Made by a program: the position numbers and the translations under genes. The notes under the pieces were generated by a model. That model was not told the DNA's origin, ran no database searches, and was given only the letters and a program-made list of their open reading frames with translations. DNA of 64,000 nucleotides from Haloplanus salinus (GTDB taxonomy: Archaea > Halobacteriota > Halobacteria > Halobacteriales > Haloferacaceae). Positions 1 through 64,000 of this stretch are shown piece by piece. The stretch spans positions 1,364,001 to 1,428,000 of the forward strand of contig NZ_QPHM01000001.1 in NCBI RefSeq assembly GCF_003336245.1. Reading direction: 5' to 3'. Position 1 is the stretch's first letter. The number at the start of each line of letters is the position of its first letter.

Positions 1-321
1 CACGCCGCCGACGCGGAGAACGTGGCGTCGGCGTGGTTCACCGGGACGGGAACGGTCACGGACGCCGACCTGTGGCACTACGATCCGGAGCGCGGTGACC
101 ACCGCGCCGCCGGGTTCGACGAGTCGCTGACGGTCGCCGTCTGTGTCGGCGGGGTCGGGGCGGACGCGGACGGGGCGTTCGCCCGCCCCTACGCCGTCCT
201 CACTCGCCCGAGCGGGCAAGCCGTCGGCGGCTACCTCAACGCCGCGACGGCCGTCGAGGGGACGGTCCACCTCCGAGCTTTCGAGGACCCGGTGATCGAT
301 CGCCAGACGGACGCCCCATGA
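1..321 (+). CDS. PPC (DUF296) domain protein, C-terminal part
   Basis: The reading frame is open from base 1, so this is the 3' end of a gene that starts before the window; 106 residues are visible. The sequence resembles the PPC domain (plants and prokaryotes conserved, DUF296), a small trimeric fold found in AT-hook proteins and stand-alone archaeal proteins. The visible parts are the AWFTGTGTV strand, a VAVCVGGV core strand and the closing VHLRAFEDP strand. Its TGA overlaps the ATG of polC by four bases, so the two are probably co-transcribed, and I recall a DUF296 gene next to polC in other haloarchaea. The molecular function is not known. An internal GTG at base 22 is not the real start. 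Confidence 0.75.
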   Translation, partial: HAADAENVASAWFTGTGTVTDADLWHYDPERGDHRAAGFDESLTVAVCVGGVGADADGAFARPYAVLTRPSGQAVGGYLNAATAVEGTVHLRAFEDPVIDRQTDAP

Positions 322-3300
322 CGCCCGACGACGAACGCTACTTCGAGCGGATGGAAGAGCGGTTGGACGAGGCGTTCGACCGCGCGGAGCGGGCACGGAA
401 CCGTGGCGCCGACCCGACCACCGAGGTGGAGATTCCGGTCGCCCGCGACATGGCCGACCGGGTGGAGAACATCCTCGGCATCGACGGCGTGGCGGAGCGG
501 GTGCGCGAACTCGACGGGCGGATGAGCCGCGAGGAGGCGGCGCTGGCGCTCGTCACCGACTTCGTCGAGGGGACGGTCGGCGACTACGACACCGACGCCG
601 GCAAGATCGAAGGGGCGGTCCGGACCGCCGTCGCCCTCCTGACCGAAGGGGTCGTCGCCGCGCCCATCGAGGGCATCGACCGCGTCGAGGTGCTCCCGAA
701 CGACGACGGGACCGAGTTCGTCAACGTCTACTACGCCGGCCCGATCCGCTCGGCGGGCGGGACGGCACAGGCGCTCTCGGTGCTCGTCGCCGACTACGCC
801 CGCTCGCTGCTCGGCATCGACGAGTTCAAACCCCGGGACGACGAGGTGGAGCGCTACGCCGAGGAGGTGGGGCTCTACGACAAGGAGACGGGGCTCCAGT
901 ACACGCCGAAAGACAAGGAGACGAAGTTCATCGCCGAGCATATGCCGATCATGCTGGACGGCGAGGCGACTGGCGACGAGGAGGTGTCAGGGTTCCGGGA
1001 TCTGGAACGCGTCGACACCAACGCGGCCCGCGGCGGGATGTGTCTCGTCCTCGCGGAGGGCATCGCGCTGAAGGCGCCGAAGATCCAGCGGTACACCCGC
1101 GACTTGGAGGAGGTGTCGTGGCCGTGGCTACAGGACCTCATCGACGGCGCCATCGGCGGGGACGAGGCGGCCGACGACGCCGGGGACGACGACGCGGAAG
1201 GCGGCGACGACGCCGAGGACGACGACGCCGAACCGGCCGGGCCGCCCCGCGTCGACCCCTCGACGAAGTTCCTGCGCGACCTGATCGCCGGGCGGCCGGT
1301 GTTCGGTCACCCGTCCGAAGCGGGGGGCTTTCGCCTCCGTTATGGCCGCGCACGCAACCACGGCTTCGCCACCGCGGGCGTCCACCCTGCGACGATGCAC
1401 CTCGTCGACGACTTTCTCGCGACGGGCACGCAGATCAAGACCGAACGACCGGGGAAGGCTGCGGGCGTCGTCCCCGTCGACACCATCGAAGGGCCGACGG
1501 TCCGGCTGGCCAACGGCGAGGTCCGGCGCATCGACGACCCGGCGGAGGCGCTGGCGGTCCGCAACGGCGTCGAGGAGATACTCGACCTCGGCGAGTATCT
1601 CGTCAACTACGGCGAGTTCGTCGAGAACAACCACCCTCTCGCGCCCGCCTCGTACACGGTCGAGTGGTGGGTGAAGGAGTTCGAGGGGAGCGACGCGGAC
1701 GTACAGGCGCTGCGGGACGACCCGCGGGTCGACCTCGACGAACCGACTCCCGACGAGGCGCTCCGCTGGGCGATCGAGTTCGACTGCCCGCTCCACCCGG
1801 CGTACACCTACCTCTGGCACGACGTGAGCGTCGCGGCGGTCGACGAACTCGCGGCCGCCGTCGCGGACGGCGACGTGGTCGCACTGGAGAGCGACGGGGG
1901 CGTCGGGCGAACGACGGCCGGGCGGATCGAAGCGGGCGCCGACGCCCTCCTCGTCGAGGCGAGTGGCGACGTGCGTCGGACGCTCGAAACGCTCCTCGTC
2001 GAACACGTCGCCACGGACGAGGTGCTCCGAGTCACGGACTGGCGACCGCTCGCCCGGTCGCTGGGCGTGACGGCCGATCTGGACCGCGAGTGGACGCTCG
2101 ACGACCTCTCGCCGGCCGCCCGCGAGTACGACGGCGGCGACAACGCCATCCGCGCCGTGAACCAGGTGGCGCCCTTCACCGTCCGGGAGCGCGCCCCGAC
2201 CCGCATCGGCAACCGGATGGGTCGCCCGGAGAAGTCGGAGGGGCGCGACCTCTCGCCCGCGGTCCACACCCTCTCTCCCATCGGCGAGGCCGGTGGGAGT
2301 CAGCGCGACGTGGGCGGCGCGGCCCGCGCCCGTACCGACGAGGGGCGGGGCGTCGTGAACGTACAGGTGGGCCGCCGGGCGTGCCCCGACTGTGGCGCGA
2401 CCACCCACCGCACGCAGTGTCCAGGCTGTGACGCCCACACGGAGCCGGTGTACGAGTGCGAGTCCTGCGAGCAGGTGATCGAACCCGACGAGTCCGGGCG
2501 CGTCCACTGTGACCGCTGTGACCGGGACGTGACCAGCGCCGAGTGGCGCCGACTCGACGTCGGCGAGCGGTATCGGGAAGCCCTCGACACTGTCGGCGAG
2601 CGCGAGGCGGCGTTCGAGATTCTGAAGGGCGTGAAGGGACTCACCTCCGCGAACAAGACGCCCGAGCCGATGGAGAAAGGCGTCCTCCGCGCGAAACACG
2701 GCGTCAGCTCGTTCAAGGACGGCACCGTCCGCTACGATATGACGGACCTGCCGGTGACGGCGGTCCGTCCCGAGGAACTCGACGTGACCGCCGCCGATTT
2801 CCGCGAACTCGGCTACGAGACCGACGTCGACGGCGACCCGCTCCGCTTCGACGACCAACTGGTCGAGTTGAAGGTCCAGGATATCGTCCTCTCGGACGGC
2901 GCGGCGGAACACCTGCTCAAGACGGCCGACTTCGTCGACGACCTGTTGACGGAGTTCTACGACCTGCCCCCCTTCTACGAGGTGGAAGAGCGCCAGGACC
3001 TGGTGGGCGAACTCGTCTTCGGGATGGCGCCGCACACCTCGGCGGCCGTGGTCGGTCGGGTGGTCGGGTTCACGTCGGCGGCGGTGGGGTACGCGCATCC
3101 GTACTTCCACGCGGCGAAGCGGCGGAACTGCTTCCACCCGGAGACGAAGGTGTGGTATCGGGACGAGGACGGCGCGTGGCACCACGAGCGGATCGAGCGG
3201 CTGGTCGAGGAGCGGCTCGAGGACCCCGAAACGGACGACTTCGGCACGCTCGTCCAGGAACTCGACGGCGATGTACACGTGCCGAGCATCGACGACGACG

Positions 3301-6300
3301 GCGAGCAGGTGCTGAAGCCGGTCGAGGCGGTGTCGAAACACCGGGCGCCGGATCATCTGGTCGAAATCGAGACGCGGAGTGGGCGGGCGGTTACGGTGAC
3401 GCCGGATCACGAGGTGCAGGTGTTCGATGGGGGAGAGGTCGAATCGAAACGAGCGTCAAAGGTAGCGGACGATGACCAGCTAATCAAACCCTCACATCTC
3501 GATACTGTGTCACCAGCAGACGAGCCACAGCGTATCGATTTGCTCGCGGAGTTGCTACGGAGGGATATCATCGATGGCGACCGCCTGACTATCAGAGGAA
3601 TAGCGAAAAGCGAACTCTACGATCTATTCACCGAGTCGTTGAGCCACAGATGGGAGGGGACGTTCTATCCACTGAAAAGCACCGCCGAGTACCTCGGACT
3701 ATCGAAAAAAGCACTAAGTAACTACGTCTATCGAGAGAGCGTTCCTGTTCAACTGCTTGACCGACTGTTCGATTCTACCGACGCGCTCCTATCGGCCGTC
3801 CCGGACGACGTGAAACTCGGGGTCAAACGAGACCGAGCGCAGATGGATCGATTCGTCAAACTGAACGAACGAGTTGCGACACTCCTGGGATACTACGCTG
3901 CGGAAGGGTTCGCTCGCGCACAGGAGACACCCAAAGGAACGATCCACCAGACGACGGTCTGTGGAACCGAAACCGAGGCCCGAGAGTTCTTCATCGAGAC
4001 GTTTCGATCCGAGTTCGGTGTCGAGCCGTACCGTGAAAACGAGGCGAGGGTGACCGTTTCGGGACGACTACTCCGTGCGTTCTTCGATACAATCCTGAAT
4101 GCGGGTGTATATGCGGAAAGCAAGCGTGTCCCTCAACACATATTCGATTCGTCGAACCGAATTGCTGCAGCGTATCTACGCGGATACTTTAGCGGCGACG
4201 GGTCGGTTGACTCAACGGGAACAACCGTTTCGGCGTCGACGGTCAGCAACGAACTCAAAGAAGATATCGTCGCACTCCTGACCAGATTCGGTATCGAAGC
4301 ACGGATCAGGCATGTCGAGCCGGTATTGCTCCAAGACCAGTTTCCGGAGCACTACAGTGATAACGACATGGCCATGTCAAAACCGGCGTACGTCGTTCAC
4401 CTTGCTGGAGAACGTAGCGTCCGATTCTCGGAGCAGATCGGATTCCACCTCTCACGGAAAGACGAAGTGCTTCGTCAAAATGTCGCCGAGCGTAGTAGTA
4501 AGGAGGAATACGCGCGCTGTTTCGACGGTGGAAACGACCAATATTTGATCGATCCTGTCGAATCAACGAGTATCAGTACGTCTAACGTCGATTCAGTATA
4601 CTGTCTTACCGTTGCAGATACCCATACACTGATTACGAACGATCTGTCAAATTGTCAATGTGACGGTGACGAAGATTGCGTCATGCTCCTCATGGACGGG
4701 CTGCTCAACTTCAGCCAGGAGTATTTGCCCGACCAGCGAGGCGGGAGCGTCGCCGCCGATTCGCGGCTCGTCACCGTCTCACCCGAGGGCGAAGTCCGCT
4801 TCCTGACCGTCGAGTCGTTCTGGAACGAACTCGATAGCGAAATCGTACGCGACAGGAAGTTCCGCAAGAAGCCGTGTCTCTCGGAGGGGTGGCAGACGTA
4901 CGTCTTCGACGACGATCACCGGGCGTCGCTCGCGCCAATCGAGAAGGCGATCCGATATCCGGCCGAGGAGGACGAAACGCTACTTCGCGTCGAGACACAG
5001 TTCGGCCGGTCACTGGACATCACCGCGGATCACAGCCTCTTCCGTTACGACGACGGAATCAACGAGGTCGCCGGCGAGGACCTAGAGGAGGGAGATCTCG
5101 TCCTCGCACCGCGCCAACTCGACATCGACCCAGTCGAGACAACGGTCGACGTCGTCGAGGCGGTCGACGACCCGTACGTCTTCATCGACGACCACGTCGA
5201 GGACCTGCTCCGAACCGTCTGGGAGTCGACGGCGCACGGGAGCGACGCCCACGACGAGTTCATGCGGGGGCTCTCGTACCGTCTCGCCAAGCGCAAGATC
5301 GGTTACGACCGGTTCGAACGTATCCTCGACGCGGGCGGCTTCGAGGACGTCCCGGCCGACGTGACGATCGGATTACCGGGATCCGAGACCGGAATCGACC
5401 GCAAGATCCCGATCGACGAGGAGTTCGCCTGGTTGCTCGGCCTGTTCGTCGCCGAGGGAACGCTGTCGAGTACGTATCCGGCGATCCACAACGGCGACGA
5501 GGATATCGTCGAACGAGCGCGTTCGCACGTCGAGTCGGCGCTCGGCCACGATCCCTCGGTCAGGTGGTCGAACCGCGCGTACGAGATCCGACTGCCGACG
5601 GTCTTCCGGGACGTGCTGTACGACCTCGGATTCGTCGACGCCGAGTCGTACGACTCCAGCCAGAAGGTGATCCCTGAATCCATCCTCCGGGCACCGCGCG
5701 AGGTCGCCCTCGCGTTCCTACGGGGGTTCATCGCCGGCGACGGAAGCGAGAAGACGGACGACAACGCGACGATTATCGCCTTCCACTCGACCAGTGAGGA
5801 CGTCAAGGACGGAATAGTCTTTCTGTTGCATCGGCTCGGCCTCGTCGCCAACGTCTCGACCAAGACGGAACGGGCGGGGAACAGGCAGGACATCTACACG
5901 GTGACGGTGTCCGGTGGCGCGACCGACAACCCGCTACGCAGGATTCTCGACGGCGAAGAGCCGTATCAGCCGAAGAGCCTCGTCGTCCCGATTCCGGACT
6001 CCCTGATGGAGATACGCGAGATGGACATCGAGGGGGTCAAGCAACTGATTCCGAAGTATCTCCGACGACGCGAGAACGTGTCGCTGGAGAAACTGCGGGA
6101 GATGGTCACGTCTCTGGAGAATCGGGAACTGCCGGACGCCGCGGAGACACGACTCGACGACCTGCGACCGCTCGTCGACGGCGACCTCTCCTACCTCCGA
6201 ATCAAGCGAATCGAGGAGGTCGATTACGAGGGTCGTCTCTACGACCTCCAAGTCGGCGGTGAACCCATCTTCACCGCGAACTGGCTGTACGCGCACAACT

Positions 6301-6959
6301 CGATGGACGCCCCTCTCGTCATGTCCTCGCGCATCGACCCGACCGAAATCGACGACGAGGCCCACAACATGGACGTGGTTCGGGAGTACCCCCTCGAATT
6401 TTACGAGGCGACCCGCGAGATGGCGGACCCCGAGTCGGTCGACGTCGAAATCGCGGAGGACTCGCTCGGGGCGGAGACGGAGTACCACGGCTTCGATCAC
6501 ACCCACGACACCTCGAACATCGCGCTCGGGCCGGACCTCTCGGCGTACAAGACGCTGGGGTCGATGATGGACAAGATGGACGCCCAGTTGAATCTGGCCC
6601 GGAAACTCCGCGCGGTCGACGAGACGGACGTGGCCGAGCGGGTCATCGAGTACCACTTCCTCCCGGACCTGATCGGCAACCTGCGGGCCTTCTCGCGCCA
6701 GGAGACGCGATGTCTGGACTGCGGCGAGTCGTACCGGCGGATGCCCCTCTCGGGCGACTGTCGGGAGTGTGGCGGGCGCGTGAACCTGACCGTCCACGAG
6801 GGGTCGGTGAACAAGTACATGGACACCGCAATCACGGTGGCCGAGGAGTTCGACTGCCGGCCGTACACGAAACAGCGTCTCGAAGTGCTCCAGAAGAGCC
6901 TGGAGAGCGTCTTCCAAGACGACCACAACAAGCCGTCGCGGCTGGACGACTTCATGTAG
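318..6959 (+). CDS. polC: DNA polymerase D large subunit DP2 with two inteins
   Basis: This is the catalytic subunit of archaeal replicative polymerase D. The precursor is 2213 residues; removing two inteins (938-1447 and 1477-1994) leaves about 1185 residues, a normal DP2 length. Visible marks are the N-terminal DP2 domain, an acidic Asp/Ala/Gly-rich insert near residues 280-310, a Cys-rich zinc region at about 692-735, the catalytic CDGDEDCVMLL segment that supplies the metal-binding aspartates, the MDAPLVMSSRIDP segment after intein 2, and a C-terminal zinc ribbon (CLDC...CREC) at about 2133-2153. The partner subunit DP1 is encoded at 59804 in the same window. The start ATG overlaps the stop of the upstream gene. 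A functional polymerase needs both protein-splicing reactions. Confidence 0.97.
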   Translation: MTPDDERYFERMEERLDEAFDRAERARNRGADPTTEVEIPVARDMADRVENILGIDGVAERVRELDGRMSREEAALALVTDFVEGTVGDYDTDAGKIEGAVRTAVALLTEGVVAAPIEGIDRVEVLPNDDGTEFVNVYYAGPIRSAGGTAQALSVLVADYARSLLGIDEFKPRDDEVERYAEEVGLYDKETGLQYTPKDKETKFIAEHMPIMLDGEATGDEEVSGFRDLERVDTNAARGGMCLVLAEGIALKAPKIQRYTRDLEEVSWPWLQDLIDGAIGGDEAADDAGDDDAEGGDDAEDDDAEPAGPPRVDPSTKFLRDLIAGRPVFGHPSEAGGFRLRYGRARNHGFATAGVHPATMHLVDDFLATGTQIKTERPGKAAGVVPVDTIEGPTVRLANGEVRRIDDPAEALAVRNGVEEILDLGEYLVNYGEFVENNHPLAPASYTVEWWVKEFEGSDADVQALRDDPRVDLDEPTPDEALRWAIEFDCPLHPAYTYLWHDVSVAAVDELAAAVADGDVVALESDGGVGRTTAGRIEAGADALLVEASGDVRRTLETLLVEHVATDEVLRVTDWRPLARSLGVTADLDREWTLDDLSPAAREYDGGDNAIRAVNQVAPFTVRERAPTRIGNRMGRPEKSEGRDLSPAVHTLSPIGEAGGSQRDVGGAARARTDEGRGVVNVQVGRRACPDCGATTHRTQCPGCDAHTEPVYECESCEQVIEPDESGRVHCDRCDRDVTSAEWRRLDVGERYREALDTVGEREAAFEILKGVKGLTSANKTPEPMEKGVLRAKHGVSSFKDGTVRYDMTDLPVTAVRPEELDVTAADFRELGYETDVDGDPLRFDDQLVELKVQDIVLSDGAAEHLLKTADFVDDLLTEFYDLPPFYEVEERQDLVGELVFGMAPHTSAAVVGRVVGFTSAAVGYAHPYFHAAKRRNCFHPETKVWYRDEDGAWHHERIERLVEERLEDPETDDFGTLVQELDGDVHVPSIDDDGEQVLKPVEAVSKHRAPDHLVEIETRSGRAVTVTPDHEVQVFDGGEVESKRASKVADDDQLIKPSHLDTVSPADEPQRIDLLAELLRRDIIDGDRLTIRGIAKSELYDLFTESLSHRWEGTFYPLKSTAEYLGLSKKALSNYVYRESVPVQLLDRLFDSTDALLSAVPDDVKLGVKRDRAQMDRFVKLNERVATLLGYYAAEGFARAQETPKGTIHQTTVCGTETEAREFFIETFRSEFGVEPYRENEARVTVSGRLLRAFFDTILNAGVYAESKRVPQHIFDSSNRIAAAYLRGYFSGDGSVDSTGTTVSASTVSNELKEDIVALLTRFGIEARIRHVEPVLLQDQFPEHYSDNDMAMSKPAYVVHLAGERSVRFSEQIGFHLSRKDEVLRQNVAERSSKEEYARCFDGGNDQYLIDPVESTSISTSNVDSVYCLTVADTHTLITNDLSNCQCDGDEDCVMLLMDGLLNFSQEYLPDQRGGSVAADSRLVTVSPEGEVRFLTVESFWNELDSEIVRDRKFRKKPCLSEGWQTYVFDDDHRASLAPIEKAIRYPAEEDETLLRVETQFGRSLDITADHSLFRYDDGINEVAGEDLEEGDLVLAPRQLDIDPVETTVDVVEAVDDPYVFIDDHVEDLLRTVWESTAHGSDAHDEFMRGLSYRLAKRKIGYDRFERILDAGGFEDVPADVTIGLPGSETGIDRKIPIDEEFAWLLGLFVAEGTLSSTYPAIHNGDEDIVERARSHVESALGHDPSVRWSNRAYEIRLPTVFRDVLYDLGFVDAESYDSSQKVIPESILRAPREVALAFLRGFIAGDGSEKTDDNATIIAFHSTSEDVKDGIVFLLHRLGLVANVSTKTERAGNRQDIYTVTVSGGATDNPLRRILDGEEPYQPKSLVVPIPDSLMEIREMDIEGVKQLIPKYLRRRENVSLEKLREMVTSLENRELPDAAETRLDDLRPLVDGDLSYLRIKRIEEVDYEGRLYDLQVGGEPIFTANWLYAHNSMDAPLVMSSRIDPTEIDDEAHNMDVVREYPLEFYEATREMADPESVDVEIAEDSLGAETEYHGFDHTHDTSNIALGPDLSAYKTLGSMMDKMDAQLNLARKLRAVDETDVAERVIEYHFLPDLIGNLRAFSRQETRCLDCGESYRRMPLSGDCRECGGRVNLTVHEGSVNKYMDTAITVAEEFDCRPYTKQRLEVLQKSLESVFQDDHNKPSRLDDFM
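3129..4658 (+). mobile_element. Intein 1 of polC (LAGLIDADG type, C-terminal Gln)
   Basis: The insertion is 510 codons between AKRRN and CDGDEDC, directly before the polymerase catalytic aspartates. It starts with Cys1 (CFHPETKV, block A), has a block B TPDH, two LAGLIDADG motifs (LLGYYAAEGFA near residue 1189; YLRGYFSGDGS near 1285) with their acidic residues kept, and a block F (VYCLTVADTHTLI). It ends in SNCQ followed by extein Cys. Restoring the conserved AKRRN-CDGDED junction requires Gln, not Asn, as the last intein residue. Glutamine-ended inteins are known at this PolII site in Pyrococcus abyssi. From about 3430 to 4660 the GC content falls visibly (29 of 60 bases in 3481-3540), unlike the first 300 bases and the rest of the gene. 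Confidence 0.93.
4746..6299 (+). mobile_element. Intein 2 of polC (LAGLIDADG type, Ser1)
   Basis: The insertion is 518 codons between LPDQRGG and SMDAPLVMSS, only 29 extein residues after intein 1. It begins with Ser1 (SVAADSRLVTV), carries a block B with TADH, two LAGLIDADG motifs (LLGLFVAEGTL near residue 1706; FLRGFIAGDGS near 1799) with intact acidic residues, and ends with the standard YAHN followed by Ser+1. Splicing residues and endonuclease motifs look complete, so it is probably active in splicing and possibly in homing. Base composition is close to the host gene, in contrast to intein 1, which suggests longer residence in this genome. Confidence 0.93.
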
Positions 6960-7006
6960 CCCGGCGAGCGAAGCGCACATACCGCCGGGGGCTGTTGGTT
7001 CGAGCG

Positions 7007-8344
7007 ATGCCCTCCAGACGAGCGGTTCTCGCCGCGTTGACGGCGCTAGCTGGCTGTACCGACGGATCGCCGTCGGCCGACTCGACGGGGTCGCCGACGC
7101 GGACGCCGACCGGAACGGGTGCCGGTGCCGGAACCGAGACGCCGACCTGGACACCGACGAGCGACGCCGTCCCCGTGCGCTGGCGCCACGAGACGCCACA
7201 CCAAGTGCTCGACGCCGTGTCGGTCGGTCCCGGCGTCGATGGGCCGGCGGTGTACGTCGGAAGCGACGGGGGCGGTGCGGGGACGGACGGCCACGCGTTC
7301 CACGCCCTCGACCCCGCGGACGGCACCGAACGGTGGCGCGTGTCGCTCCCGACGCCGGTCGTGACCGAACCCATCTACGCCGACGGGGAGTCGGGACCGC
7401 GCGTCTACGTCGCCACGCGTCGGTCGAGCGACGCCGCCGAACTGTCCGCGCTCGACCCCTCGCGTGGGACGCGTGTGTGGGGGTTCGACGCGCCCGAGCG
7501 GCGGCGGGTCTACCCGCTGGGCGCGACGGACCGGACGGTGTTCGTCGGGACGCGGGACGACGACCAATCGCGGAGCGGTGAGGCGGTCCACGCGCTGGCC
7601 GCCGGCGACGGGCACGAGCGGTGGCGCGCCGAGAGCGGCGACGCGTTCCCGAACGGGGGCGCGGTCCGGCGCGACACGCTTCTCGTACGGACGCCGGCAC
7701 GGCTCCGGGCGCTGGACGTCGAGACGGGTGAAGAGCGCTGGCGGGTCGACAGCCCGACCGTGATGTACGGCCCGGCTCTCGACTCGCGGGGCGAGCGGCT
7801 GTTCGTCGGCTACGACGGCACGGTGCGCGCGGTAGGTGTCGCGGACGGGCACGAGCGGTGGCGCCGCGAGGTCGACTTCTCGATTTCGGGGGTGCTGACC
7901 CCGCGTGCGGCCGCGAGCACGACGGTGTTCGTGGCCGACCGCACGGGGCGACTGCTGGCCCTGAGCCCGCAGGACGGCGGGACGCGCTGGGCGCTGTCTG
8001 TCGGGGGCGACGGCGTTCGCCCGCACGTCGCCCGGACGAGCGAGCGCCTGTTCGTCGGGGGACCGGGCGTCTACGCCCTCGATCCGGTCTCCGGCGAGCG
8101 GGCGTGGTCGTTCACACCCTCGTCGGTCGAGGTGCGCGTCCACGCCTCGACGACCGCCTTCGCCGCCGTCGGCCGCGACCGAATCCACGCCTTCGACCCG
8201 GCGGACGGGGCGGAGCGGTGGCGCTTTGCCCCCGGACCGGGACTCGCCGGGCCGGCCGCCGCCGGTGACGTCGCGTTCGTCGGCGTCGAGGGGACGGTGT
8301 ACGCGCTCGACGGGAGCCCCGCGAGCGAAGTGAACGGCACGTAG
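7007..8344 (+). CDS. PQQ-repeat beta-propeller Tat lipoprotein
   Basis: The 445-residue protein starts at the ATG that opens a Tat-type lipoprotein signal: SRRAVLAALTALAGC, with paired arginines at positions 4-5 and a lipobox Cys at 17. A Thr/Pro/Gly-rich spacer follows, typical of haloarchaeal surface lipoproteins. The rest is a chain of PQQ-like beta-propeller blades, seen as repeated 'ALDPADGTERWR', 'ALDVETGEERWR' and 'AVGVADGHERWR' type units. Such propellers are anchored outside the membrane; some bind PQQ, many only mediate protein contacts. There is no attached dehydrogenase domain, so an enzyme role is not supported. It lies 47 nt after polC. A longer frame reaches upstream into polC but would bury the signal peptide. 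A T-tract at 8407-8411 may end the transcript. Confidence 0.85.
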   Translation: MPSRRAVLAALTALAGCTDGSPSADSTGSPTRTPTGTGAGAGTETPTWTPTSDAVPVRWRHETPHQVLDAVSVGPGVDGPAVYVGSDGGGAGTDGHAFHALDPADGTERWRVSLPTPVVTEPIYADGESGPRVYVATRRSSDAAELSALDPSRGTRVWGFDAPERRRVYPLGATDRTVFVGTRDDDQSRSGEAVHALAAGDGHERWRAESGDAFPNGGAVRRDTLLVRTPARLRALDVETGEERWRVDSPTVMYGPALDSRGERLFVGYDGTVRAVGVADGHERWRREVDFSISGVLTPRAAASTTVFVADRTGRLLALSPQDGGTRWALSVGGDGVRPHVARTSERLFVGGPGVYALDPVSGERAWSFTPSSVEVRVHASTTAFAAVGRDRIHAFDPADGAERWRFAPGPGLAGPAAAGDVAFVGVEGTVYALDGSPASEVNGT

Positions 8345-8448
8345 ACGGGGAACGAGACGAACGTGGTGATCCGGGTGGACTCGCCGGAAGCCGCACGCCG
8401 TCCTGATTTTTCGCGTACATTGGAGCGCCGTGAACCCGAACGTGGCGT

Positions 8449-8732
8449 ATGGCCGAGACGCGTCTGACCGTCGGGCAGACGGTGTACGACGACGAGGGAC
8501 GAGGCTGGGGACGGTCCGCGGCTTCGACGGGGACGGCTTCTTCGTCACGACGCGGGAGGGTATCGCGGCGCTGTCGGTCGGACACGAGCGCGCCGGGCAC
8601 GAGTTCGGCGAGGCGGAGCTGGTGTGGCGGTGTTCGCAGCGTGGGGCGGTGGGTGGGCTGGGCGACCTGCCCGCGGAGTGTCCGGACTGCGCGGCGCCAC
8701 GCGAGGACCTCCACTACTGGACCGAGGACTGA
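8449..8732 (+). pseudogene. Rubredoxin-like DUF7130-type gene with a frameshift
   Basis: The first 17 codons from ATG 8449 give MAETRLTVGQTVYDDEG, the usual beginning of a small haloarchaeal zinc-ribbon family (DUF7130-like, by memory). The expected continuation, TRLGTVRGFDGDGFFVTTRE, is found in another frame from about 8500 and runs to the normal end HYWTED at 8732. One missing base near 8499, in a G-run, would explain the shift. The zinc ribbon is also damaged: the first pair reads C-S-Q-R where C-x-x-C is expected, while the second (CPDC) is intact. Two independent defects favour a decaying gene over a sequencing error, but a base-call error cannot be excluded. In its intact form the family is a roughly 95-residue protein of unknown role. 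Confidence 0.75.
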
Positions 8733-8750
8733 CGCGCCGGCGGTGGCCGG

Positions 8751-8984
8751 TCACTCGCGGCCGTGACAGGGGTTCCGGCCGCGCAGGGCGTTCACCGGAC
8801 ACCGCCGCACCCCGACCGTGACGAACATGACGGCGGCGAAAACGAGGGTCGCGCCCGCGACGACCAACTGGAGGTCGCCGGACAGCCCGCCGCCGTAGAC
8901 GACGACGGCTACCGACGAGAGCAGGGCGAGGACGCCCAGAACTACCCGGGCGGTGCGGTCGGTGCCGCCGGCGTTCGGTTCCAT
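8751..8984 (-). CDS. DUF2892 small membrane protein
   Basis: The 77-residue protein has the DUF2892 (YgaP C-terminal-like) layout: a short N-terminus with NAGGTDRTARVVLG, two transmembrane helices (about residues 14-31 and 38-57), and the closing signature RRCPVNALRGRNPC that contains two cysteines. In bacteria this module is fused to rhodaneses; here it stands alone, as is common in haloarchaea. The role is unknown. It is on the strand opposite to the broken DUF7130 gene and shares its 3' side with it. Start ATG at 8984 is the only good choice. Confidence 0.8.
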   Translation of the reverse strand: MEPNAGGTDRTARVVLGVLALLSSVAVVVYGGGLSGDLQLVVAGATLVFAAVMFVTVGVRRCPVNALRGRNPCHGRE

Positions 8985-9084
8985 GTAGTCGGATACGCGC
9001 CCGACATAAAAATGCGTGTGCCGGCTCGTACGGGGTCCCGCGCGTCAGTCCGGTGGTTCGCCGAGACGGTCACAGTCCTCCGTC

Positions 9085-10632
9085 TCACTCCAGATAGCCG
9101 AGGTCACGGAGGCGTTCCTGCGCCTCGTCGTCCATGTCCGCGACGGCGTCGTCGGTCACGTCGGCGTCCGTAGCGCCGGTCCACGCACCGCCGACGCGCG
9201 TTTCGAAGTCCGCGAGGACGCGCTCGACATCGTGGATGGCGTCGTCGTCGCCGCCGGCGAGGTCGGTCGCCTCCCCCGGGTCCCGGTCGAGACGGTAGGC
9301 CTCGTCGTCGATCCGGTCGATCCGCACGTACTTCGCGTCGGGGCGGCGCGCGGCGCGCATCCGCGAGTAGAACCGGGAGTCCTCGGGGAGGTCGATGCCC
9401 GCCGCCGACGCCTTCTCCTCCAGTTGTTTGAGCTCGACTACGGGCCGGGAGTATTCGACGAAGCCGTAGTCGCCTGCCGGGGCGGCGGCCTGACCGGCGT
9501 CGGGGTCGGGCGCGGCGTCGAAGGCGCGGTAGTCGGCCGAGAGGAGCGAACGGGTGGGGTCCCGGGAAACGGCCGTCTCGCCCGGTTTGGCCGGGTCGCC
9601 ACCCTCGACGTTTAACGCGTCGAGGACGGTGTGGTACAGGTCGACGAGTTCGACGGTGTCGGTCCGGCGGCCGGCGTCGAGGGCGGGGTGTTTGACCATG
9701 AGCGGCACGTTCACCAGCGGGTCGTAGAGGCAGAACTCGTGGCCGTACAGGTCGTGTTCGCCGTGGAGTTCGCCGTGGTCGGCCGCGACGATGACCGTCG
9801 TGTTCTCCCACTCGTCCTCGGCTTTGAGCCAGTCGAACAGCCGGGTAAGCTGGGCGTCGATGTGGGCGATTTCGGCGTCGTAGAGGTTCCGAATGGCGTC
9901 CCACTCCTCCTCGTCGATGTCGCGCGCGCCGGAGTTGTACTCCTTGGAGTTCTGGCAGACAGCCGTCGAATCGACGCCGGGGGCGAACTCCGCGGCGAAC
10001 TCCTCGGGCGGGTGGTAAGGGAGGTGGGCGTCCATCAGGTTGATGAACGCGAACCAGTTCTCGGCGTCCTCGACGAACGCCTTGGTGCGGTCGATCACGG
10101 CGGGCGTCTTGGAGTCGGCGCCCTCGCCGCCCGCGAAGTATTCGTGGGCGACGTTTCCGAGGGAGACGAGTTTGTCGGCGATGGCGCGAAGCCGCTCGTT
10201 GTCGTTCATCGTCTTCCACGCACGGGCGAGGGGGCCGGAGAGCAGGTCGCCGGGCATCACCTCGAAGAAGTTGTCCTGGTGGTCGAAGCCGTCGGTGAGG
10301 TGGGTGTAGGGCGTGATCCAGGCGTTCGAGGAGTAACACGCCGTGTCGTAGCCGGCGGCCGAGAGCGTCTCGGCGAGGGTGGTCGCCCCTTCGAGGTAGG
10401 GGTTCTCCTGGTCGGCGCCGTGCTGACTCGGATACAGCCCCGTAAAGAGGGAGGCGTGGACGGGGAGGGTCCACGGCGCGGGGGCGACGGCCTCCTCGAA
10501 GACGGTCGCCTCGGCGGCGAAGTCGGCGAGACCGGGGGTCGTCGGCCGGTCGTAGCCGTAGGGGGTGAGGTGGTCCGCCCGAACCGTGTCCATGACGACG
10601 AAGAGGACGTTGCCGGGGGCGTCGCTCGACAT
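9085..10632 (-). CDS. Sulfatase / alkaline-phosphatase superfamily enzyme
   Basis: The 515-residue protein opens with NVLFVVMDTVRADHLTPYGY, the metal-binding N-terminal strand of sulfatase-fold enzymes, followed by PWTLPVHASLFTGLYPSQHG, and later VIVAADHGELHGEHDLYGHE with the paired metal-binding Asp-His. At the position of the sulfatase CxPxR motif it has T-L-P-V-H, so the residue that would become formylglycine is missing; a threonine nucleophile, as in phosphoglycerol-transferase-like members, is more likely. The start ATG at 10632 places the fold at the N-terminus; an upstream in-frame ATG at 10866 would add 78 low-complexity residues and overlap another gene. No signal peptide is visible. 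Substrate unknown, probably a sulfo- or phospho-ester of a surface sugar or lipid. Confidence 0.85.
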   Translation of the reverse strand: MSSDAPGNVLFVVMDTVRADHLTPYGYDRPTTPGLADFAAEATVFEEAVAPAPWTLPVHASLFTGLYPSQHGADQENPYLEGATTLAETLSAAGYDTACYSSNAWITPYTHLTDGFDHQDNFFEVMPGDLLSGPLARAWKTMNDNERLRAIADKLVSLGNVAHEYFAGGEGADSKTPAVIDRTKAFVEDAENWFAFINLMDAHLPYHPPEEFAAEFAPGVDSTAVCQNSKEYNSGARDIDEEEWDAIRNLYDAEIAHIDAQLTRLFDWLKAEDEWENTTVIVAADHGELHGEHDLYGHEFCLYDPLVNVPLMVKHPALDAGRRTDTVELVDLYHTVLDALNVEGGDPAKPGETAVSRDPTRSLLSADYRAFDAAPDPDAGQAAAPAGDYGFVEYSRPVVELKQLEEKASAAGIDLPEDSRFYSRMRAARRPDAKYVRIDRIDDEAYRLDRDPGEATDLAGGDDDAIHDVERVLADFETRVGGAWTGATDADVTDDAVADMDDEAQERLRDLGYLE

Positions 10633-10741
10633 ACGGGTCAGTGCGAGGGTGACGCGAATAAAGGCCGCGGATCGTCGGTGAGGGCGCGTGATTGCGGTGT
10701 TACCGGGCAGCGCCACCGAACGGCGACGCGTGCGGCCGGCG

Positions 10742-10906
10742 TCAGCGCCAGTCGTCGAGGCCGGGAGCGTCCCGAAGCCGGATCGACACCCAGGCGTCGT
10801 CACGGGATACGTCCGCGATGACGAACTCGGTCGTTCCGGTTCCCTCGTCGACCGAAGCCATGACATCGGAACTCTGCCCCCCCATAGTCGTCACGTCGGA
10901 CGCCAT
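10742..10906 (-). CDS. Small haloarchaeal protein (54 aa, DUF7556-like)
   Basis: A short frame on the minus strand encodes 54 residues, with the conserved-looking core TEFVIADVSRDDAWVS and the end APGLDDWR. I recognise this as a small family seen only in haloarchaea (DUF7556-like, from memory). A TATA-like element at 10929-10936 is centred 27 bp upstream of the ATG, which fits a leaderless transcript. It is divergent from the CBS gene and 109 bp upstream of the sulfatase-like gene on the same strand. Function unknown. Codons are strongly GC3-biased, supporting real coding. Confidence 0.7.
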   Translation of the reverse strand: MASDVTTMGGQSSDVMASVDEGTGTTEFVIADVSRDDAWVSIRLRDAPGLDDWR

Positions 10907-11016
10907 GTATGTGAAGTAGTAACAATCTCATATAAATACGTCGATACGAGAGAACGGTACGTCGGGTCGGCCCGCCCTTCGCAGAGTATTAGGTGGTGGG
11001 AGGCGGAACGGGGAGC
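10907..11016. promoter_or_regulatory. Divergent promoter region
   Basis: This 110-bp AT-richer gap separates the 54-aa protein and the CBS protein. A TATA-like CATATAAA at 10929-10936 serves the minus-strand gene and a GTATTAG at about 10985-10991 serves the plus-strand gene. Each is centred about 27 bp from its start codon, so both transcripts are predicted to be leaderless. Confidence 0.5.
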
Positions 11017-11862
11017 ATGCACGTAGCCGACGCGATGACGCCCCGCGCGGACGTCGTCACCGTCGACCTCCCGGGCACCCGGGACGACGCCCTCGAGTAT
11101 CTGCAGGAGCGGGGATTCTCGTCGATTCCCGTCGTCAAGCCGACGGAGAACGGCGAGGCGTACCGCGGCCTCGTCTCGCGGGACGACCTCATCGAGAACC
11201 CGGACGAGGACCAGCTCGCGCTCCTGATGCGGGAGGTGCCGACGACGACGGCCGACACCGACATCGTCGACGTGGCGGCGCTGATGCTCGACGAGGACGC
11301 CCGCCGGGTGCCGGTCGTCGACGGCGAACTCGAAGGGATCATCACCGTAACCGACGTGGTTCGAGCCATCGCCCGGGGCAACATCGACGGTGAGACGCCG
11401 GTCGCGTCGCTGGCGACGGCGGCGGTAAACACCACCTACCACGGGACCCCGCTGACGGTCGCCGAGCGCGAGATTCACTACGCGAACGTCCCGTACGCCG
11501 TCGTCCTCGACGACGAGGGCGAAATGACGGGGATGCTCACCGAGGTGGACATCATCGAGGTGGCCCGCGTCGTCGAGGGCGAGGACGACACCGGCGAGAG
11601 CATCGCCAGCCAGGACGACGAGTGGATGTGGGAGGGGATCAAGGCGGTCGGGAATCGCTACTTCCCGACCCGGAACGTGGAGATTCCGCGCGAACCCGTC
11701 TCGACGTTCATGACCGACGATCTGGTGACGGTCTCCGGCCGGAAGGCGGCGACGGAAGTCGCCAAGCTCCTCCTCTCGAACGACATCGAGCAGGTGCCGT
11801 TGGTCGACGGCGGCGCGCTCGCGGGCATGGTCCGCGACGTGGATCTCCTGAAGGGCGTATGA
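11017..11862 (+). CDS. Four-CBS-domain protein next to glyS
   Basis: The 281-residue soluble protein consists of four CBS modules at about residues 1-60, 65-120, 125-180 and 225-281. Each has the usual pattern of a helix, a VPVVD or IPVVK strand and a G-x-hydrophobic-T/S-x-x-D turn (GIITVTDVV, GMLTEVDII, GMVRDVDLL). CBS pairs bind adenosine nucleotides and act as energy sensors. No enzyme domain is attached. The stop TGA overlaps the glyS start (ATGA), so it is probably co-transcribed and may link aminoacylation to energy state; that link is inference. The ATG at 11017 is chosen because a TATA-like element lies 27 bp upstream; an earlier in-frame start would add eight residues. Confidence 0.85.
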   Translation: MHVADAMTPRADVVTVDLPGTRDDALEYLQERGFSSIPVVKPTENGEAYRGLVSRDDLIENPDEDQLALLMREVPTTTADTDIVDVAALMLDEDARRVPVVDGELEGIITVTDVVRAIARGNIDGETPVASLATAAVNTTYHGTPLTVAEREIHYANVPYAVVLDDEGEMTGMLTEVDIIEVARVVEGEDDTGESIASQDDEWMWEGIKAVGNRYFPTRNVEIPREPVSTFMTDDLVTVSGRKAATEVAKLLLSNDIEQVPLVDGGALAGMVRDVDLLKGV

Positions 11863-13670
11863 GCGACGGTACTGCCATCACCGAACTCGCGAAGCGTCGG
11901 GGGTTCTTCTTCGGCGCGAACGAGGCCTACGGCGGCGTCGCTGGCTTCTACACCTTCGGTCCCGAAGGCGCGGCCCTGAAGCGGAACGTCGAGGCGGCGT
12001 GGCGCGACCGCTTCACCGTCAAGGAGGGTAACGACGAAATCGAGGCGCCGACCATCGGGCCCGAACCCGTCTTCGAGGCGTCCGGCCACCTCGACGGCTT
12101 CGACGACATGCTCGTCGAGTGTGGCGAGTGTGGCGAGAGCCATCGCGCCGACCACCTGATCGAGGACGCGAGCGACGTCGAGGAGGCCGAGAGCCTCCCC
12201 ATCCCCGAGGTGGAGGCGTTGATCGCGGAGTACGAAGTCGCCTGCCCCTCCTGTGGCGCCGCCCTCGCCGGCCGGTCCGTCGAGGAGTTCAACCTCATGT
12301 TCGAGACGGCCATCGGTCCCGGCTCCGGCCAACCCGGCTACCTCCGGCCCGAGACGGCTCAGGGAATCTTCGTCGAGTTCCCGCGGCTGAAGGAGTACGC
12401 CCGAAACAAGCTCCCGTTCGGGATCACGCAGATCGGTCGGGCCTACCGCAACGAGATCAGCCCGCGCAAAGGCATCGTCCGGACCCGGGAGTTCACGCAG
12501 GCCGAGTTGGAGCAGTTCGTCGACCCGGACACGGACGACCCGCCCCTCGACCGCGTCGCGGACGTGTCGGTTCGGCTCTACCCCGCCGGCGAGCAGGAAG
12601 ACCCCGACGGCGGCTACGTCGAGACCACGGTCGGCGAGGCGGTCGAGGAAGGAATCGTCGCCAGCGACTGGGTGGGCTACTACCTCGGCGTCGCCCGCGA
12701 GTGGTACGAGCGGATCGGCGTCGACGGCGACCGCTTCCGGTTCCGCCAACATCTCCCCGGCGAGCGCGCCCACTACGCCGCGGACTGCTGGGACGCGGAG
12801 AGCGAAGTGAGCGGCGAGACGGGCGACGACCCGACCGACGGCGACTGGATCGAAATCGCGGGCTTCGCCTACCGCGGCGACTACGACCTCTCCAAGCACG
12901 CCGAACACGGCGACGACGACTTCACCGTCTTCGAACAGTACGACGAACCCCGGACGGTCGAGCGGGCCGTCGTCGACCCGGACATGAGCGTCCTCGGCCC
13001 CGAGTTCGGCGGGCTGGCGGGCGACGTGGCCGACGCCCTGCGCGCCCTCGCAGCCCGAGAGCCTGGTGCCTTCGACGGCGACGAAGTGACCGTCGAGGTG
13101 GGCGGCGACGAGGTGACCGTCGACGCCGACGTGGCGAACTTCCGGATCGAGGCGCAGACGGAGGCGGGCGAACACGTCACACCCCACGTCGTCGAGCCAT
13201 CCTTCGGCGTCGACCGGACGGTGTACACGCTGATCGCGCACGCGTACGACCGCGACTTGATCGACGGCGAGGAACGCACCTACCTCTCGCTCGCGCCGGA
13301 GGTGGCGCCGACGGATGTGGCGGTGTTCCCGCTGGTGGGCGACGAGGCGCTCGAAACGCTCGCCGACGAGGTGGTGAGCGACCTGCGCGGCGCCGGCCTG
13401 TCGGTCGCCCACGACGACTCGGGCAACATCGGCCGGCGCTACCGCCGGCAGGACGAGGTTGGCACGCCGCTGTCGGTGACGGTCGATCACGAGAGCGTCG
13501 AGCGCGACGTGGAGACGGTGACGGTCCGGGACCGGGACACGACGGCGCAGGTTCGGGTGCCGGTGGCCGACCTGGCCGACGAACTCGGCGCCATCCTCGA
13601 CGGCCGGGCGGCCTTTGCCGACCTCCTCGACACCTACGAGCGGGTCGAGACGGACGTGACGCGCTCCTGA
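11859..13670 (+). CDS. glyS: Glycyl-tRNA synthetase
   Basis: This 603-residue class II enzyme charges tRNA-Gly. It is the archaeal/eukaryotic alpha2 type. Visible parts are the N-terminal catalytic start (AKRRGFFFGANEAYGG), two zinc-type CxxC pairs (CGEC near residue 88 and CPSC near 129), GYLRPETAQGIFVEF, motif 2 (IGRAYRNEISPRKGIVRTREF), and a C-terminal anticodon-binding domain with the DDSGNIGRRYRRQDEVGTP segment. A strongly acidic stretch near residues 400-440 is the usual halophilic adaptation. The start overlaps the CBS gene by four bases. An earlier in-frame start at 11622 would lie wholly inside that gene and is rejected. Confidence 0.96.
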   Translation: MSDGTAITELAKRRGFFFGANEAYGGVAGFYTFGPEGAALKRNVEAAWRDRFTVKEGNDEIEAPTIGPEPVFEASGHLDGFDDMLVECGECGESHRADHLIEDASDVEEAESLPIPEVEALIAEYEVACPSCGAALAGRSVEEFNLMFETAIGPGSGQPGYLRPETAQGIFVEFPRLKEYARNKLPFGITQIGRAYRNEISPRKGIVRTREFTQAELEQFVDPDTDDPPLDRVADVSVRLYPAGEQEDPDGGYVETTVGEAVEEGIVASDWVGYYLGVAREWYERIGVDGDRFRFRQHLPGERAHYAADCWDAESEVSGETGDDPTDGDWIEIAGFAYRGDYDLSKHAEHGDDDFTVFEQYDEPRTVERAVVDPDMSVLGPEFGGLAGDVADALRALAAREPGAFDGDEVTVEVGGDEVTVDADVANFRIEAQTEAGEHVTPHVVEPSFGVDRTVYTLIAHAYDRDLIDGEERTYLSLAPEVAPTDVAVFPLVGDEALETLADEVVSDLRGAGLSVAHDDSGNIGRRYRRQDEVGTPLSVTVDHESVERDVETVTVRDRDTTAQVRVPVADLADELGAILDGRAAFADLLDTYERVETDVTRS

Positions 13671-13701
13671 GGATGGTGGCCGCGCGAACGGGGCGGCGGC
13701 C

Positions 13702-14298
13702 ATGACCGCCGGCGCCGAGCTCAAGCGGCGCGCCGTCCACGCTAGCGGGGTCGGCTTCCCGGCGCTCTACCTGTTACACGTCGTCGACTGGCCGACGCTC
13801 GGCTGGCTCCTCCTCGCAGGTGCCGGCGTCGCCGCCGGCCTCGAAGCCGTGCGGCTCGGCGTCGGCCTCGACTGGGCCATCTACGAGACGCTCACCCGGG
13901 AGTACGAACGGGACAACGTCGCCGGCTACGCGCTCTACATGTTCAGCATGACGGCCGTGGCGCTCGCGTTCGAACCGCACGTCGCGGTGCCGGGGATGTT
14001 GATGCTCGCCATCGGCGACCCGGTCAGCGGCCTTCTCGGCTCGAACGAGGCCGGGCGCGCGAAGCGTCTCGGCGTCCTCGGCGTCATGTTCGCCGTCTGT
14101 TTCGCGCTCGCGGCGGCGGTGCTGGTGGGGCCGGCACCCCTCACGCCGGCGCTCGTCGCCGCCGCCGTCGGCGCCGCGGGGGCGACGGTGGCCGACGGCT
14201 TCACGCCGGTGATCCGGGGGTACGTCCTCGACGACAACCTCACCATCCCGCCCGTGGCGTGTCTGGGTATCTGGCTGGTCCTCTATCCGGTCGGGTAG
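13702..14298 (+). CDS. Dolichol kinase-like CTP transferase (membrane)
   Basis: The 198-residue integral membrane protein begins with ELKRRAVHASGVGFPALYL, typical of the dolichol kinase/phosphatidate cytidylyltransferase-related family (SEC59-like). It has about six hydrophobic helices and the conserved IGDPVSGLLG and GATVADGFTPVIRGYVLDDN segments expected around the nucleotide site. The likely reaction is CTP-dependent phosphorylation of dolichol or another polyprenol for archaeal lipid-linked glycosylation. It follows glyS by 31 bp on the same strand and could belong to the same transcript. Specific substrate is inferred from the family only. Confidence 0.8.
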   Translation: MTAGAELKRRAVHASGVGFPALYLLHVVDWPTLGWLLLAGAGVAAGLEAVRLGVGLDWAIYETLTREYERDNVAGYALYMFSMTAVALAFEPHVAVPGMLMLAIGDPVSGLLGSNEAGRAKRLGVLGVMFAVCFALAAAVLVGPAPLTPALVAAAVGAAGATVADGFTPVIRGYVLDDNLTIPPVACLGIWLVLYPVG

Positions 14299-14466
14299 CG
14301 GGGCGGAACAGCCGTGTCAGCAGGACGTGTTGCACGTGGGCGAGTCGAGCGCCACGGGGCTTGCCCCCGAGCGCTTCGGGGGTTCGGCCGGTGGAACGAG
14401 GCACGGGAGGGCGCCGACGGCGCCCGTTCGCAAGATATTAGTAGCGAGCCGCGGTTCATAGCGACA

Positions 14467-14547
14467 ATGGACCGGACAGCGGTACTCTCGGCCGAACTCG
14501 TCCGCCCCACCCCCGCGGTCCGACGGCCGCGACGACGGGCCCGCTAG
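14467..14547 (+). CDS. Arginine-rich 26-residue ORF upstream of argG
   Basis: A short frame begins 27-34 bp after a TATA-like GATATTAG and encodes 26 residues, eight of them arginine; the last eight residues read RPRRRAR after VR, giving six arginines at the end. It stops 124 bp before argG. A T-rich tract and the argG TATA element lie between them. The position before an arginine-biosynthesis operon and the clustered Arg codons are what a leader peptide sensing arginine would look like. Against this, argG has its own leaderless promoter, and Arg-rich runs arise easily in GC-rich DNA. No homologue is recognised. Confidence 0.35.
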   Translation: MDRTAVLSAELVRPTPAVRRPRRRAR

Positions 14548-14640
14548 GCCCACCTTTCTCCCATCCACCTCGTTCGACGCTCCAGCGATTCTCCGTGAGC
14601 GCCCCGTTTCTCATTTTATTTCAATTACAAAAACGTAGAA

Positions 14641-14646
14641 TTTAAG
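14641..14646 (+). promoter_or_regulatory. argG TATA element
   Basis: TTTAAG is centred about 28 bp upstream of the argG ATG in an AT-rich block, so the transcript should be leaderless and carry the whole arg operon. Confidence 0.55.
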
Positions 14647-14671
14647 TCTGTGAGGGGTCGAGAAGTCGGTA

Positions 14672-15865
14672 ATGACACGTGTGGCACTCGCGTTCTCCGG
14701 CGGCCTCGATACGACAGTATGCGTCCCACTTCTCGAAGAGGAGTGGGGGTACGACGAGGTCGTCGGCGTCACGGTCGACGTCGGACAACCCGCCGAGGAG
14801 TTCGCCGAGGCCGAGGAGACGGCCGCGGCGCTGGATCTGGAACACCACGTCGTGGACGCGACCGAGGAGTTCGCGGCCATGTGCATGGAGTCGGTGCGCG
14901 CCAACGCCACGTACCAGGGCTACCCGCTCGGGACGGCGCTGGCGCGGCCGGTCATCGCCGAGGCCATCCTCGACGTGGCGAAAGAACGGAACTGCGACGC
15001 CGTCGCCCACGGCTGTACGGGGAAAGGGAACGACCAACTCCGCTTCGAGGCCGTCTGGCGCGCCTCCGATCTGGAGGTCATCGCCCCCGTGCGCGAACTC
15101 GGCCTGACCCGGGAGTGGGAGATCGAGTACGCCGCGGAGAAGGAGCTGCCAGTCGAGGGCGGCAACGAAGGTGTCTGGAGCATCGACACGAACCTCTGGA
15201 GTCGCTCCATCGAGGGCGGCGACCTCGAACAGCCGGGTTACGTCCCCGGCGAGGAGATTTACGACTGGACGCGGGCGCCGGCCGGCGACGCGGAAGAAAT
15301 CGAGCTTACCTTCGAAAACGGCTACCCCGTCGCCGTCGACGGCGAAGGGATGGCCCCTATCGCCCTGATCGACCACCTCAACGAGGTGGCCGGCAAGTAC
15401 GGCGTCGGGCGTACGGACATGATGGAGGATCGGATGCTCGGCCTGAAGGTGCGCGAGAACTACGAGCATCCGGCGGCGACGACGCTGCTCAACGCCCACG
15501 AGACCCTGGAGTCGCTCGTGCTCACCAAAGAGGAGCGCGACTTCAAACGCCTCGTCGACGACGAGTGGTCCCAGAAGGGGTACGAGGGGCTCGTCGACGC
15601 GCCGCTGATGGAGGCGCTGGAGGGCTTCATCGAGGCGACACAGACGCGGGTTACCGGCACCGTCACCATCCGGTTCGAGGGCGGCCAGGCCCGCCCGGTC
15701 GGCCGCGACAGCGAGTACGCCGTCTACGACGAGTCCTTCGCCTCGTTCAACACGGAGGACGTCGGCGATATCACGCAGGCCGACGCGACGGGCGTCGCGA
15801 AGTATCACGGCTTCCAGGAGCGCCTCGCCGCGACGGTGCTCGCGAAGGCCAAAGAGGAGGAGTAG
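14672..15865 (+). CDS. argG: Argininosuccinate synthase
   Basis: This 397-residue enzyme joins citrulline and aspartate with ATP to form argininosuccinate. The N-terminal PP-loop SGGLDTT binds ATP; other family marks are VTVDVGQP, AHGCTGKGNDQLRFE, and the citrulline/aspartate site around VEGGNEGVWSIDTNLWSRS. It heads the arginine operon; argX follows after two bases. Normally argininosuccinate lyase (argH) is the partner and usually sits directly downstream in haloarchaea, but it is absent here. Length is normal for archaeal ArgG. Confidence 0.96.
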   Translation: MTRVALAFSGGLDTTVCVPLLEEEWGYDEVVGVTVDVGQPAEEFAEAEETAAALDLEHHVVDATEEFAAMCMESVRANATYQGYPLGTALARPVIAEAILDVAKERNCDAVAHGCTGKGNDQLRFEAVWRASDLEVIAPVRELGLTREWEIEYAAEKELPVEGGNEGVWSIDTNLWSRSIEGGDLEQPGYVPGEEIYDWTRAPAGDAEEIELTFENGYPVAVDGEGMAPIALIDHLNEVAGKYGVGRTDMMEDRMLGLKVRENYEHPAATTLLNAHETLESLVLTKEERDFKRLVDDEWSQKGYEGLVDAPLMEALEGFIEATQTRVTGTVTIRFEGGQARPVGRDSEYAVYDESFASFNTEDVGDITQADATGVAKYHGFQERLAATVLAKAKEEE

Positions 15866-15867
15866 CC

Positions 15868-16728
15868 GTGCACGTCGGCCTCCTCTACTCACGGATCAGG
15901 CGGGACGAGAAGCTCCTGCTCTCGGAACTGCGGGAGCGCGACCACGAGGTGACGAAAATCGACGTGCGGAAGGAGCGGTTCAACATCCGCGAGGCGCCCG
16001 AAGCGTTCGACGACGTGGACATCGCGATCGACCGCTGTCTCGCCACCAGCCGCAGTCGGTACGTCACGCGCTTTCTCGACGCCTACGGGATTCCGGTCGT
16101 CAACGCCGCGGACACCGCCGAACTCTGTGCGGACAAGGTGCAAAACAGCCTCGTCCTCGAGGCGGCGGGCGTGCCCACGCCCAACACCGACGTGGCCTTC
16201 ACTACCGACAGCGCCCTCGAATCCATCGAGGCCTTCGGCTACCCCTGCGTCCTCAAACCCGTCATCGGGTCGTGGGGACGCCTGATGGCCAAGGTGGACT
16301 CCCGGAGCGCCGCCGAAGCGATTTTGGAGCACAAGGCCACCCTCGGCCACTACGAGCACAAAGTGTTCTACATCCAGGAGTTCGTCGAGAAGCCCGGCCG
16401 CGACATCCGCGTCGTCGCCACGGACGGCGAACCGGTCGCCGCGATGACCCGGAGCTCCGACCACTGGCTCACCAACGCCGCGAAGGGCGGCGAAGTCAAC
16501 CGGTTCGAGATCACCGACGAGGTGGCCGAGTTGGTGGAACGCGCCTCTGACGCCGTCGGCGGCGGTCTGTTGGGCGTCGACCTGATGGAGACCGGTGACT
16601 CCTACACCGTCCACGAGGTGAACCACACGGTTGAGTTCAAGGCGCTCGACTCCTGTGTCGACTTCGACGTGCCCGCCGCCATCGTCGATTGGCTCGAAAC
16701 GAAGGCCCAGCGGGAGGCGCCGGCATGA
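15868..16728 (+). CDS. argX: Glutamate--LysW ligase (ArgX/LysX, ATP-grasp)
   Basis: The 286-residue ATP-grasp protein ligates the alpha-amino group of glutamate to the C-terminus of the small carrier protein LysW/ArgW, the first committed step of carrier-bound arginine (ornithine) synthesis. It shows CVLKPVIGSWGRLMAK, the FYIQEFVEKPGRDIRV strand, and the metal-binding end GVDLMETGDSYTVHEVN followed by HTVEFK. The start is a GTG two bases after the argG stop; MHVGLLYSRIRRDEKLLL is the expected N-terminus. The stop overlaps argC by four bases. The carrier gene expected just upstream is missing from the cluster, so the substrate protein must be encoded elsewhere. Confidence 0.93.
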   Translation: MHVGLLYSRIRRDEKLLLSELRERDHEVTKIDVRKERFNIREAPEAFDDVDIAIDRCLATSRSRYVTRFLDAYGIPVVNAADTAELCADKVQNSLVLEAAGVPTPNTDVAFTTDSALESIEAFGYPCVLKPVIGSWGRLMAKVDSRSAAEAILEHKATLGHYEHKVFYIQEFVEKPGRDIRVVATDGEPVAAMTRSSDHWLTNAAKGGEVNRFEITDEVAELVERASDAVGGGLLGVDLMETGDSYTVHEVNHTVEFKALDSCVDFDVPAAIVDWLETKAQREAPA

Positions 16729-17768
16729 CCGAGACGTACACCGCGAGCGTCGTCGGCGCCAGCGGCTTCGCCGGCGGCGAACTCCTCCGCCTCCTGAACG
16801 GCCACCCCCACTTCGAGGTGGCGCAGGCGACGAGTCGGAGCTACGAGCGCAAGACGGTGGGACACCAGCACCCCAACCTGCGGGGCATGGACCTACGCTT
16901 TACCAACCCAGAGGACCTCGACGCCGTGGACGTGCTCTTCGCGGCGACGCCCCACGGCGTCTCGATGGAGCGCATCGACGCGTTTCGGGACGCCGCGGGG
17001 ACGGTGGTCGACCTGAGCGCCGACTTCCGCCTCGGGAGCGAGGCCCAGTACGACGAGTGGTACGACGGGCACACGCGCCCGGAACTGCTCGCGGCGTCGG
17101 AGTACGCCCTCCCCGAACTCAACCGCGGGAACCTGCCCGGGGCCGATCTGATCGCCTCCGGCGGCTGTAACGCGACGGCGACCATCCTCGGTCTGAAGCC
17201 CCTCTTCGACGCCGGGGTTCTCGCGGGCGACGAACAGGTCGTCGTCGACGTGAAAGTCGGCTCGTCGGAGGGCGGCGCCGGCGGCGGCGCGGCCTCCTCG
17301 CATCCCGAACGCTCGGGCATCGTCCGCCCCTACGCCCCGACGGGCCACCGCCACGAGGCCGAAATCGAGGAGTTCCTCGGACTCTCCGTCTCCTTCACCG
17401 TCCACGCGGTGGACATGATCCGCGGCGCGGCCGCGACCTGTCACGTCTTTCCGGAGGGTCCGGTGACGAAGAAGGACCTCTGGAGCGCCTACCGCGAGAG
17501 CTACGGCGACGAGCCGTTCATGCGCACCGTCGCCGGGGGCGGCGGCGTCTACCGCTACCCCGAGCCGAAGGCGGTGGCGGGCACCAACTACGGCGAAGTC
17601 GGCTTCGAAATCGACCCCTCGAACGAACGGGTAGTAGTCTTCTCCGCCATCGACAACATGATGAAAGGCTCGGCGGGGCAAGCGGTCCACGCCGCGAACA
17701 TCTCGCTGGGCCTGGCGGAGACCGCCGGCTTGGAGTTCGAGGGCATGCATCCAGTGGGGGCGCCCTGA
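16725..17768 (+). CDS. argC: [LysW]-glutamyl-phosphate reductase
   Basis: The 347-residue NADPH-dependent reductase converts carrier-bound glutamyl phosphate to the semialdehyde. Visible are the Rossmann loop VVGASGFAGGELLRLL, the catalytic cysteine in ASGGCNATATILGLKP, a KVGSSEGGAGGGA segment, and the FTVHAVDMIRGAAATCHVF region. The ATG overlaps the argX stop (ATGA), and the stop TGA shares one base with the argB ATG. The neighbouring argX shows that the substrate is carried on LysW, not acetylated. A start at 16689, inside argX, is rejected. Confidence 0.95.
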   Translation: MTETYTASVVGASGFAGGELLRLLNGHPHFEVAQATSRSYERKTVGHQHPNLRGMDLRFTNPEDLDAVDVLFAATPHGVSMERIDAFRDAAGTVVDLSADFRLGSEAQYDEWYDGHTRPELLAASEYALPELNRGNLPGADLIASGGCNATATILGLKPLFDAGVLAGDEQVVVDVKVGSSEGGAGGGAASSHPERSGIVRPYAPTGHRHEAEIEEFLGLSVSFTVHAVDMIRGAAATCHVFPEGPVTKKDLWSAYRESYGDEPFMRTVAGGGGVYRYPEPKAVAGTNYGEVGFEIDPSNERVVVFSAIDNMMKGSAGQAVHAANISLGLAETAGLEFEGMHPVGAP

Positions 17769-18592
17769 TGACGGTCGTGGTGAAAATCGGCGGCGCGAAG
17801 GCCGTCGATCCCGCGGGTGCCGTCACGGACATCGCGGGCCTCGTCGACGACGGCGAGCCCGTCGCCGTCGTCCATGGCGGCTCCACCGCCGTCGACGACG
17901 TGCTTTCCCGGCTGGGAATCGATCCCACGTACGTCGAGACACCGGGCGGCGTCGTCGGTCGGTTCACGGACGAGGCGACGATGGAGGCGTTCACGATGGC
18001 GATGGGTCGCGTGAACAGCGACCTCGTCGCGACGTTCCGCGAGGCGGGCGTCGACGCCGTCGGTCTCTCGGGGGTCGACGGCGGCCTCGTCACCGGCCCG
18101 CGGAAGTCCGCGGTCCGCGTGGTCGAGGACGGCACGAAGAAGATCAAACGCGGCGATCACTCGGGGAAGATCGAGTCGGTGAACGCCGACCTGCTGGAGG
18201 CGTTACTGGGCGACGGTTACACGCCCGTCGTGGGGCCGCCGATGCTCGCCGACGACGGCGTGGCGGTCAACACGGACGCCGACCGCGTGGCCGCGGCGGT
18301 GGCGGGCGCCCTCGGCGCGACGCTGGTCGTCCTCACCGACGTGGCGGGCGTCTACGCCGATCCGGACGACCCGTCGACCCTGATCGAGTCGGTGACGACG
18401 CCCGCGGAGTACGACGCACTCACCGACGCTGCGGAGGGGTTCATGACGAAGAAGGTCATGGCCGCCACCGAGGCCCTGGAGTCGGGGGCGAGCGAGGTGA
18501 TCGTCGCCGACGCCAACGCCGACGCGCCCGTCACGGCAGCACTGGGGGAAAGCGGTACACACATTCGTCCGAATGCATTAGAAGGGCCATGA
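17768..18592 (+). CDS. argB: [LysW]-glutamate kinase (amino-acid kinase family)
   Basis: The 274-residue kinase phosphorylates the side-chain carboxyl of carrier-bound glutamate. It has the amino-acid-kinase N-terminal loop VVKIGGAK, the substrate loop VVHGGSTAVDDVL, the C-terminal nucleotide region VVLTDVAGVYADPDDPSTLI, and the EGFMTKKVMAATEALESGASEVIVAD segment read in two parts. Start and stop overlap its neighbours (TGATG before, ATGA after), so translation is probably coupled across the operon. Confidence 0.95.
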   Translation: MTVVVKIGGAKAVDPAGAVTDIAGLVDDGEPVAVVHGGSTAVDDVLSRLGIDPTYVETPGGVVGRFTDEATMEAFTMAMGRVNSDLVATFREAGVDAVGLSGVDGGLVTGPRKSAVRVVEDGTKKIKRGDHSGKIESVNADLLEALLGDGYTPVVGPPMLADDGVAVNTDADRVAAAVAGALGATLVVLTDVAGVYADPDDPSTLIESVTTPAEYDALTDAAEGFMTKKVMAATEALESGASEVIVADANADAPVTAALGESGTHIRPNALEGP

Positions 18593-19710
18593 GCGGGTTC
18601 GTCTTCTCGGAGAAACCCATCGGTATCGAACGCGGGGAAGGGGCCACCCTCTACGCCGACGACGGCACGGAGTACCTCGACTTCGGCGCGAGCTACGCCG
18701 TCACGCCGGTCGGCCACTGCCACCCGCGGGTCGTCGACGCCGTGAAAGCGCAGGTCGAGGACCTCATGTACGTCCAGGCGTCATACCCCGTCGAAGCGCG
18801 GACGGAGCTGTACGAGAAACTGGCGACGGTGTCGCCGCCGGGGCTCGACAACGTCTGGCTCTGTAACTCGGGCACCGAGGCGAACGAGGCGGCGATCAAG
18901 TTCGCGCGCAACGCCACGGGACGGAGCAAGATCGTCGCCACGCGGCGTGGCTTCCACGGCCGGACCCTCGGCGCCCTCGCGATGACGTGGAAGGACAAGT
19001 ACAAGAAGCCGTTCGAACCCCTGATCGACGGCGTCGAGTTCGTCTCCTACGGGGACAGCGAGGAACTCGCCGAAGCGGTGGACGAGGAGACGGCCGCCGT
19101 GTTCCTCGAACCCATCCAGGGCGAAGGCGGCATCCACCCCGCCGACGAGGGGTATCTACACGCGGCGCGGTCGCTCACCCGGAAGGCCGGCGCCGCCCTC
19201 GTCTTCGACGAGATTCAGACCGGCGTCGGCCGCACGGGGACGCTCTGGGCCTGCGAGCGCTCCCAAGTGTCGCCGGACATCCTCACGACGGCCAAGGGCA
19301 TCGCCAGCGGGCTTCCCCTCGGCGCGACGGTATGTGCGGACTGGATCGCCGACGCCGATCCCGAACACGGCTCGACGTTCAGCGGCGGGCCGGTCGTCTG
19401 TGCGGCCGCCAACGCCACCCTCGACGTCGTCGTCGAGGAGGACCTCCCGACGCGGGCCGCCGACGTCGGGAGTTACCTCATGGAGTCTATCGAGGCCGCC
19501 GACCTGCCGATCCGCGAGGTTCGGGGAGAGGGGCTGATGATCGGGCTGGAGGTGAAGCGGGGGTCGAACCGCCTGCTCCGTGACCTCGCGCTGAACGAGC
19601 AGGTGCTCGCGCTCCCCGCCGGGCGGACGGTGCTTCGTCTGCTGCCGCCGCTGACCATCGGCGAAGAGCACGCCGACCGGTTCGTCGAATCGCTGGAGGC
19701 GGTGTTATGA
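18589..19710 (+). CDS. argD: [LysW]-ornithine aminotransferase
   Basis: The 373-residue PLP-dependent class III aminotransferase converts the carrier-bound semialdehyde to ornithine. Marks are the NSGTEANEAAIKFAR cofactor loop, FHGRTLGALAMTWK, the LVFDEIQTGVGRTG segment with the cofactor-binding Asp, and the PLP lysine in TTAKGIASGLPLG. It overlaps argB by four bases and argE by four bases. Some archaeal ArgD enzymes also serve lysine synthesis; in a haloarchaeon, arginine is the likely product. Confidence 0.95.
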   Translation: MSGFVFSEKPIGIERGEGATLYADDGTEYLDFGASYAVTPVGHCHPRVVDAVKAQVEDLMYVQASYPVEARTELYEKLATVSPPGLDNVWLCNSGTEANEAAIKFARNATGRSKIVATRRGFHGRTLGALAMTWKDKYKKPFEPLIDGVEFVSYGDSEELAEAVDEETAAVFLEPIQGEGGIHPADEGYLHAARSLTRKAGAALVFDEIQTGVGRTGTLWACERSQVSPDILTTAKGIASGLPLGATVCADWIADADPEHGSTFSGGPVVCAAANATLDVVVEEDLPTRAADVGSYLMESIEAADLPIREVRGEGLMIGLEVKRGSNRLLRDLALNEQVLALPAGRTVLRLLPPLTIGEEHADRFVESLEAVL

Positions 19711-20780
19711 CCGCGAGCGAGGAAGCACTGTCCGACGTGAGCGGCGCGGAGCTGACCGAGGCACGGCGGCTGCTGGTCGACCTCGTCTCCACTCCCTCGC
19801 CGTCGGGCGAGGAGACCGAAGCCGCCGAGCGCCTCGTCGACTTCTTCGAGGCCCACGGCCGCGAGGCCCGGATCGACGAGGTGGGCAACGTCCACGCGCC
19901 GGCCGACGACGCCGTCCTCCTGACCTCCCACATCGACACCGTGCCGGGCGACATCCCGGTCGAGATTCGGGACGAGGGGGAGGGAGAGGAACTCTGGGGA
20001 CGGGGGAGCGTCGACGCCACCGGCCCGCTCTCGGCGATGGCCGTCGCCGCCGTCGAGACGGGCGTGAGCTTCCTCGGCGTCGTCGGCGAGGAAGTCGACT
20101 CCCGTGGCTCTCGACACGTGATCGAGAGTGACCGCCCGGAGCCCGGCGCCGTCGTCAACGGCGAGCCGAGCGGATGGACGGGCATCACGCTCGGGTATCG
20201 TGGCCTGCTGGCGGGGACGTACGTCGCCACCAGCGAGTCGGGCCACACCTCCCGGCCGGAGAACAACGCGATTCAGGACGCGATGGACTGGTGGTCGCGG
20301 GTCGAAGAGGAGTTCGACCCCGACGAGTACCTCCCGGTCTTCGAGCGAGTGACCTGCAAACCGACGGAGCTCGAAGGGGGCCCCAGCGCGGACGGTCTCT
20401 CCGTCGAGGCGACGCTGGAGGTGCAGTTCCGCGTGCCGCCGAAGTACACCGTCGACGACGTACGGGAGATGGCGGACGGCCAGCTCGACATCGGCACCGT
20501 CCACTGGTACGATCACGTCCCGCCGGTGATGCAGAGCCCCCGTACCGACGCTGCGCGGGCGTTCCGCGCCGCAATCCGGGAGGCGGGTGGCGAGCCGCGT
20601 CTCCTCCGGAAGACGGGGACGGCGGACATGAACGTCTTCGCGTCCGCCTGGGACTGCCCGATGGTTACGTACGGTCCCGGCGATTCGGATCTGGATCACG
20701 CGCCGAACGAGCACCTGTCCCTCGCGGAGTACGACCGCTCCATCGAGGTGTTGATCGACGCCTGTCACCGATTACGATGA
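19707..20780 (+). CDS. argE: [LysW]-ornithine hydrolase (M20 family)
   Basis: The 357-residue metallopeptidase-type enzyme releases ornithine from the LysW carrier. M20 zinc-site features are visible: LLTSHIDTVPG (His and Asp), GRGSVDATGPLSAMA (bridging Asp) and VVGEEVDSRGS (catalytic Glu and metal Glu), then the dimerisation domain and a late metal His in GDSDLDHAPNEH. It overlaps argD and argF by four bases each. In the acetyl-cycle pathway this slot is an acetylornithine deacetylase; the argX neighbour makes the LysW version the better call. Confidence 0.94.
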   Translation: MTASEEALSDVSGAELTEARRLLVDLVSTPSPSGEETEAAERLVDFFEAHGREARIDEVGNVHAPADDAVLLTSHIDTVPGDIPVEIRDEGEGEELWGRGSVDATGPLSAMAVAAVETGVSFLGVVGEEVDSRGSRHVIESDRPEPGAVVNGEPSGWTGITLGYRGLLAGTYVATSESGHTSRPENNAIQDAMDWWSRVEEEFDPDEYLPVFERVTCKPTELEGGPSADGLSVEATLEVQFRVPPKYTVDDVREMADGQLDIGTVHWYDHVPPVMQSPRTDAARAFRAAIREAGGEPRLLRKTGTADMNVFASAWDCPMVTYGPGDSDLDHAPNEHLSLAEYDRSIEVLIDACHRLR

Positions 20781-21673
20781 TCGAAGCGACCGACGTCCTC
20801 GACGTGGACGACCTCACGGCCGGGGACTTGGAGACGGTGTTGGACCGTGCGGCGGCTATCAAGGCCGGCGAGGACGAAAACGAGTTGACTCGCCGGACGC
20901 TCGCGATGGTGTTCGAGAAGCCGAGCACGCGCACCCGCACGTCGTTCGAGACGGCGATGACCCGGCTGGGCGGGCACGCCATCTTCCTCGGCCCGGACGA
21001 CATCCACCTCGGCAGCGGCGAACCCGTCAAAGACACCGCCCGCGCGCTCGCGGGCTACGCCGACGCCATCATGGCGCGGCTGTTCGACCACGCCGACGCC
21101 GAGGAACTCGCCGCATACGCCGACGTGCCCGTGATCAACGGGCTGACCGACGACGCCCACCCCTGTCAGACGCTCGCGGACCTGCTGACGGTCCGCGAGC
21201 GATTCGACGGGTTCGACGACGTGACCGTCGCGTGGGTGGGCGACGGCAACAACGTCGCGCAGTCGTTCGTCCTCGGGGCGGCGCTCGCCGACCTCGACCT
21301 CACGGTGACGACGCCGCCAGAGTACGGCGTCGACGACGACGTGCTGGATCGGGCAGCGGAGCTGGGGCGGACGCCCCGCGTCGTCGACGACCCCGGGGCG
21401 GCCGTCGCCGACGCGGACGTCGTCTACACCGACGTGTGGGTGTCGATGGGCGAGGAGGACGTGCGCGAGGAGAAGCTACGGGCGTTCGAGGGATACCAAT
21501 TGAACGCCGACCTCCTCGCCGGCAACGACGCCTTGGTGATGCACTGCCTGCCCGCCCATCGCGGCGAGGAGGTCACCGACGAGGTGGTCGAGAGCGACCG
21601 GTCGATCGTCTGGCAGCAGGCCGAGAACCGCCTGCACGCGCAGGCGGGCTTGCTGGTCGAGTTGCTGGCGTAG
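20777..21673 (+). CDS. argF: Ornithine carbamoyltransferase
   Basis: The 298-residue enzyme makes citrulline from ornithine and carbamoyl phosphate. It shows the carbamoyl-phosphate loop KPSTRTRTSFE, the DAHPCQTLADLLT segment, the ornithine-contact VWVSMGEE and the HCLPAHRGEEV motif. It is the last gene of the operon; citrulline then returns to ArgG, encoded first. The chosen ATG overlaps the argE stop; a longer in-frame extension lies inside argE and is rejected. No transcription terminator is obvious in the 55-bp gap that follows. Confidence 0.96.
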   Translation: MIEATDVLDVDDLTAGDLETVLDRAAAIKAGEDENELTRRTLAMVFEKPSTRTRTSFETAMTRLGGHAIFLGPDDIHLGSGEPVKDTARALAGYADAIMARLFDHADAEELAAYADVPVINGLTDDAHPCQTLADLLTVRERFDGFDDVTVAWVGDGNNVAQSFVLGAALADLDLTVTTPPEYGVDDDVLDRAAELGRTPRVVDDPGAAVADADVVYTDVWVSMGEEDVREEKLRAFEGYQLNADLLAGNDALVMHCLPAHRGEEVTDEVVESDRSIVWQQAENRLHAQAGLLVELLA

Positions 21674-21728
21674 GGGATCGGTCCGGCTGGCACGCGCGTC
21701 GTGTCGGTCTCGTGCCCGAGCGCGTGTG

Positions 21729-21977
21729 TCACTCCCCCTGTTCGACCTCGAAGATTTCGTCCGCAGTGAGTCCGTGGGCTTCGCGGTGGACTTTCTCACC
21801 CGCCTCCTTGCTGGGGCCTTCGAACAGACAGAAGACTGCTCCTTCGTCCTCGTCCACCCAGTAGTTCAGATATTTCACACCGTGTTTCTCCTGGGTTTCG
21901 ACGTCTTTCTTGTGAGCTTCTACGACGTCCTCGACGCTCGCATCCACGTTTCTGTGGACGTCCATGTAGAGTGGCAT
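21729..21977 (-). CDS. DUF4242 small protein
   Basis: The 82-residue protein begins PLYMDVHRNVDASVEDVVEA and has the ferredoxin-like dimeric DUF4242 pattern, including KYLNYWVDEDEGAVFCLFEG with one cysteine, and a conserved Glu/His-containing C-terminal part (HREAHGLTADEIFEV). A Streptomyces member binds nickel; metal binding here is not shown. It is convergent with argF, 55 bp away, and stands alone on the minus strand. Function unknown. Confidence 0.75.
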   Translation of the reverse strand: MPLYMDVHRNVDASVEDVVEAHKKDVETQEKHGVKYLNYWVDEDEGAVFCLFEGPSKEAGEKVHREAHGLTADEIFEVEQGE

Positions 21978-22180
21978 GGGGTATCGAACTACGACGCCGC
22001 GAATCGTAAACCGGCCACAATGTTACGCTATGGAGACTATTGATTAATCGAATAACAACGTACCCGTCGAGCGCAGCCGGCGCCGCCGCAATCGATACGG
22101 AACGGCGGCAGTCGTCGGTGAAATCCGACGGCAGGGGCTGTCCCCACCATTCAGCACGGACCGGGCACCGAGACGTCGTC

Positions 22181-23257
22181 TTAGACCGGCGTCTCCAGTA
22201 GCTCCCGGATGTGGTCGTCGATGGCCTGCTTGTCCTCCTCGAAGACCCCGAACATCGTGAAGTGGCCCCAGAGACTGGGGATGGGTCGCAGTTCGCTGTC
22301 CGGGATCATCGACTCCTCGTGGGCGCAGTCGCTGACGGGGAAGAACATGTCCTCCTCGAACGGCATGACGAACGTCTTGGCCTCGATGCGGCCGAGCGCG
22401 GCCGCCAAGTCGCCGTCGGTGTTCCGGCTCACGTCCCCGTTCTGCCACTTTTTCGCCATCGTCAGGAGGTCGTTCGGGTCCATTCGCAGGAACCAGTCCT
22501 CCCAGAAGTTGGCCACCAGATCCTCGACGGACGTGAAGCCGGCCCGCTCCCAGGCGCGCTCCTCGTCGTGGTAGAACTGCGTACAGAGCCCCATCACCGA
22601 CCAGATCCGGGCGTGGCGCTTGAGACCCGTGACGACCGCGTGCGGGTCGTCGTAGAAGCCGTCGTTCCACGCCGGATCGGACCGGATGGTCTCCATGTGG
22701 GCGTCGATGAACAACTTGTCGTGGGGCGTCACCTTCGCCGTCCCGGCGATGGGCGCGGCGCGTTTGACCATCTCCGGGAACCGAACCGCCCACTCGTAGG
22801 TCTGCTGGGCGCCCATCGACCAGCCGAGCACGAGCTCCAGTTCCTCGATGCCGAACTCCTCGGTGACCAGTCGGTGCTGGGCGCGGATGTCGTCCTCGAT
22901 GTTCACGTCCGGGAAGTTGCCCATGCCGCCGTCCCGTGGCGGCGTGTTGTGCGGCGACGTGGAGAGCCCGTTGCCCAGTTGGTTGGGCATGATGACGAAG
23001 TACTCCTTCGGGTCGATGGCCATGTCCTCACCCACGTACATCTCCATGTCCCGGTGGGTGCCCGAGTACATGTGTGGGAAGACGATGGCGTTGTCCTTCT
23101 TCTGGTTCAGCTTCCCGTGGGTCTGATACGCCAGTTTACAGTCCGGAATCCGCTGTCCCGACGCGAGTTCGAAGTCGCCCAGGTCGAACAGGTCGAAGTC
23201 GCCGTGTTCGGCCTGCGTGTAGTACTCGTTCGCCAAGTGACGGTTCTCGAGCGTCAT
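22181..23257 (-). CDS. MetX-like alpha/beta hydrolase
   Basis: The 358-residue alpha/beta-hydrolase belongs to the homoserine acetyltransferase-like group: GQRIPDCKLAYQTHGKLN near the N-terminus, MPNQLGNGLSTSPHNTP, the nucleophile elbow LGWSMGAQQTYEW (Ser), a late Asp in FEEDMFFPVSD and a His in SLWGHFTMFG. True MetX enzymes acylate homoserine; this subgroup diverges from them and could be another acyltransferase or an esterase, so no symbol is given. It is monocistronic. A TATA-like TATTAGTTA (read on the minus strand) at 23279-23288 is about 27 bp before the start, so the mRNA is probably leaderless. The 200 bp after its stop hold nothing I can identify. Confidence 0.75.
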   Translation of the reverse strand: MTLENRHLANEYYTQAEHGDFDLFDLGDFELASGQRIPDCKLAYQTHGKLNQKKDNAIVFPHMYSGTHRDMEMYVGEDMAIDPKEYFVIMPNQLGNGLSTSPHNTPPRDGGMGNFPDVNIEDDIRAQHRLVTEEFGIEELELVLGWSMGAQQTYEWAVRFPEMVKRAAPIAGTAKVTPHDKLFIDAHMETIRSDPAWNDGFYDDPHAVVTGLKRHARIWSVMGLCTQFYHDEERAWERAGFTSVEDLVANFWEDWFLRMDPNDLLTMAKKWQNGDVSRNTDGDLAAALGRIEAKTFVMPFEEDMFFPVSDCAHEESMIPDSELRPIPSLWGHFTMFGVFEEDKQAIDDHIRELLETPV

Positions 23258-23474
23258 AAAGTGTTATTCGTTTGAACATAACTAATACTTACCTAACTAT
23301 TTCAGACAGGTTCGGGGCGACGGTCGGACGCGGTATCCGACGGTCGTGCGATGCTATCGCACACTAGCGACGGAGGTATGAAGCGTGATTCATCGTATAT
23401 GAGCCTTGTCGCGCCGTGCGTCGCTCGCGTCCGACTCCCGAACGGAAATGTCGTCGGGCGAACTCGTCACGACC

Positions 23475-23948
23475 ATGTCGACGACGACCGAGACGGTCGG
23501 CGACACTGGCGAACTGAGCGGCAACCACCGGGCGGGCATCCTCGGCGGCATCGTCGGGGCGCTGGCGATGGGGGCGCTCGTCCTCGCGATGAGTCCGCCG
23601 GTGCTGGCGGTGGCGATTCCCTCGCTGTACGGGCTGGCGCCGCCCCCCAATCCCGGCCTCGGGATGGTCGTCCACGTCTCCCACGGCGCGGTGCTGGGCG
23701 TGGTCTTCGCCGGCCTCGTCGGCGCGCTGGGGATCGAAGACACGGCCCGTCGTGTCGGCCTCGGCGTCGCCTGGGGCGTCGTGACGTGGATCGGGCTGGC
23801 GGCACTCGTGATGCCGGTCTGGCTGAGCGTCGTCGGCTCCCCCGCGTCGCCGCCGTTCCCCAACTTCGCGCCCCCGTCGCTGCTGTGGCACGCCGTCTAC
23901 GGCGCGGTGCTCGGCGGCGTCTACACCGTGACGGCGACCCGGGTGTGA
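23475..23948 (+). CDS. Four-helix membrane protein, paralogue of 34564-35058
   Basis: The protein has 157 residues from ATG 23475 (an alternative ATG at 23448 adds nine). After a short polar N-terminus come four hydrophobic helices: GILGGIVGALAMGALVLAM, VVHVSHGAVLGVVFAGLVG, GVAWGVVTWIGLAALVMPVW, and a last one around LLWHAVYGAVLGGVYTV. The motif VMPVWLSVVGSPASPPFPN is shared almost word for word with the paralogue at 34564 (VMPIWLGALGFAGAPPFPN), as is the AIPSLYG/AIPAMYG segment. Relatives are sometimes annotated as histidine kinases, but no kinase motif is present. Two in-membrane histidines are conserved between the copies. Function unknown. Confidence 0.7.
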   Translation: MSTTTETVGDTGELSGNHRAGILGGIVGALAMGALVLAMSPPVLAVAIPSLYGLAPPPNPGLGMVVHVSHGAVLGVVFAGLVGALGIEDTARRVGLGVAWGVVTWIGLAALVMPVWLSVVGSPASPPFPNFAPPSLLWHAVYGAVLGGVYTVTATRV

Positions 23949-23985
23949 CCCCGATACTTTACTTCCGTCACGCGTAACCCGTCCT

Positions 23986-26139
23986 GTGGCAGAAACGGCG
24001 GGGTACGAGCGGTTCTTCCCATACGACCATCCGTATCCGAACCAGCGGGAGGCGATGGACCGCATCGCCAACGCCCTCGGACGCGGCCAGGACGTGTTGC
24101 TGGAGGGCGCACCGGGGACGGGCAAGACGCTCTCGGCGCTCGTGCCGGCGCTTGCCCACGCCCGCGAACACGACCGGACCGTCGTCATCACGACGAACGT
24201 CCACCAGCAGATGCGCCAGTTCGTCGAGGACGCCCGCGCCATCAGGGAGCAGGAGCCGATCCGGGCGGTCGTCTTCAAGGGGAAGGCGTCGATGTGTCAT
24301 CTCGACGTCGGCTACGAGGAGTGCCGGAGCCTCAAGGAGACGACGCGGTCGCTGGTCGAGGCCGAGGCGGACCGGCGCGAACTGGCCGAGCGGAGCGAGG
24401 CGCTCCTCGACGACGTGCGGGCGGGGAGCGAGGAGGCCGGCGAGGCCCGCGCCGCCGTGATGGACGAACTCGAAGCGCTCGAGGAGGAGATCGAGGACCT
24501 CGAAGCCGCGAACGTCTGCGACCACTACCGCGCGAACCTCACCCGCGACACCGACGCCTTCCACGACTGGCTGTTCCAAGACGTGCGGACGCCCGAAGAG
24601 ATCTACGCCTACGCCGACGAGCGTGGCCTCTGTGGCTACGAACTCCTCAAGGAGGGGATGGAGGGTATCGATCTCGCCGTCTGCAACTACCACCACCTGC
24701 TCGATCCGACGATCCGCGAACACTTCTTCCGGTGGCTGGACCGTGATCCGTCGGAGGTGATCACCGTCTTCGACGAGGCACACAACGTCGAGTCGACGGC
24801 GCGGGAACACGCCACGCGGACGTGCTCGGCGCGCACCCTGGAGGGCGCCCTCGCCGAACTCGACGAGGCCGACGACTCGCGGGCGGGGCGGGCGAGAAAC
24901 GTCGTCGAGGCCTTCCAGACCGGCCTCGAAACCGCCGTCGACGACGCCCTCGGCTTCGGCGAGCGAGAACAGGTCGGCGACGACTGGCACGACCTCGCCA
25001 TCGCCAACGACGACCGGCGGGACGACCTGACGCTCGCCTTCCTCGACGCCTACGAGGGCGAGGGGATCGACACGGAGGTCGACCTCGCCTTACAGATCGG
25101 CGAACGGCTGGACGAGGCGTACGAGGAAGCCTACCGCCGTGGCGAGACGACGACCCGGAAGGAGTGCGCCACCCTACAGGCTGCGGGTTTCGTCGCCGAC
25201 TGGATGGGGCACGGCGCGGACCTCGGGCGACACCCCATGGCTGCGGTGCGGCGCGACGCCGGGACGGAAGAGGTGTACGGCCGCGCGGAACTCTACACCT
25301 GCATCCCCCGAGAGGTGACCGAGGGGCTGTTCGACGAGGTGGCCGCGAGCGTCCTGATGAGCGCGACGCTCCGCCCGTTCGACGTGGTCGGGGACGTGCT
25401 CGGCCTGAGCGATCCGGTGACGATGGCCTACGGGTTGGCGTATCCCGAGGAGCGGCGGCGGACGTTCGCCGTCGAGGGACCGGCGCTTTTCGCCAGCGAG
25501 CGTGACGACCCGGAGACGCAGGCGACGGTGGCCGAGACGCTCGCCGACGCCGTACGCATGACGCCCGGCAACACGCTCGTGTTCTGTCCCTCGTACGCGG
25601 AAGCCGAGCGATACCACGACCGCGTCGGCGGCTACCTCGACGAGGCGGGGACGCCCACCGAGGACCTGCGACGGCGGTTCGTCGCGGACGACGACGCCGC
25701 CCTGTTCACGTCCCTCTGGGGCACGCTCGGCGAGGGCGTGAGCTTCGACGGCGACGACGCCCGGACCGTCGTCGTCGTGGGCGTCCCCTACCCGAACCTC
25801 TCGGAACGCCTCGAAGCGGTGCAGGACGCCTACGATCGCGTCTACGACGACCGGCGAGGGGCGGGGTGGCGCTACGCCATCGAGATTCCGACGATCCGCA
25901 AGACCCGGCAGGCGCTCGGCCGGGTGATCCGTTCGCCCGACGACTTCGGCGTCCGGGTGCTGCTGGACAAACGCTACACGCGCGCCGCCCGCGACATGGG
26001 GAAGTACGGCGTCCGCGGCTCGTTCCCGCCCGAGGAGCGGGACGAACTGATCGACGTGGCGCCCGAGAAAGTCAAGTTCGCGATGCTCAACTTCTACGCT
26101 GACCTCGACGCGTACGACGGGGCGCCGCCGACGCCGTAG
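23986..26139 (+). CDS. XPD/DinG-type iron-sulfur DNA helicase
   Basis: The 717-residue superfamily 2 helicase unwinds DNA 5' to 3' in repair. Motif I is GAPGTGKTLSALVP (near residue 41), motif II is VFDEAHNVE (near 262), and motif VI is RQALGRVIRSPDDFG (near 641). Four cysteines placed between motifs I and II (near residues 104, 111, 175 and 211) fit the 4Fe-4S cluster of XPD, FANCJ and DinG. The start is GTG at 23986, 27 bp after a TATA-like TACTTTAC at 23955-23962. A Glu-rich coiled region lies between the second and third cysteines. uvrB in the same window shows that the organism also uses nucleotide-excision repair of the bacterial type. Confidence 0.9.
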   Translation: MAETAGYERFFPYDHPYPNQREAMDRIANALGRGQDVLLEGAPGTGKTLSALVPALAHAREHDRTVVITTNVHQQMRQFVEDARAIREQEPIRAVVFKGKASMCHLDVGYEECRSLKETTRSLVEAEADRRELAERSEALLDDVRAGSEEAGEARAAVMDELEALEEEIEDLEAANVCDHYRANLTRDTDAFHDWLFQDVRTPEEIYAYADERGLCGYELLKEGMEGIDLAVCNYHHLLDPTIREHFFRWLDRDPSEVITVFDEAHNVESTAREHATRTCSARTLEGALAELDEADDSRAGRARNVVEAFQTGLETAVDDALGFGEREQVGDDWHDLAIANDDRRDDLTLAFLDAYEGEGIDTEVDLALQIGERLDEAYEEAYRRGETTTRKECATLQAAGFVADWMGHGADLGRHPMAAVRRDAGTEEVYGRAELYTCIPREVTEGLFDEVAASVLMSATLRPFDVVGDVLGLSDPVTMAYGLAYPEERRRTFAVEGPALFASERDDPETQATVAETLADAVRMTPGNTLVFCPSYAEAERYHDRVGGYLDEAGTPTEDLRRRFVADDDAALFTSLWGTLGEGVSFDGDDARTVVVVGVPYPNLSERLEAVQDAYDRVYDDRRGAGWRYAIEIPTIRKTRQALGRVIRSPDDFGVRVLLDKRYTRAARDMGKYGVRGSFPPEERDELIDVAPEKVKFAMLNFYADLDAYDGAPPTP

Positions 26140-26176
26140 GCGGAACGCATTTGTGCCGGGCACACGGGCCGAACGT

Positions 26177-26800
26177 ATGCGGCGCGGTGCCCTCCCGCTG
26201 ATCCTCGCCGTACTGCTCGCGGGGTGTACGGCCCCGGTAGCCGGGCCCGCGGACACCCCCGAACCGACCGATTCGGTAGCGCCGACGGGGACGCCGCCGC
26301 CGGCGGCCCCCACCCACACCCCTCGGCCCGTCGGCGTCGAGTACGTCGTCCGCGCCGGCTCGCTCCCCGACGAGTTCGAGTCGGTGACCGTCACCTTCCG
26401 CGTGGTCTTCGTCGAGCGAGCCGGGGACATGGGACCGTGCTGGCGCGAGACGTTCTCCGGGCCGTACGAGCCGACGATAACGCCCATCGCCCCGCCGAGC
26501 GGGGAGTGTCACCGCTCGGGGACGGTCACGGTCGACCTCGCCGAACTCGGCGACGGACGCTCGCTCGGGCGACGCACCGCACCCGGTCGGTTCGCCGCGG
26601 GCCACGCCCTGATCGCCACGAACGCGACGGCGACCTACCGGAACGGGACGACGGTGACCGGGCTCCGGGGCGCGAGCGACAAACTCGTCACGACCGTCGA
26701 GGGGCGGCCGAGCGGTCGGCGTCGCGTGACGCTCTCGGTCACGGCCTACGCGGACCGGCCGTACGACTACTGGCTGGTGGCCGAGGACGACGGGGCGTGA
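26177..26800 (+). CDS. Hypothetical secreted lipoprotein
   Basis: The 207-residue protein starts MRRGALPLILAVLLAGC, a short lipoprotein signal with lipobox Cys17; the two arginines directly after Met could use either Sec or Tat. A Pro/Thr linker follows to about residue 55. The remaining domain is beta-rich (VEYVVRAGSLPDEFESVTVTF read in parts) with one Cys pair (CWRE, GECH) that may form a disulfide. I do not recognise the family. It is 37 bp after the helicase gene and 41 bp before the P450 gene; shared transcription is possible. Confidence 0.65.
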   Translation: MRRGALPLILAVLLAGCTAPVAGPADTPEPTDSVAPTGTPPPAAPTHTPRPVGVEYVVRAGSLPDEFESVTVTFRVVFVERAGDMGPCWRETFSGPYEPTITPIAPPSGECHRSGTVTVDLAELGDGRSLGRRTAPGRFAAGHALIATNATATYRNGTTVTGLRGASDKLVTTVEGRPSGRRRVTLSVTAYADRPYDYWLVAEDDGA

Positions 26801-26841
26801 CCGGCCACGCGCTTATGTCGATGCCGGTCTAACGTCGGGCG

Positions 26842-28200
26842 ATGTCCCCGCAGTCACGGTCGCGGTCGCGGCCGCCCGGCCCCCGCGGCGACCCCATCTT
26901 CGGAAACAGCAGACAGTACGCGCGCGATCCGTTCGGCTTCCTGACGGCGTGCGAAGCGGCGTACGGCGACGTAGTGAGCGTCGACTTCGGGCCGCTTTCG
27001 GCGTACGTCCTCACCAACCCCACGGACGTCGAGCGGGTGCTCGTCGGTGACCACGAGCGCTACCGGAAACCGGAGTTCCAGGCGGACGAACTCGGTCGTC
27101 TCCTCGGCAACGGCCTCCTCCTGAGCGAGGGTGAGACGTGGCGCCGGCAGCGTGACTTGGCCACACCCGCGTTCAACATGTCGCGGATCGCGGACGTTGC
27201 CGATACGATGACCGCCCACGCCGAGGCGACGGTGGGGTCGTGGTCGACGGGCGACGAACTGGACCTCGAGGCCGAAATGGCGCGGCTGACGGTGCGGATC
27301 ATCGCCGACGCCATGCTCGGTGTCGACCTTTCGGCGGCGCGGGTGCGGACGATCCAGGAGGCGCTCGACCCCCTTGGAAAGCGCTTCGAACCCGACCCCG
27401 TCCGCTTCGTCACCCCGGACTGGGTTCCGACCCGCGGAAACCGGGACTTCGAGGACGCGGTCGAACGGCTGGAGGGCGTCGTCGACGACATCGTCGCGGA
27501 ACGGCGCGGTACCGAGGGCGACGCCGACGCCGACGACCCGCCGATGGACCTGCTGTCGATCCTGCTCCGGGCACAGAATCGGGGCGGGCAGACCGATCGG
27601 CAGCTCCGCGACGAGGTGTTGACGATGTTGCTCGCGGGACACGACACGACGGCGCTGACGCTCACGTACGCCGGCTACCTGCTCGCCGAACATCCGGCGG
27701 CGGAGGGGCGGCTCCACGCCGAACTCGATTCGGTCCTCGACGGGGCGCCGACGTTCGCGGACGCCCGGGAACTGACGTATCTGGACCGGGTGTTACAGGA
27801 GACGATGCGGCTGTATCCCCCGGTGTACGCCATCTTCCGAGAACCGCTCGTCGACGTGAAACTCGGGGGGTACCGCATCCCCGAGGGGGCAGCGGTGATG
27901 TGCCCGCAGTGGGCCGTCCACCGCTCGCCGCGGTGGTGGGACGACCCCGAACGGTTCGACCCGGACCGGTGGACGCGGGACCGGTCCGCCGGTCGCCCCC
28001 GGTTCGCACACTTCCCGTTCGGCGGCGGCCCGCGCCACTGCATCGGCAAGCAGTTCTCGCTGCTGGAGGCGAGACTCATCCTGGCCGTGATCGGGCGCGA
28101 GTACCGCCTCGACTACCGTGGGGACGGCCCGCCCGACCTCCAGGGGTCGCTGACGATGCATCCCGAGGGGGGGATGCCGATCCGGGTCGAGCGGCGCTAG
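26842..28200 (+). CDS. Cytochrome P450
   Basis: The 452-residue heme-thiolate monooxygenase has the proline-rich start (PPGPRGDPIFGN), the I-helix oxygen-activation motif LLAGHDTTALTLTY (near residue 262), the K-helix ExxR in QETMRLYPP (near 318) and the heme-binding FPFGGGPRHCIGKQF with the axial Cys near residue 400. There is no membrane anchor or fused reductase; a ferredoxin would donate electrons. Length and motifs resemble bacterial-type CYP102/CYP4-like soluble enzymes. Substrate unknown; isolated P450s of this kind are widespread in haloarchaea. The stop overlaps the convergent 2H phosphoesterase gene by four bases. Confidence 0.93.
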   Translation: MSPQSRSRSRPPGPRGDPIFGNSRQYARDPFGFLTACEAAYGDVVSVDFGPLSAYVLTNPTDVERVLVGDHERYRKPEFQADELGRLLGNGLLLSEGETWRRQRDLATPAFNMSRIADVADTMTAHAEATVGSWSTGDELDLEAEMARLTVRIIADAMLGVDLSAARVRTIQEALDPLGKRFEPDPVRFVTPDWVPTRGNRDFEDAVERLEGVVDDIVAERRGTEGDADADDPPMDLLSILLRAQNRGGQTDRQLRDEVLTMLLAGHDTTALTLTYAGYLLAEHPAAEGRLHAELDSVLDGAPTFADARELTYLDRVLQETMRLYPPVYAIFREPLVDVKLGGYRIPEGAAVMCPQWAVHRSPRWWDDPERFDPDRWTRDRSAGRPRFAHFPFGGGPRHCIGKQFSLLEARLILAVIGREYRLDYRGDGPPDLQGSLTMHPEGGMPIRVERR

Positions 28201-28709
28201 GGCCGCGGCAACGACACCGTCCACGCGGCCTCGCGACGGACACGGCTCCAGAGGTCGAGTTCGGAGACGGTCCACGTGACCGGGGCGACGTCGACGGCCC
28301 GGAGGCGGTCGGCCGCCGCCGCGTCGCCACCCCCCCTCGCCAGCGTGACGTGCGGGACGTACGCCGGGCCTTCCAAGTCGTCGTCGACGGCGCCGAACGC
28401 CGCGACGAGTCGGCGGTGCAAGTCCTGGAGGCCGGGACTGTCGACGGCGAGGTAGACGACCGGACCGGGACCGTGCGTGGGCGTCTCGAAGGCGTCGACG
28501 CCCGTAACCTGCGCCTCGAACGCCGGGGTGGGCGAAAGTGCATCTCGGAGGCGCTCGCGCAGGTAGTCGTACTCGTCTTCGTCGGCCTCGAAGCGCTTAC
28601 CGACGAGCGTGTGATGGTCACGGATCCGGTCGAAGGCGACGAGTTGCGGGTGGAGGTCGGCCGCGAGGCGCTCGACTGCAGGGGGGACGGGGACGTTGAG
28701 GCTGTACAC
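28197..28709 (-). CDS. 2H phosphoesterase (2'-5' RNA ligase family)
   Basis: The 170-residue protein has the two HxT/S-hydrophobic signatures of the 2H superfamily: HHTLVGKRF near residue 33 and HVTLARGGG near residue 119, separated by about 85 residues as expected. Family members hydrolyse 2'-5' bonds or cyclic phosphates of RNA or nucleotides; the substrate here is unknown. It is convergent with the P450 gene. Codon bias is strongly GC3 and matches neighbours. Confidence 0.8.
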   Translation of the reverse strand: MYSLNVPVPPAVERLAADLHPQLVAFDRIRDHHTLVGKRFEADEDEYDYLRERLRDALSPTPAFEAQVTGVDAFETPTHGPGPVVYLAVDSPGLQDLHRRLVAAFGAVDDDLEGPAYVPHVTLARGGGDAAAADRLRAVDVAPVTWTVSELDLWSRVRREAAWTVSLPRP

Positions 28710-28750
28710 GGGTCGGGATGAACGGGCGGGGAAAAGAGCGTATCGGAGCG

Positions 28751-28939
28751 TCAGAGCCGATCGAACAACCAGAGGGCGATCAGGACGACGATCAGGACCC
28801 CGATCACCGTCGGGAGAAGGTTGAGTAGGCCGACGAAGAGGTCGAACACCTCGCCGACGATTTCGAGGGCGAGCCAGACGACGACGAGAACGAGGACGAT
28901 TTTCAGGAGGTCCTCGACTTCGACGGCGGCGCGTGACAT
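28751..28939 (-). CDS. Small membrane protein (62 aa, DUF7554-like)
   Basis: The 62-residue protein MSRAAVEVEDLLKIVLVLVV continues through two hydrophobic helices and ends LIALWLFDRL. It matches a short haloarchaeal family (DUF7554-like, from memory). The start was moved inward from a longer in-frame ORF because the conserved N-terminus begins with MSRAAVEVEDLL and because the upstream part is arginine/proline-rich noise. Function unknown. Confidence 0.7.
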   Translation of the reverse strand: MSRAAVEVEDLLKIVLVLVVVWLALEIVGEVFDLFVGLLNLLPTVIGVLIVVLIALWLFDRL

Positions 28940-28982
28940 GGCTGCTGGTGGGAGCGGCGCGCGCAAAAGCGTGGTGGCGGGG

Positions 28983-29882
28983 TTACCGTCGTCGGGCGAG
29001 GGCGCCGATCCCCGCCAGCGCCACGAGGGCCACGAAAGGCCCGAATCCGGGAGCCGAGCCGTCGGTGCCGGGCGTCGGCGTGGCCGTGGGCGTCGACGGG
29101 CGGGCGGTGGGCTCCGGCGCCGGCGTGGCCGTGGGCGTCGGCGTGGCCGTGGGCGTCGGCGTGGCCGTCGCCTGCGTCGCGGGCGCGACGGCGAACTCGG
29201 AGAGTCCCGGCGAGACGGCACGGTAGGTCACGTGCGTCCGATTCCGTTCTCTCACGCGTGTCCGGAGGCGGTCCCAGGTCTGATTCCCCGTCCGGTAGCG
29301 ATAGAGGCTGACGTTCTCCGCGGCGACGGTACGCTCGCGCAGGCGCGTCCGGGTGAGGGTGAAGCTGAACGTGGCGTTGGTGACGTTCGCGTTCGGCACC
29401 GTGTGGGTCACGTTGAGATAGCCGAACGGGGGCGCGCCGGGGAAACGGTCGAGGCGCGCACGCGTTCGAGTCGTCGTCCGGACGGTCAACTGATACTCGG
29501 GGTCGCCGGCGGTGACGGTCATCTCACGGAGGCGGAGGCCCGTCCCCGGACTCTCGACCGTGCGTCGAAATCGAACCCGTACGGTTCGGTTCGTCCCGGC
29601 GTTGCGAATCATGATCGAGGCGTTGCCGGGACCCCGGTGTTGTACCGATACGTTCGGCCCGGGACCGGGGCCGTCGCCGCCGGGCGTTCGCTGGCCATCA
29701 CCGCCGTCGCCGCCACCGGGCGTTCGCTGGCCGTCGCCGCCGCCGGGCGTTCGCTGGCCGTCGCCGCCGTCGCCGCCTCCACCCCGCTGTGTGACTAGTG
29801 TGGCCGACGGGTCCAACGCAGCACCGGTGACGCTCCCACCGACCACGACGAGAAGGACGGCAAGTACGAGTGTCGACCGCAT
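28983..29882 (-). CDS. PGF-CTERM surface glycoprotein with PGF-pre-PGF domain
   Basis: The 299-residue secreted protein has a signal peptide (MRSTLVLAVLLVVVGGSVTGA), a Gly/Asp/Gln repeat region at about residues 33-70, a beta-rich middle, then a PGF-pre-PGF domain (ENVSLYRYRTGNQTWDRL; HVTYRAVSPGLSEFAVAP), a Thr/Pro-Ala-Thr spacer and a C-terminal PGF-CTERM signal: PGFGPFVALVALAGIGALAR with terminal arginines. The C-terminus is a substrate for archaeosortase A, which removes the helix and links the protein to lipid. Several N-x-T/S sites suggest N-glycosylation. The start MRSTLV is chosen because it opens the signal peptide. Confidence 0.8.
   Translation of the reverse strand: MRSTLVLAVLLVVVGGSVTGAALDPSATLVTQRGGGGDGGDGQRTPGGGDGQRTPGGGDGGDGQRTPGGDGPGPGPNVSVQHRGPGNASIMIRNAGTNRTVRVRFRRTVESPGTGLRLREMTVTAGDPEYQLTVRTTTRTRARLDRFPGAPPFGYLNVTHTVPNANVTNATFSFTLTRTRLRERTVAAENVSLYRYRTGNQTWDRLRTRVRERNRTHVTYRAVSPGLSEFAVAPATQATATPTPTATPTPTATPAPEPTARPSTPTATPTPGTDGSAPGFGPFVALVALAGIGALARRR
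29676..29786 (-). repeat. Tandem coding repeat GGDGQRTPGG in the PGF-CTERM gene
   Basis: Three imperfect units, each containing GGGCGTTCGCTGGCC on the plus strand and encoding GDGQRTPGG, are spaced unevenly by GGC/GAC codon runs. The unit spacing differs by whole codons, so copy number can change without a frameshift. Confidence 0.7.
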
Positions 29883-30013
29883 AATGTTGAGTAACACACA
29901 CGACGTAATAGTCGTTCGGGCGTCGAAGCCGCGCGTGTCGCGTGATGCGTGTCCGTACACCGCCGCCGAACCTCAAGGCTTTTTAGCTGCAGTACGTTAC
30001 AGACGGGCTGACA

Positions 30014-30124
30014 ATGAGTCGTGACGTGGTCGATGGCGTGTCGCTCATCAGTTCGAACACTCCCCACTTCGTGCTAGCGCCGTCGGACCCGCGGGAGCGG
30101 ACGGCGGAACGCACCGACGCCTGA
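30014..30124 (+). CDS. Possible 36-residue ORF upstream of the TauE/SafE gene
   Basis: A short frame MSRDVVDGVSLISSNTPHFV... ends 13 bp before the permease ATG. A TATA-like GGCTTTTTA at 29977-29985 lies about 32 bp upstream of its ATG, while no TATA element sits closer to the permease start, so the frame would be the first cistron of that transcript. The peptide is hydrophilic and ends PRERTAERTDA. No homologue is recognised; it may be a small regulatory or leader ORF or simply untranslated leader. Confidence 0.35.
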   Translation: MSRDVVDGVSLISSNTPHFVLAPSDPRERTAERTDA

Positions 30125-30137
30125 TCACGACGGACCA

Positions 30138-31223
30138 ATGAGTGTCTCGTCATCCGACCGCGTCCAGAAGTGGTTCCTGAAGTATCAGCACGTCTTCGTG
30201 TTCTCGGCGCCGATGCTGTTCGTCGTCGGTGTCGTTCTCGCGGCGCCGACGACGCCGAACGAGCCGGGGATGGACTACTGGCTGGAGTTCTGGTGGCTGT
30301 TCGTCCCCTTCCTGCTCGGCGCGACCATCGTGAACACGGTGGGCATCAGCGGGTCGGCCATCTTCGTCCCCTTCCTCATCTTCATCTTCCCGCTGTTCGC
30401 CGCCCCGCTAGAACCCGAGACGCTGGTGAAGGTGGGACTCATCAGCGAGGCGTTCGGCCTCTCGAGTTCCTCCGTCGCGTTCATCCAGTACGGTCTCGTC
30501 GACCGCCGACTGGCGCTCACGCTCGTCGGGGGATCGGTCCCGTTCGTCGTCGGCGGCGCCCTCCTCTCGTTCGTGATTCCGGAACCCGTCTTCCACGCGC
30601 TGCTCGGCCTCGCACTGCTCGCGGCCGCCTACCTCCTCTTCAAGACGAATCTGGACCACGGCGGGAGCGAGGACGACGCCGCAGCGGCCGACGGCGGGAC
30701 GGCGACCGCTGCGGCAGACCTCCCCGACGACGACGACAAACTCGGCCCCGCGGGCGTCGAAACGGCCGCCGACGGGACGGTCACGCGCGTCGACCGCGAC
30801 GGCGACGACTACTCGTACACCCGCGGCGGCTACCTGCGCCGGGCGGCGAACTACAGCATCGGCGGCACCTTCCAGGGGCTCGCGGGCTTCGGCATCGGCG
30901 AACTCGGCATCATCTCGATGCTCGGCACCAAGGTTCCGGTCCGGGTCGCCATCGGTACGAACCACATCGTCGTCGCGCTGACGGCGATTCTCGCCTCGCT
31001 CGTCCACGTCTTCGGCGGCGGCCTCGTCGGCGGACACTCGCTCTCGATCGCGTCCACCCCGTGGAACATGGTGGTGTTCACCGTCCCGGCGACGGTGACG
31101 GGCGGACAGATCGCCCCCTACGTCTCCAACGCGCTCAGCACGCGGACGATCAAACGCTTCGTCGCCGGGCTGTTCGGCGTCATCGCGACGGCGCTTTTCC
31201 TGATGGCGGCGGGACTCGGGTAG
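30138..31223 (+). CDS. TauE/SafE family permease
   Basis: The 361-residue membrane protein has about eight helices in two halves and the repeated family signature: VNTVGISGSAIFVPFLIF near residue 68 and FQGLAGFGIGELGIISMLG near 248. Between the halves is a polar, Asp-rich cytoplasmic-looking loop (about residues 172-233) that is longer than usual. Family members move sulfite, sulfonates or other anions; the substrate here cannot be told. It may be co-transcribed with the 36-residue ORF before it. Confidence 0.85.
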   Translation: MSVSSSDRVQKWFLKYQHVFVFSAPMLFVVGVVLAAPTTPNEPGMDYWLEFWWLFVPFLLGATIVNTVGISGSAIFVPFLIFIFPLFAAPLEPETLVKVGLISEAFGLSSSSVAFIQYGLVDRRLALTLVGGSVPFVVGGALLSFVIPEPVFHALLGLALLAAAYLLFKTNLDHGGSEDDAAAADGGTATAAADLPDDDDKLGPAGVETAADGTVTRVDRDGDDYSYTRGGYLRRAANYSIGGTFQGLAGFGIGELGIISMLGTKVPVRVAIGTNHIVVALTAILASLVHVFGGGLVGGHSLSIASTPWNMVVFTVPATVTGGQIAPYVSNALSTRTIKRFVAGLFGVIATALFLMAAGLG

Positions 31224-31249
31224 GCGGCGTCGGCGAAGAAGGGGGCGTC

Positions 31250-31411
31250 TCAGCGCTTCGGGTCGAGCGCGTCGACCCGCATGTCGATATACTTCCGCGG
31301 CCACTCCGCGAGGGAGGTGGCGAGGCGGCCGAGGAGGCTGTGCGAGGCCGGATCGTCCGGGGTCGGTCGTTCGTCGCCCGGCAGGCGGGAGGGATCAGTT
31401 TCGTGGCTCAT
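31250..31411 (-). CDS. Small hypothetical protein (53 aa)
   Basis: A short minus-strand frame encodes 53 residues: an acidic Pro-rich first half (MSHETDPSRLPGDERPTPDD) and an amphipathic helix LLGRLATSLAEWPRKYIDMR with end VDALDPKR. Codon use is strongly GC3-biased in this frame only. A TATA-like GTATAAAC at about 31441-31448 is centred some 33 bp upstream of the start. It is convergent with the TauE/SafE gene. Family not recognised. Confidence 0.6.
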   Translation of the reverse strand: MSHETDPSRLPGDERPTPDDPASHSLLGRLATSLAEWPRKYIDMRVDALDPKR

Positions 31412-31511
31412 CCGTGTCACCTAGTAGCATATTAGCGGCACGGTATAAACGTTGGTGATAGTTACCACGACCTCGGCACGGGCGGGGGTCCGGCCCCGTC
31501 GGCGGTTCCGC

Positions 31512-31721
31512 TTACGAAACGTCCCGTTCGACTTCCCCGGTCCGTCCCGGCCGGCCCCCGTCCGCTCCGCTGTCGGCGTCCAGTTCCGCGACGAGTTCGT
31601 CTTCGACCTCCGACGGCGGGGCCTTCTGGGTCACTCGAAACGCCGTCGCCGGTGAAACGATCGCCCACAGCGCGCCGAGCGAACGAACGTGATGGGTCGG
31701 TGCGCCACGTCGTCGCACCAC
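31512..31721 (-). CDS. Hypothetical short protein (up to 69 aa)
   Basis: The minus-strand frame ends in a clearly acidic stretch, KAPPSEVEDELVAELDADSG, with good GC3 bias, preceded by a hydrophobic piece GALWAIVSPATAFRV. The true start is uncertain: ATG at 31721 gives 69 residues with an odd basic beginning; a start nearer LGALWAIV is possible. Overlapping plus-strand frames look random. No family recognised. Confidence 0.4.
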   Translation of the reverse strand: MVRRRGAPTHHVRSLGALWAIVSPATAFRVTQKAPPSEVEDELVAELDADSGADGGRPGRTGEVERDVS

Positions 31722-31778
31722 CCGTCCTGGCCGTGATCTACGGGGAGCCGACGGGACGGTGTCGGGGGCGGCCGTCGG

Positions 31779-32291
31779 TCACAGCGGGAGCCCCGGTACC
31801 GCGAGCAACGCGGCGTTCCCCAGAAGCAGGGCCGCGAGCAGCACGGAGACCGAGAGGTAGGGCCGGCCGAGGTGGTGGAGCCTCTCCAGCGTCAGTTCCT
31901 CCGTCAGAGCGTCGCGCGGGAAGCCCTCCCGGAGGAAGGTGCCGTAGCCGACCGGGTCGGCCTCCTTGCGCATGACGAACACGCCGCGTTCGATGACCCC
32001 GTTCAGGAGTCCCCAGAGGCCGAACATCGAGAGGACGAGCCAGCCATCGACCGTTCCCACGAGCCGAGTCCACGGGTACAGGGCCCATATCTGGTAGAGT
32101 CCGGTGATCGGGAGGACGACCCCGGTCCATCGCGTGACCCGAAGCAGCCGATCCATCTGGACGACGTAAGCATCCCTGCTGAGGACGTCGCGGCCGGCGT
32201 CCGGCAACAGGAGGTAGGCGACGAACAGGACCGCGCCGGCCCAGAATCCCGCGGCGACGACGTGCAGCAGGTACGAGACGGTCAACAGCAC
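31779..32291 (-). CDS. CopD-like four-helix membrane protein
   Basis: The 170-residue integral membrane protein starts MLLTVSYLLHVVAAGFWAGA, with the His-x-x-x-x-x-x-x-Trp pattern seen in CopD/DUF2269-like proteins, and has four hydrophobic helices (about residues 5-25, 52-70, 80-100, 145-165). Conserved histidines at the first and last loops (LLHV, LHHLGRPY) might bind heme or copper, which is a family-level idea. It lies between uvrB and the short hypothetical gene on the same strand. Function unknown. Confidence 0.6.
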   Translation of the reverse strand: MLLTVSYLLHVVAAGFWAGAVLFVAYLLLPDAGRDVLSRDAYVVQMDRLLRVTRWTGVVLPITGLYQIWALYPWTRLVGTVDGWLVLSMFGLWGLLNGVIERGVFVMRKEADPVGYGTFLREGFPRDALTEELTLERLHHLGRPYLSVSVLLAALLLGNAALLAVPGLPL

Positions 32292-32296
32292 GCGTG

Positions 32297-32323
32297 TACC
32301 ACGGTACGGAACGGGCCGTGGTA
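32297..32323. repeat. 8-bp inverted repeat between uvrB and the CopD-like gene
   Basis: Arms TACCACGG and CCGTGGTA are separated by 11 bases just upstream of the CopD-like start and downstream of uvrB. It could be an operator for the minus-strand CopD-like gene or the end of the uvrB transcript region; I cannot tell which. Confidence 0.4.
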
Positions 32324-32377
32324 TGTCTGCTGGTGCGGGTCCGGCGGAGCGCTGTGACCGGTGACGTGAGCCCGCGC

Positions 32378-34438
32378 TCAGAACTCCGCGTCGAACTCCG
32401 GGGCGACGCCGTCGTCGGCGTCGTCGAACTCCCAGTCCTCGCGGAGTTCGCGAATCCGGTCCCGGATGTCCGCCGCGAGTTCGAACTCCAAGTTGTCGGC
32501 GGCGGCCTCCATCCGCTCTTCGAGCGCCTCGACGCGGGCACGGGCCTCGTCCTCGCTCTCCGGCGCGTCGCCGGTGACGCCGGCGGTGTCCGTCTCGCTC
32601 CCCGGCAGGTTCGTCTCGCCCACCTCCTTCTGAATGGTCGTCGGCTCGTGGCCACCCTCCTCGTTGAACTCGCGTTGGATGCGGCGACGACGCTGGGTCT
32701 CGTCGATGGCCGACTGCATCGAGTCGGTCACCTCGTCGGCGTACAGCACCACCTCGCCGTTGACGTTGCGCGCCGCTCGGCCCATCGTCTGGACGAGCGT
32801 CGTCTCGGAGCGGAGAAAGCCCTCCTGATCGGCGTCGAGGATGGCGACCAGCGACACCTCGGGGATGTCCAGCCCCTCCCGGAGGAGGTTGATGCCGACG
32901 AGCACGTCGAAGTCGCCGAGGCGAAGCCCACGGATCAGTTCGTGGCGCTCCAGCGTGTCCGTCTCGTCGTGCATGTACTCGACCGCGACGCCCGCCTCCG
33001 AGAGATACTCCGTGAGGTCCTCCGCCATGCGCTTGGTGAGGGTCGTGACGAGGACGCGTTCGTCGCGGTCGATTCGCTCGTCGACGCGGTCCATGAGGTC
33101 CTCGACCTGCCCCGTCGCGTCGGCCACCTCGACGGCGGGGTCGACCAGATACGTGGGGCGAACGATCTGTTCGACGACCTGGTTCGACTCCCGGCGTTCG
33201 TAGTCGCCCGGCGTCGCCGAGACGTAGAGGGTCCGGTTCGTCTTCGCCTCGAACTCCTCGAACGTGAGGGGACGGTTGTCGTAGGCGGTCGGGAGCCGGA
33301 ACCCGTTCTCGACCAGCGAATCCTTACGCGACTTGTCGCCCTCGTACTGGCCCTTGATCTGCGGGAGGGTCTGGTGGGACTCGTCGACGACCGTGAGGAA
33401 GTCGTCGGGGAAGTAGTCCAGCAGGGTGTAGGGAGCTTCGCCGGACGCCCGGTCCGAGAGGTGGACGGAGTAGTTCTCGATGCCCGAACAGTAGCCCGTC
33501 TCGCGTAGCATCTCGATGTCGAAGGTGGTGCGCTCCTCGATGCGCTGGGCGGCCACGAGGTCACCCTGTCGCTCGAAGTAGGTCACCCGATCCTCCATCA
33601 GCGCCTCTATCTCCTCGATGGCGTTTTCCAGCCGTTCCTCCGGAATGGAGTAGTGCTCGGCCGGGTGGATCAGGGCCGCCGGCTCCTGGCTCTTCACCTC
33701 GCCTTCCAGCGGGTCGAGTTTGGTCAGGCGGTCGATCTCGTCGCCCCAGAACTCCACGCGGACGGCGTAGCGGCCGTACATCGGGAACACCTCGACGGTG
33801 TCGCCCCGAACCCGGAAGGTGCCCTGCGTGAAGTCCACGTCGTTGCGGTCGTAGTTCAGGTCGACCAGGCGGGCCAGCAGGTCGTCGCGGTCGATCTCCT
33901 GGCCCGTCTCCAGGCGCATCGCCATATCGACGTAGTTCGCGGGATCGCCCAGCCCGTAGATGGCCGACACGCTCGCGACGACGATGACGTCGTTGCGAGT
34001 GAGCAGGGATCGGGTCGCGGAGTGGCGCAGTCGGTCGATCTCGTCGTTGATCGAGGCGTCCTTGTCGATGAACGTGTCCGTCTGCTCGACGTACGCTTCG
34101 GGCTGGTAGTAGTCGTAGTAAGAGACGAAGTACTCGACGGCGTTGTCCGGGAACAGATTTCGAAACTCTTCGTAGAGCTGGGCGGCGAGGGTCTTGTTGT
34201 GGGCGATGACGAGCGTCGGCTGCTGGAGTGCCTCGATGGTCCACGACACCGTGTTCGTCTTGCCCGACCCCGTCACGCCGAGGAGCGTCTGTGCGTCCAT
34301 ACCGGCCTCGTAGCCGGCGACGAGTTCCTCGATGGCGTCGGGCTGGTCGCCCGCGGGGTCGAACGGGGCATCGACCCGGAACGGCTGGTCTGCGTCGGGG
34401 CGGTCCGGCTGGAGCGGCCCGGAGTTCGTGTCGCTCAC
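32378..34438 (-). CDS. uvrB: Excinuclease ABC subunit B
   Basis: The 686-residue DNA-damage recognition helicase of nucleotide excision repair. It shows the Walker [28 protein letters not shown], the beta-hairpin region [15 protein letters not shown], Walker B with [11 protein letters not shown], helicase motifs around [17 protein letters not shown] and [14 protein letters not shown], and a C-terminal UvrB/UvrC interaction segment ([20 protein letters not shown]). Haloarchaea obtained UvrABC from bacteria, and it is standard in the group. uvrA and uvrC are not in the window. Start ATG at 34438 gives the normal length. Confidence 0.97.
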
Positions 34439-34563
34439 GGTACCGGTACTGGTCGCTCGACGAACTTGACCGATTCGCTCGGGCAGCGGTATCGTATGGT
34501 TACTAGCCTACCGACTGGTTTAATCCCCCGCCGAGCGTAGCTTCCATCCGAGAAAACATCAAA

Positions 34564-35058
34564 ATGTCAACTATAACCCGCCCCACGTCCGCAGTATCGT
34601 CGGTCACGTCGAAGCAGGTGGCCGCCGGCGCCGCCGGGGGCTTCGTCGGGAGCATCCTCTTCGGCCTGATCATGATGTACGTGATCCCGGCGCCGATACT
34701 GGAGATGGCCATCCCCGCGATGTACGGCATCGAAGGACCCGCGCTCCTCGCGGGGTGGGCGATTCACCAGTTCCACGGGGTCGTCCTCGGTATCGCCTAC
34801 GTCGGTCTCGTCCAGTCGAGCGCAGTACGGGAGACGGCGCGTGACCTCCGTGGCAGCCTCGTCCTCGGCGTCGCCTACGGCGTCCTGGCGACGCTCGTCC
34901 TCGCCGTCCTCGTGATGCCGATCTGGCTCGGCGCCCTCGGTTTCGCGGGCGCGCCACCCTTCCCAAACCTGTCGTTCCCCGGCACGCTCGTCTCGACGGT
35001 CGGCCACATCGTCTACGCGGTGCCGGTCGCCGTCGGCTACGCCCTGAGCGTCAGGTAA
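34564..35058 (+). CDS. Four-helix membrane protein, paralogue of 23475-23948
   Basis: The 164-residue protein has a Ser/Thr-rich start and four hydrophobic helices. It shares with the copy at 23475 the segment AIPAMYG, a membrane-embedded His (AIHQFHGVVLGIAYVGLV), the block VMPIWLGALGFAGAPPFPN and a last helix beginning with a His (TVGHIVYAVPVAVGYAL). It is about 40 bp after a TTTAATC element and divergent from uvrB. It is sometimes mis-annotated as a histidine kinase in this group; no kinase features exist. Function unknown. Confidence 0.7.
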   Translation: MSTITRPTSAVSSVTSKQVAAGAAGGFVGSILFGLIMMYVIPAPILEMAIPAMYGIEGPALLAGWAIHQFHGVVLGIAYVGLVQSSAVRETARDLRGSLVLGVAYGVLATLVLAVLVMPIWLGALGFAGAPPFPNLSFPGTLVSTVGHIVYAVPVAVGYALSVR

Positions 35059-35099
35059 CACCACCCGAACTTTATCGCGCCAGCGCGAAGCGAGCGAGG

Positions 35100-35750
35100 A
35101 TGACCGTAGACGCCGACGCCGACGCCGATGTCTACGACTGGTGGAGTCGCCACCCTCGCGCCCTCGAGATGCTGTACTGCCTCGCCTTCCTCGGCCGGGA
35201 AGCGTCGTTCCGGCGGCGCGCGATGGCGGCGCTCGATCCGTCGCCGGGCGAGCACGTCCTCGAACTCGGCTGTGGCACCGGCAACAGCTTCGCGGCCATC
35301 CGGGACGGCGTCGGTCCCGACGGCGCCGTCGTCGGCCTCGATTTCAGCCGGGGCATGGTCCGCGCGGCGCACGAGCGAGTCGACGACGCCGGGTGGACGA
35401 ACGTCCACGTCGTTCGAGGCGACGCGTGCCACCCGCCGGTCGATGGCGCCGTCGACGCCGCCTACGCTTCGATGTCGCTCAGCGCCGTTCCGGAGCCGGA
35501 GCGGGCGGTCGTGGCGATACACGACGCGCTCCGCCCGGGCGGCCGGTTCGTCGTCCTCGACGCCCGCCCGTTTTCCGGGGCGCTCGGTCTGCTTCTCAAC
35601 CCGTTCATCGTCCCCACAGCCGAGTGGGCGACCGACTGGGTGCCGGGGGTCGACGCCGTGGCCGCCCTCCGGCGCACGTTCGCGTCCGTCTCGGTCGACT
35701 CGTTTAACGCCGGGTCGATCTTCGTCGCCACCGCCCGGAAGGGCGACTGA
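35100..35750 (+). CDS. Class I SAM-dependent methyltransferase
   Basis: The 216-residue soluble protein has the SAM-binding motif I VLELGCGTGNSFAAI (near residue 57), an acidic motif II end VVGLDFSRGMVRAAHE, and a motif III-like GDACHPPVDGAVDAAYASM; it resembles UbiE/COQ5-like small-molecule methyltransferases. The start is 27 bp after a TATA-like ACTTTATC at about 35070-35077, so it is probably leaderless. Substrate unknown. A 117-bp gap separates it from the SDR gene. Confidence 0.85.
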   Translation: MTVDADADADVYDWWSRHPRALEMLYCLAFLGREASFRRRAMAALDPSPGEHVLELGCGTGNSFAAIRDGVGPDGAVVGLDFSRGMVRAAHERVDDAGWTNVHVVRGDACHPPVDGAVDAAYASMSLSAVPEPERAVVAIHDALRPGGRFVVLDARPFSGALGLLLNPFIVPTAEWATDWVPGVDAVAALRRTFASVSVDSFNAGSIFVATARKGD

Positions 35751-35867
35751 TGCGTCGTGCCGGGTGGCGCCCGGGATCGACGCTCGCGTCACGGTGTACA
35801 CGTCGCGCGTCTGGGTTGCGTACGCGGCGTATTACTATGTCGTCCCGGAGCCATTGTCGGGACACAG

Positions 35868-36722
35868 ATGGCAGACGACTTCGACCTCACCCCGCCGGAA
35901 CTGACGACCGAGGACCTCCTCGTCCTCGACGACCCACGTTTCGGCCCGGAGACGGCCGCTATCGTGACGGGCGCGGCGTCGGGCATCGGCCACGCGACGG
36001 CGCTCGCCCTCGCGGCCAACGGCCTCACCGTCGTCGGCGCGGACGTCGACGAGGAGGGACTGGACGACACCGCCGGGAAAGCGGCCGCCCTCGACGTTCC
36101 GGGCGAGGTCCACACGGTACCGACGGATCTCACCGACGACGACGACGTGGCGGCGATGGTCGACGCCGCGGCCGAGGCGGGCGACCTGCGCTACGTCGCC
36201 AACGTCGCGGGGATGCAACACATCGCCTCGATTCCCGACTTCCCGATGGGGAAATACGATCTCCTGCTGGATATCATGCTCCGCGCGCCGTTTCTCACTG
36301 CGAAGCTCGCGATGCCACACGTCCGCGATGCGGGCGGCGGCGCCATCGGCAACATGTCGTCGGTCCACGGCCACTACGCCACGCAGGACAAGGCGGCGTA
36401 CATCACCGCGAAACACGGGCTAACCGGTCTGACACGCGCTATCGCCGCCGAGGGTGGGGGCACCTTGCGGGGCTTCTCGGTCAGCGTCGGCTACGTGCTG
36501 ACGCCGCTGATGGTGAACCAGATCGAGGATACGGCCGAAGAGCGCGGCATCTCCGAGCAGGCGGTCGTCGAGGACGTGATGCTCGGGCAGGCGCGAACCA
36601 AAGAGATGATGACGCCCGCCGAAGTCGCCAACCTGTTCGTCTTCGGCTTCTCGAGCCACGCAACCCACCTCAACGGCGGCGACATGCTCCACGACGGCGG
36701 CTACAGCACGACGTATGAGTGA
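35868..36722 (+). CDS. SDR dehydrogenase, 3-hydroxybutyrate dehydrogenase-like
   Basis: The 284-residue short-chain dehydrogenase has the cofactor loop VTGAASGIGHATALAL (near residue 29), NVAGMQH, the catalytic Ser in NMSSVHGHYA and the YxxxK pair in YITAKHGLTGLTRA. The order and sequence resemble 3-hydroxybutyrate dehydrogenases. In Haloferax mediterranei a BdhA-type dehydrogenase gene accompanies the patatin-like polyhydroxyalkanoate depolymerase; here too a patatin-like gene follows, overlapping by eight bases. That pairing, not a diagnostic residue, supports the substrate. The ATG at 35868 is preferred over an in-frame start at 35757 because the earlier part is arginine-rich and a TATTACTATG element lies about 35 bp upstream. 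Confidence 0.75.
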   Translation: MADDFDLTPPELTTEDLLVLDDPRFGPETAAIVTGAASGIGHATALALAANGLTVVGADVDEEGLDDTAGKAAALDVPGEVHTVPTDLTDDDDVAAMVDAAAEAGDLRYVANVAGMQHIASIPDFPMGKYDLLLDIMLRAPFLTAKLAMPHVRDAGGGAIGNMSSVHGHYATQDKAAYITAKHGLTGLTRAIAAEGGGTLRGFSVSVGYVLTPLMVNQIEDTAEERGISEQAVVEDVMLGQARTKEMMTPAEVANLFVFGFSSHATHLNGGDMLHDGGYSTTYE

Positions 36723-37683
36723 CGACGGCGACCCGACGCCCGTCGCCATCGCCTGCCAGGGCGGTGGGAGCCACACCGCCTTCACCGCGGGCGTCCTGAA
36801 GCGACTGCTCCGCGAGTGGGACGACGAGTACGAACTCGTCGGCATCAGTGGTACCTCCGGCGGCGCGTTCAACGCGCTAGCGGCATGGTACGGGCTGGTG
36901 ACGGCCGACGCGGAGCGATCGATCGAACTCCTCGACGCCATCTGGGCCGACCTCGCGGCCGAGACGATAGCCGACCGGTTCACGAACGACTGGCTGGTCG
37001 GGCTGAACCGCATCGAGAGCAGCGGAGTACCGTGTCCGCGATTCAGTCCGTACCAGACACCGGGGTCGCGGCTCGGGAAGGCGCGGATCGAGCAGACCCT
37101 CGAACGCCACATCGACTTCGACGCGGTCCCCGACCTCTGTGGCCGGACGGCGCCCGAACTCGTCGTCGGAACCGTCGACATCAACGCGGGCGTCTTCGAG
37201 ACGTTCACGAACGAGGACGTGACACCGGAGGCCGTCCTCGCCTCGGCGGCCGTACCCGAACTGTTCGAAGCCGTCGAGGTCCACGGCCACTACCACTGGG
37301 ACGGCCTGTTCTCACAGAATCCGCCCATCGACGACCTGCTGACCGTCGACGCCGATCACAAACCCGCGGAGCTGTGGGTGATCCAGATCAACCCACAGTC
37401 TCGGGAGGGAGAACCCACCTCGCTGGAGGAGATCGCCGACCGTCGGAACGAACTCTCGGGCAACATCTCGCTGAACCAGGAACTGCGGTTCGTCGAGCGG
37501 GTCAACGCGTGGATCGACCAGGGCCACCTCCCGGAGAGCGACTTCACGAGAACCGAGATTCACCGCATCGAACTGGGGCGGACGTACCGCTGCTCGACGA
37601 AGGTAGACCGGAGTCCGGCCTTCATCGACGAGTTGATGCAACTGGGCGAGGAGCGGGCGGCGGCGTTTCTCGCGGAGCGATAG
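36715..37683 (+). CDS. Patatin-like hydrolase, possible PHA depolymerase
   Basis: The 322-residue patatin-fold serine hydrolase has the oxyanion loop CQGGGSHTAFTAGVLK, the nucleophile motif GTSGG in VGISGTSGGAFNALAAW, and the catalytic Asp in HYHWDGLFSQNPP (here DG-L). No signal peptide or membrane helix, so it acts inside the cell. The family includes PhaZh1 of Haloferax mediterranei, which degrades native polyhydroxyalkanoate granules. With the overlapping dehydrogenase it could release and oxidise 3-hydroxybutyrate. A phospholipase role is the alternative. No PHA synthase is in the window. Confidence 0.75.
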   Translation: MSDDGDPTPVAIACQGGGSHTAFTAGVLKRLLREWDDEYELVGISGTSGGAFNALAAWYGLVTADAERSIELLDAIWADLAAETIADRFTNDWLVGLNRIESSGVPCPRFSPYQTPGSRLGKARIEQTLERHIDFDAVPDLCGRTAPELVVGTVDINAGVFETFTNEDVTPEAVLASAAVPELFEAVEVHGHYHWDGLFSQNPPIDDLLTVDADHKPAELWVIQINPQSREGEPTSLEEIADRRNELSGNISLNQELRFVERVNAWIDQGHLPESDFTRTEIHRIELGRTYRCSTKVDRSPAFIDELMQLGEERAAAFLAER

Positions 37684-37689
37684 CCCCAC

Positions 37690-38062
37690 CCGCCGGCCAG
37701 CGACGCCGCCTCGGGGAGCCGCCGTTCGTGGCGATGCTCGCGACGAGGTCGGCGGGGGTCCACGTCCAGACGGCGCACGGTTCCGACGGGTGACCGAAGG
37801 AGCCGCCGTCGGCGAGCGTCGTCCCCGGTCGCGGAGGATACGCCCGATTGCACCCGCGCCGTCGGCGGGCGCCCGGTACGGGCCGTGGTCGACCGGGAGA
37901 ACCAGCAGCCCGCCGACGGCGCGGATTGGGATGTGGGTGCGCCGATCCGACGGTCGGCGCCCCGGCCAGCGTCCCGACGGCGAATCCGCGGCCCGATTCG
38001 AACTTGCCGGCGAGGATCTTCGTGCCCGGTGGATAGGCGCCCGCGAGGGCGACGGCGTCACC
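37690..38062 (-). pseudogene. Unrecognised gene remnant in three reading frames
   Basis: The 380-bp gap between the patatin-like gene and the transporter has no intact gene, but the minus strand carries protein-like stretches with good codon bias that change frame twice. Reading 3' to 5' they are: about 38060-37937 (AGAYPPGTKILAGKFESGRG, then FAVGTLAGAPTVGSA), about 37935-37832 (HIPIRAVGGLLVLPVDHGPY, then RAPADGAGAIGRILRDR) and about 37830-37690 (PGTTLADGGSFGHPSEPCAV, then WTWTPADLVASIATNGGSP). Joined, they look like one soluble protein of about 120 residues. I do not recognise the family. It begins next to the transporter stop and could once have been in its operon. Confidence 0.5.
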
Positions 38063-38063
38063 G

Positions 38064-39923
38064 TCACCGGAGTCCCCAGAAAGCGGCGAGGCCGAGCGTC
38101 GTCACGACGGTCACGAGGAGTTGGAGCGGGGCGCCGACCCGGAGGTAGTCGGTGAACCGGTAGCCCCCGGGGCCGTACACCATGAGGTTCGTCTGGTAGC
38201 CGATGGGTGTCATGAACGCGGTGGAGGCGGCGAACATCACGGCCAGCAGGAACGTGAGTCGGTTCGCGCCGATCCGGGCGGCCGCGTCGACGGCGACGGG
38301 GATCATCAGGACGACGGTGGCGACGGGGGTGATGACGTTCGCCAGGAGGGAGGAGACGAGATACACCAGCGCGAGCACGCCGAGCAGGGGCAAGACGGCG
38401 GCGCTCCCGGCGAGCAGGGAGGCGAGGAGCGCGTCGCCGCCGGTGCGTTGCATCGCCAGGCCGAGCGGGAGGATGCCGGCGAGCAGGAAGACCACGTTCC
38501 AACTCACCGCGTCGTAGGCGTCGGCCGGTTTCAGACAGCCGGTGACGATCATCGCCACGACGCCGCCTAGGGCGGCGATGACGATGGGGAGCACGCCGAG
38601 GGCCGCGACGAGGATGACGGCGGCGAGGATGCCCGCGGCGACCGGCGTACGTGGGTCGAGCGGTGTCGGCGCGGACTCGGCTCGGGCGGCCGCGTCGAGA
38701 TCACCCGGGTCCTCGGCCTCGTGAGTGACGAACACTTCGTCGCGGTCCGCGAGGTAGGCGACGGTCCCGGCGGTGGTCTGGAGGAGAAGCGTATCGCCCG
38801 CGCGAAGTTCGACGTCGTCGAGGTCGCGGTTGGTGACGGTGTCGCCGCGGCGGACCGCGAGCACCGTCGTATCGAAGCGCTCGTCGAGGGCGGAGTCGCC
38901 GACCCGCTTGCCGACGAACCGCGACTCGCCGGGGATCACCACCTCGACGAGCGTGCCCTCGTGGGGCGTCCCGGACAGGTCGTCCTCGGTCACCTCGTCG
39001 CGGTGGCGGTGGCGGAGGCCGTAGCCGGTCGCGACGCGGTTGGCGACCTGGAGCGTCGTGCGGACCGTGAGCAGGTCGCCGGCCTCCAGTTGCCGGTCGG
39101 TCGACGTAGCGAGGTACGACTCGCCGTCGCGTTCGATCTGGAGGATATCGAGGTCCGCGGCGTCGGCGCCCATCGCCGCGACGGCCTCGTCGATGGTCAG
39201 CCCGACCAGGGGGGACGACTCGCGGACGACGAGGCGAACGAGGTGGTTCTCCAGCGCGAACGACCGCGTGAGGTCGGCGTCGGGGGCGATGCGTGCCGGC
39301 GTGAGCCACCGACCGACGGTGAGCAGGTACGCGGCGCCGACGACGAAGACGACGGCGCCGAGTTTCGTGAACTCGAACATCGAGAGCGGATGTCCCAGAA
39401 GTTGTCGGGAGAGGTCGCTCGCGAGGATGTTCGTCGCCGTGCCGACGAGGGTCAGCGTCCCCCCGAGCATCGCGGCGTAGGAGAGCGGGAGGAGGAGTTT
39501 CGACGGCGAGAGGCCGTTTCGACCCGCGAGGTCCGTGATCATCGGAATGAACACCGCGACGATCGGCGTGTTGTTCACCACGCCGGCGGCGAGGCCCGTC
39601 GTCCCGACCGTCGCGCCGAGGAGGCGGCGCTCGCTCCCCCGCGTGGCACGGCCCAGCAGGTCGCCCAGTCGGTCGACGAGCCCCGTCCGCTGGACCCCCT
39701 CGCTCAGCATGTACATGGCGACGATGGTGAGCGTCGCGGGGCTGGCAAAGCCCGAGATGGCCTCGGTCGCGGAGACGCGGGTCCAGGGCTCGAAGACGAC
39801 GAGGGCGACGAGAACGGCGAGGGCGGTGGTGTCGCTTGGAATCCGTTCGGTGACGAACAGGAGGAGGGCGACGGCGACGAGGGCGAAGACCAGCACCATG
39901 CCGGGCAGCATTGGCGGCGCCAT
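38064..39923 (-). CDS. SLC13/DASS-type transporter with TrkA-C domains
   Basis: The 619-residue membrane protein has an N-terminal bundle of helices with VVNNTPIVAVFIPMITDLA and VGTATNILASDL, a central soluble part with two RCK/TrkA-C domains (about residues 210-295 and 300-380), and a second helix bundle with NVVFLLAGILPLGLAMQ, NVITPVATVVLMIP and TPIGYQTNLMVYGPGGY. This layout is typical of sodium-coupled anion (sulfate or dicarboxylate) permeases of the SLC13 type. The start at 39923 is chosen because a TATA-like TTATATG at 39950-39956 (minus strand) is centred about 29 bp away; an upstream in-frame ATG at 39950 lies inside that element. Confidence 0.85.
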   Translation of the reverse strand: MAPPMLPGMVLVFALVAVALLLFVTERIPSDTTALAVLVALVVFEPWTRVSATEAISGFASPATLTIVAMYMLSEGVQRTGLVDRLGDLLGRATRGSERRLLGATVGTTGLAAGVVNNTPIVAVFIPMITDLAGRNGLSPSKLLLPLSYAAMLGGTLTLVGTATNILASDLSRQLLGHPLSMFEFTKLGAVVFVVGAAYLLTVGRWLTPARIAPDADLTRSFALENHLVRLVVRESSPLVGLTIDEAVAAMGADAADLDILQIERDGESYLATSTDRQLEAGDLLTVRTTLQVANRVATGYGLRHRHRDEVTEDDLSGTPHEGTLVEVVIPGESRFVGKRVGDSALDERFDTTVLAVRRGDTVTNRDLDDVELRAGDTLLLQTTAGTVAYLADRDEVFVTHEAEDPGDLDAAARAESAPTPLDPRTPVAAGILAAVILVAALGVLPIVIAALGGVVAMIVTGCLKPADAYDAVSWNVVFLLAGILPLGLAMQRTGGDALLASLLAGSAAVLPLLGVLALVYLVSSLLANVITPVATVVLMIPVAVDAAARIGANRLTFLLAVMFAASTAFMTPIGYQTNLMVYGPGGYRFTDYLRVGAPLQLLVTVVTTLGLAAFWGLR

Positions 39924-40008
39924 CGTGTCGGATTGCGTGGGCACGAACATATAACTGGAGGGCGGAAGGGGCCGAACACATATTCGACCGCGCCACTAAC
40001 GGCCGTGC

Positions 40009-40683
40009 ATGGACGATCCGGCATCGGATCAGCGGCTCGACGGCGGGGGGCAGGGCCGCACACGGACGAACGAGGTGGAACTCGAACTCGACGCCAGGGA
40101 GCGGATTCCGGTCGAGCGATGGCGGCGCGCGGGGCGGATCGTCCCGATCCGTCGTCGCGTCAGACGGATCGCAATCGGCAGTGGGCTCCTGTTCGTCGTC
40201 CTGACACTCGTCCCGAGCGACGGAGACTGGTCGGTGCTGGTGTCGGTGGCCCGGCTCCTCTCGCTGGTGGCCGGCATCGGCGCGTGGTCGGTGAGCGAGG
40301 CGCTCGCGGGAGTGACCGGCGACGACGGCGACGGCGGCGTCCTCGCGGTCCTCGGAACCGTCGTCCTCGTCGCGCTCGCGTGGAGCGCCGACCGCTCGGG
40401 GGCGGGGACGCTGCTCTGGCGGGCGTTGTTGGGAAGCGTGTCGGCGCGCGCGGACGACCGCGAGGGCGCCGCGACGGGCGACGTGACGAGCGGCGCGACG
40501 GGCGATGTGACGGCGACACGTCCCACGAGCGCCGTCGTCGGCGTCCTCACCGCCTTCCTCGCCGGCGGCGGCGTACTCGTAGCGTTGCGGCCGCAGGGCG
40601 GCGGTGGCGTGGGGACGTTCGTGGTCGGTGCGGTCGTCGTCGGCGTACTCGTCGGTCTGCTGGCGGCAGTGTCGTGGCGTTAG
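40009..40683 (+). CDS. Hypothetical membrane protein
   Basis: The 224-residue protein has a charged N-terminus with an Arg-rich patch (RWRRAGRIVPIRRRVRR), then hydrophobic helices near residues 55-70, 78-100, 108-122, 180-198 and 203-222, and a polar Gly/Thr/Ala loop between. GC3 bias supports coding. It is divergent from the transporter and its stop touches that of the next, convergent gene. No family recognised. Confidence 0.55.
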   Translation: MDDPASDQRLDGGGQGRTRTNEVELELDARERIPVERWRRAGRIVPIRRRVRRIAIGSGLLFVVLTLVPSDGDWSVLVSVARLLSLVAGIGAWSVSEALAGVTGDDGDGGVLAVLGTVVLVALAWSADRSGAGTLLWRALLGSVSARADDREGAATGDVTSGATGDVTATRPTSAVVGVLTAFLAGGGVLVALRPQGGGGVGTFVVGAVVVGVLVGLLAAVSWR

Positions 40684-40950
40684 CTACGGAAGCACGAGGG
40701 TTCCGAAGACGACGAGGATGAACGACACCCACGGCATCCGGGGGGGCCGGGAGTCGAAGCCGGACAGCGAGATGGGTTCGTAGAGGCGGTTCTGGAGGAC
40801 CGCGCCGGCGACGACGTAGAGCACGCCGGCCCAGAAAACGCGGATACCGGCCTCAAGCCCCCAGCCAAGCACCAGCGCAACCGGAGCGGCGACGGCGACG
40901 GCGACGCCACCGACCAGGATGACCTTACCGACGGTTTCGAGTATCGACAT
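40684..40950 (-). CDS. Small three-helix membrane protein downstream of the giant vWA gene
   Basis: The 88-residue protein has hydrophobic segments at about 8-28, 35-52 and 70-87 with a short polar loop (YEPISLSGFDSRPPRMP). It lies 45 bp downstream of the giant vWA/TSP3 gene on the same strand, so it may share its transcript. Its position at the 3' end of a gene with a toxin-like layout would suit an immunity protein, but that is only an idea; nothing in the sequence shows it. Family not recognised. Confidence 0.6.
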   Translation of the reverse strand: MSILETVGKVILVGGVAVAVAAPVALVLGWGLEAGIRVFWAGVLYVVAGAVLQNRLYEPISLSGFDSRPPRMPWVSFILVVFGTLVLP

Positions 40951-40995
40951 GCGTGGGTGTGGACGTGTCGTAGTGGTAATGGTTCGGGTGGGCGA

Positions 40996-43900
40996 TCAGC
41001 CGATTTCGCGGACCGTCTCGCCGGTGACGGTCGTGTTCTCCGAGAACGCCAGGTCGTTCAGGAACTGCTGCTGGTCGGCCCGCGGCGCCTGCCGGACGGT
41101 GGCGGCGAACGACCGGGCGTCGTCGGGTGAGACGTCGCCCGAGGCCACTGCCCGCGCGAGGTTCGCCCGCGCGACGGGCGCCGCGCCGGCGTCGAGTTCG
41201 AGGACCGGTACGAGCGACGTGGGACCGAGGCGACCGATAGCCCTGCTCGCGTCGCGGCCTCCGGCCTGCCTGACCAGCTGCCGGAACTCGGCCGCGACGC
41301 CCGTCCGTCTGAGCGCCGCGCGGCCGGTCGGGGCGGCGTCACGGATCGCTTGGGCCGTGCTGCCGGCCAGGCTCGGCGACGACTCGCTCAGGAACCGAAC
41401 CGTCTCGGCGCCGCCCTGCCGGATCGAGCCGTCGAGGAACTGGCGGTTCGGATCGGTCACCACCTCGGCGAGCGTGTCGAGACCGGTTGCGGCCGCCCGA
41501 TCGCTCAGTCGGCCGTCGTCGAGGCCGGTCGCGACGATCCGCTCGCTGGCCGCGCTGGTCGTCGGGCCCATGAGGGCCGCGCTGGCCTCGATCCCGCCGC
41601 CGTTCGAGGGATCGAGGGCCGTCTCGAGGGCGTCACCACCCGAGCCGGCGGTCCGGGCGAGATACTGCCCGACGAACAGTGCGGCTTCCGACTCGGCGTC
41701 GATGTCGCCGACTTCGGTCGCGAGTTCCCCGACCGCCCCGTCGAGTTCGTCCCCGAAGCGCCCGGGAAGCGCGATCAGTCGAGCGACGACCCGGGCCTGC
41801 TTGACCACGCCGAGCCCCGAGATGCCGGCGACCATGCCGACGGAGTTCCCGCTGTCGAGGGCGGTGTCACCGGCCGTCACCACGTCGATGACGCTCACGG
41901 CGTCGAGCGCGTGTCCGGTGGCCCCGCCGAGCGTTCGAGCGATGCCGCCGACGGTGCTGGAGGCGACGGTCTGTCCGCTGAGGCCGATCACCCTGACGGG
42001 GATCGATCCGAGGGTGGAGCCGACGGTGCGGGCCAGCTGGAGCACCTGACTCACCCGCGAGGAGATGGACGCCGCGATGGAGGCGCCGCCGCTCAGGATC
42101 GCCGGCGCGATGAACGACAGCACGAAGCCGCCGTACCAGCCGTAGCCGAACTTGGCGTAGTCGCTGACGCCGGAGCCGATGGTGACGGGGGCGACGACGG
42201 CCGAGGCGATCGACGCCGGGCCGGCCCTGATCTGGTCGAGGAAGACGCCGGGAATGGAGTTGATCCCGTTTCCGGACCGGCGTATCCGCGGATCGACCGG
42301 GAAGGGGTTCTTGCTCCGCATCGACCGCTGGAGCCCGGCCGCGATGATCCCGAACAGGTCCAACCCCTCGCGTACGAGCGTCGTTACGACGTCGCTTATT
42401 TTCTGTAACAGCTCTCGACCGTTGAAGACGATGTCGACGATGAGGTCGAACAGCCCCGTGACCGCCGAGATGACGTTCTGGATGAACCCGACCACCGCGC
42501 CGATGAACCCGACGGGCGAGAGGGCGGCCGGCACGGCGTCGGGGATGAGCTGTCCCACCTTCCTGATCGCCGTCGTGAGGATGTCCGGCCCGCCCTCCTT
42601 CGTGAACCGGTCGGCACCGTTGTCGTTCTCGTCGACGACTTTGAACTGTGCGCTGACGCCGAGGATCTGTTCGGCGCCCTGTGCGAGGAACGACTCGGCG
42701 ACGACGCTCTGGGTCACCACCATCCGGTCGCGCCCGACCTGGGTGACGTTGGTGCTCCGGGTGGTGCTGCCCTTCTCCATCACGGCGTAGTTGACGCCGG
42801 CGGGGTCCTCGACGAGGTATCGGGCGACGTACTTGGTGTCGAACACGTCGACGGGTCCGCCGACGACGTTACCGATGCTGATCGACCTGATCGACCGGAG
42901 CGTGATCTCGGGGCGGGAGTTGTCGTGGAGCGTCGGGTCCTCGTCGGGAAGCTGGTACTGCTCCTCGGCGTCGGGGATCCGGTCGTCGTCGGTGTCCTCG
43001 CGGGTCGGATCCGTCCCGATGCCGATTTCCGTGCCGTCGGAGATCCCGTCGTCGTCGGTGTCGAAGTCGTCGGGATCCGGCGACACCTGGCGGGACTTCG
43101 TGAGCCGGTCGACGGCGGCGGACGTGAGACCGAGGTTGCGATCGGTCGCTTCCTGGAAGTCGTCGGTCTGTGCGGCGGTGTCCGTGAAGGAAATCTCGAA
43201 GCCGCCGTACTCGGCCGCGTCGGGGAGGCCGTCCTGATCCGAGTCGACGTCGGTCGGATTGCTGTTCAGGACCCGCGCCGTCCGGTTCACGGCCCGAGTG
43301 ACGCCCGTCCCCGTCGAGTTCGCGAGGGTGACGTTGACCGTCCGCTCGATGCGCACCGAGGGGCCGACCTCCCGGCCGTCGGGGATACCGTCGCCGTCCG
43401 TGTCGGCATCGAAGGGGTCCGTCCGAACGAGCTGCCCGGTGTCACGGTCGACGAAGCCCGCCAACTCGGTCGCGTCGTTCAGCCCGTCGCCGTCGGAGTC
43501 CTGTGGCCCGGTCTGCTGGGCGATGCGCGAGAACACTTGCGGGAGGTCGTTCACGTCGCTGACGAAGGTGAAGTTCCCCCCGGTCGTCCGGGCTACGTCG
43601 CCCAACAGCCCCCGGTTCGCGCTCCCGAAGCCGATGGTGTAGACGGTGATGCTCCGGTCGGCCGCCCGTTGGGCCTGGTCGCGCACCTCGGCGTTGTTGC
43701 CGCCGTTGATGCCGTCGGTAAGCAGGATCGCGAACTTCGCACGCGAGGCGTTGCTGTTGCGGTCGAACTCCGAGATGGCCGTCCGGAGGCCGGCCTCGAT
43801 GGTGGTGCCGCCGAACGAGTCGATGCGGTCGATGCTCCGGTTCGCGGCCCCGAAGTCGCGGGTCAGCGGCTGGACCAACTGCGCGTTGTTGTCGAAGTCG

Positions 43901-46900
43901 ACGACGCCGGCCCGGTCACCCTCGATCAGCGCGCCGACGAACCGCTTCGAGGCCGTTAGCCGTAGATCGTTGGGGTCGTTGCCCCCCATCGAGCCCGAGG
44001 AGTCGAGGACGAACACCGTGTCGACCGGCGTGATGCTCGCCTCGTCTTGGAGGTTCGGGGGCTCCACGGCGCCGTAGTTCGACTGCCAGTCGGTGACGTT
44101 GAACACGACGAACTTCGAGAAGTGGGTCGTCGTCGCGGTGACGGTGCCGCTCGCCGGGTCGACGGTCGAGTCGAGCGGTTCGTAGCCACCGGTGGTCTCG
44201 TTGCGCCGGTAGATCGCCAGATCGGACGGGTTCGAGACCGCCGACGCGTTGTATCCGATGGTCACGTTCGCGGAGTCGAAGTCGGTGTCGGCTTCGAACT
44301 CGACGACCGGCGAGACGCGGGCCGACTGGACGGTCGGCGTGGCGTCGATCTGTGGGTCGGAGCCGTTGGCGACGGTGACGCCGGCACCGACGTTCCCCTG
44401 GCCGGTGATGTCGACGCTGGCGTCGAGCGTCCGGTTCCGACGCTCGGTGGTGAACGTCTCGTTGCCGTCGAGCGTCCCGTCGTCGTCGGTGTCCGGATCG
44501 AGCGGGTCGGTTCCGAGGGGAGCCTCGCCGGCGTCGTCGAGGCCGTCGTCGTCGGTGTCCGGATCGAGCGGATCGGTCCCGCGGCTGCGTTCCACGCCGT
44601 CGTTCAGCCCGTCGAGATCCGTGTCGGCGGCGAACGGTGCCGTCCCGTTGTCGAGTTCGACCGCGTTCGAGAGGCCGTCGCCGTCGGGGTCCCACCGGCC
44701 GTCCGCCACGCCGTCGGCGTCCGTGTCCGCCCGCGTGACGTTCAGGCGTGGGAACCGCGTCTCGGCGCCGTCTTCGAGGCCGTCGCCGTCGGTATCGGCA
44801 TCGAGCGGGTCGGCGTCGTAGGTACTTTCGATGCCGTTGATCACCATGTCGCCGTCGGGGTCGTGTTGACCGTCGATGATGGTATCGTTCGATTCGTCGT
44901 CGGGGGTCGCGGGGATGTCGCTGTTCGGATCGAGCGGATCGGTTCCGAGCGTCTCGTTCTCGAAGCGGCCGGTGAGGCCGTCGCCGTCGAGCAATAGCCG
45001 GTCGCTACCGACCGGCGTGGCGTTGACCGAACCCGTGGTCTGTGTGGGACCGGCCGGCGTCGGCTCCCCCGCCCGTACCCCGGTGGACGCGGACATGGAC
45101 GCGGGCACGTCGGAGCCGGCGGCTAGTCGCGAGCCGTCGGCACCGGTAGCGAGCGTCGTCGAGACGAGCCTAGAGAGCGCATGCCCGATCGAGTCGACGA
45201 CCTGCCGGACCGTGGAGGCGATGGTGTCGGCGATTCGCCCGAAGCCGAAACCGGTCCCGGAGTCGGTGTCGGCGACGGGGGTATCCACCGGCGTCGGCGT
45301 CGAGGGGGCCACCTCCGGGGCGTCGGTCGGTGTCGACGGGGCGGGCGTCGCGGCCGGCGTCGTCGTATCCTCGTCGCTCGTCGTCGGCGCCGGGGCGTCG
45401 ACGCCCACCGCGAGTAACGACCGCGTGACGTCGACGGCGCCGTCGCTTTCGATCCGAACGTCGCCGTCCTCGACGGTGACCGACGCGGGGACGCGCCGCC
45501 ACGACCCGATGTCCGGATCGTGGCGGTAGAGTCGGAGGCCGTTTTCGAGGTCGTCGGGGAGCGACCCGGCAACCCGCCGGAGGTCGGCGCGCGTCGTCGC
45601 GTACGTCACCCGCGCCGGCTCCCGGTCGAGCGCGTCGTCGGCGGTGACGATGACGTCGAGGACGGCCACCGTCCCCTCGGGGGTGGGGGGAGCCGGCTCG
45701 ACGGAGTCGGCGTCGACCCGCGAGACGGACCCGACGGGTGGGCGTACCTCGACGACCCGAACGTCGCCCGTCACGAAGGCCGGCGCGCGCGTCTCGATGG
45801 TGAGCGACCGCGTGACCGACCGGGTCGCCGGACCGACGGCGACGGTGGCCGTGTCGTTGTCGATGCCGAACAGCCCCTTCCCGGAGCCGGCGGTCGTCGC
45901 GTCCGCCGGGAGGAGACGGGTTCGGGTGACAGTCTCGGCGACGGTGCCGCCACCGCCACCACCGCCCACGTCCGCAGCGGACGGTGTGGGCGTCGGGGTC
46001 GGCGAGGCCGTCTCGTCGGGCCGTTCTGGGACCGCGAAGACCGTCGCGTCGATGGTGTTCAGGCGGTCGTCGAGCGTCACGGACGCCTCGAACTCGGTTT
46101 CCGATCGGCCGGTCGAGGTGAAGTTCGCCTCGACGGACCGGTTGCCGTTGATATCGAGCGTCACCGAGCCGATGCGATCGGTGTCGATGCCGGTGACGAC
46201 GCCGGCGATGGTCCGGGTCGTCGGCGCGCTACCGTTCCGGATCGGATCGCCGCGAGAGGTGATCTCGACCGTCACGTCGGCGGCGTCGACGGTCAGTTGA
46301 GCGGCCCGAACCGCCGCCTCGGTCGCCGTCCGGAATCGGCCGAGCGTCTCCGACCGACGGTCGACGGTCGCGGCGAGCGAGTCCTCGCGGGTGCCAGCCT
46401 CGGCCGACGCCGTCCGGTAGGCCTCGGTCGCCGTTCGGAGTCGCTCCCGGATGTCACGGCGTTGGGCCGGATCGAGGGTGGCGCGGTGAGTCGCGACGGT
46501 GCGGCGGGTGTCGGCGATCAACTGACGGGCACGCTCGCGGTCGGCGCGAACCAGCAGTCGGGTCGTAGCGTCGATTCGGGCGTTCAACGCGGCGGACTCG
46601 CCGGCGTATGTCGCGAGCGCGGACGCCGCCCGGGCGTGCTTGCCGGCGACCGCCGAGGGATCACCCGGGTCCTCGACGGTGTCGGTGATTAGCGCCCGCG
46701 TCTCCGCATCGATAGCCGTCACCCGGCGGTCGTCGCCGGATCGTCGGGAGTCCGACGCGTACCGGCGGGAGAGATCGAGTGGGGAGCGGTCGATCGAGGG
46801 CGGACCGGCCGACCCGTCGGCGGATTCCGTGGCGGAGAACTGCGGGTCCACGACGGTTGCCGCGAGGAGTCGTTGTTCTCGAGGCGAGAGGTCCGTCGTC

Positions 46901-47025
46901 CGTTCGAGGACCGGATCGCCCGCTGCGGTTCCGAGGTCGGGAGACGACGGTTGGTATGCGACCGCCGACGAAACCATCCCGGTGATCATGAGCACACTCA
47001 ACACGGCGGCGATGACGGCTCGCAT
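40996..47025 (-). CDS. Giant secreted vWA / thrombospondin type 3 repeat protein
   Basis: The 2009-residue protein has a signal peptide (VIAAVLSVLMITGMVSSAVA, cleaved near residue 24), a helical Ala/Arg-rich part to about 230, beta domains to about 545, a Thr/Pro linker at about 548-588, calcium-binding type 3 repeats at about 675-856 (units such as DADTDGDGLEDGAE, DPDTDDDGLDDAGE), a von Willebrand A domain at about 1000-1170 with a complete metal site (VFVLDSSGSMGG; later LLTDGINGG), more type 3 repeats at about 1172-1365, then about 600 residues rich in Ala/Gly helices, with a hydrophobic stretch near 1630 (GGFVLSFIAPAILSGGASIA). No sorting signal or C-terminal anchor is seen. The design suggests a calcium-dependent adhesin or a carrier for a C-terminal effector; no toxin fold is recognised. 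Confidence 0.85.
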   Translation of the reverse strand: MRAVIAAVLSVLMITGMVSSAVAYQPSSPDLGTAAGDPVLERTTDLSPREQRLLAATVVDPQFSATESADGSAGPPSIDRSPLDLSRRYASDSRRSGDDRRVTAIDAETRALITDTVEDPGDPSAVAGKHARAASALATYAGESAALNARIDATTRLLVRADRERARQLIADTRRTVATHRATLDPAQRRDIRERLRTATEAYRTASAEAGTREDSLAATVDRRSETLGRFRTATEAAVRAAQLTVDAADVTVEITSRGDPIRNGSAPTTRTIAGVVTGIDTDRIGSVTLDINGNRSVEANFTSTGRSETEFEASVTLDDRLNTIDATVFAVPERPDETASPTPTPTPSAADVGGGGGGGTVAETVTRTRLLPADATTAGSGKGLFGIDNDTATVAVGPATRSVTRSLTIETRAPAFVTGDVRVVEVRPPVGSVSRVDADSVEPAPPTPEGTVAVLDVIVTADDALDREPARVTYATTRADLRRVAGSLPDDLENGLRLYRHDPDIGSWRRVPASVTVEDGDVRIESDGAVDVTRSLLAVGVDAPAPTTSDEDTTTPAATPAPSTPTDAPEVAPSTPTPVDTPVADTDSGTGFGFGRIADTIASTVRQVVDSIGHALSRLVSTTLATGADGSRLAAGSDVPASMSASTGVRAGEPTPAGPTQTTGSVNATPVGSDRLLLDGDGLTGRFENETLGTDPLDPNSDIPATPDDESNDTIIDGQHDPDGDMVINGIESTYDADPLDADTDGDGLEDGAETRFPRLNVTRADTDADGVADGRWDPDGDGLSNAVELDNGTAPFAADTDLDGLNDGVERSRGTDPLDPDTDDDGLDDAGEAPLGTDPLDPDTDDDGTLDGNETFTTERRNRTLDASVDITGQGNVGAGVTVANGSDPQIDATPTVQSARVSPVVEFEADTDFDSANVTIGYNASAVSNPSDLAIYRRNETTGGYEPLDSTVDPASGTVTATTTHFSKFVVFNVTDWQSNYGAVEPPNLQDEASITPVDTVFVLDSSGSMGGNDPNDLRLTASKRFVGALIEGDRAGVVDFDNNAQLVQPLTRDFGAANRSIDRIDSFGGTTIEAGLRTAISEFDRNSNASRAKFAILLTDGINGGNNAEVRDQAQRAADRSITVYTIGFGSANRGLLGDVARTTGGNFTFVSDVNDLPQVFSRIAQQTGPQDSDGDGLNDATELAGFVDRDTGQLVRTDPFDADTDGDGIPDGREVGPSVRIERTVNVTLANSTGTGVTRAVNRTARVLNSNPTDVDSDQDGLPDAAEYGGFEISFTDTAAQTDDFQEATDRNLGLTSAAVDRLTKSRQVSPDPDDFDTDDDGISDGTEIGIGTDPTREDTDDDRIPDAEEQYQLPDEDPTLHDNSRPEITLRSIRSISIGNVVGGPVDVFDTKYVARYLVEDPAGVNYAVMEKGSTTRSTNVTQVGRDRMVVTQSVVAESFLAQGAEQILGVSAQFKVVDENDNGADRFTKEGGPDILTTAIRKVGQLIPDAVPAALSPVGFIGAVVGFIQNVISAVTGLFDLIVDIVFNGRELLQKISDVVTTLVREGLDLFGIIAAGLQRSMRSKNPFPVDPRIRRSGNGINSIPGVFLDQIRAGPASIASAVVAPVTIGSGVSDYAKFGYGWYGGFVLSFIAPAILSGGASIAASISSRVSQVLQLARTVGSTLGSIPVRVIGLSGQTVASSTVGGIARTLGGATGHALDAVSVIDVVTAGDTALDSGNSVGMVAGISGLGVVKQARVVARLIALPGRFGDELDGAVGELATEVGDIDAESEAALFVGQYLARTAGSGGDALETALDPSNGGGIEASAALMGPTTSAASERIVATGLDDGRLSDRAAATGLDTLAEVVTDPNRQFLDGSIRQGGAETVRFLSESSPSLAGSTAQAIRDAAPTGRAALRRTGVAAEFRQLVRQAGGRDASRAIGRLGPTSLVPVLELDAGAAPVARANLARAVASGDVSPDDARSFAATVRQAPRADQQQFLNDLAFSENTTVTGETVREIG

Positions 47026-47123
47026 TGACAGCTCCTGAAAGCTATCCGATATAGAAACGAATCCTACCAGAAACGATTACATTTTCCGACAGAATTAATA
47101 CCTGATACCTCTTGGACAGGAAC
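47026..47123. promoter_or_regulatory. Divergent promoter between the giant and the small secreted protein genes
   Basis: An AT-rich 98-bp gap carries a minus-strand TATA-like TCTATATC at 47049-47056, centred 27 bp from the giant gene's ATG, and a plus-strand AATTAATA at 47093-47100, centred 27 bp from GTG 47124. Both transcripts should be leaderless, and the genes may be co-regulated. Confidence 0.6.
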
Positions 47124-47606
47124 GTGTCTCGGAAAAGTTACAGGTACGCCGCGTACGTCGCGGCGCTGCTGATGGCGGTCGGGTCGTTGGTCGCCGCGGT
47201 CCCGACCGGCGGGCAGATCGCCGCCGACGTGACGCCGACGGCGACGTCTACGCCCACGTCGGTGGGGACGACGCCAGCGCCGACGTCGACCCCGGCGCCG
47301 ACGGCGACAGCCACGTCCACACCGACGGCGACAGCCACGCCCACACCGGCGGACGACGGAACGACCGAGTGGCGGGTCGTCACCGAGCAGTGGAACGACC
47401 GGATACAGGTGATCGTATTGACCGAGGACATCCCGGACGACGTCGTGACGTTCGAGGTGCGTGGAGCGACGCTGGACCAACGACTCGACCCGTCGGCGTC
47501 GCCGCCCGTCGGTGAGGGACGCCTCACCAAGCCCACCACCGTCGAAGTCGTCGTGGTGTACGAGGATGGCTCCGAAGCGGTCATCCACACCGAGACGTTC
47601 GAGTGA
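47124..47606 (+). CDS. Small secreted Thr/Pro-rich protein
   Basis: The 160-residue protein starts at GTG (MSRKSYRYAAYVAALLMAVG), a signal peptide or membrane anchor, followed by a Thr/Pro/Ala linker at about residues 36-78 and a small beta domain of about 80 residues (TEWRVVTEQWNDRIQVIVLT; TTVEVVVVYEDGSEAVIHTE). GTG 47124 is preferred over TTG 47112 because of the TATA spacing. It is divergent from the giant vWA gene and could be a partner on the cell surface, by position only. The family is not recognised. Confidence 0.65.
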   Translation: MSRKSYRYAAYVAALLMAVGSLVAAVPTGGQIAADVTPTATSTPTSVGTTPAPTSTPAPTATATSTPTATATPTPADDGTTEWRVVTEQWNDRIQVIVLTEDIPDDVVTFEVRGATLDQRLDPSASPPVGEGRLTKPTTVEVVVVYEDGSEAVIHTETFE

Positions 47607-47661
47607 ATCGGACGGGAGTCCGTCGAACTATCCGTTTTGTGGTAATTCCGTCCCCCGTCTC

Positions 47662-47683
47662 GAAATATCACGACTGATATTTC
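47662..47683. promoter_or_regulatory. Perfect 22-bp palindrome upstream of the rhomboid gene
   Basis: Arms GAAATATCA and TGATATTTC flank CGAC, in a 107-bp gap. The right arm contains a TATA-like GATATTT about 35 bp before the rhomboid ATG, so a dimeric repressor bound here would block the promoter. It could instead be a transcript-ending hairpin for the small secreted protein gene, though it lacks a clear T-tract. Confidence 0.5.
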
Positions 47684-47713
47684 TCCCACGTGTCATAAGT
47701 CGGTGGGGGCAGA

Positions 47714-48517
47714 ATGAGGGTATATGGGCCGCGGAAGACGCGCCGACCCGGCGTGGACGGGGGGGTGTCCGTGAACGAGCGGTGGGACGTGCCCTCGCCG
47801 ACGGCTTCGGAGGCCGCGACCGTCTGCTCGGTGCCGACCGTGTTGCTGGCCGTCCACTTCGTCGTTCGGCCGGCGGTCGAGGCGTGGCCGAAACTCGGGT
47901 ACGTCCGGCATCCGGTCGCGCAGGCTGTAGCGGCAAACCGGGTCGCCCCCGAGTCACTCGTCGGGGTTGCCGGGGTGTGGCACGGCGCGACCCGCCTCAC
48001 GCACGCATTGGTCCACGACCCAGCCGTCACCGCACACGCGCTCGTGAACGCGGTACTCGTCGCGGCTGGTGGCGGTCTCCTCCTGACGGTTCTCGCGACA
48101 CTCGGCTGGCGGCGGTGGTTCGTCCACTTCTACTGGGAGCTCATCGTCGTCGGGCCGGTCGTCGGGTCGTACGCCTTCGACCTCTTCGGGCAAACGGCGT
48201 ACGGATACGGTGCGTCGACGTCCGCGTTCGCCGTGTTCGGCGCGCTCGCCGTGTTCGGAACCGTCGTTCTCGTCGAGCACCGGCGGTTGGGGCGAGTCGC
48301 GGGGGGTGGGGCCGCGGCGCTCCTCGCGTGCATCGGCGGGGCCGTCGGTGCCGACATCGCCGCCGCCTCGCCGGCCACGGCCGTTCACCAGGCGGGGTTC
48401 GGATTCGGCGTCCTCGTCGGCGTCGTCGGTGTGGCGCTGTTGTGGTGGCGAGGGGAGGCGGTAGTCGCGGGCGTCGGGGCGATACGCCGGAGTACCGCGT
48501 CGTCAGAAGGGCCTTGA
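47714..48517 (+). CDS. Rhomboid-like intramembrane serine protease
   Basis: The 267-residue membrane protein has about six helices and the rhomboid pattern in order: HALVHDPAVTAHALVN (the two-His-and-Asn loop), the nucleophile in GYGASTSAFAVFGAL (Gly-x-Ser), and the catalytic His in TAVHQAGFGFGVLVGVVG. Spacing fits, although the Ser motif reads G-A-S-T where G-x-S-G is usual. Rhomboids cut membrane-anchored substrates. The neighbouring secreted proteins are candidate substrates by position only. Start is uncertain: ATG 47714 or GTG 47768. Confidence 0.7.
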   Translation: MRVYGPRKTRRPGVDGGVSVNERWDVPSPTASEAATVCSVPTVLLAVHFVVRPAVEAWPKLGYVRHPVAQAVAANRVAPESLVGVAGVWHGATRLTHALVHDPAVTAHALVNAVLVAAGGGLLLTVLATLGWRRWFVHFYWELIVVGPVVGSYAFDLFGQTAYGYGASTSAFAVFGALAVFGTVVLVEHRRLGRVAGGGAAALLACIGGAVGADIAAASPATAVHQAGFGFGVLVGVVGVALLWWRGEAVVAGVGAIRRSTASSEGP

Positions 48518-48540
48518 CCCCGGCCGGCTAAGCCACGCCC

Positions 48541-48804
48541 GTGACACACGACCGACTCCGACGTGCGAGCGAGGAACTGCACGCCGCCGCCGAGGCGGCC
48601 GACGGCGAACAGCGGGACCGACTGACGGACCAGGCCGAAGCGCTCGCGGAGCTGGCGGAGAGCGGGACGGATCACGGCCGTCTCGCCCGACACGAGAACG
48701 CGCTGCGGGAGATCAAGGCGGCGACGGACGAGACGGTGGGCGAACACGTCGACGCGGCGATGGCGTCGATCACCGCCTACCGCGAGACGCTGGACGGTGT
48801 GTGA
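48541..48804 (+). CDS. Small helical protein (87 aa, DUF7553-like)
   Basis: The 87-residue all-helical protein starts at GTG 48541 (MTHDRLRRASEELHAAAEAA) and contains TDHGRLARHENALREI and ends AYRETLDGV, which fits a short haloarchaeal family (DUF7553-like, from memory). It begins 23 bp after the rhomboid gene and may be co-transcribed. Soluble, likely a helical hairpin or dimer. Function unknown. Confidence 0.65.
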   Translation: MTHDRLRRASEELHAAAEAADGEQRDRLTDQAEALAELAESGTDHGRLARHENALREIKAATDETVGEHVDAAMASITAYRETLDGV

Positions 48805-48815
48805 GCGCGACCCGA

Positions 48816-48836
48816 ACCCCTTCGCTTCGGGTGGAG
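48816..48836 (-). repeat. Orphan origin-recognition-box-like site
   Basis: On the minus strand this reads CTCCACCCGAAGCGAAGGGG plus T and matches the origin boxes at 56.8-57.3 kb at 19 of 21 positions. It lies in the 41-bp gap between two convergent genes, 8 kb from the origin. It lacks the G-string that follows ORB1 and ORB2. Confidence 0.65.
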
Positions 48837-48845
48837 ATGGACCGT

Positions 48846-49457
48846 TTAACAGACGTTTTTCGGTTTGATACCCATCGACTCTAAGGTCTCGACGTAGTCG
48901 TCGTAAGTCGCCTCGACGACGGCCGTCGCGGCGGTGGCGGCGCGGTCCCAGTCGTCGTCGCCGGAACACGCGGAGTCGAGGGCGTCGACGACGCGACTCC
49001 GGTCGGCGTCGACGTCGTCCCGGATGTCGCGGAACTCGTTGGCCGTCGACGGATCGGCATCGCCGACGAAGAACCCGACCATCTGTCCGACCGTCCGGTC
49101 GAGGACGAGGAGGGAGCCGAGGGCGCCGCCGAGACGGGCGACGGTCCCGTCGAAGTCGGCGAGGACGTCATAGCGTCCGCGGTCCGCGGTGTCGGCCCCG
49201 GGGTCGACGGCGTCGCGCCGGTCGGCCGCCGAGGCGGCGAGGGTGGCGAACGTCTCCGCGGCGTCGTCGTCCGCGTCGTCGGCCCAAGATTCGAACGTCT
49301 CCGCGGCCGCGACGGCGTCGGCGGCCGCGGCGGCGCGGACCGCCTCGCCGGTCATGTCGCCGTCGGTGAGCGCGTACAGCCACTTCGAGGAGCCGAGTCG
49401 GGAGAGTTGGGTTTCCAGGTCGTCGGTCACCGTATCGACGAGCGTCGTACCGTCCAT
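48846..49457 (-). CDS. Haloarchaeal ferritin-like-fold hypothetical protein
   Basis: The 203-residue acidic, helical protein begins MDGTTLVDTVTDDLETQLSR and has SSKWLYALTDGDMTGEAV, GQMVGFFVGDADPSTANEF and a conserved end YVETLESMGIKPKNVC. Relatives are common in haloarchaea and are often labelled 'transcription antitermination protein', a name without visible support. The helix pattern resembles rubrerythrin/ferritin-like proteins, but the Glu-x-x-His metal motifs are not clear. Function unknown. Confidence 0.65.
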   Translation of the reverse strand: MDGTTLVDTVTDDLETQLSRLGSSKWLYALTDGDMTGEAVRAAAAADAVAAAETFESWADDADDDAAETFATLAASAADRRDAVDPGADTADRGRYDVLADFDGTVARLGGALGSLLVLDRTVGQMVGFFVGDADPSTANEFRDIRDDVDADRSRVVDALDSACSGDDDWDRAATAATAVVEATYDDYVETLESMGIKPKNVC

Positions 49458-49557
49458 ACGCGGCGATACGACGCCCCTTCGTTTGTATGCATCGCCAGCG
49501 GCTGGGCGGGTCGGGGGCGACTCGAAAGAACGGGTGGTCGGGGCCGGACGGGCGGCG

Positions 49558-50418
49558 TCAGTTACCCTTCTCGATGGGGGCGCCGACGAGGTTGCCCCAC
49601 TCGGTCCAGGAGCCGTCGTAGTTGATGGTGTCCTCGTAGCCGAGGAGTTCGTGGAGCGCGAACCAGGCGACGGAGGAGCGCTCGCCGATCCGACAGTAAG
49701 CGACGGTGGTGCCCTCGCCGTCGATGTCCTCCTCCGCGTAGAGATCCGCGATCTCTTCGCGGGTCTTGAACGTCCCGTCGTCGTTGGTCACCGCGGCCCA
49801 CGAGATGTTCTTCGCGCCGGGGATGTGACCGCCGCGCTGGGCGGTCTCCTGCAGTCCCGGCGGGGCGAGAATCTCGCCGGAGAACTCCTCGGGGCTTCGG
49901 ACGTCGACCAGCGGCAGGCCGCGTTCGACGGCGTTCTCCACGTCCTCGCGGTACGCGCGGATGCTCTCCCGGGGGCCGGACGCCTCGTAGTCGACGGCCG
50001 AGAACTCGGGGACCTCCTCCGTGAGCGGATAGTCGTTTTCCAGCCAGTAGTCGCGGCCGCCGTCCATCAGGCGCACGTCGTCGTGGCCGTAGTATTTGAA
50101 CTGCCAGTAGGTGTAGGCCGCGAACCAGTTGGAGTTGTCGCCGTACAGTACGACGGTGGAGTCCTCGGAGATGCCGTGGCTCCCCAGCAGGTCCTCGAAG
50201 TCCTCCTTCGAGAGGATGTCGCGGGTGGTCTGGTCCTGGAGTTGGGTCTCCCAGTTGAATCCGATGGCGCCCGGGGCGTGGCCCTCGTCGTACGCCTCCG
50301 TGTCCACGTCGACTTCTACGAGTCGGTGGGCCGGGTCGTCGCTCTGAAAGTCCGCGAGATGGTTCTCGACCCAATCCGCCGAGACGAGAACGTCCTTCGC
50401 GTACGCTGAGTCTGACAT
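49558..50418 (-). CDS. Thiosulfate sulfurtransferase (two-domain rhodanese)
   Basis: The 286-residue enzyme moves sulfane sulfur from thiosulfate to cyanide or a thiol acceptor. The first rhodanese domain (about 10-135) is inactive; the second (about 160-284) has the active Cys in AYCRIGERSSVAWF, whose CRxGxR loop is typical of thiosulfate-specific enzymes. RLVEVDVDTEAYDEGHAPGA and LVDVRSPEEFSGEIL are the usual domain starts. Start ATG 50418 is about 30 bp from a TATAAT element (50446-50451), so it should be leaderless. It is divergent from a second rhodanese. Confidence 0.92.
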   Translation of the reverse strand: MSDSAYAKDVLVSADWVENHLADFQSDDPAHRLVEVDVDTEAYDEGHAPGAIGFNWETQLQDQTTRDILSKEDFEDLLGSHGISEDSTVVLYGDNSNWFAAYTYWQFKYYGHDDVRLMDGGRDYWLENDYPLTEEVPEFSAVDYEASGPRESIRAYREDVENAVERGLPLVDVRSPEEFSGEILAPPGLQETAQRGGHIPGAKNISWAAVTNDDGTFKTREEIADLYAEEDIDGEGTTVAYCRIGERSSVAWFALHELLGYEDTINYDGSWTEWGNLVGAPIEKGN

Positions 50419-50721
50419 AGCAGTACCGGATACGGCACCCGGCCCTATAATCCTCACACAACGGGCAGACACGGCCATTCCTCGGGTTAACCGGATAATG
50501 TTGCCACGTTTCGGGCGGGAGAGCGGTCGTGGGCGGCGGTTGTCGCGGGTGGGCCGGGCGGATCGGGCGAATATCCGGAAAACGTTGCCTATGGATGCGA
50601 CGGTGACCGGACCGGCGCCGAGGGTGGCCATCGTAACGACCGGTTCGTCGCCCCGCCGTGGCGAACCGGCGGGAACGACTCACCGCAACAGTATAAAACG
50701 TGTGAGGCTGTACTGGCGCTC
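50419..50721. promoter_or_regulatory. Divergent promoter region between two rhodaneses
   Basis: The 303-bp gap holds a minus-strand TATA box at 50446-50451 and a plus-strand GTATAAAA at 50691-50698, each 27-30 bp from the start codon. The GC-rich middle contains no convincing ORF or RNA. Confidence 0.6.
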
Positions 50722-51513
50722 ATGACCGAGGATATCGTCGTGTCGGTCGACTGGCTCGCGGACCACCTGGACGAGGTGCGCGTCGTCGACGTGCGCGACG
50801 CGTGGGAGTTCGACGGCATCGGGCACCTCCCCGGTGCGGTGAACGTGCCGTTCGACCGGTTCCGGAGCGACGAGGGCGACGAGGGGATGTTGCCCGGCGC
50901 GGAGCGGTGGGCGGCGCTGCTGGGAGACGTGGGCATCGACCGCGACGACGCCATCGTCGCGTACGACGACGAGCACGGCGTCTTCGCCGCGCGCTTTCTC
51001 GTCACTGCGTTCCTGTACGGCCACGAGACCCTCCACCTCCTCGACGGCGACTTCAGCGCGTGGAGCCGGGAGCGCGAGACGACGAGCGAGGCGCCGTCCG
51101 TCGAGCCGTCGACCTACGACGTGCGAGAGCCGGCGGCGTCGCCCCTGGTCGACTTCGAGGCGGTTCGGGCGGCACTCGACTCCGACGCCGTGGTCGTCGA
51201 CACCCGCGAAGCCTGGGAGTACGAGGAGGGGCACCTCCCCGGCGCCGTCCAACTCGACTGGCGCGAACTCGTCGACGCGGAGACGCGGGGACTGAAACCC
51301 GACGCCGAACTCGAGTCGCTACTGGCGGAGCGAGGAATCACGCCCGACCGTCGGGTCGTGCTCTACTGCAACACCGCTAGGCGGATCAGTCACACGTACG
51401 TCGCGCTCCGGCATCTTGGCTACGACGCCGTCGACTTCTACGAGGGGAGCCTGACGGAGTGGACGGAGCGGGGCGGCCCCGTGGTCGAAGGAGCCGACGG
51501 AAACCCCGAGTAG
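50722..51513 (+). CDS. Two-domain rhodanese-family sulfurtransferase
   Basis: The 263-residue protein has two rhodanese domains (about 5-115 and 135-255). The second has the active Cys in LYCNTARRISHTYVAL; its loop CNTARR differs from the CRIGER loop of the neighbour, so substrate preference probably differs. The domain starts VRVVDVRDAWEFDGIGHLPG and VVDTREAWEYEEGHLPGA are clear. It uses its own leaderless promoter. The in vivo role, for example sulfur transfer for tRNA or cofactor thiolation, cannot be decided. Confidence 0.88.
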   Translation: MTEDIVVSVDWLADHLDEVRVVDVRDAWEFDGIGHLPGAVNVPFDRFRSDEGDEGMLPGAERWAALLGDVGIDRDDAIVAYDDEHGVFAARFLVTAFLYGHETLHLLDGDFSAWSRERETTSEAPSVEPSTYDVREPAASPLVDFEAVRAALDSDAVVVDTREAWEYEEGHLPGAVQLDWRELVDAETRGLKPDAELESLLAERGITPDRRVVLYCNTARRISHTYVALRHLGYDAVDFYEGSLTEWTERGGPVVEGADGNPE

Positions 51514-51558
51514 CTCACCCGAGGTGTCGGCGCTGGCCGCCGCGTTCCGGCGGTCCCG

Positions 51559-52554
51559 TTAGTCCTCGGAGACGCGCACGTCGTTGAGTTCCTCGGAGAG
51601 GTGGTCCGCCATCTCGACGACGAGCGCGACGGCGAGCGGGCCGGCGATGATGCCGACGGGACCGAGCGTCAGGAGGCCGCCGACGAAGCCGACGAAGTAG
51701 AGACTCCCGGGGAGGTCGGCCGTCTCCCGGGCGAGTCGGGGACGGATCAACACGTCGGGGAGCCACGCCACGAGGAGGGCACCGCCGACGAAGACGAGCG
51801 CCGCCGCCGCGGGGTCGCCGGCGAGCAGGTGGGCGACCGCGAGCAGGCCGATCAACAGCGACGGGCCGACCACGGGCAGGAACTGGAGGAGCGCCGAGAG
51901 AACGGCCAGCGTGAGGTAGTACGGGTAGCCGAGCAGATAGAAGAACACCAGCGCGATGACGAACGTTCCCGCCGCCGTCGCGGCCTGGAGCACGTAGATG
52001 GCGAAGAGGGTGGCACGGGCGCGGCGGCTCAGCGCCCGAACGACCTCCCGATAGGTGTGGGGAACGAGGGCGATGAGCGCGCGGTGGGTCGCGGCGGTGC
52101 GCGAGAGGAGGGCGAACACGACCATCACGAACACCGTCAGTTTGAGCGCGAGGACGGGGGCCGCGAGCGCGAACGACCGGGCGAGCGAGCGACCGAACGA
52201 GACGACGGTCGACCGCGCGTCGGCGAGGGTGACCGACGTCGAGAAGCCGTACACCTCGACGGTGACGGTCGGCGGGAGCGCGGAGAGAAAGGCGATGATC
52301 GCGTCGAGACGGAGCAACACGACGACGACGAGCGGAAGCGAGAGCGCGAAGACCGCGAGGACGGCGGTGACCGTGGCGGCGAGGCTCGCTCCCCACGACG
52401 AGAGCCCGCGGCGCGTCAGTTCCTCGCGGAGCGGGGAGAGCAGGTAGGCGACCGTCACGGCGAAAAAGACCGTCGCGAGCACGTCGGCGAGCATGGCCGC
52501 GGCCGCGACCGCCAGGAATCCAAAGAGCGTGCCGAACACGTGCCGGCGATCCAT
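51559..52554 (-). CDS. AI-2E family transporter (PerM-like)
   Basis: The 331-residue membrane protein has about eight helices in the AI-2E/PerM pattern, with YLLSPLREELTRRGLSSWGA after the first helices, a long amphipathic stretch, then FYLLGYPYYLTLAVLSALLQ followed by FLPVVGPSLL and a last block GGLLTLGPVGIIAGPLAVAL. Some members export autoinducer-2, others act as sodium/proton antiporters; the substrate is unknown here. The start MDRRHVFGTL at 52554 is preferred over an in-frame ATG 33 bp upstream. It is divergent from the DUF2391 gene. Confidence 0.85.
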   Translation of the reverse strand: MDRRHVFGTLFGFLAVAAAAMLADVLATVFFAVTVAYLLSPLREELTRRGLSSWGASLAATVTAVLAVFALSLPLVVVVLLRLDAIIAFLSALPPTVTVEVYGFSTSVTLADARSTVVSFGRSLARSFALAAPVLALKLTVFVMVVFALLSRTAATHRALIALVPHTYREVVRALSRRARATLFAIYVLQAATAAGTFVIALVFFYLLGYPYYLTLAVLSALLQFLPVVGPSLLIGLLAVAHLLAGDPAAAALVFVGGALLVAWLPDVLIRPRLARETADLPGSLYFVGFVGGLLTLGPVGIIAGPLAVALVVEMADHLSEELNDVRVSED

Positions 52555-52651
52555 CGTCACGACGTGACATGCGGCGGGTGCCGGCAAAACGGTTTCCCGA
52601 CCCAGCCGAACACCACGGTTTTAGGCGCGCGGGACCGGGATGGAGTCGAGT

Positions 52652-53107
52652 ATGGTCGGGCGACGACGACGATTCAGACTGGCGGATACCGCACAGCAGG
52701 TCGTCGGGGGCTTCCTGCTCGCCGGTCCTTTCGTCGTCACCGAGGAGGTGTGGACGCTGGCCGCGAACATGTCGTGGCTCCAGACCCTGTTGACCGTCGC
52801 CATCGTCTTCGGCATCGGCTACGGCGCCCTCTACAAGGCGGACGACCGGGATCCGGAAAGCGAGACCGAGGTGGGTGGCGTACCGCTCCGGTTCGTCTCG
52901 CTCGTCCTCGTGTCGTACTGTTCGGTGCTCGTCCTCGCCGTCGCGTTCGGCGCGCCCGGGACCTTCCTCGGCGACACCGGGGGACGGACGGTCGGGACGA
53001 ACGGGGTCCGGGTCGCCGTCCGAACGCTCGAAGTGACGGCCAAGGCGGTCAGCGTCGGCGCCGTGTTCAGCGTCGTCGGCGCCGCGACGGCCGACTCGCT
53101 GTTTTGA
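52652..53107 (+). CDS. DUF2391 membrane protein
   Basis: The protein has 151 residues from ATG 52652, or 155 from ATG 52640. A TATA-like GTTTTAGG at about 52617-52625 fits a leaderless start at the inner ATG. Helices are near 15-35, 43-58, 75-98 and 125-148. RLADTAQQVVGGFLLAGPFV and TEEVWTLAANMSW match DUF2391 integral membrane proteins. Function unknown. Confidence 0.75.
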   Translation: MVGRRRRFRLADTAQQVVGGFLLAGPFVVTEEVWTLAANMSWLQTLLTVAIVFGIGYGALYKADDRDPESETEVGGVPLRFVSLVLVSYCSVLVLAVAFGAPGTFLGDTGGRTVGTNGVRVAVRTLEVTAKAVSVGAVFSVVGAATADSLF

Positions 53108-53164
53108 AACCCCTCACACCGGGGTCACCCGCAGTCTTAAGTCCATCCGGTCGGTGGAATCGAT

Positions 53165-53752
53165 ATGGATTACACGCTCGCCATCGACGGCGCGCCGGCG
53201 ACCATCCCCGGCGGGACTGGGGTGCTCCTCCTCCACCCGAGCATCGGCGAGACCGACCGGATCGACACCGACTTTCTGAAGACCGACACCGACAACTTCC
53301 TCGTCATCTCGACCCGAACCACCGCCCGCGAGGTCGAACAGAAACTCGAACACTACGACGTGGACGAGTCGCGGGCCGAAATCCTCGACACCCTCTCGGT
53401 CGAGCGGGGGTACTCCCGGCGTCCCTCCGAGCGCGTCCACTACGTCGCCTCGCCGGACGACCTGGACGGCATCGTCGCCAAGACGGAGGCGTTTCTCGAC
53501 TCCCACGCCGGGAAGCGCCGCGTGAGCGTCGACTCGCTCACCGAGATGGCGTACTACGCCGACGAGGACGGGGTATACGAGGCGACGCGGCGGCTCCTCG
53601 ACCTCCTGGCGGAGTACGACGCCGTCGGCCTCTTTCACCTCTCGAAGGAAGTCCACGACGAGGAGACGTTGGACCGCTTTCGCGACCTGTTCGACGGCGT
53701 CCTCGACCTCGGCGTCGACGGCGACGTGGCCGTCGACTTCGGGGACGCGTAG
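53165..53752 (+). CDS. KaiC-like/DUF7090-type protein
   Basis: The 195-residue protein has the strand order of a RecA/KaiC-type ATPase core (VLLLHPSIGETDRIDTDFL, FLVISTRTTAREVEQ, RRVSVDSLTEMAYYAD, AVGLFHLSKE) but the P-loop is degenerate: HPSIGETD replaces GxxxxGKT, so ATP binding is doubtful. Related haloarchaeal proteins are catalogued as DUF7090. A CTTAAG element at about 53135-53140 is 28 bp before the start. It ends exactly where the convergent gene ends. Confidence 0.7.
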   Translation: MDYTLAIDGAPATIPGGTGVLLLHPSIGETDRIDTDFLKTDTDNFLVISTRTTAREVEQKLEHYDVDESRAEILDTLSVERGYSRRPSERVHYVASPDDLDGIVAKTEAFLDSHAGKRRVSVDSLTEMAYYADEDGVYEATRRLLDLLAEYDAVGLFHLSKEVHDEETLDRFRDLFDGVLDLGVDGDVAVDFGDA

Positions 53753-54532
53753 CTACTCCAGCGTCTCGAAGGTCTTTCTCGCCCACCGGACCGCGTAGTC
53801 GGCCCCGTAGTCGACGTACGCCGCCGTATCGAGCGCCGCGAAGGGCGCCGGCAGATCGAGCCCGTGTTTGATCGCGGCGCAGGCGAGTTCCGTCGCGTCC
53901 GGGAACTCCGTCTCGCCCCGAGCGACGGCGCCCGGAAGCCCCGCGACGCGGTCCCGGAGTCGGTCGCCGGCGTCGACCCACGCGTCGTGGAGGGAGGGGT
54001 ACTCCTCGGCCCACGCCTCGAACGTCGGCCGGGTTCGGAGTCCCAGCCACCCGTCGTACAGCGCGGCACCGATCTGATAAACCGACGCCGGGTCGAGCGG
54101 CACCGCCGCGTCGAGGTCCGGATAGTGGTCGGCGAAGAACGGGAGAAACGCCTCGGGGGCGTCGAGCCCCACTTGGACGAGCGCCTCGGCGATCAGCAAG
54201 TCGAGGAAGGCGTCGGGCGTGCCCTCGGCGCGCGCCTTGCAGAAGACGACCGGCGGATCCGTCTGGCGCGTCCACGTTACGGTCCCGTCACCCGGGAGGC
54301 CGATAGTGAACGCCGACCCGGCGTACCGGCGAAGCGGCCGAGGGGCGTCGTCCGGCACCCACTCGGCGGGGTAGGTAGCCGGGTCGAGGGCGTCGACCAA
54401 GAGGCCGAGATCCTCGGCGGCCGCGGGCGGCAACGTCTCGAAGTCGCTGTCGACATCGAGGATGATCACGTCGGGGGCGTGGGCGGCGCGAATGGCTGCC
54501 AGTTCCCCGGAGAGCGACCGGCGCTCGAACAT
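53753..54532 (-). CDS. Haloarchaeal hypothetical protein (DUF7089-like)
   Basis: The 259-residue soluble acidic protein begins MFERRSLSGELAAIRAAHAP with VIILDVDSDFETLPP, and ends with TAAYVDYGADYAVRWARKTF. It is probably the DUF7089 family known to me beside DUF7090 genes, but that is memory only. The start ATG at 54532 overlaps the stop of the 29-residue membrane peptide gene by one base (TGATG read on the minus strand), which decides the start and suggests coupled translation. Confidence 0.65.
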   Translation of the reverse strand: MFERRSLSGELAAIRAAHAPDVIILDVDSDFETLPPAAAEDLGLLVDALDPATYPAEWVPDDAPRPLRRYAGSAFTIGLPGDGTVTWTRQTDPPVVFCKARAEGTPDAFLDLLIAEALVQVGLDAPEAFLPFFADHYPDLDAAVPLDPASVYQIGAALYDGWLGLRTRPTFEAWAEEYPSLHDAWVDAGDRLRDRVAGLPGAVARGETEFPDATELACAAIKHGLDLPAPFAALDTAAYVDYGADYAVRWARKTFETLE

Positions 54533-54621
54533 CAGGCGAGGAGGATACCGGCCACGAGCGCGGCCGCGAGGACCGCCGAGATTCCAACCGTTCCGAGCAC
54601 GACTTTGGTCGCCTGAGTCAT
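54532..54621 (-). CDS. 29-residue single-helix membrane peptide
   Basis: The frame encodes MTQATKVVLGTVGISAVLAA followed by ALVAGILLA, a single hydrophobic helix with a short polar N-terminus. A TATA-like TTATAAG (minus strand) at 54644-54650 is centred about 27 bp before the ATG, and the stop overlaps the next gene's start, so it is the first gene of a two-gene transcript. This is a credible small gene that automatic callers usually miss. Function unknown. Confidence 0.65.
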   Translation of the reverse strand: MTQATKVVLGTVGISAVLAAALVAGILLA

Positions 54622-54643
54622 ACGAACACACTCGGCACGGCAT

Positions 54644-54650
54644 CTTATAA
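54644..54650 (-). promoter_or_regulatory. TATA element of the 29-aa peptide/DUF7089-like operon
   Basis: CTTATAA on the plus strand lies 27 bp from the start codon of the 29-residue peptide. The rest of the gap up to 54871 holds no gene I can support. Confidence 0.55.
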
Positions 54651-54706
54651 CGGTTTCAGTCTCGGTGGCGAGCCGGGCTGCCGCAGCCGTCGCGAGCGAA
54701 GTGTGA

Positions 54707-54784
54707 TTTCGACTCCAGCGAAATCTGTTGATAACGCCGATTTCGAACCGGAACTGAAGAGTATTACAGTAGAAACGAGGGGGT
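54707..54784. repeat. Box-like elements downstream of oapC
   Basis: A 13-base GAAACGAGGGGGT at 54772-54784 differs from the origin-box core GAAACGAAGGGGT at one base. About 50 bp before it is TTTCGACTCCAGCG (54707-54720), which recurs exactly at 60105-60118 beside another box-like site, and which forms a small inverted repeat with the following CGAAAT. Confidence 0.4.
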
Positions 54785-54871
54785 TCAGGCCGAAGCCGTC
54801 GCTGGTCGAGTGCCGACCGTGGAGGTCCGAAACGCCCGGATACGGATCGACCGACGGCTGGATAAAAAGGG

Positions 54872-55525
54872 TTACGACTCGCCGTCGCGCCAGGTGTCGA
54901 CGACTTCGATGACGTAGTGACCGTCCTCTTGGAGCGAGATGATGCACTCCTGGCGGTCGTACAGTTCCATCAGGTTGAGTTCGTACTGCCCGGGTTCGAC
55001 GATTTTGATGCTCTCGAACTGGTCGTTGAGCTCCGCACGCAGGTCGTCGATGCCGGGCGACTCGGCCGCGTCGTCGTCGGGGGGGATCGCTCGGGCGGCG
55101 TCGTCGGCCGCCGGCGGTGGAGTCGCCACGTCGTCGAGTTCGTCGCGGGTGACCACGTCGCGACGGGCGTCGGCCTGTGCCGTGTCCTCCCCGAGGGCGC
55201 TCGGGTCGGACTCTGCCTCGATGTAGTCGGCGTCGGCGTCGGCGTCGGCATCGGCGTCGGGTGTCGATTCCGGGGGCGACGGCGCACGGCCCGGCGGGGC
55301 GTCGCCGTCGGGGGCGGTCGGCGATCCGGACGGCGTGCGATCAGGCGACGGTCGGGAGGATTGCGAGGCGTCGGCGTCGGCGCCGTCGTCCCCCAGCGTC
55401 GGCGTCGGCGTCGACGAGTCCGGTTTGAACTGGAACTTGTTGCCGCCACAGTCGGGACACCCCGAAAGCATCTCCTTGGAGCCGTCGGGGAAGACTCGCT
55501 CACAGTTCGTGCACTGGTGGGGCAT
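54872..55525 (-). CDS. oapC: Origin-associated zinc-ribbon protein OapC
   Basis: The 217-residue protein has an N-terminal zinc ribbon (CTNCERVFPDGSKEMLSGCP followed by DC), a long disordered Asp/Ala/Pro/Thr-rich middle with a DADADADADAD run, and a conserved C-terminal domain of about 65 residues (RAELNDQFESIKIVEPGQYE). The three-gene set zinc ribbon, DUF2073 and Era-like GTPase next to orc1 is conserved in haloarchaea and named oapC, oapB, oapA (origin-associated proteins). It begins two bases after oapB. The role in replication is inferred from location only. Confidence 0.85.
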   Translation of the reverse strand: MPHQCTNCERVFPDGSKEMLSGCPDCGGNKFQFKPDSSTPTPTLGDDGADADASQSSRPSPDRTPSGSPTAPDGDAPPGRAPSPPESTPDADADADADADYIEAESDPSALGEDTAQADARRDVVTRDELDDVATPPPAADDAARAIPPDDDAAESPGIDDLRAELNDQFESIKIVEPGQYELNLMELYDRQECIISLQEDGHYVIEVVDTWRDGES

Positions 55526-55527
55526 GG

Positions 55528-55926
55528 CTACTTGCGCGAGACGAGCGCGCTGATGAGGTTTTCGTCCTTGTGGAGCGTCTGGATCTGGTTAGCCGGGCCG
55601 ATGACGGTGAGTTTCTTCGTCGACTCGCGGCCCATCAGCCGGTCGAGGAAGCTTCGGTCGGCCGTCTCGGATCGAGGGTACGTCTCGATCTCGATGCCGT
55701 TGAACTCGTCGGGACTGATCTCGGTCATCGTCACCTCGATGAGCTTCGACTCCTCGTTCGGGGAGAGCCCCTCCTCGAGGATGACGATGTTGCCGTCCCG
55801 GACGCCGTCGAGGATGAGCCGCACCTTCTCCATGCTCGCCATCTCCTCCATCCGGGCGCCGCTGATGAGGTCGATCTGGACGCCGTCCTCGGCGTCGGTC
55901 GGAGTGACTTCGGGCATCTCTATCAC
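55528..55926 (-). CDS. oapB: DUF2073 protein OapB
   Basis: The 132-residue protein contains the DUF2073 signatures VQIDLISGARMEEMASMEKV and GNIVILEEGLSPNEESKLIE, and ends with LTVIGPANQIQTLHKDENLI. It starts at GTG 55926, overlapping the GTPase stop (GTGA), with an internal ATG nine bases later as the alternative. It pairs with the Era-like GTPase in most euryarchaea, where its biochemical role is still unknown. Middle gene of the oap operon. Confidence 0.88.
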   Translation of the reverse strand: MIEMPEVTPTDAEDGVQIDLISGARMEEMASMEKVRLILDGVRDGNIVILEEGLSPNEESKLIEVTMTEISPDEFNGIEIETYPRSETADRSFLDRLMGRESTKKLTVIGPANQIQTLHKDENLISALVSRK

Positions 55927-56564
55927 CCGAAGTACTCCGCGATCCTGTCGTACACTTCGTCCATGTTGTCGCCTTCGAGCGCCGACAGCGGAATCGTCCG
56001 ATGTTGGGGGAAGGCGTCCTCGATGCGCTTGACGTTCGAGTCGTCGAGGTCCGTCTTGTTCGCGAGGATGAGTACCGGGAGATCCTGGCTCTCGATGATG
56101 CCGATGAGCATGGTGTTGACCTGCGTGAACGGGTCCTCGGTGCTATCGAGGACGTAGATGACGCCGTCGACGTCCTCGCGGAGCCAGTGCATCGCCTCGG
56201 CGACCCCCTCCGTCGCCTCGCGGGAGCGACGGACCGCGTCCTCCTCGTCGATGTCGTGTTCGAGGAACTCCTTGTAGTCGACTTTCGTCGTCACGCCCGG
56301 CGTGTCGACGATGTCGATGGTGACGGTGCGCCCGTTGCGTTCGATTTCGACGTTCTCCTTCCGGCGCGCCCGTCGCGTCTCGTGCGGGACGTGGCTCTCC
56401 GGGCCGATGGCGTCGCCGGTCCAGTCGCGCGCGATCCGGTTCGCGAGCGTCGTCTTTCCGGCGTTCGGCGGGCCGTAGATCCCGATGCGTTTGGGATCGC
56501 TGGCCGAGAACAGTCGTTCTGTAACTCGTGCGATGCTGTCTCTGAGTCCTGTGAGCAGTCCCAT
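55923..56564 (-). CDS. oapA: Era-like GTPase OapA
   Basis: The 213-residue GTPase has G1 GIYGPPNAGKTTLANRIARD, G3 DIVDTPGVTTKVDYKEF, G4 LANKTDLDD and a G5-like ALEG near the C-terminus. Between G1 and G3 the HETRRARRKENVEIERN segment is the conserved archaeal insert. It is the first gene of the oapABC operon and faces the origin. The start MGLLTGLRDSIARV at 56564 is preferred to an upstream ATG that adds five residues. Confidence 0.88.
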   Translation of the reverse strand: MGLLTGLRDSIARVTERLFSASDPKRIGIYGPPNAGKTTLANRIARDWTGDAIGPESHVPHETRRARRKENVEIERNGRTVTIDIVDTPGVTTKVDYKEFLEHDIDEEDAVRRSREATEGVAEAMHWLREDVDGVIYVLDSTEDPFTQVNTMLIGIIESQDLPVLILANKTDLDDSNVKRIEDAFPQHRTIPLSALEGDNMDEVYDRIAEYFG

Positions 56565-56810
56565 CCTTTCCTCCCGCACCTCCCGTCTATCGCCGCGAGA
56601 GGGGCGTATGCGGGATCAAGGTCACGCCGTTCACTTAAGTGTGCGTCAGACAACCATAAAGGACCTGTCAGTAGCTCCGAGGGGTCGAGCGGCGACTCAG
56701 TGCCCCGGGACGACGCGTCAGCGCCCCGGCGAGCGGCGACGGGAGCGCGGCCGTCGACGGGGGGTGGCTCCACCGTCGCCGGGGCAGCGCCGGACGACAC
56801 GCCGATTCGG

Positions 56811-56840
56811 ACCCCCCCACCCCTTCGTTTCGGGTGGAAC
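56811..56840 (-). repeat. Origin recognition box ORB1
   Basis: On the minus strand this reads GTTCCACCCGAAACGAAGGG followed by G, T and a run of seven G, then T. It is identical over 30 bases to ORB2 in the opposite orientation. It is the predicted Orc1/Cdc6 binding site, with the G-string at the end away from the unwinding element. Confidence 0.9.
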
Positions 56841-56904
56841 GCCGACCCGGCCGGCGGCGAGGCGGCCGGACTTCGTCCTCGTCGCTTACTATCTCCTACT
56901 CCCT

Positions 56905-56985
56905 CTCGAAAACAACTATATTAGTTGCAGTGCGGATATTGTTGTATCTGTGTTGATTTATAGCTTTCCATGTTTATACTTCCGT
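56905..56985. other. AT-rich duplex-unwinding element
   Basis: Between ORB1 and ORB2 the GC content falls sharply: 12 of 40 bases in 56941-56980 are G or C, in a genome where most stretches exceed 60 percent. A small hairpin with arms CAACTA/TAGTTG sits at 56913-56927. This is the likely site of origin melting. Confidence 0.8.
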
Positions 56986-57011
56986 CACCACCCCCTCCCC
57001 CCGCTGATGAC

Positions 57012-57041
57012 GTTCCACCCGAAACGAAGGGGTGGGGGGGT
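57012..57041 (+). repeat. Origin recognition box ORB2
   Basis: Reads GTTCCACCCGAAACGAAGGG, then G, T, seven G and T. It is the exact inverted copy of ORB1, 171 bp away across the AT-rich element. Confidence 0.9.
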
Positions 57042-57261
57042 CCGTCCAACACGCCCCGGATCGCGACCGTTCCGTCGGACGCGTTCGGTCGCTCGGCGTG
57101 TGGGTGGCACACTCGTCCCCCGATTCGCGTCGTCGCGGGTGCTCTCGCGCTCCGAGGGGAAACTTTTTCTACCGCCCCCACCAGTGTTTCCTCTGGATCA
57201 TCTCGACGCGCGGATGGGGTGCCGGAGGTGGGGCCGTGGCTTTCCGAAAACGCAGCCCGTC

Positions 57262-57283
57262 TTCCACCCGAAACGAAGGGGTC
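57262..57283 (+). repeat. Origin recognition box ORB3 beside the orc1 start
   Basis: Matches ORB1/ORB2 over TTCCACCCGAAACGAAGGGG plus T, but the G-string is absent (it continues CACAAC). Seven bases separate it from the orc1 ATG, so Orc1 bound here could repress its own gene. Confidence 0.85.
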
Positions 57284-57290
57284 ACAACGG

Positions 57291-58823
57291 ATGGATTCAA
57301 ACGATACACCGCCTGACGAACGCCCTGAAGCCGAGCGACCCGACGACACGGAACTCCGCGACGCCCCTGCACGTGATCGGACTACCGACATCTCCCGCGA
57401 CGTCGACATCGACGACGTCCTCGACGACGAGGACGACGGCAGCCAAGGGCTGTTCGACGACCTACTGTCCGGCGAACCGATCTTCGAGAACAAGGAGGTG
57501 CTCCGCCCCTCCTACACGCCACACGAACTCCCCCACCGGAACGAGCAGATCAACCAGATGGCGACCATCCTCGTCTCGGCGCTCCGGGGCGACACCCCTT
57601 CGAACATCCTCATCTACGGCAAGACGGGGACGGGCAAGACGGCGAGCGCGAAGTTCGTCAGCAAGGAACTCGAATCCACGTCCCAGAAGTACGACGTCCC
57701 CTGCGAGGTCGAATACATCAACTGCGAGGTAACCGACACGCAGTACCGAGTGCTCGCCCGGCTCGCGAACAAGTTCATCGAGAAGAACCGGGCCGTCGTC
57801 GAGGACCGACTCGACGAACTGAGTGCCCTCCGTTCGGCGATTACGGACGGCGGCGAGACGCTGACGAACACGGCGTTCGACTCCATCGGCCGCATCGAGG
57901 ATCGCATCGAGACGCTGGAGGCCGACCTCGAGGGGATGGAACCCGTTCCCATGACGGGGTGGCCGACGGACCGCGTCTACAGTTCCTTCTTCGAGGCCGT
58001 CGACTACCACGAGCGCGTGGTCGTCATCATGCTCGACGAAATCGACAAACTCGTGGAAAAATCCGGCGACGACACCCTGTACAACCTCTCGCGGATGAAC
58101 TCCGAACTCGGCAACTCCCGCATCTCGATCATGGGGATCTCGAACGACCTGAAGTTCACCGACTTCCTCGATCCACGGGTCAAATCGAGCCTCGGCGAGG
58201 AAGAAATCGTCTTCCCGCCGTACGACGCCAACCAGTTGCGCGACATCCTCCAGCACCGCGCCGACGTGGCGTTCAAACGCGGCGCCCTCACGGAGGACGT
58301 CATCCCCCTGTGTGCCGCCTTCGCAGCGCAGGAACACGGCGACGCCCGCCGGGCGCTCGACCTCCTCCGCACCGCCGGCGAACTCGCCGAACGCGGCCAG
58401 GCAGACACCGTCGAGGAGGAGCACGTCCGCCAAGCCCAGGACAAGATCGAACTCGATCGGGTGGTCGAAGTCGTCCGCACCCTCCCCACGCAGTCGAAGA
58501 TCGTCCTCTTTGCGATCATCCTGCTGGAGAAAAACGGCGTCCACAACATCAACACCGGTGAGGTGTACAACATCTACAAGCGGCTCTGTGAGGAAATCGA
58601 CGCCGACGTGCTCACCCAGCGACGCGTCACCGACCTCATCTCCGAACTCGACATGCTCGGCATCGTCAACGCCGTCGTCGTCTCGAAGGGTCGGTACGGA
58701 CGCACGAAGGAGATCAGCCTCTCGGTTCCCGTCGAGGAGACCGAAGCCGTCCTCCTCTCTGACTCCCGTCTCGGCAACATCGAAGACGCCCGGCCGTTCG
58801 TCCAGGCACGGTTCGACAACTGA
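57291..58823 (+). CDS. orc1: Origin recognition initiator Orc1/Cdc6
   Basis: The 510-residue AAA+ initiator has an acidic disordered N-terminus (about 1-50), Walker A YGKTGTGKTASAKFVSKEL near residue 108, Walker B VVIMLDEIDKLVE near 246, sensor 1 ISIMGISNDLKF, sensor 2 HGDARRALDLLRTAGELAER, and a C-terminal winged-helix domain (about 400-510) that binds the origin boxes. ATG 57291 gives the conserved start; the frame is open further upstream, but that part would contain ORB2 and ORB3. It is adjacent to the origin and is the copy expected to act at it. A GAAACTTTTTC element near 57160-57170 may be its TATA box. Confidence 0.95.
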   Translation: MDSNDTPPDERPEAERPDDTELRDAPARDRTTDISRDVDIDDVLDDEDDGSQGLFDDLLSGEPIFENKEVLRPSYTPHELPHRNEQINQMATILVSALRGDTPSNILIYGKTGTGKTASAKFVSKELESTSQKYDVPCEVEYINCEVTDTQYRVLARLANKFIEKNRAVVEDRLDELSALRSAITDGGETLTNTAFDSIGRIEDRIETLEADLEGMEPVPMTGWPTDRVYSSFFEAVDYHERVVVIMLDEIDKLVEKSGDDTLYNLSRMNSELGNSRISIMGISNDLKFTDFLDPRVKSSLGEEEIVFPPYDANQLRDILQHRADVAFKRGALTEDVIPLCAAFAAQEHGDARRALDLLRTAGELAERGQADTVEEEHVRQAQDKIELDRVVEVVRTLPTQSKIVLFAIILLEKNGVHNINTGEVYNIYKRLCEEIDADVLTQRRVTDLISELDMLGIVNAVVVSKGRYGRTKEISLSVPVEETEAVLLSDSRLGNIEDARPFVQARFDN

Positions 58824-58845
58824 GTCGGGTCGGCGGACTGGACCG

Positions 58846-59724
58846 TCAACACACCCTTGCTGTGGCGACCCTCGCCGACGGTCGAAGCCCCGGCGTCACG
58901 ACGCCCTCCGATCCGGCACGCGCAGTCGTCAGTTCCGGCGCCGACGTGTTCCCAGCGGTCGCCGGCGCCGTCCCCACCGACGCCACGGGCGTCGCCGCTC
59001 CGGCCATCGTCGGCGCCGGCCCGCCGACCGCCCCGGGTGTCGACTCGAGGACGACTCCGGAGACACCGAGGCGAACCCAGCCGAGATACGGGATCCTGAC
59101 CCGTGCGGTGCCGACGATCCAGCCGGGCTTGACCGGTTCGCTGATCCCGTTCACCTGGTCGTACCCCCCGTTGGCGTCGCCTTTCGTCACGAACCCGGCG
59201 TGGGGTGCAGGGCAGTTCCGCATCTCCTCGCAGTCCCCCGCGCTCACGTATTCGGGGTCGGCCCGGTCGTACCAGTTCTCCCCCTCTTCGACCCAGAGGT
59301 GGGCGCGGTGGATCACGGGCGGTCCGGCGTCGGTCGGGTCGTCGTACACGATCACCGATCCGTGCCCGCCGAACTTCCAGTACTCCGTCTCCCGGGCCAC
59401 GTCCCGGGGAACGATGCCGGTGTCACCGTGCGCGGCGTCGGGCGCGAACCGACCGGTCTCGGTGATGAAGACCAGGTCACCCTTGTGCATGTGTGGCTCC
59501 ATACTTCCGCTCTCGACGGCGACCATCGGCGGCCAGACGCCGCTGAGCGTAAAGAGGAGGAGGCCGACGACGACCACGGCGCTGACCGAGAGGGCCGTCT
59601 CGCGCACCACCAAGAGGGGGCCGTCCGTCGCCGTCAGCACCTGTCGGATCACCCCGGGCGCCTCCCCGTCGTTCCCCTCGGAACCGTGACCGTCGGGAGG
59701 GTGGGGACCGTCGTCGGCACTCAT
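58846..59724 (-). CDS. sec11: Signal peptidase I (Sec11-like)
   Basis: The 292-residue membrane protease removes signal peptides from secreted proteins. It has a polar N-terminus (about 1-40), a transmembrane helix (TALSVSAVVVVGLLLFTLSG), the catalytic Ser in AVESGSMEPHMHKGDLVF, the His that replaces the bacterial Lys in VIHRAHLWV, and an Asp in TKGDANGGYDQVN; these are archaeal/eukaryotic ER-type features. A C-terminal extension of about 75 residues with a weak hydrophobic part follows IPYLGWVRLG. It is convergent with orc1 and divergent from polB, a neighbourhood seen in other haloarchaea. Confidence 0.92.
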   Translation of the reverse strand: MSADDGPHPPDGHGSEGNDGEAPGVIRQVLTATDGPLLVVRETALSVSAVVVVGLLLFTLSGVWPPMVAVESGSMEPHMHKGDLVFITETGRFAPDAAHGDTGIVPRDVARETEYWKFGGHGSVIVYDDPTDAGPPVIHRAHLWVEEGENWYDRADPEYVSAGDCEEMRNCPAPHAGFVTKGDANGGYDQVNGISEPVKPGWIVGTARVRIPYLGWVRLGVSGVVLESTPGAVGGPAPTMAGAATPVASVGTAPATAGNTSAPELTTARAGSEGVVTPGLRPSARVATARVC

Positions 59725-59803
59725 CGGTCTCCGTTTACCCCCGCCCGAGTTGAAGGTTCTGGACTTCCGGCACGTTTTTGACCGAACCCATCCACCCCTC
59801 GGT

Positions 59804-61462
59804 GTGCCCTTGGAGACGCCCGCGCGCATCGTCCGCGAACTCGCCCGCCGCGGCTACAACGCCGACCGCGAGGCGGTGACGCTCCTGGCGGGCGCCGCGG
59901 ATCCGGCGGCCGCCCTCGACGCCGCCGTCGAGACGGCGCCCGACGACGCCCTCCGACTCACCGCGGATCACGTCCGCACGATCCTCGATACGAACGGCGA
60001 CTCCCCCGCCGACGAGTCGCGGTCCGCCGACTCCCACGCGTCCGACGCGCAGTCGGCCCCGTCCGACCCCGACCCCGACCCCGACCCCACCGAACACCCC
60101 TCCGTTTCGACTCCAGCGTCCCCCACTCGGTCGGGGGCTCGAACTCCCGGCGCTCCAGTTGAAACGAAGGGGTCAGAGGCGAGCGACGGGGCGCCGTCGA
60201 CGCCGGCTACGGGTCCGACCGCCGGCGGCTCAGACGCCTCCGACTCCGACGCGCCCGACCGGACCGTCGACGTCGACGGCGACGTGACCGGCCGGAGTAC
60301 CGGCACCGGTGAGTACGGCGACTTCGTCTCCGTCTTCCGCGACCGGTACGAGAAGCTCTCCGGGCAGCTTCGCGGGCGGGTGAATCACCGCCCGGCCTCG
60401 GCTATCGCGGACATGCCCGGCGGGAGCGACGCCGCGATGATCGGCCTCGTCAACGACGTGCGCTCCTCGGCCAACGGCCACTGGATCGTCGAACTCGAGG
60501 ACACGACCGGCACCTTCCCCTGTCTGATCACGAAGGACCGCGACATCGCGCCTCTCGTCGACGAACTCCTCCTGGACGAGTGTGTCGCCGTCGAGGGAAC
60601 CCTCTCGGACGACGCGGGCATCGTCTTCGTCGACTCGCTCCACTTCCCCGACGTGCCCCGCACCTACCGCCCTTCGACCGCCGACCGGCACGTACAGGCC
60701 GCGCTCGTCTCCGACGTCCACGTCGGCAGTCAGGAGTTCATGGCCGACGCGTGGGGCCGGTTCGCCGACTGGCTCCACACCGACGAGGCCGACGCCATCG
60801 AGTACCTCCTCGTCGCCGGCGACATGGTGGAGGGCGTCGGCGTCTACCCCGATCAGGACGAGGAACTCGACATCGTCGACATCTACGACCAGTACGATCG
60901 GTTCTCGGAACACCTGAAGGAGGTGCCCGGCGACCTCGAAATCGTGATGATCCCCGGCAACCACGACGCGGTGCGCCTCGCGGAGCCACAGCCGGGCTTC
61001 GACGAGACGCTCCGGGACATCATGTCCGCTCACGATCCGCGGATCGTCGGCAACCCCTCGACCGTCACGGTCGAGGGCGTCTCCATCCTGATGTATCACG
61101 GCGTTTCGCTCGACGAGGTGATCGCCGAACTCCCCGAGGAGAAGGCGAGCTACGACCGTCCCCACCGAGCGATGTACCACCTCCTGAAGAAACGCCACGT
61201 CGCCCCGAAGTACGGCGGGCACATGCGCCTCGCGCCGGAGGATCGGGACTACCTCGTCATCGAGGACGTCCCCGACATCTTCCACACGGGCCACGTCCAC
61301 AAACTCGGCTACGGCAAGTACCACGACGTCCTCGCGGTCAATAGCGGCTGCTGGCAGGCGCAGACGGCCTTCCAGAAGAGCGTCAACATCGACCCCGACG
61401 CCGGCTTCGCGCCCATCGTCGACCTCGACACGCTCGACATGACGGTCCGCAAGTTCGCCTAA
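59804..61462 (+). CDS. polB: DNA polymerase D small subunit DP1
   Basis: The 552-residue proofreading subunit of PolD. Starting at GTG 59804 (MPLETPARIVRELARRGYNA), it has a small helical N-terminal domain, a disordered Ser/Asp/Pro linker (about 65-160), an OB-fold (GLVNDVRSSANGHWIVELED) and a calcineurin-like 3'-5' exonuclease domain with the metal motifs LVSDVHVGSQEF, VAGDMVEGVG, IPGNHDAVR, MYHG and TGHVHKLGYGKYH. All expected metal ligands are present. It partners the intein-bearing polC product. The linker DNA holds two origin-box-like sites. The stop overlaps the convergent gene by four bases. Confidence 0.95.
   Translation: MPLETPARIVRELARRGYNADREAVTLLAGAADPAAALDAAVETAPDDALRLTADHVRTILDTNGDSPADESRSADSHASDAQSAPSDPDPDPDPTEHPSVSTPASPTRSGARTPGAPVETKGSEASDGAPSTPATGPTAGGSDASDSDAPDRTVDVDGDVTGRSTGTGEYGDFVSVFRDRYEKLSGQLRGRVNHRPASAIADMPGGSDAAMIGLVNDVRSSANGHWIVELEDTTGTFPCLITKDRDIAPLVDELLLDECVAVEGTLSDDAGIVFVDSLHFPDVPRTYRPSTADRHVQAALVSDVHVGSQEFMADAWGRFADWLHTDEADAIEYLLVAGDMVEGVGVYPDQDEELDIVDIYDQYDRFSEHLKEVPGDLEIVMIPGNHDAVRLAEPQPGFDETLRDIMSAHDPRIVGNPSTVTVEGVSILMYHGVSLDEVIAELPEEKASYDRPHRAMYHLLKKRHVAPKYGGHMRLAPEDRDYLVIEDVPDIFHTGHVHKLGYGKYHDVLAVNSGCWQAQTAFQKSVNIDPDAGFAPIVDLDTLDMTVRKFA
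60096..60173. repeat. Inverted pair of origin-box-like sites inside polB
   Basis: The first site, minus strand 60096-60108, reads GAAACGGAGGGGT (one mismatch to the origin-box core) beside TTTCGACTCCAGCG. The second, plus strand 60161-60173, is GAAACGAAGGGGT, an exact core match, preceded by CTCCAGTT. The pair is inverted, about 50 bp apart, and sits in the disordered linker of DP1, where protein sequence is free to change. Confidence 0.6.
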
Positions 61463-61890
61463 GTGGGATCGAAGCGGTACCGCACCGTCGACTGCCCGTC
61501 GAACCGCGGTCCCGAGCCGCGGCGGCTGAACCCCGCCGACTCGGCCGCCTCCCGGATCGACTCGTCGTCCACGATGGCCAGTAGCTCGACGGTCATCCCC
61601 TCCGCCGTGGCGAACCGAACGGGTTCGGCGAGCAGCCGTTCACAGGCCGCCGTCGTCCCCGCCAACTGGGTCACGTGGACGGTCCCGTCGCGCACGTCGA
61701 AGCTGACGAATCCAGCGACATCGTGGCCGTCGCCCTCGGCCGTGTCGGCGTTCGGTCCCGCCGCCGTCGCTCCGCGCTGCGCGACCCGAACCGTCCGGTC
61801 GTGGATCAGGTTCCGGATCACGTCCGCCGGCACGTCCGCGATGGCGGAGAGCGCGTCGGCGTCGGCCTCGAACGCGTCGCGCACTTCCAT
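61459..61890 (-). CDS. GNAT-like acetyltransferase, haloarchaeal
   Basis: The 143-residue protein has the strand/helix pattern of a small GNAT fold: an N-terminal EVRDAFEADADALSAIADVP, central strands VAGFVSFDVRDGTVHVTQLA (the GFV...V beta-4 strand), an alpha helix AACERLLAEPVRFATAEGM, and a final strand AGFSRRGSGPRFDG. The Q/R-x-x-G-x-G/A cofactor loop is not clear, so activity is uncertain. It ends within four bases of the polB stop and lies 68 bp from the formate dehydrogenase gene. Confidence 0.65.
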   Translation of the reverse strand: MEVRDAFEADADALSAIADVPADVIRNLIHDRTVRVAQRGATAAGPNADTAEGDGHDVAGFVSFDVRDGTVHVTQLAGTTAACERLLAEPVRFATAEGMTVELLAIVDDESIREAAESAGFSRRGSGPRFDGQSTVRYRFDPT

Positions 61891-61957
61891 ACCCGTCTTA
61901 TTCGCGGGAACCGCTTAAACGCTCGCTCCGGCGCGGCGGGCACGGCCGGGTCGACGC

Positions 61958-64000
61958 TCAGTCGTCGGCCGCCGTTCCCGACTCCCCGCCACCCGCCTCG
62001 ATGGCGACGGCCGCGGCCTTGTACTCCGGAATCTTCGCCCGCTCGTCGAGCGCGTCGTTCGTCAGCCGGTTCGCCGACGACGCCGCGAAGTGTGGCGTCG
62101 TCCACACCGTCCCCTGCTTGATGTCCTCGGTCACCTGCGCTCGCACCTCGATCTCCCCCCGACGCGACCGGAGCGTCACGGTGTCGCCGTCCGCGACACC
62201 GTACCGTTCCGCGTCCGCCGGATGCACGTCGACGAAGTTCTCGGGGTGTTGGCGGTTGAGCGTCGGCGAGCGTCGACTCATCGTCCCCGTGTTGTAGTGT
62301 TCGATCAGCCGCGCCGTCGTGAGGATCAGCGGGTACTCGTCGTCGGGCACCTCCTTCGGCGGCTGGTGGCGCACGCCCTCGATGTAGCCCATCCCGTTCG
62401 GCGTCGTGAACGCGTCCTCGTAGAGGTAGGGGTCGCCCTCGTCGCCGGGTTCGAGACAGGGCCAATGGATACCCTCCTCGCCCAAGCGGTCGTAGGTGAT
62501 CCCGCCGAAGATGGGACAGACCTGCCGGAGTTCCTCGAACACCGCCTCGGGATCGTCGAAGTCGAAGCCACCGTCGGGGCCGAACAGCCGCGTCCCGACC
62601 GCCTGGAGGATGTCGAAGTCGTGGTTCGTCCCCGGATACACCCGGCCGATCCCGCGCATCCGCTGGACGCGACGGTCCGTGTTGACGACGGTGCCGCCGC
62701 GTTCGGCCCACGAAGTGGCCGGGAGGACCACGTCCGCGTACCCGACGGTGTCGGTCGGAAAGACGTCCTGCACGACCAGAAACTCCAGGTCGGCCAGCCG
62801 CTCCGCGACTCGGTTGGCGTCCGGTTCGCTCATCACGGGGTTCTCGCCCATCACGTAGAGCCCCTTGATCGACGCCCCCGCCTCGTGCGAAATCTCGACG
62901 TTCGTCAGCCCCGCCTTCGGCGGCACCTCGAAGCCCCAGACGGCCTCGACTGCGGCTCTGAGGTCGTCGTCCTCGACGTTCTGGTATCCGGGCAGGGTGT
63001 TCGGCATCGCGCCCACGTCACAGGTCCCCTGCACGTTGTTCTGCCCACGTAGAGGGTTGACGCCCGTCCCCGGTCGACCGACGTTGCCCGTGACGAGGGC
63101 GAGGTTGATCTCGTTCTGGACGTTGTCGACGCCACAGGTGTGTTGGCTCATCCCCATCCCGGTGAAGATGGTCGCGTTCTCCGCCGTGGCGTACACCTCG
63201 GCGGCGCGTTCGATGTCCTCGAGGCGAACGCCACAGACACGGGCAGCTTCCTCCGTGTCGAAGTCCGCCAGCGTCTCCACGAGGTGGTCGACCCCCTCGG
63301 TCCGCTCCGCGACGAACTCCTCGTCGACCCAGCCGTTCTCAAGCACCGTCTTGAGAACGACGTTCAACAGCGGGATGTCGCTCCCCGGGTTCGACTGGAG
63401 ATGCAGGTGTCGGTCCGTCCCCTCGATATCGAACGACCGCGTCGTCTTGTTCGCGTGGGGGTCGATCTGGATCACCGTCGCGCCGTCGAGGACGGCCTGT
63501 CGGAAGTAGACGCTGTTGGCGATGGGGTGTTGCTCGGCCGGGTTGGCGCCCTGAATCCACAGCACGTCCGCCGACTCCATCAGGTCCTGCATGCTGTTGG
63601 TCATCGCCCCGGCGCCCAGACTCCGGCGAAGGGCATAGACCGTCGAGGCGTGGCACATCCGCGTGCAGTTGTCGACGTTGTTCGTCCCGTACCGTCGCGC
63701 GAGTTTCTGGAGGAGGTAGTTCTCCTCGTTCGTCGCCTTCGAACAGCCGAAAAAGCCCATCGCGTCGGGACCGTGCTCCGCGCGGATGCGCTCCATCTCG
63801 CTCACCACGCGGCCGTAGGCCTCGTCCCACGTCGCCGCGTGGAGGTCCCCGTCGTCGCCGCGTATCTGGGGCTCCGTCAGTCGGTCCTCGTGTTCGACCA
63901 CCTCCATCGCCGCACCTCCCTTGATGCAGATGCGCCCCTCGTTGACCGGCGCGTCCCCCCACGGCGCGAACCGCCGGTCCTCGGTGACCGCGATGCCACA
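61958..64000 (-). CDS. fdhF: Formate dehydrogenase alpha subunit, N-terminus outside the window
   Basis: The frame is open to the right edge; 680 residues are visible and a few tens are missing. It is a molybdopterin bis-MGD oxidoreductase: the end of a 4Fe-4S site (CGIAV...GRICIKGG), AMGFFGCSKATNEENYLLQK, the active-site region CTRMCHASTVYAL with Cys where bacterial enzymes may have selenocysteine, PLRGQNNVQGTCDVGAMPNT, and a C-terminal cofactor-binding domain (VWTTPHFAASSANRL). It oxidises formate (or reduces CO2) and would be cytoplasmic; the Tat signal cannot be judged because the start is outside. An internal ATG at 63905-63907 is not the start. Confidence 0.88.
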   Translation of the reverse strand, partial: CGIAVTEDRRFAPWGDAPVNEGRICIKGGAAMEVVEHEDRLTEPQIRGDDGDLHAATWDEAYGRVVSEMERIRAEHGPDAMGFFGCSKATNEENYLLQKLARRYGTNNVDNCTRMCHASTVYALRRSLGAGAMTNSMQDLMESADVLWIQGANPAEQHPIANSVYFRQAVLDGATVIQIDPHANKTTRSFDIEGTDRHLHLQSNPGSDIPLLNVVLKTVLENGWVDEEFVAERTEGVDHLVETLADFDTEEAARVCGVRLEDIERAAEVYATAENATIFTGMGMSQHTCGVDNVQNEINLALVTGNVGRPGTGVNPLRGQNNVQGTCDVGAMPNTLPGYQNVEDDDLRAAVEAVWGFEVPPKAGLTNVEISHEAGASIKGLYVMGENPVMSEPDANRVAERLADLEFLVVQDVFPTDTVGYADVVLPATSWAERGGTVVNTDRRVQRMRGIGRVYPGTNHDFDILQAVGTRLFGPDGGFDFDDPEAVFEELRQVCPIFGGITYDRLGEEGIHWPCLEPGDEGDPYLYEDAFTTPNGMGYIEGVRHQPPKEVPDDEYPLILTTARLIEHYNTGTMSRRSPTLNRQHPENFVDVHPADAERYGVADGDTVTLRSRRGEIEVRAQVTEDIKQGTVWTTPHFAASSANRLTNDALDERAKIPEYKAAAVAIEAGGGESGTAADD

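Follow-up and report, generated by a model that had tools for sequence, protein, structure and literature searches.

The closest described systems are the halobacterial pol-IIa (DP2-a) inteins, 75 members of which were included in the survey of Soucy et al. (2014; PMC4071816). They share one insertion site in DP2, the large subunit of DNA polymerase D (PolD), begin with Cys1 and end in Gln without a penultimate His, and the long forms carry a LAGLIDADG endonuclease. According to the P. abyssi crystal paper, D956 and D958 lie in the PolD catalytic loop, where the intein insertion site is found in several species. The PolII mini-inteins of Pyrococcus abyssi and P. horikoshii (PDB 2LCJ, 5BKH, 7OEC) occupy this site with Cys1, Cys+1, a C-terminal Gln and the Hint fold. 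However, they keep the penultimate His, have no endonuclease and have Ser at position F:4. The PolII intein of Methanoculleus marisnigri, compared here by description, also ends in Gln, and both it and that of P. abyssi splice with Gln, whose cyclization is slow and is improved by Asn (PMC4031507). The same review puts the absence of the penultimate His at about 5% of functional inteins. Another haloarchaeal case, also compared by description, is an intein of Halobacterium salinarum, for which a passage of PMC10663303 describes splicing that depends on high salt.

Here, we analyse an intein at the same site in a window of 64,000 nucleotides from Haloplanus salinus. The features of the window that are needed below are as follows.

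318–6959, + strand: polC/DP2, DNA polymerase D large subunit (PolC_DP2_N, central and cat domains; PRK14714, 2134 bits)
3114–3128, + strand: AKRRN, the final five codons of the N-extein
3129–4658, + strand: DP2-a (pol-IIa) intein, 510 aa, from Cys1 to Ser-Asn-Cys-Gln
3129–3131, + strand: Cys1, step 1 nucleophile, block A (Cys in 153/153 complete Halobacteriales relatives)
3399–3410, + strand: block B, TPDH, with Thr91 and His94 (TPDH in 130/153 relatives)
3519–4520, + strand: homing-endonuclease region, intein residues 131–464, bounds approximate (LAGLIDADG_3; structure model and I-DmoI/PI-PkoII matches; dN/dS 0.16 to G002)
3882–3908, + strand: LAGLIDADG-type motif 1, LLGYYAAEG, acidic residue retained
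4176–4202, + strand: LAGLIDADG-type motif 2, LRGYFSGDG, acidic residue retained
4596–4625, + strand: block F, VYCLTVADTH, with Cys492 (F:4) and the block F His499
4653–4655, + strand: Cys509, penultimate residue, codon TGT; His in most inteins
4656–4658, + strand: Gln510, terminal residue, codon CAA; putative cyclizing residue of step 3 (Gln in 154/154 relatives)
4659–4676, + strand: C-extein CDGDED, that is, Cys+1 and then the PolD catalytic-loop aspartates (D956/D958 of P. abyssi DP2)
4746–6299, + strand: DP2-b (pol-IIb), the second intein of the DP2 gene, 518 aa, from Ser1 to His-Asn and followed by Ser; canonical C-terminus

The DP2 gene is a single uninterrupted frame of 2213 aa with both inteins inside. 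The coordinates that an earlier note, made from the letters alone, had given to the DP2-a intein proved exact to the base by translation and flanking extein, since the translated insert runs from CFHPETK to DLSNCQ, with AAKRRN before it and CDGDED after it. The intein thus sits between AKRRN and CDGDED in the PolD catalytic loop, as that note had placed it. Its reading of the end as ...SNCQ before Cys+1 also stands, and so does its precedent, the P. abyssi PolII intein with a C-terminal Gln. From the location of the two inteins, it is a sound expectation that the polymerase would be inactive until both are excised; the note had said this of the precursor, leaving out the second intein of the same reading frame.

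That the insert is an intein is beyond doubt. The Pfam families Intein_splicing and LAGLIDADG_3 and the NCBIfam family intein_Nterm all exceed their cut-offs, and phmmer matches it to PI-PkoII (2cw7, E=9e-21) and to the P. abyssi PolII intein (2lcj, E=1e-8). An AlphaFold model (pLDDT 92, pTM 0.90) has PI-PkoII as its best match in the PDB (E=1e-31), and the P. abyssi and P. horikoshii PolII inteins and I-DmoI are matched as well. PI-PkoII (2CW7) is the best structural match to the whole model, Hint plus LAGLIDADG, but it shares only 19% identity with the window intein and resides in another host gene. The Hint fold is accordingly seen in the Pfam, model and PDB comparisons alike.

The intein has the features of class 1, namely Cys1, the block B Thr and His, Cys+1 at 4659 and the Hint fold. 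The penultimate His and terminal Asn that are usual, though not obligatory, in this class are replaced by Cys-Gln, which does not exclude class 1, because the review (PMC4031507) counts functional inteins that deviate at these two places. A class 3 intein was considered and rejected, since Cys1 is present, G:5 is Asn508 and there is no Trp two places past the block B His. The insertion between RRN and CDGDED of DP2 is that of the pol-IIa allele, and the intein falls inside a haloarchaeal group of 154 rows (SH-aLRT 97). Gln directly before the +1 nucleophile places it among the inteins with a C-terminal Gln, and the two motifs with acidic residues, together with LAGLIDADG_3, mark the LAGLIDADG homing endonuclease shared with the long-form halobacterial pol-IIa inteins. 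Cys residues are found at positions 1, 278, 464, 492 and 509.

How unusual is the Cys-Gln end? The earlier note had suggested comparing the junction in other haloarchaeal PolC inteins, and this was done for 154 distinct Halobacteriales inteins at the DP2-a site, 153 of which are complete and aligned for internal positions. Every one of them has Gln last, and a penultimate His is found in 0/154, so the framing of the missing His as a peculiarity of this intein is not borne out. The penultimate residue is Lys in 53, Gly in 53, Ala in 21, Asp in 8, Ser in 6, Arg in 6, Asn in 3, Cys in 2, Leu in 1 and Glu in 1. Most halobacterial pol-IIa inteins thus have Lys, Gly or Ala where the window intein has Cys. 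The rarity of Cys beside Gln, also pointed out in that note, is real. Only the window intein and that of one sister species (G002, locus L015) have it among the 154, and at the DNA level Cys-Gln directly before CDGDED occurs in the window genome alone among 392 genomes of the order, a draw that excluded G002. His-Gln before CDGDED occurs in none of these 392 genomes. The window and G002 have identical end codons (TCA AAT TGT CAA), and a sequencing error at the Cys509 codon was therefore rejected, G002 having been sequenced independently.

In the tree of 191 splicing domains, Cys-Gln has a single origin inside the Lys-Gln group. The penultimate residue is unstable (41 changes over 17 two-residue end classes), and the terminal Gln is constant throughout the haloarchaeal group. 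Judging from these sequences, Cys509 is rare and the lack of the penultimate His is the rule at the haloarchaeal DP2-a site. The window intein is thus best described as a fresh member of the known pol-IIa family, its Cys being one of the residues that a freely variable position may take. As for the internal positions, F:4 is Cys in 126/153 relatives and the block F His is present in 127/153. It is replaced in the other 26 (Asn 25, Arg 1), and in these inteins, among them those of L035, L036, L144, L146, L147, L152, L160 and L170, all the usual step 3 residues are gone.

At 40 further Halobacteriota loci, those inteins of the DP2-a site that end in Gln have Gly, Ala or Phe as the penultimate residue and, in one case (L242), His. 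Many of the relatives outside the order are mini-inteins of 165 aa with a Gly-Gln end. Two other intein types, ending in Asn (after Ser, Ala or Gly) or in Asp, are also found at these 40 loci, and the textbook His-Asn end at none of them. For example, L232–L241, from other Halobacteriota lineages, include "CL" types that end in Asn and others that end in Asp (TID, TVD).

The window genome itself provides a comparison, with the DP2-b intein as internal control for the DP2-a C-terminus. The ten other recognised inteins of this genome, including DP2-b, all end in His-Asn, in a census by family search and by a C-terminal junction motif search in its loci that may miss odd ends. Therefore, the departure belongs to the site and not to the genome. 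This genome is intein-rich, with 21 matches to the Pfam intein splicing domain and at least eleven inteins, and three inteins share one reading frame of about 2071 aa (C1:1625–1630 kb). At the DP2-b site (window 4737–4748 and 6300–6302), the +1 place is Arg, Gln or Lys in 95/96 intein-free alleles and the nucleophile Ser in 9/9 intein-bearing alleles seen (L015 and L019–L023 among the loci); going by these alleles, the presence of DP2-b goes hand in hand with a change in the codon beside it.

PolD is essential in Halobacterium NRC-1 (PMC7776575), and the same review cites, in a passage on H. volcanii, unpublished work to the same effect. The intein must consequently come out of DP2. The residues for steps 1, 2 and 4 are all present in the intact Hint fold, and the comparisons above argue strongly that this is a splicing-competent class 1 homing intein of the pol-IIa family, which would rely on Gln cyclization without a penultimate His. 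Cys1 would form the thioester (step 1), the N-extein would be transferred to Cys+1 (step 2), Gln510 would cyclize to a glutarimide, helped mainly by the block F His499 instead of a penultimate His (step 3, probably slow), and an S-N shift would regenerate RRN-CDGDED (step 4). Cys509 is probably a recent, tolerated replacement of Lys, in a place that has no fixed part in catalysis here. As Lys, Gly, Ala, Asp, Ser and others occupy the same place, it most likely has no required role. What speaks against this reading is that the solved Gln-ended relatives, the P. abyssi and P. horikoshii PolII inteins, retain the penultimate His. We know of no tested intein with the exact Cys-Gln end.

With Gln fixed, the penultimate His gone in 154/154 and the block F His gone in 26/153, it is also conceivable, though rather unlikely, that the inteins of the PolD catalytic loop as a group have shifted step 3 so that neither helper His is needed, cleavage perhaps being aided by a thiol, for example that of Cys509, or by neighbouring acidic residues of the extein (Asp+2 and Asp+4). 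If so, the aid of polymerase active-site residues or of a thiol would couple splicing to the folding of the polymerase or to the redox state. The latter has a counterpart in the proposal that Cys509, a fourth thiol beside Cys1, Cys492 and Cys+1, forms a disulfide that holds the precursor until it meets a reducing cell or high salt. By analogy a regulatory disulfide through Cys509 is possible, since one between Cys1 and Cys+1 restrains splicing of the P. abyssi PolII intein in vitro, and gel mobility points to the same in P. horikoshii PolII. The salt-dependent intein of H. salinarum is reportedly a PolII intein too, with an active-site disulfide in its precursor. Its salt dependence is reported in the passage noted above (Reitter et al. 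2016, cited in PMC10663303). However, the known switch operates in relatives that lack Cys509 and needs just Cys1 and Cys+1, and Cys509 is confined to two species of one lineage, so that we consider a holding role for Cys509 improbable.

The earlier note had also offered cleavage after Ser-Asn, with the intein ending at Asn508 and Cys509 acting as the +1 nucleophile. Taken alone, Asn508-Cys509 resembles a standard junction of Asn and Cys and is chemically imaginable, but with the product RRN-CQ-CDGDED an essential polymerase would have two extra residues in its catalytic loop. Moreover, Asn at the 508 place is limited to 3/154 inteins, which are closely related to one another, and the closest relative among these (L010) reads SNKQ, with Lys where the nucleophile is needed. 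Every aligned Halobacteriales relative has a spacing of 11 positions between the block F residue and its last residue, which an end at Asn508 would cut to 9. The intein-free alleles (L011, L012, L038 and L076–L079), same-genus genomes among them, carry AKRRNCDGDED, the sequence that splicing should produce. This cleavage is therefore very improbable. Finally, the replacement of both usual step 3 residues could be taken as decay, the loss of His and then the change of Lys to Cys being steps to failure. Such decay is scarcely credible given the dN/dS of 0.06–0.16 across the splicing and endonuclease parts, the frame kept open through an essential gene and the recent spread between species described below; a pseudo-intein was rejected on the dN/dS and the open frame.

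The single Cys509 carries little weight, and the pattern of the whole site is more useful. By its sequences, the haloarchaeal pol-IIa family as a whole has lost the penultimate His and fixed Gln. The textbook His-Asn is absent at one site of an essential enzyme in all members examined of an order, and inteins inserted elsewhere in the same cell retain it. Before the invariant Gln, nature offers a series of His, Lys, Gly, Ala, Asp and Cys, with the block F His present or absent. The series lends itself to experiments on the true requirements of step 3, and on whether selection favours slow cyclization of Gln or just tolerates it.

The dN/dS to G002 is 0.06 for the splicing part and 0.16 for the endonuclease part, and that to G001 is 0.14–0.15, with 0.15 for the splicing part; both parts are under purifying selection. 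Between the window and G002, 19/252 fourfold sites (8%) differ in the intein and 72/421 (17–19%) in the exteins (Fisher p=4e-4). The lower divergence in the intein indicates that the Cys-Gln intein, in whole or in part, probably moved between species after the split of these two, and a functional intein that was transferred recently should show just this pattern. Within the genus, the DP2-a site is polymorphic, being empty in 4/12 genomes and holding mini-inteins of 179–181 aa in two more (together G003, G004, G006, G007, G009 and G011; loci L013, L074 and L076–L079). The composition of the window intein is a patchwork as well: GC3 is about 0.93 in the first 60 codons, which is host-like, and 0.38 in the last 34–40. 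The first 60 aa are 93–95% identical to those of several inteins of the same genus (the mini-intein of G003 and the long inteins of G008 and G010), to which the remainder is far less similar. Such a pattern suggests that resident and incoming alleles of the intein have recombined.

Follow-up and report, generated by a model that had tools for sequence, protein, structure and literature searches.

Little is known about how re-initiation is limited in archaea that carry many chromosome copies and several origins. The window analysed here, a 64-kb stretch of Haloplanus salinus DNA, raises this question in a specific form. It contains an origin next to the initiator gene orc1, together with further copies of the origin's recognition boxes that lie outside it. 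What could these additional boxes be for? The origin interval and orc1 comprise the following features.

56808..56841 (core 56820-56839), minus strand: ORB1, a G-tailed origin recognition box, from motif and repeat analysis
56889..56991, no strand: putative AT-rich unwinding element, GC minimum 0.36 at 56925-56974
56991..57002, plus strand: right half of an inner G-rich inverted repeat, left half missing in the window
57011..57044 (core 57013-57032), plus strand: ORB2, a G-tailed origin recognition box, from motif and repeat analysis
57156..57211, plus strand: predicted orc1 promoter/start block (GGGGAAACTTTTTCTA ... CTGGATCATCTCGACGCGC), conserved in 8 aligned same-genus sequences
57262..57282, plus strand: ORB3, a box lacking the extended G tail, 8 nt 5' of the orc1 ATG
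57291..58823, plus strand: orc1 (Orc1/Cdc6 initiator), NF001625 equivalog; closest solved relatives 2qby and 2v1u

We identify the interval as oriC1, which is the ancestral origin of the haloarchaeal chromosome. The preliminary description had proposed an orc1-linked origin with a perfect inverted repeat of at least 30 bases, 171 bp apart, a seven-G tail on ORB1 and ORB2, and the sole strongly AT-rich segment between them. The repeat is real, with arms of 34 nt that are 100% complementary and a spacer of 169 nt. Both boxes terminate in a T followed by seven Gs, and the lowest GC content of the scanned range (56300-57800) falls between them. By an arithmetic estimate, only about 1e-10 perfect 34-bp inverted repeats would be expected in 64 kb. 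The core of the boxes, YTCCANNNGAAACRRRGGGG, has four exact matches in the 3.55-Mb genome, namely ORB1, ORB2, ORB3 and a box at 60153-60172, and the reversed pattern, used as a control, has none.

The assignment to oriC1 is backed by homology and architecture, both in this analysis and in the accessible parts of PMC3528665 and PMC3936714. These describe haloarchaeal oriC1 as G-tailed inverted ORBs around AT-rich DNA, and report that autonomous replication from Haloarcula hispanica oriC1 needs both ORBs and both G-strings. In the window, an orthologous orc1 adjoins the interval (an orc1 relative is present in 385 of 391 genomes of the class), the inverted ORBs enclose AT-rich DNA, and ORB1 and ORB2 carry the extended halophile G-string. 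The conserved neighbours are also present, comprising a GTPase, a polymerase gene and a signal peptidase, the last with a match below cut-off; their layout agrees with that given in a figure legend of PMC4010727, as far as this source is accessible. The inner G-rich inverted repeat, an enhancer that is not essential, is represented by its right arm only. A simple pattern search of 70 loci across the class recovered a right arm in 50 and a left arm in 5, with both arms together in 4. As the accessible parts of PMC3528665 and PMC3936714 report the same half-only repeat for several accepted oriC1, it is no bar to membership. The interval is a known origin type in a new genome, and the inverted-repeat finding is therefore ordinary in itself.

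The exact identity of ORB1 and ORB2 had earlier been taken to suggest gene conversion. This was not borne out, since the two boxes are non-identical in 68 of 70 loci; they are identical over 28 nt in the other two, both from this genus. ORBs differ at a mean of 3.49 positions within a genome and 3.84 between genomes (permutation P 0.005), a slight excess of similarity that would be in keeping with conversion but is accounted for by common ancestry and shared binding specificity. In these 70 loci exact identity is not general; gene conversion is not needed to explain it, and we consider it very unlikely as its source.

On one side, orc1 is flanked by genes for an Era-like GTPase, OapB and OapC, and on the other by a signal-peptidase-like gene and dp1.

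54872-55525, minus strand: oapC, OapC match, origin-linked
55528-55926, minus strand: oapB, OapB match, origin-linked
55923-56579, minus strand: Era-like GTPase, origin-linked, in one block with oapB and oapC (54872..56579)
58846-59829, minus strand: signal-peptidase-like ORF, match of 44.3 of 51.85 bits, below the model's cut-off
59804..61462, plus strand: dp1, DNA polymerase D small subunit, GTG start (NF003116)

The signal-peptidase-like ORF and dp1 are divergent with overlapping starts, so that each promoter probably lies inside the coding DNA of the other gene. Elsewhere, the genome has several more orc paralogues (L002-L008), on the chromosome and on two smaller contigs; some may be broken, as the L002 and L006 matches contain an in-frame TGA.

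ORB3 repeats the first 21 nt of the ORB arms identically, on the same strand as orc1, and is missing the G tail. The preliminary description was right about the missing tail, and its gap of seven bases to the orc1 ATG is corrected here to 8 nt (ATG at 57291). Its division of the boxes into those with and those without a G tail holds up comparatively. Among 77 haloarchaeal loci (two duplicates, L090 and L106, dropped; third box defined as G-less beforehand), 70 have the G-tailed inverted pair and 67 have a G-less box that reads in the direction of orc1 and lies 4-30 nt 5' of an in-frame orc1 ATG. A comparable box precedes 13 of 4138 other ATGs. In a check that did not filter for the tail, the box before orc1 carried one in 1 of 66 cases. 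On sequence grounds, the candidate origin is formed by G-tailed boxes, and a G-less box precedes orc1.

Between ORB2 and the orc1 ATG, eight same-genus sequences share two conserved blocks: GGGGAAA-TTTTTCTA with CTGGATCATCTSGACGCGC near 57156-57211, and ORB3. The first block is the predicted orc1 promoter. As this promoter-like block lies about 100 bp upstream, ORB3 is probably located in the transcribed orc1 leader, off the core promoter. The leader has no Rfam match and no convincing consensus fold (mean MFE z -0.33), no dyad occurs upstream of ORB3 class-wide, and a bacterial promoter/terminator scan of the region is uninformative for archaea. In relatives (e.g. L020 and L095), the AT content of the roughly 60 bp upstream of ORB3 follows a 10-bp period locked to ORB3. 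The phase concentration is 0.83-0.84 in 43-73 sequences after thinning, far above jitter controls. The periodicity lies above the 95th percentile of random windows in 57% of 54 sequences, and the sequence of our own window does not exceed it. This zone, which is accompanied by no RNA structure, has the appearance of DNA that is wrapped or rotationally phased. Weaker AT periodicity (10-10.5 bp) marks a second zone in relatives, about 220-160 bp upstream of ORB3.

The boxes do not stop at this leader. oriC1 lies in the middle of a neighbourhood of roughly 11 kb that contains extra conserved boxes, here called satellites. Seven boxes are found in the window when up to two mismatches are allowed, all of them inside 48817-60172, and the motif extends beyond the originally noted interval to the following sites.

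48817..48836, minus strand: satellite box between two apparently convergent genes, one mismatch, same place in 7 of 12 same-genus genomes
54764..54783, plus strand: satellite box 3' of oapC, one mismatch, same place in 8 of 12 same-genus genomes
60097..60116, minus strand: left box in dp1, G-less, two mismatches, core-motif match
60153..60172, plus strand: right box in dp1, G-less, no mismatches, core-motif match

The satellites have the core YTCCANNNGAAACRRRGGGG, from which the left dp1 box of the window is two mismatches off; the mismatch limits of all box searches were our own choice. At up to one mismatch, the genome has seven sites, 6 of them within 12 kb, and 12 same-genus genomes have 65 of their 75 sites in the territory, with 4 in the control. 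Across 41 oriC1 regions from 27 genera, the same limit yields 255 boxes, of which 80 belong to origin pairs and 175 do not (2-8 per genome); 40 of these regions were hand-picked from about 150 listed places (385 genomes matched) so as to cover many genera and leave space on either side, with lower-scoring families under-represented and related genomes giving non-independent counts. Origin boxes occur in 40 of the 41 genomes (80 boxes), boxes between the origin and orc1 likewise in 40 (52 boxes), and dp1 boxes in 31 (42 boxes), dp1 itself not being found in 4. The other non-origin boxes lie 3' of oapC (16), 3' of orc1 (11), 3' of dp1 (8), more than 4.5 kb upstream (28) or elsewhere (18). The G tail is found on 80 of 80 origin boxes, as the definition of the pair entails, on 2 of 52 leader boxes and on 2 of 42 dp1 boxes. 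In the same genomes, 20 distant 20-kb control regions (400 kb) contain no boxes even at up to two mismatches, and 20 regions 10-30 kb away (400 kb) contain 10 at up to one mismatch and 14 at up to two.

The non-origin boxes are also strand-biased, with 133 on the plus and 42 on the minus strand; plus orientation is seen in 48 of the 52 leader boxes and 28 of the 42 dp1 boxes. The satellites favour the same strand to the left of the origin (35 plus vs 15 minus) and to the right, outside dp1 (16 vs 8). Their G ends therefore face the origin on one flank and face away from it on the other.

The pair inside dp1 allows selection on the box to be separated from selection on the protein. In relatives, the dp1 linker contains box matches about 1.3 kb beyond orc1, frequently arranged as inverted pairs whose G ends face outward. 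When the spacer was fixed at 36 nt and up to three mismatches were allowed, such a pair was found in 207 of 391 genomes of the haloarchaeal class, in none of the controls and in 0 of 124 genomes from other classes of the phylum; among the matches listed, all 30 pair loci that were fetched lie inside dp1. In 53 dp1 genes that were not selected for boxes (three duplicates and one incomplete gene omitted), at up to one mismatch the right box is present in 40, the left box in 29 and either in 44, and both are missing in 5. Where both boxes are recognisable (n=31), their offset is 56 in 23 genes, 53 in four, 68 in three and 71 in one. Between the right box and the conserved protein motif that follows it, the spacing varies from 32 to 254 nt. 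Of the orc1 coding blocks, 1 in 81 has a box.

Could the boxes merely resemble ORBs while encoding conserved linker peptides (PSVST, PVETKGS)? Their frames are constant and the peptides recur, as this explanation would have it. However, when synonymous codons were shuffled 200 times, the match was abolished, with a mean of 0.54 and a maximum of 2 of the 53 genes retaining a box against the 44 observed. The third codon positions track the ORB and not haloarchaeal codon usage. In 41 dp1 genes (four duplicates and six without the core motif dropped), Pro is CCA in 29 of 29 cases (background 8.6%), the preceding codon ends in T in 29 of 29 (9%), and Val is GTT in 23 of 23 (9%). Gly is GGA in 22 of 22 cases in the left box (13%) and GGG in 28 of 29 in the right box (23%). 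Control columns of the same amino acids elsewhere lack such a bias, reaching at best 38% for CCA, 24% for GTT and 29% for GGA, and the middle residue of the peptide varies freely. P values go down to 1e-31, assuming an independence that related genomes violate. The two strongest synonymous-constraint windows of dp1 are the two boxes. As the sites were located by peptide, DNA was not the selecting criterion, and their invariant rare codons thus reveal selection at the DNA level. The codon bias and the shuffles refute the linker peptide as the sole cause, and we give the peptide explanation almost no credence.

The boxes accompany dp1 beyond the origin neighbourhood. In seven genomes, dp1 lies about 13-93 kb from orc1, the same-contig placement being partly inferred, and still contains at least one box (Haladaptatus DYF46, MAG QS_8_69_73, Haladaptatus halobius, Halobellus Atlit-31R, Halorubrum 48-1-W, Halosegnis rubeus and Halovenus salina). 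In three f11 genomes (L193, L195 and L196), dp1 has no box. In one genome (L197, G285:C17:27014-27089), an inverted pair with a 36-nt spacer is found on a contig other than that of dp1, and the dp1 of that genome is box-free. A role of the dp1 boxes directed at sec11 is weakened, because two Halorubrum dp1 loci retain a plus box while the 1.5 kb upstream contains no sec11 match.

What, then, do the satellites do? We see an even chance that they are Orc1 titration sites that damp re-initiation at oriC1. Recruitment of Orc1 by the origin pair for initiation is established for the family. Orc1, encoded next door, would bind the G-tailed inverted ORB1 and ORB2 and open the AT-rich DNA between them. 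The satellites begin about 8.5 kb upstream of orc1, extend as far as dp1 and comprise the box at 48.8 kb, the box 3' of oapC, the box before the orc1 ATG and the dp1 pair. They retain the portion that archaeal ORBs share, without the extension needed for firing, and we infer that they most likely bind Orc1 without firing. As they adjoin the origin, they would be copied right after initiation and could then soak up Orc1, so that re-initiation is damped, as proposed for oriC2D of Haloarcula hispanica. ORB3 may additionally hold back orc1 transcription. Titration seems likeliest to us on two counts: where the boxes gather depends on proximity to the origin rather than on the gene, and the same role has been proposed for a compact ORB cluster that serves Haloarcula hispanica oriC2. 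Against it, the satellites are few, dispersed and partly coding, unlike the compact oriC2D, and neither their strand bias (133 vs 42) nor the 56-bp offset in dp1 (23 of 31) is needed for simple titration. The wider proposal, that oriC1 sits in a conserved territory of Orc1 boxes, in which dispersed, strand-biased G-less boxes, including a dp1 pair maintained against codon bias, provide cis-acting control of initiation, could in our estimate equally prove right or wrong.

The main rival, possible though on the doubtful side, is that the G-less boxes are operators, at which Orc1 bound in the orc1 leader and in dp1 blocks elongation by RNA polymerase. The initiator level may then set the supply of both Orc1 and a replicative polymerase subunit. 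Such operators would fit the position of ORB3 just 5' of the ATG (in 67 of 77 loci, compared with 13 of 4138 other ATGs), the dominant plus orientation at orc1 and dp1, the fact that these are the most conserved box places, and the plus box that persists in the two Halorubrum loci. They would also fit the boxes that accompany dp1 far from orc1; as these are kept over 13-93 kb, a role in dp1 suits them as well as a role at the origin. Operators leave unexplained the satellites 3' of oapC, orc1 and dp1 or 5-10 kb upstream. A structural territory, in which Orc1 at dispersed boxes gathers the origin into a nucleoprotein hub for looping, sister-origin cohesion or segregation, would account for boxes spread over about 15 kb with a density that drops beyond 10 kb, and for their consistent strand preference. 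Clusters of parS that surround bacterial origins offer a comparison. We nevertheless find a hub improbable, as the positions of ORB3 and the dp1 pair are much better conserved than those of the remaining boxes. Decayed or dormant origins would share the outward-G polarity that the dp1 pair has in common with the origin pair, but the 36-bp dp1 spacer is too short for much of an unwinding element, the G tails that are essential in Haloarcula hispanica oriC1 are missing, and conservation is strong rather than decaying, which makes this origin of the satellites highly unlikely.

If the proposed cis-acting control of initiation is true, it has been overlooked by origin searches that demand intergenic, G-tailed boxes. 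In the accessible parts of their descriptions, published ORB searches cover intergenic regions only and keep repeats with a G-string, which excludes ORB3 and the dp1 pair. Those parts of PMC3528665, PMC3936714, PMC12141716, PMC7776575, PMC4595724, PMC4010727, PMC4441112 and PMC3119063 do not mention ORB3 or the dp1 boxes; the 2007 Haloferax volcanii origin-mapping paper may mention them. While the origin itself is known, we found the ORB3, dp1 and satellite boxes not described in the accessible parts of the literature searched. Conserved boxes outside the origin, strong in an essential polymerase gene, allow the exact bases to be recoded without changing the protein, and they occur in model species that are easy to handle. 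The G tail separates the two box types and thereby helps to annotate true origins as opposed to regulatory sites. Satellite boxes may help to decide the timing of chromosome copying, if Orc1 is bound there.

The overall architecture of the origin resembles oriC1-cdc6A of Haloarcula hispanica and oriC1 of Haloferax volcanii, with AT-rich DNA enclosed by inverted G-tailed ORBs on the upstream side of orc1 and with adjoining GTPase, signal peptidase and polymerase genes. It differs from described haloarchaeal oriC1 in that the inner G-rich repeat is reduced to its right half, and the accessible descriptions are silent on ORB3 and the dp1 boxes, both of which occur here. The arrangement of the satellites is reminiscent of datA and DnaA-box control in Escherichia coli, where initiator sites also lie outside the origin and at the initiator gene. 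However, there is no homology between the two, and the initiator family and the boxes are different. Closer to the satellites is oriC2D of Haloarcula hispanica, for which the accessible parts of PMC3936714 report 11 ORBs downstream of cdc6E, negative control and a proposed titration of the initiator. In both cases, extra boxes for the cognate initiator lie outside the origin. Whereas those 11 ORBs share one 722-bp intergenic region of another origin, the window has no ORB cluster in one intergenic region directly downstream of its initiator gene. Its satellites are G-less boxes, single or in pairs, that are spread across about 11 kb around oriC1, some of them coding and two inside dp1, and for this reason we do not assign them to the oriC2D type.
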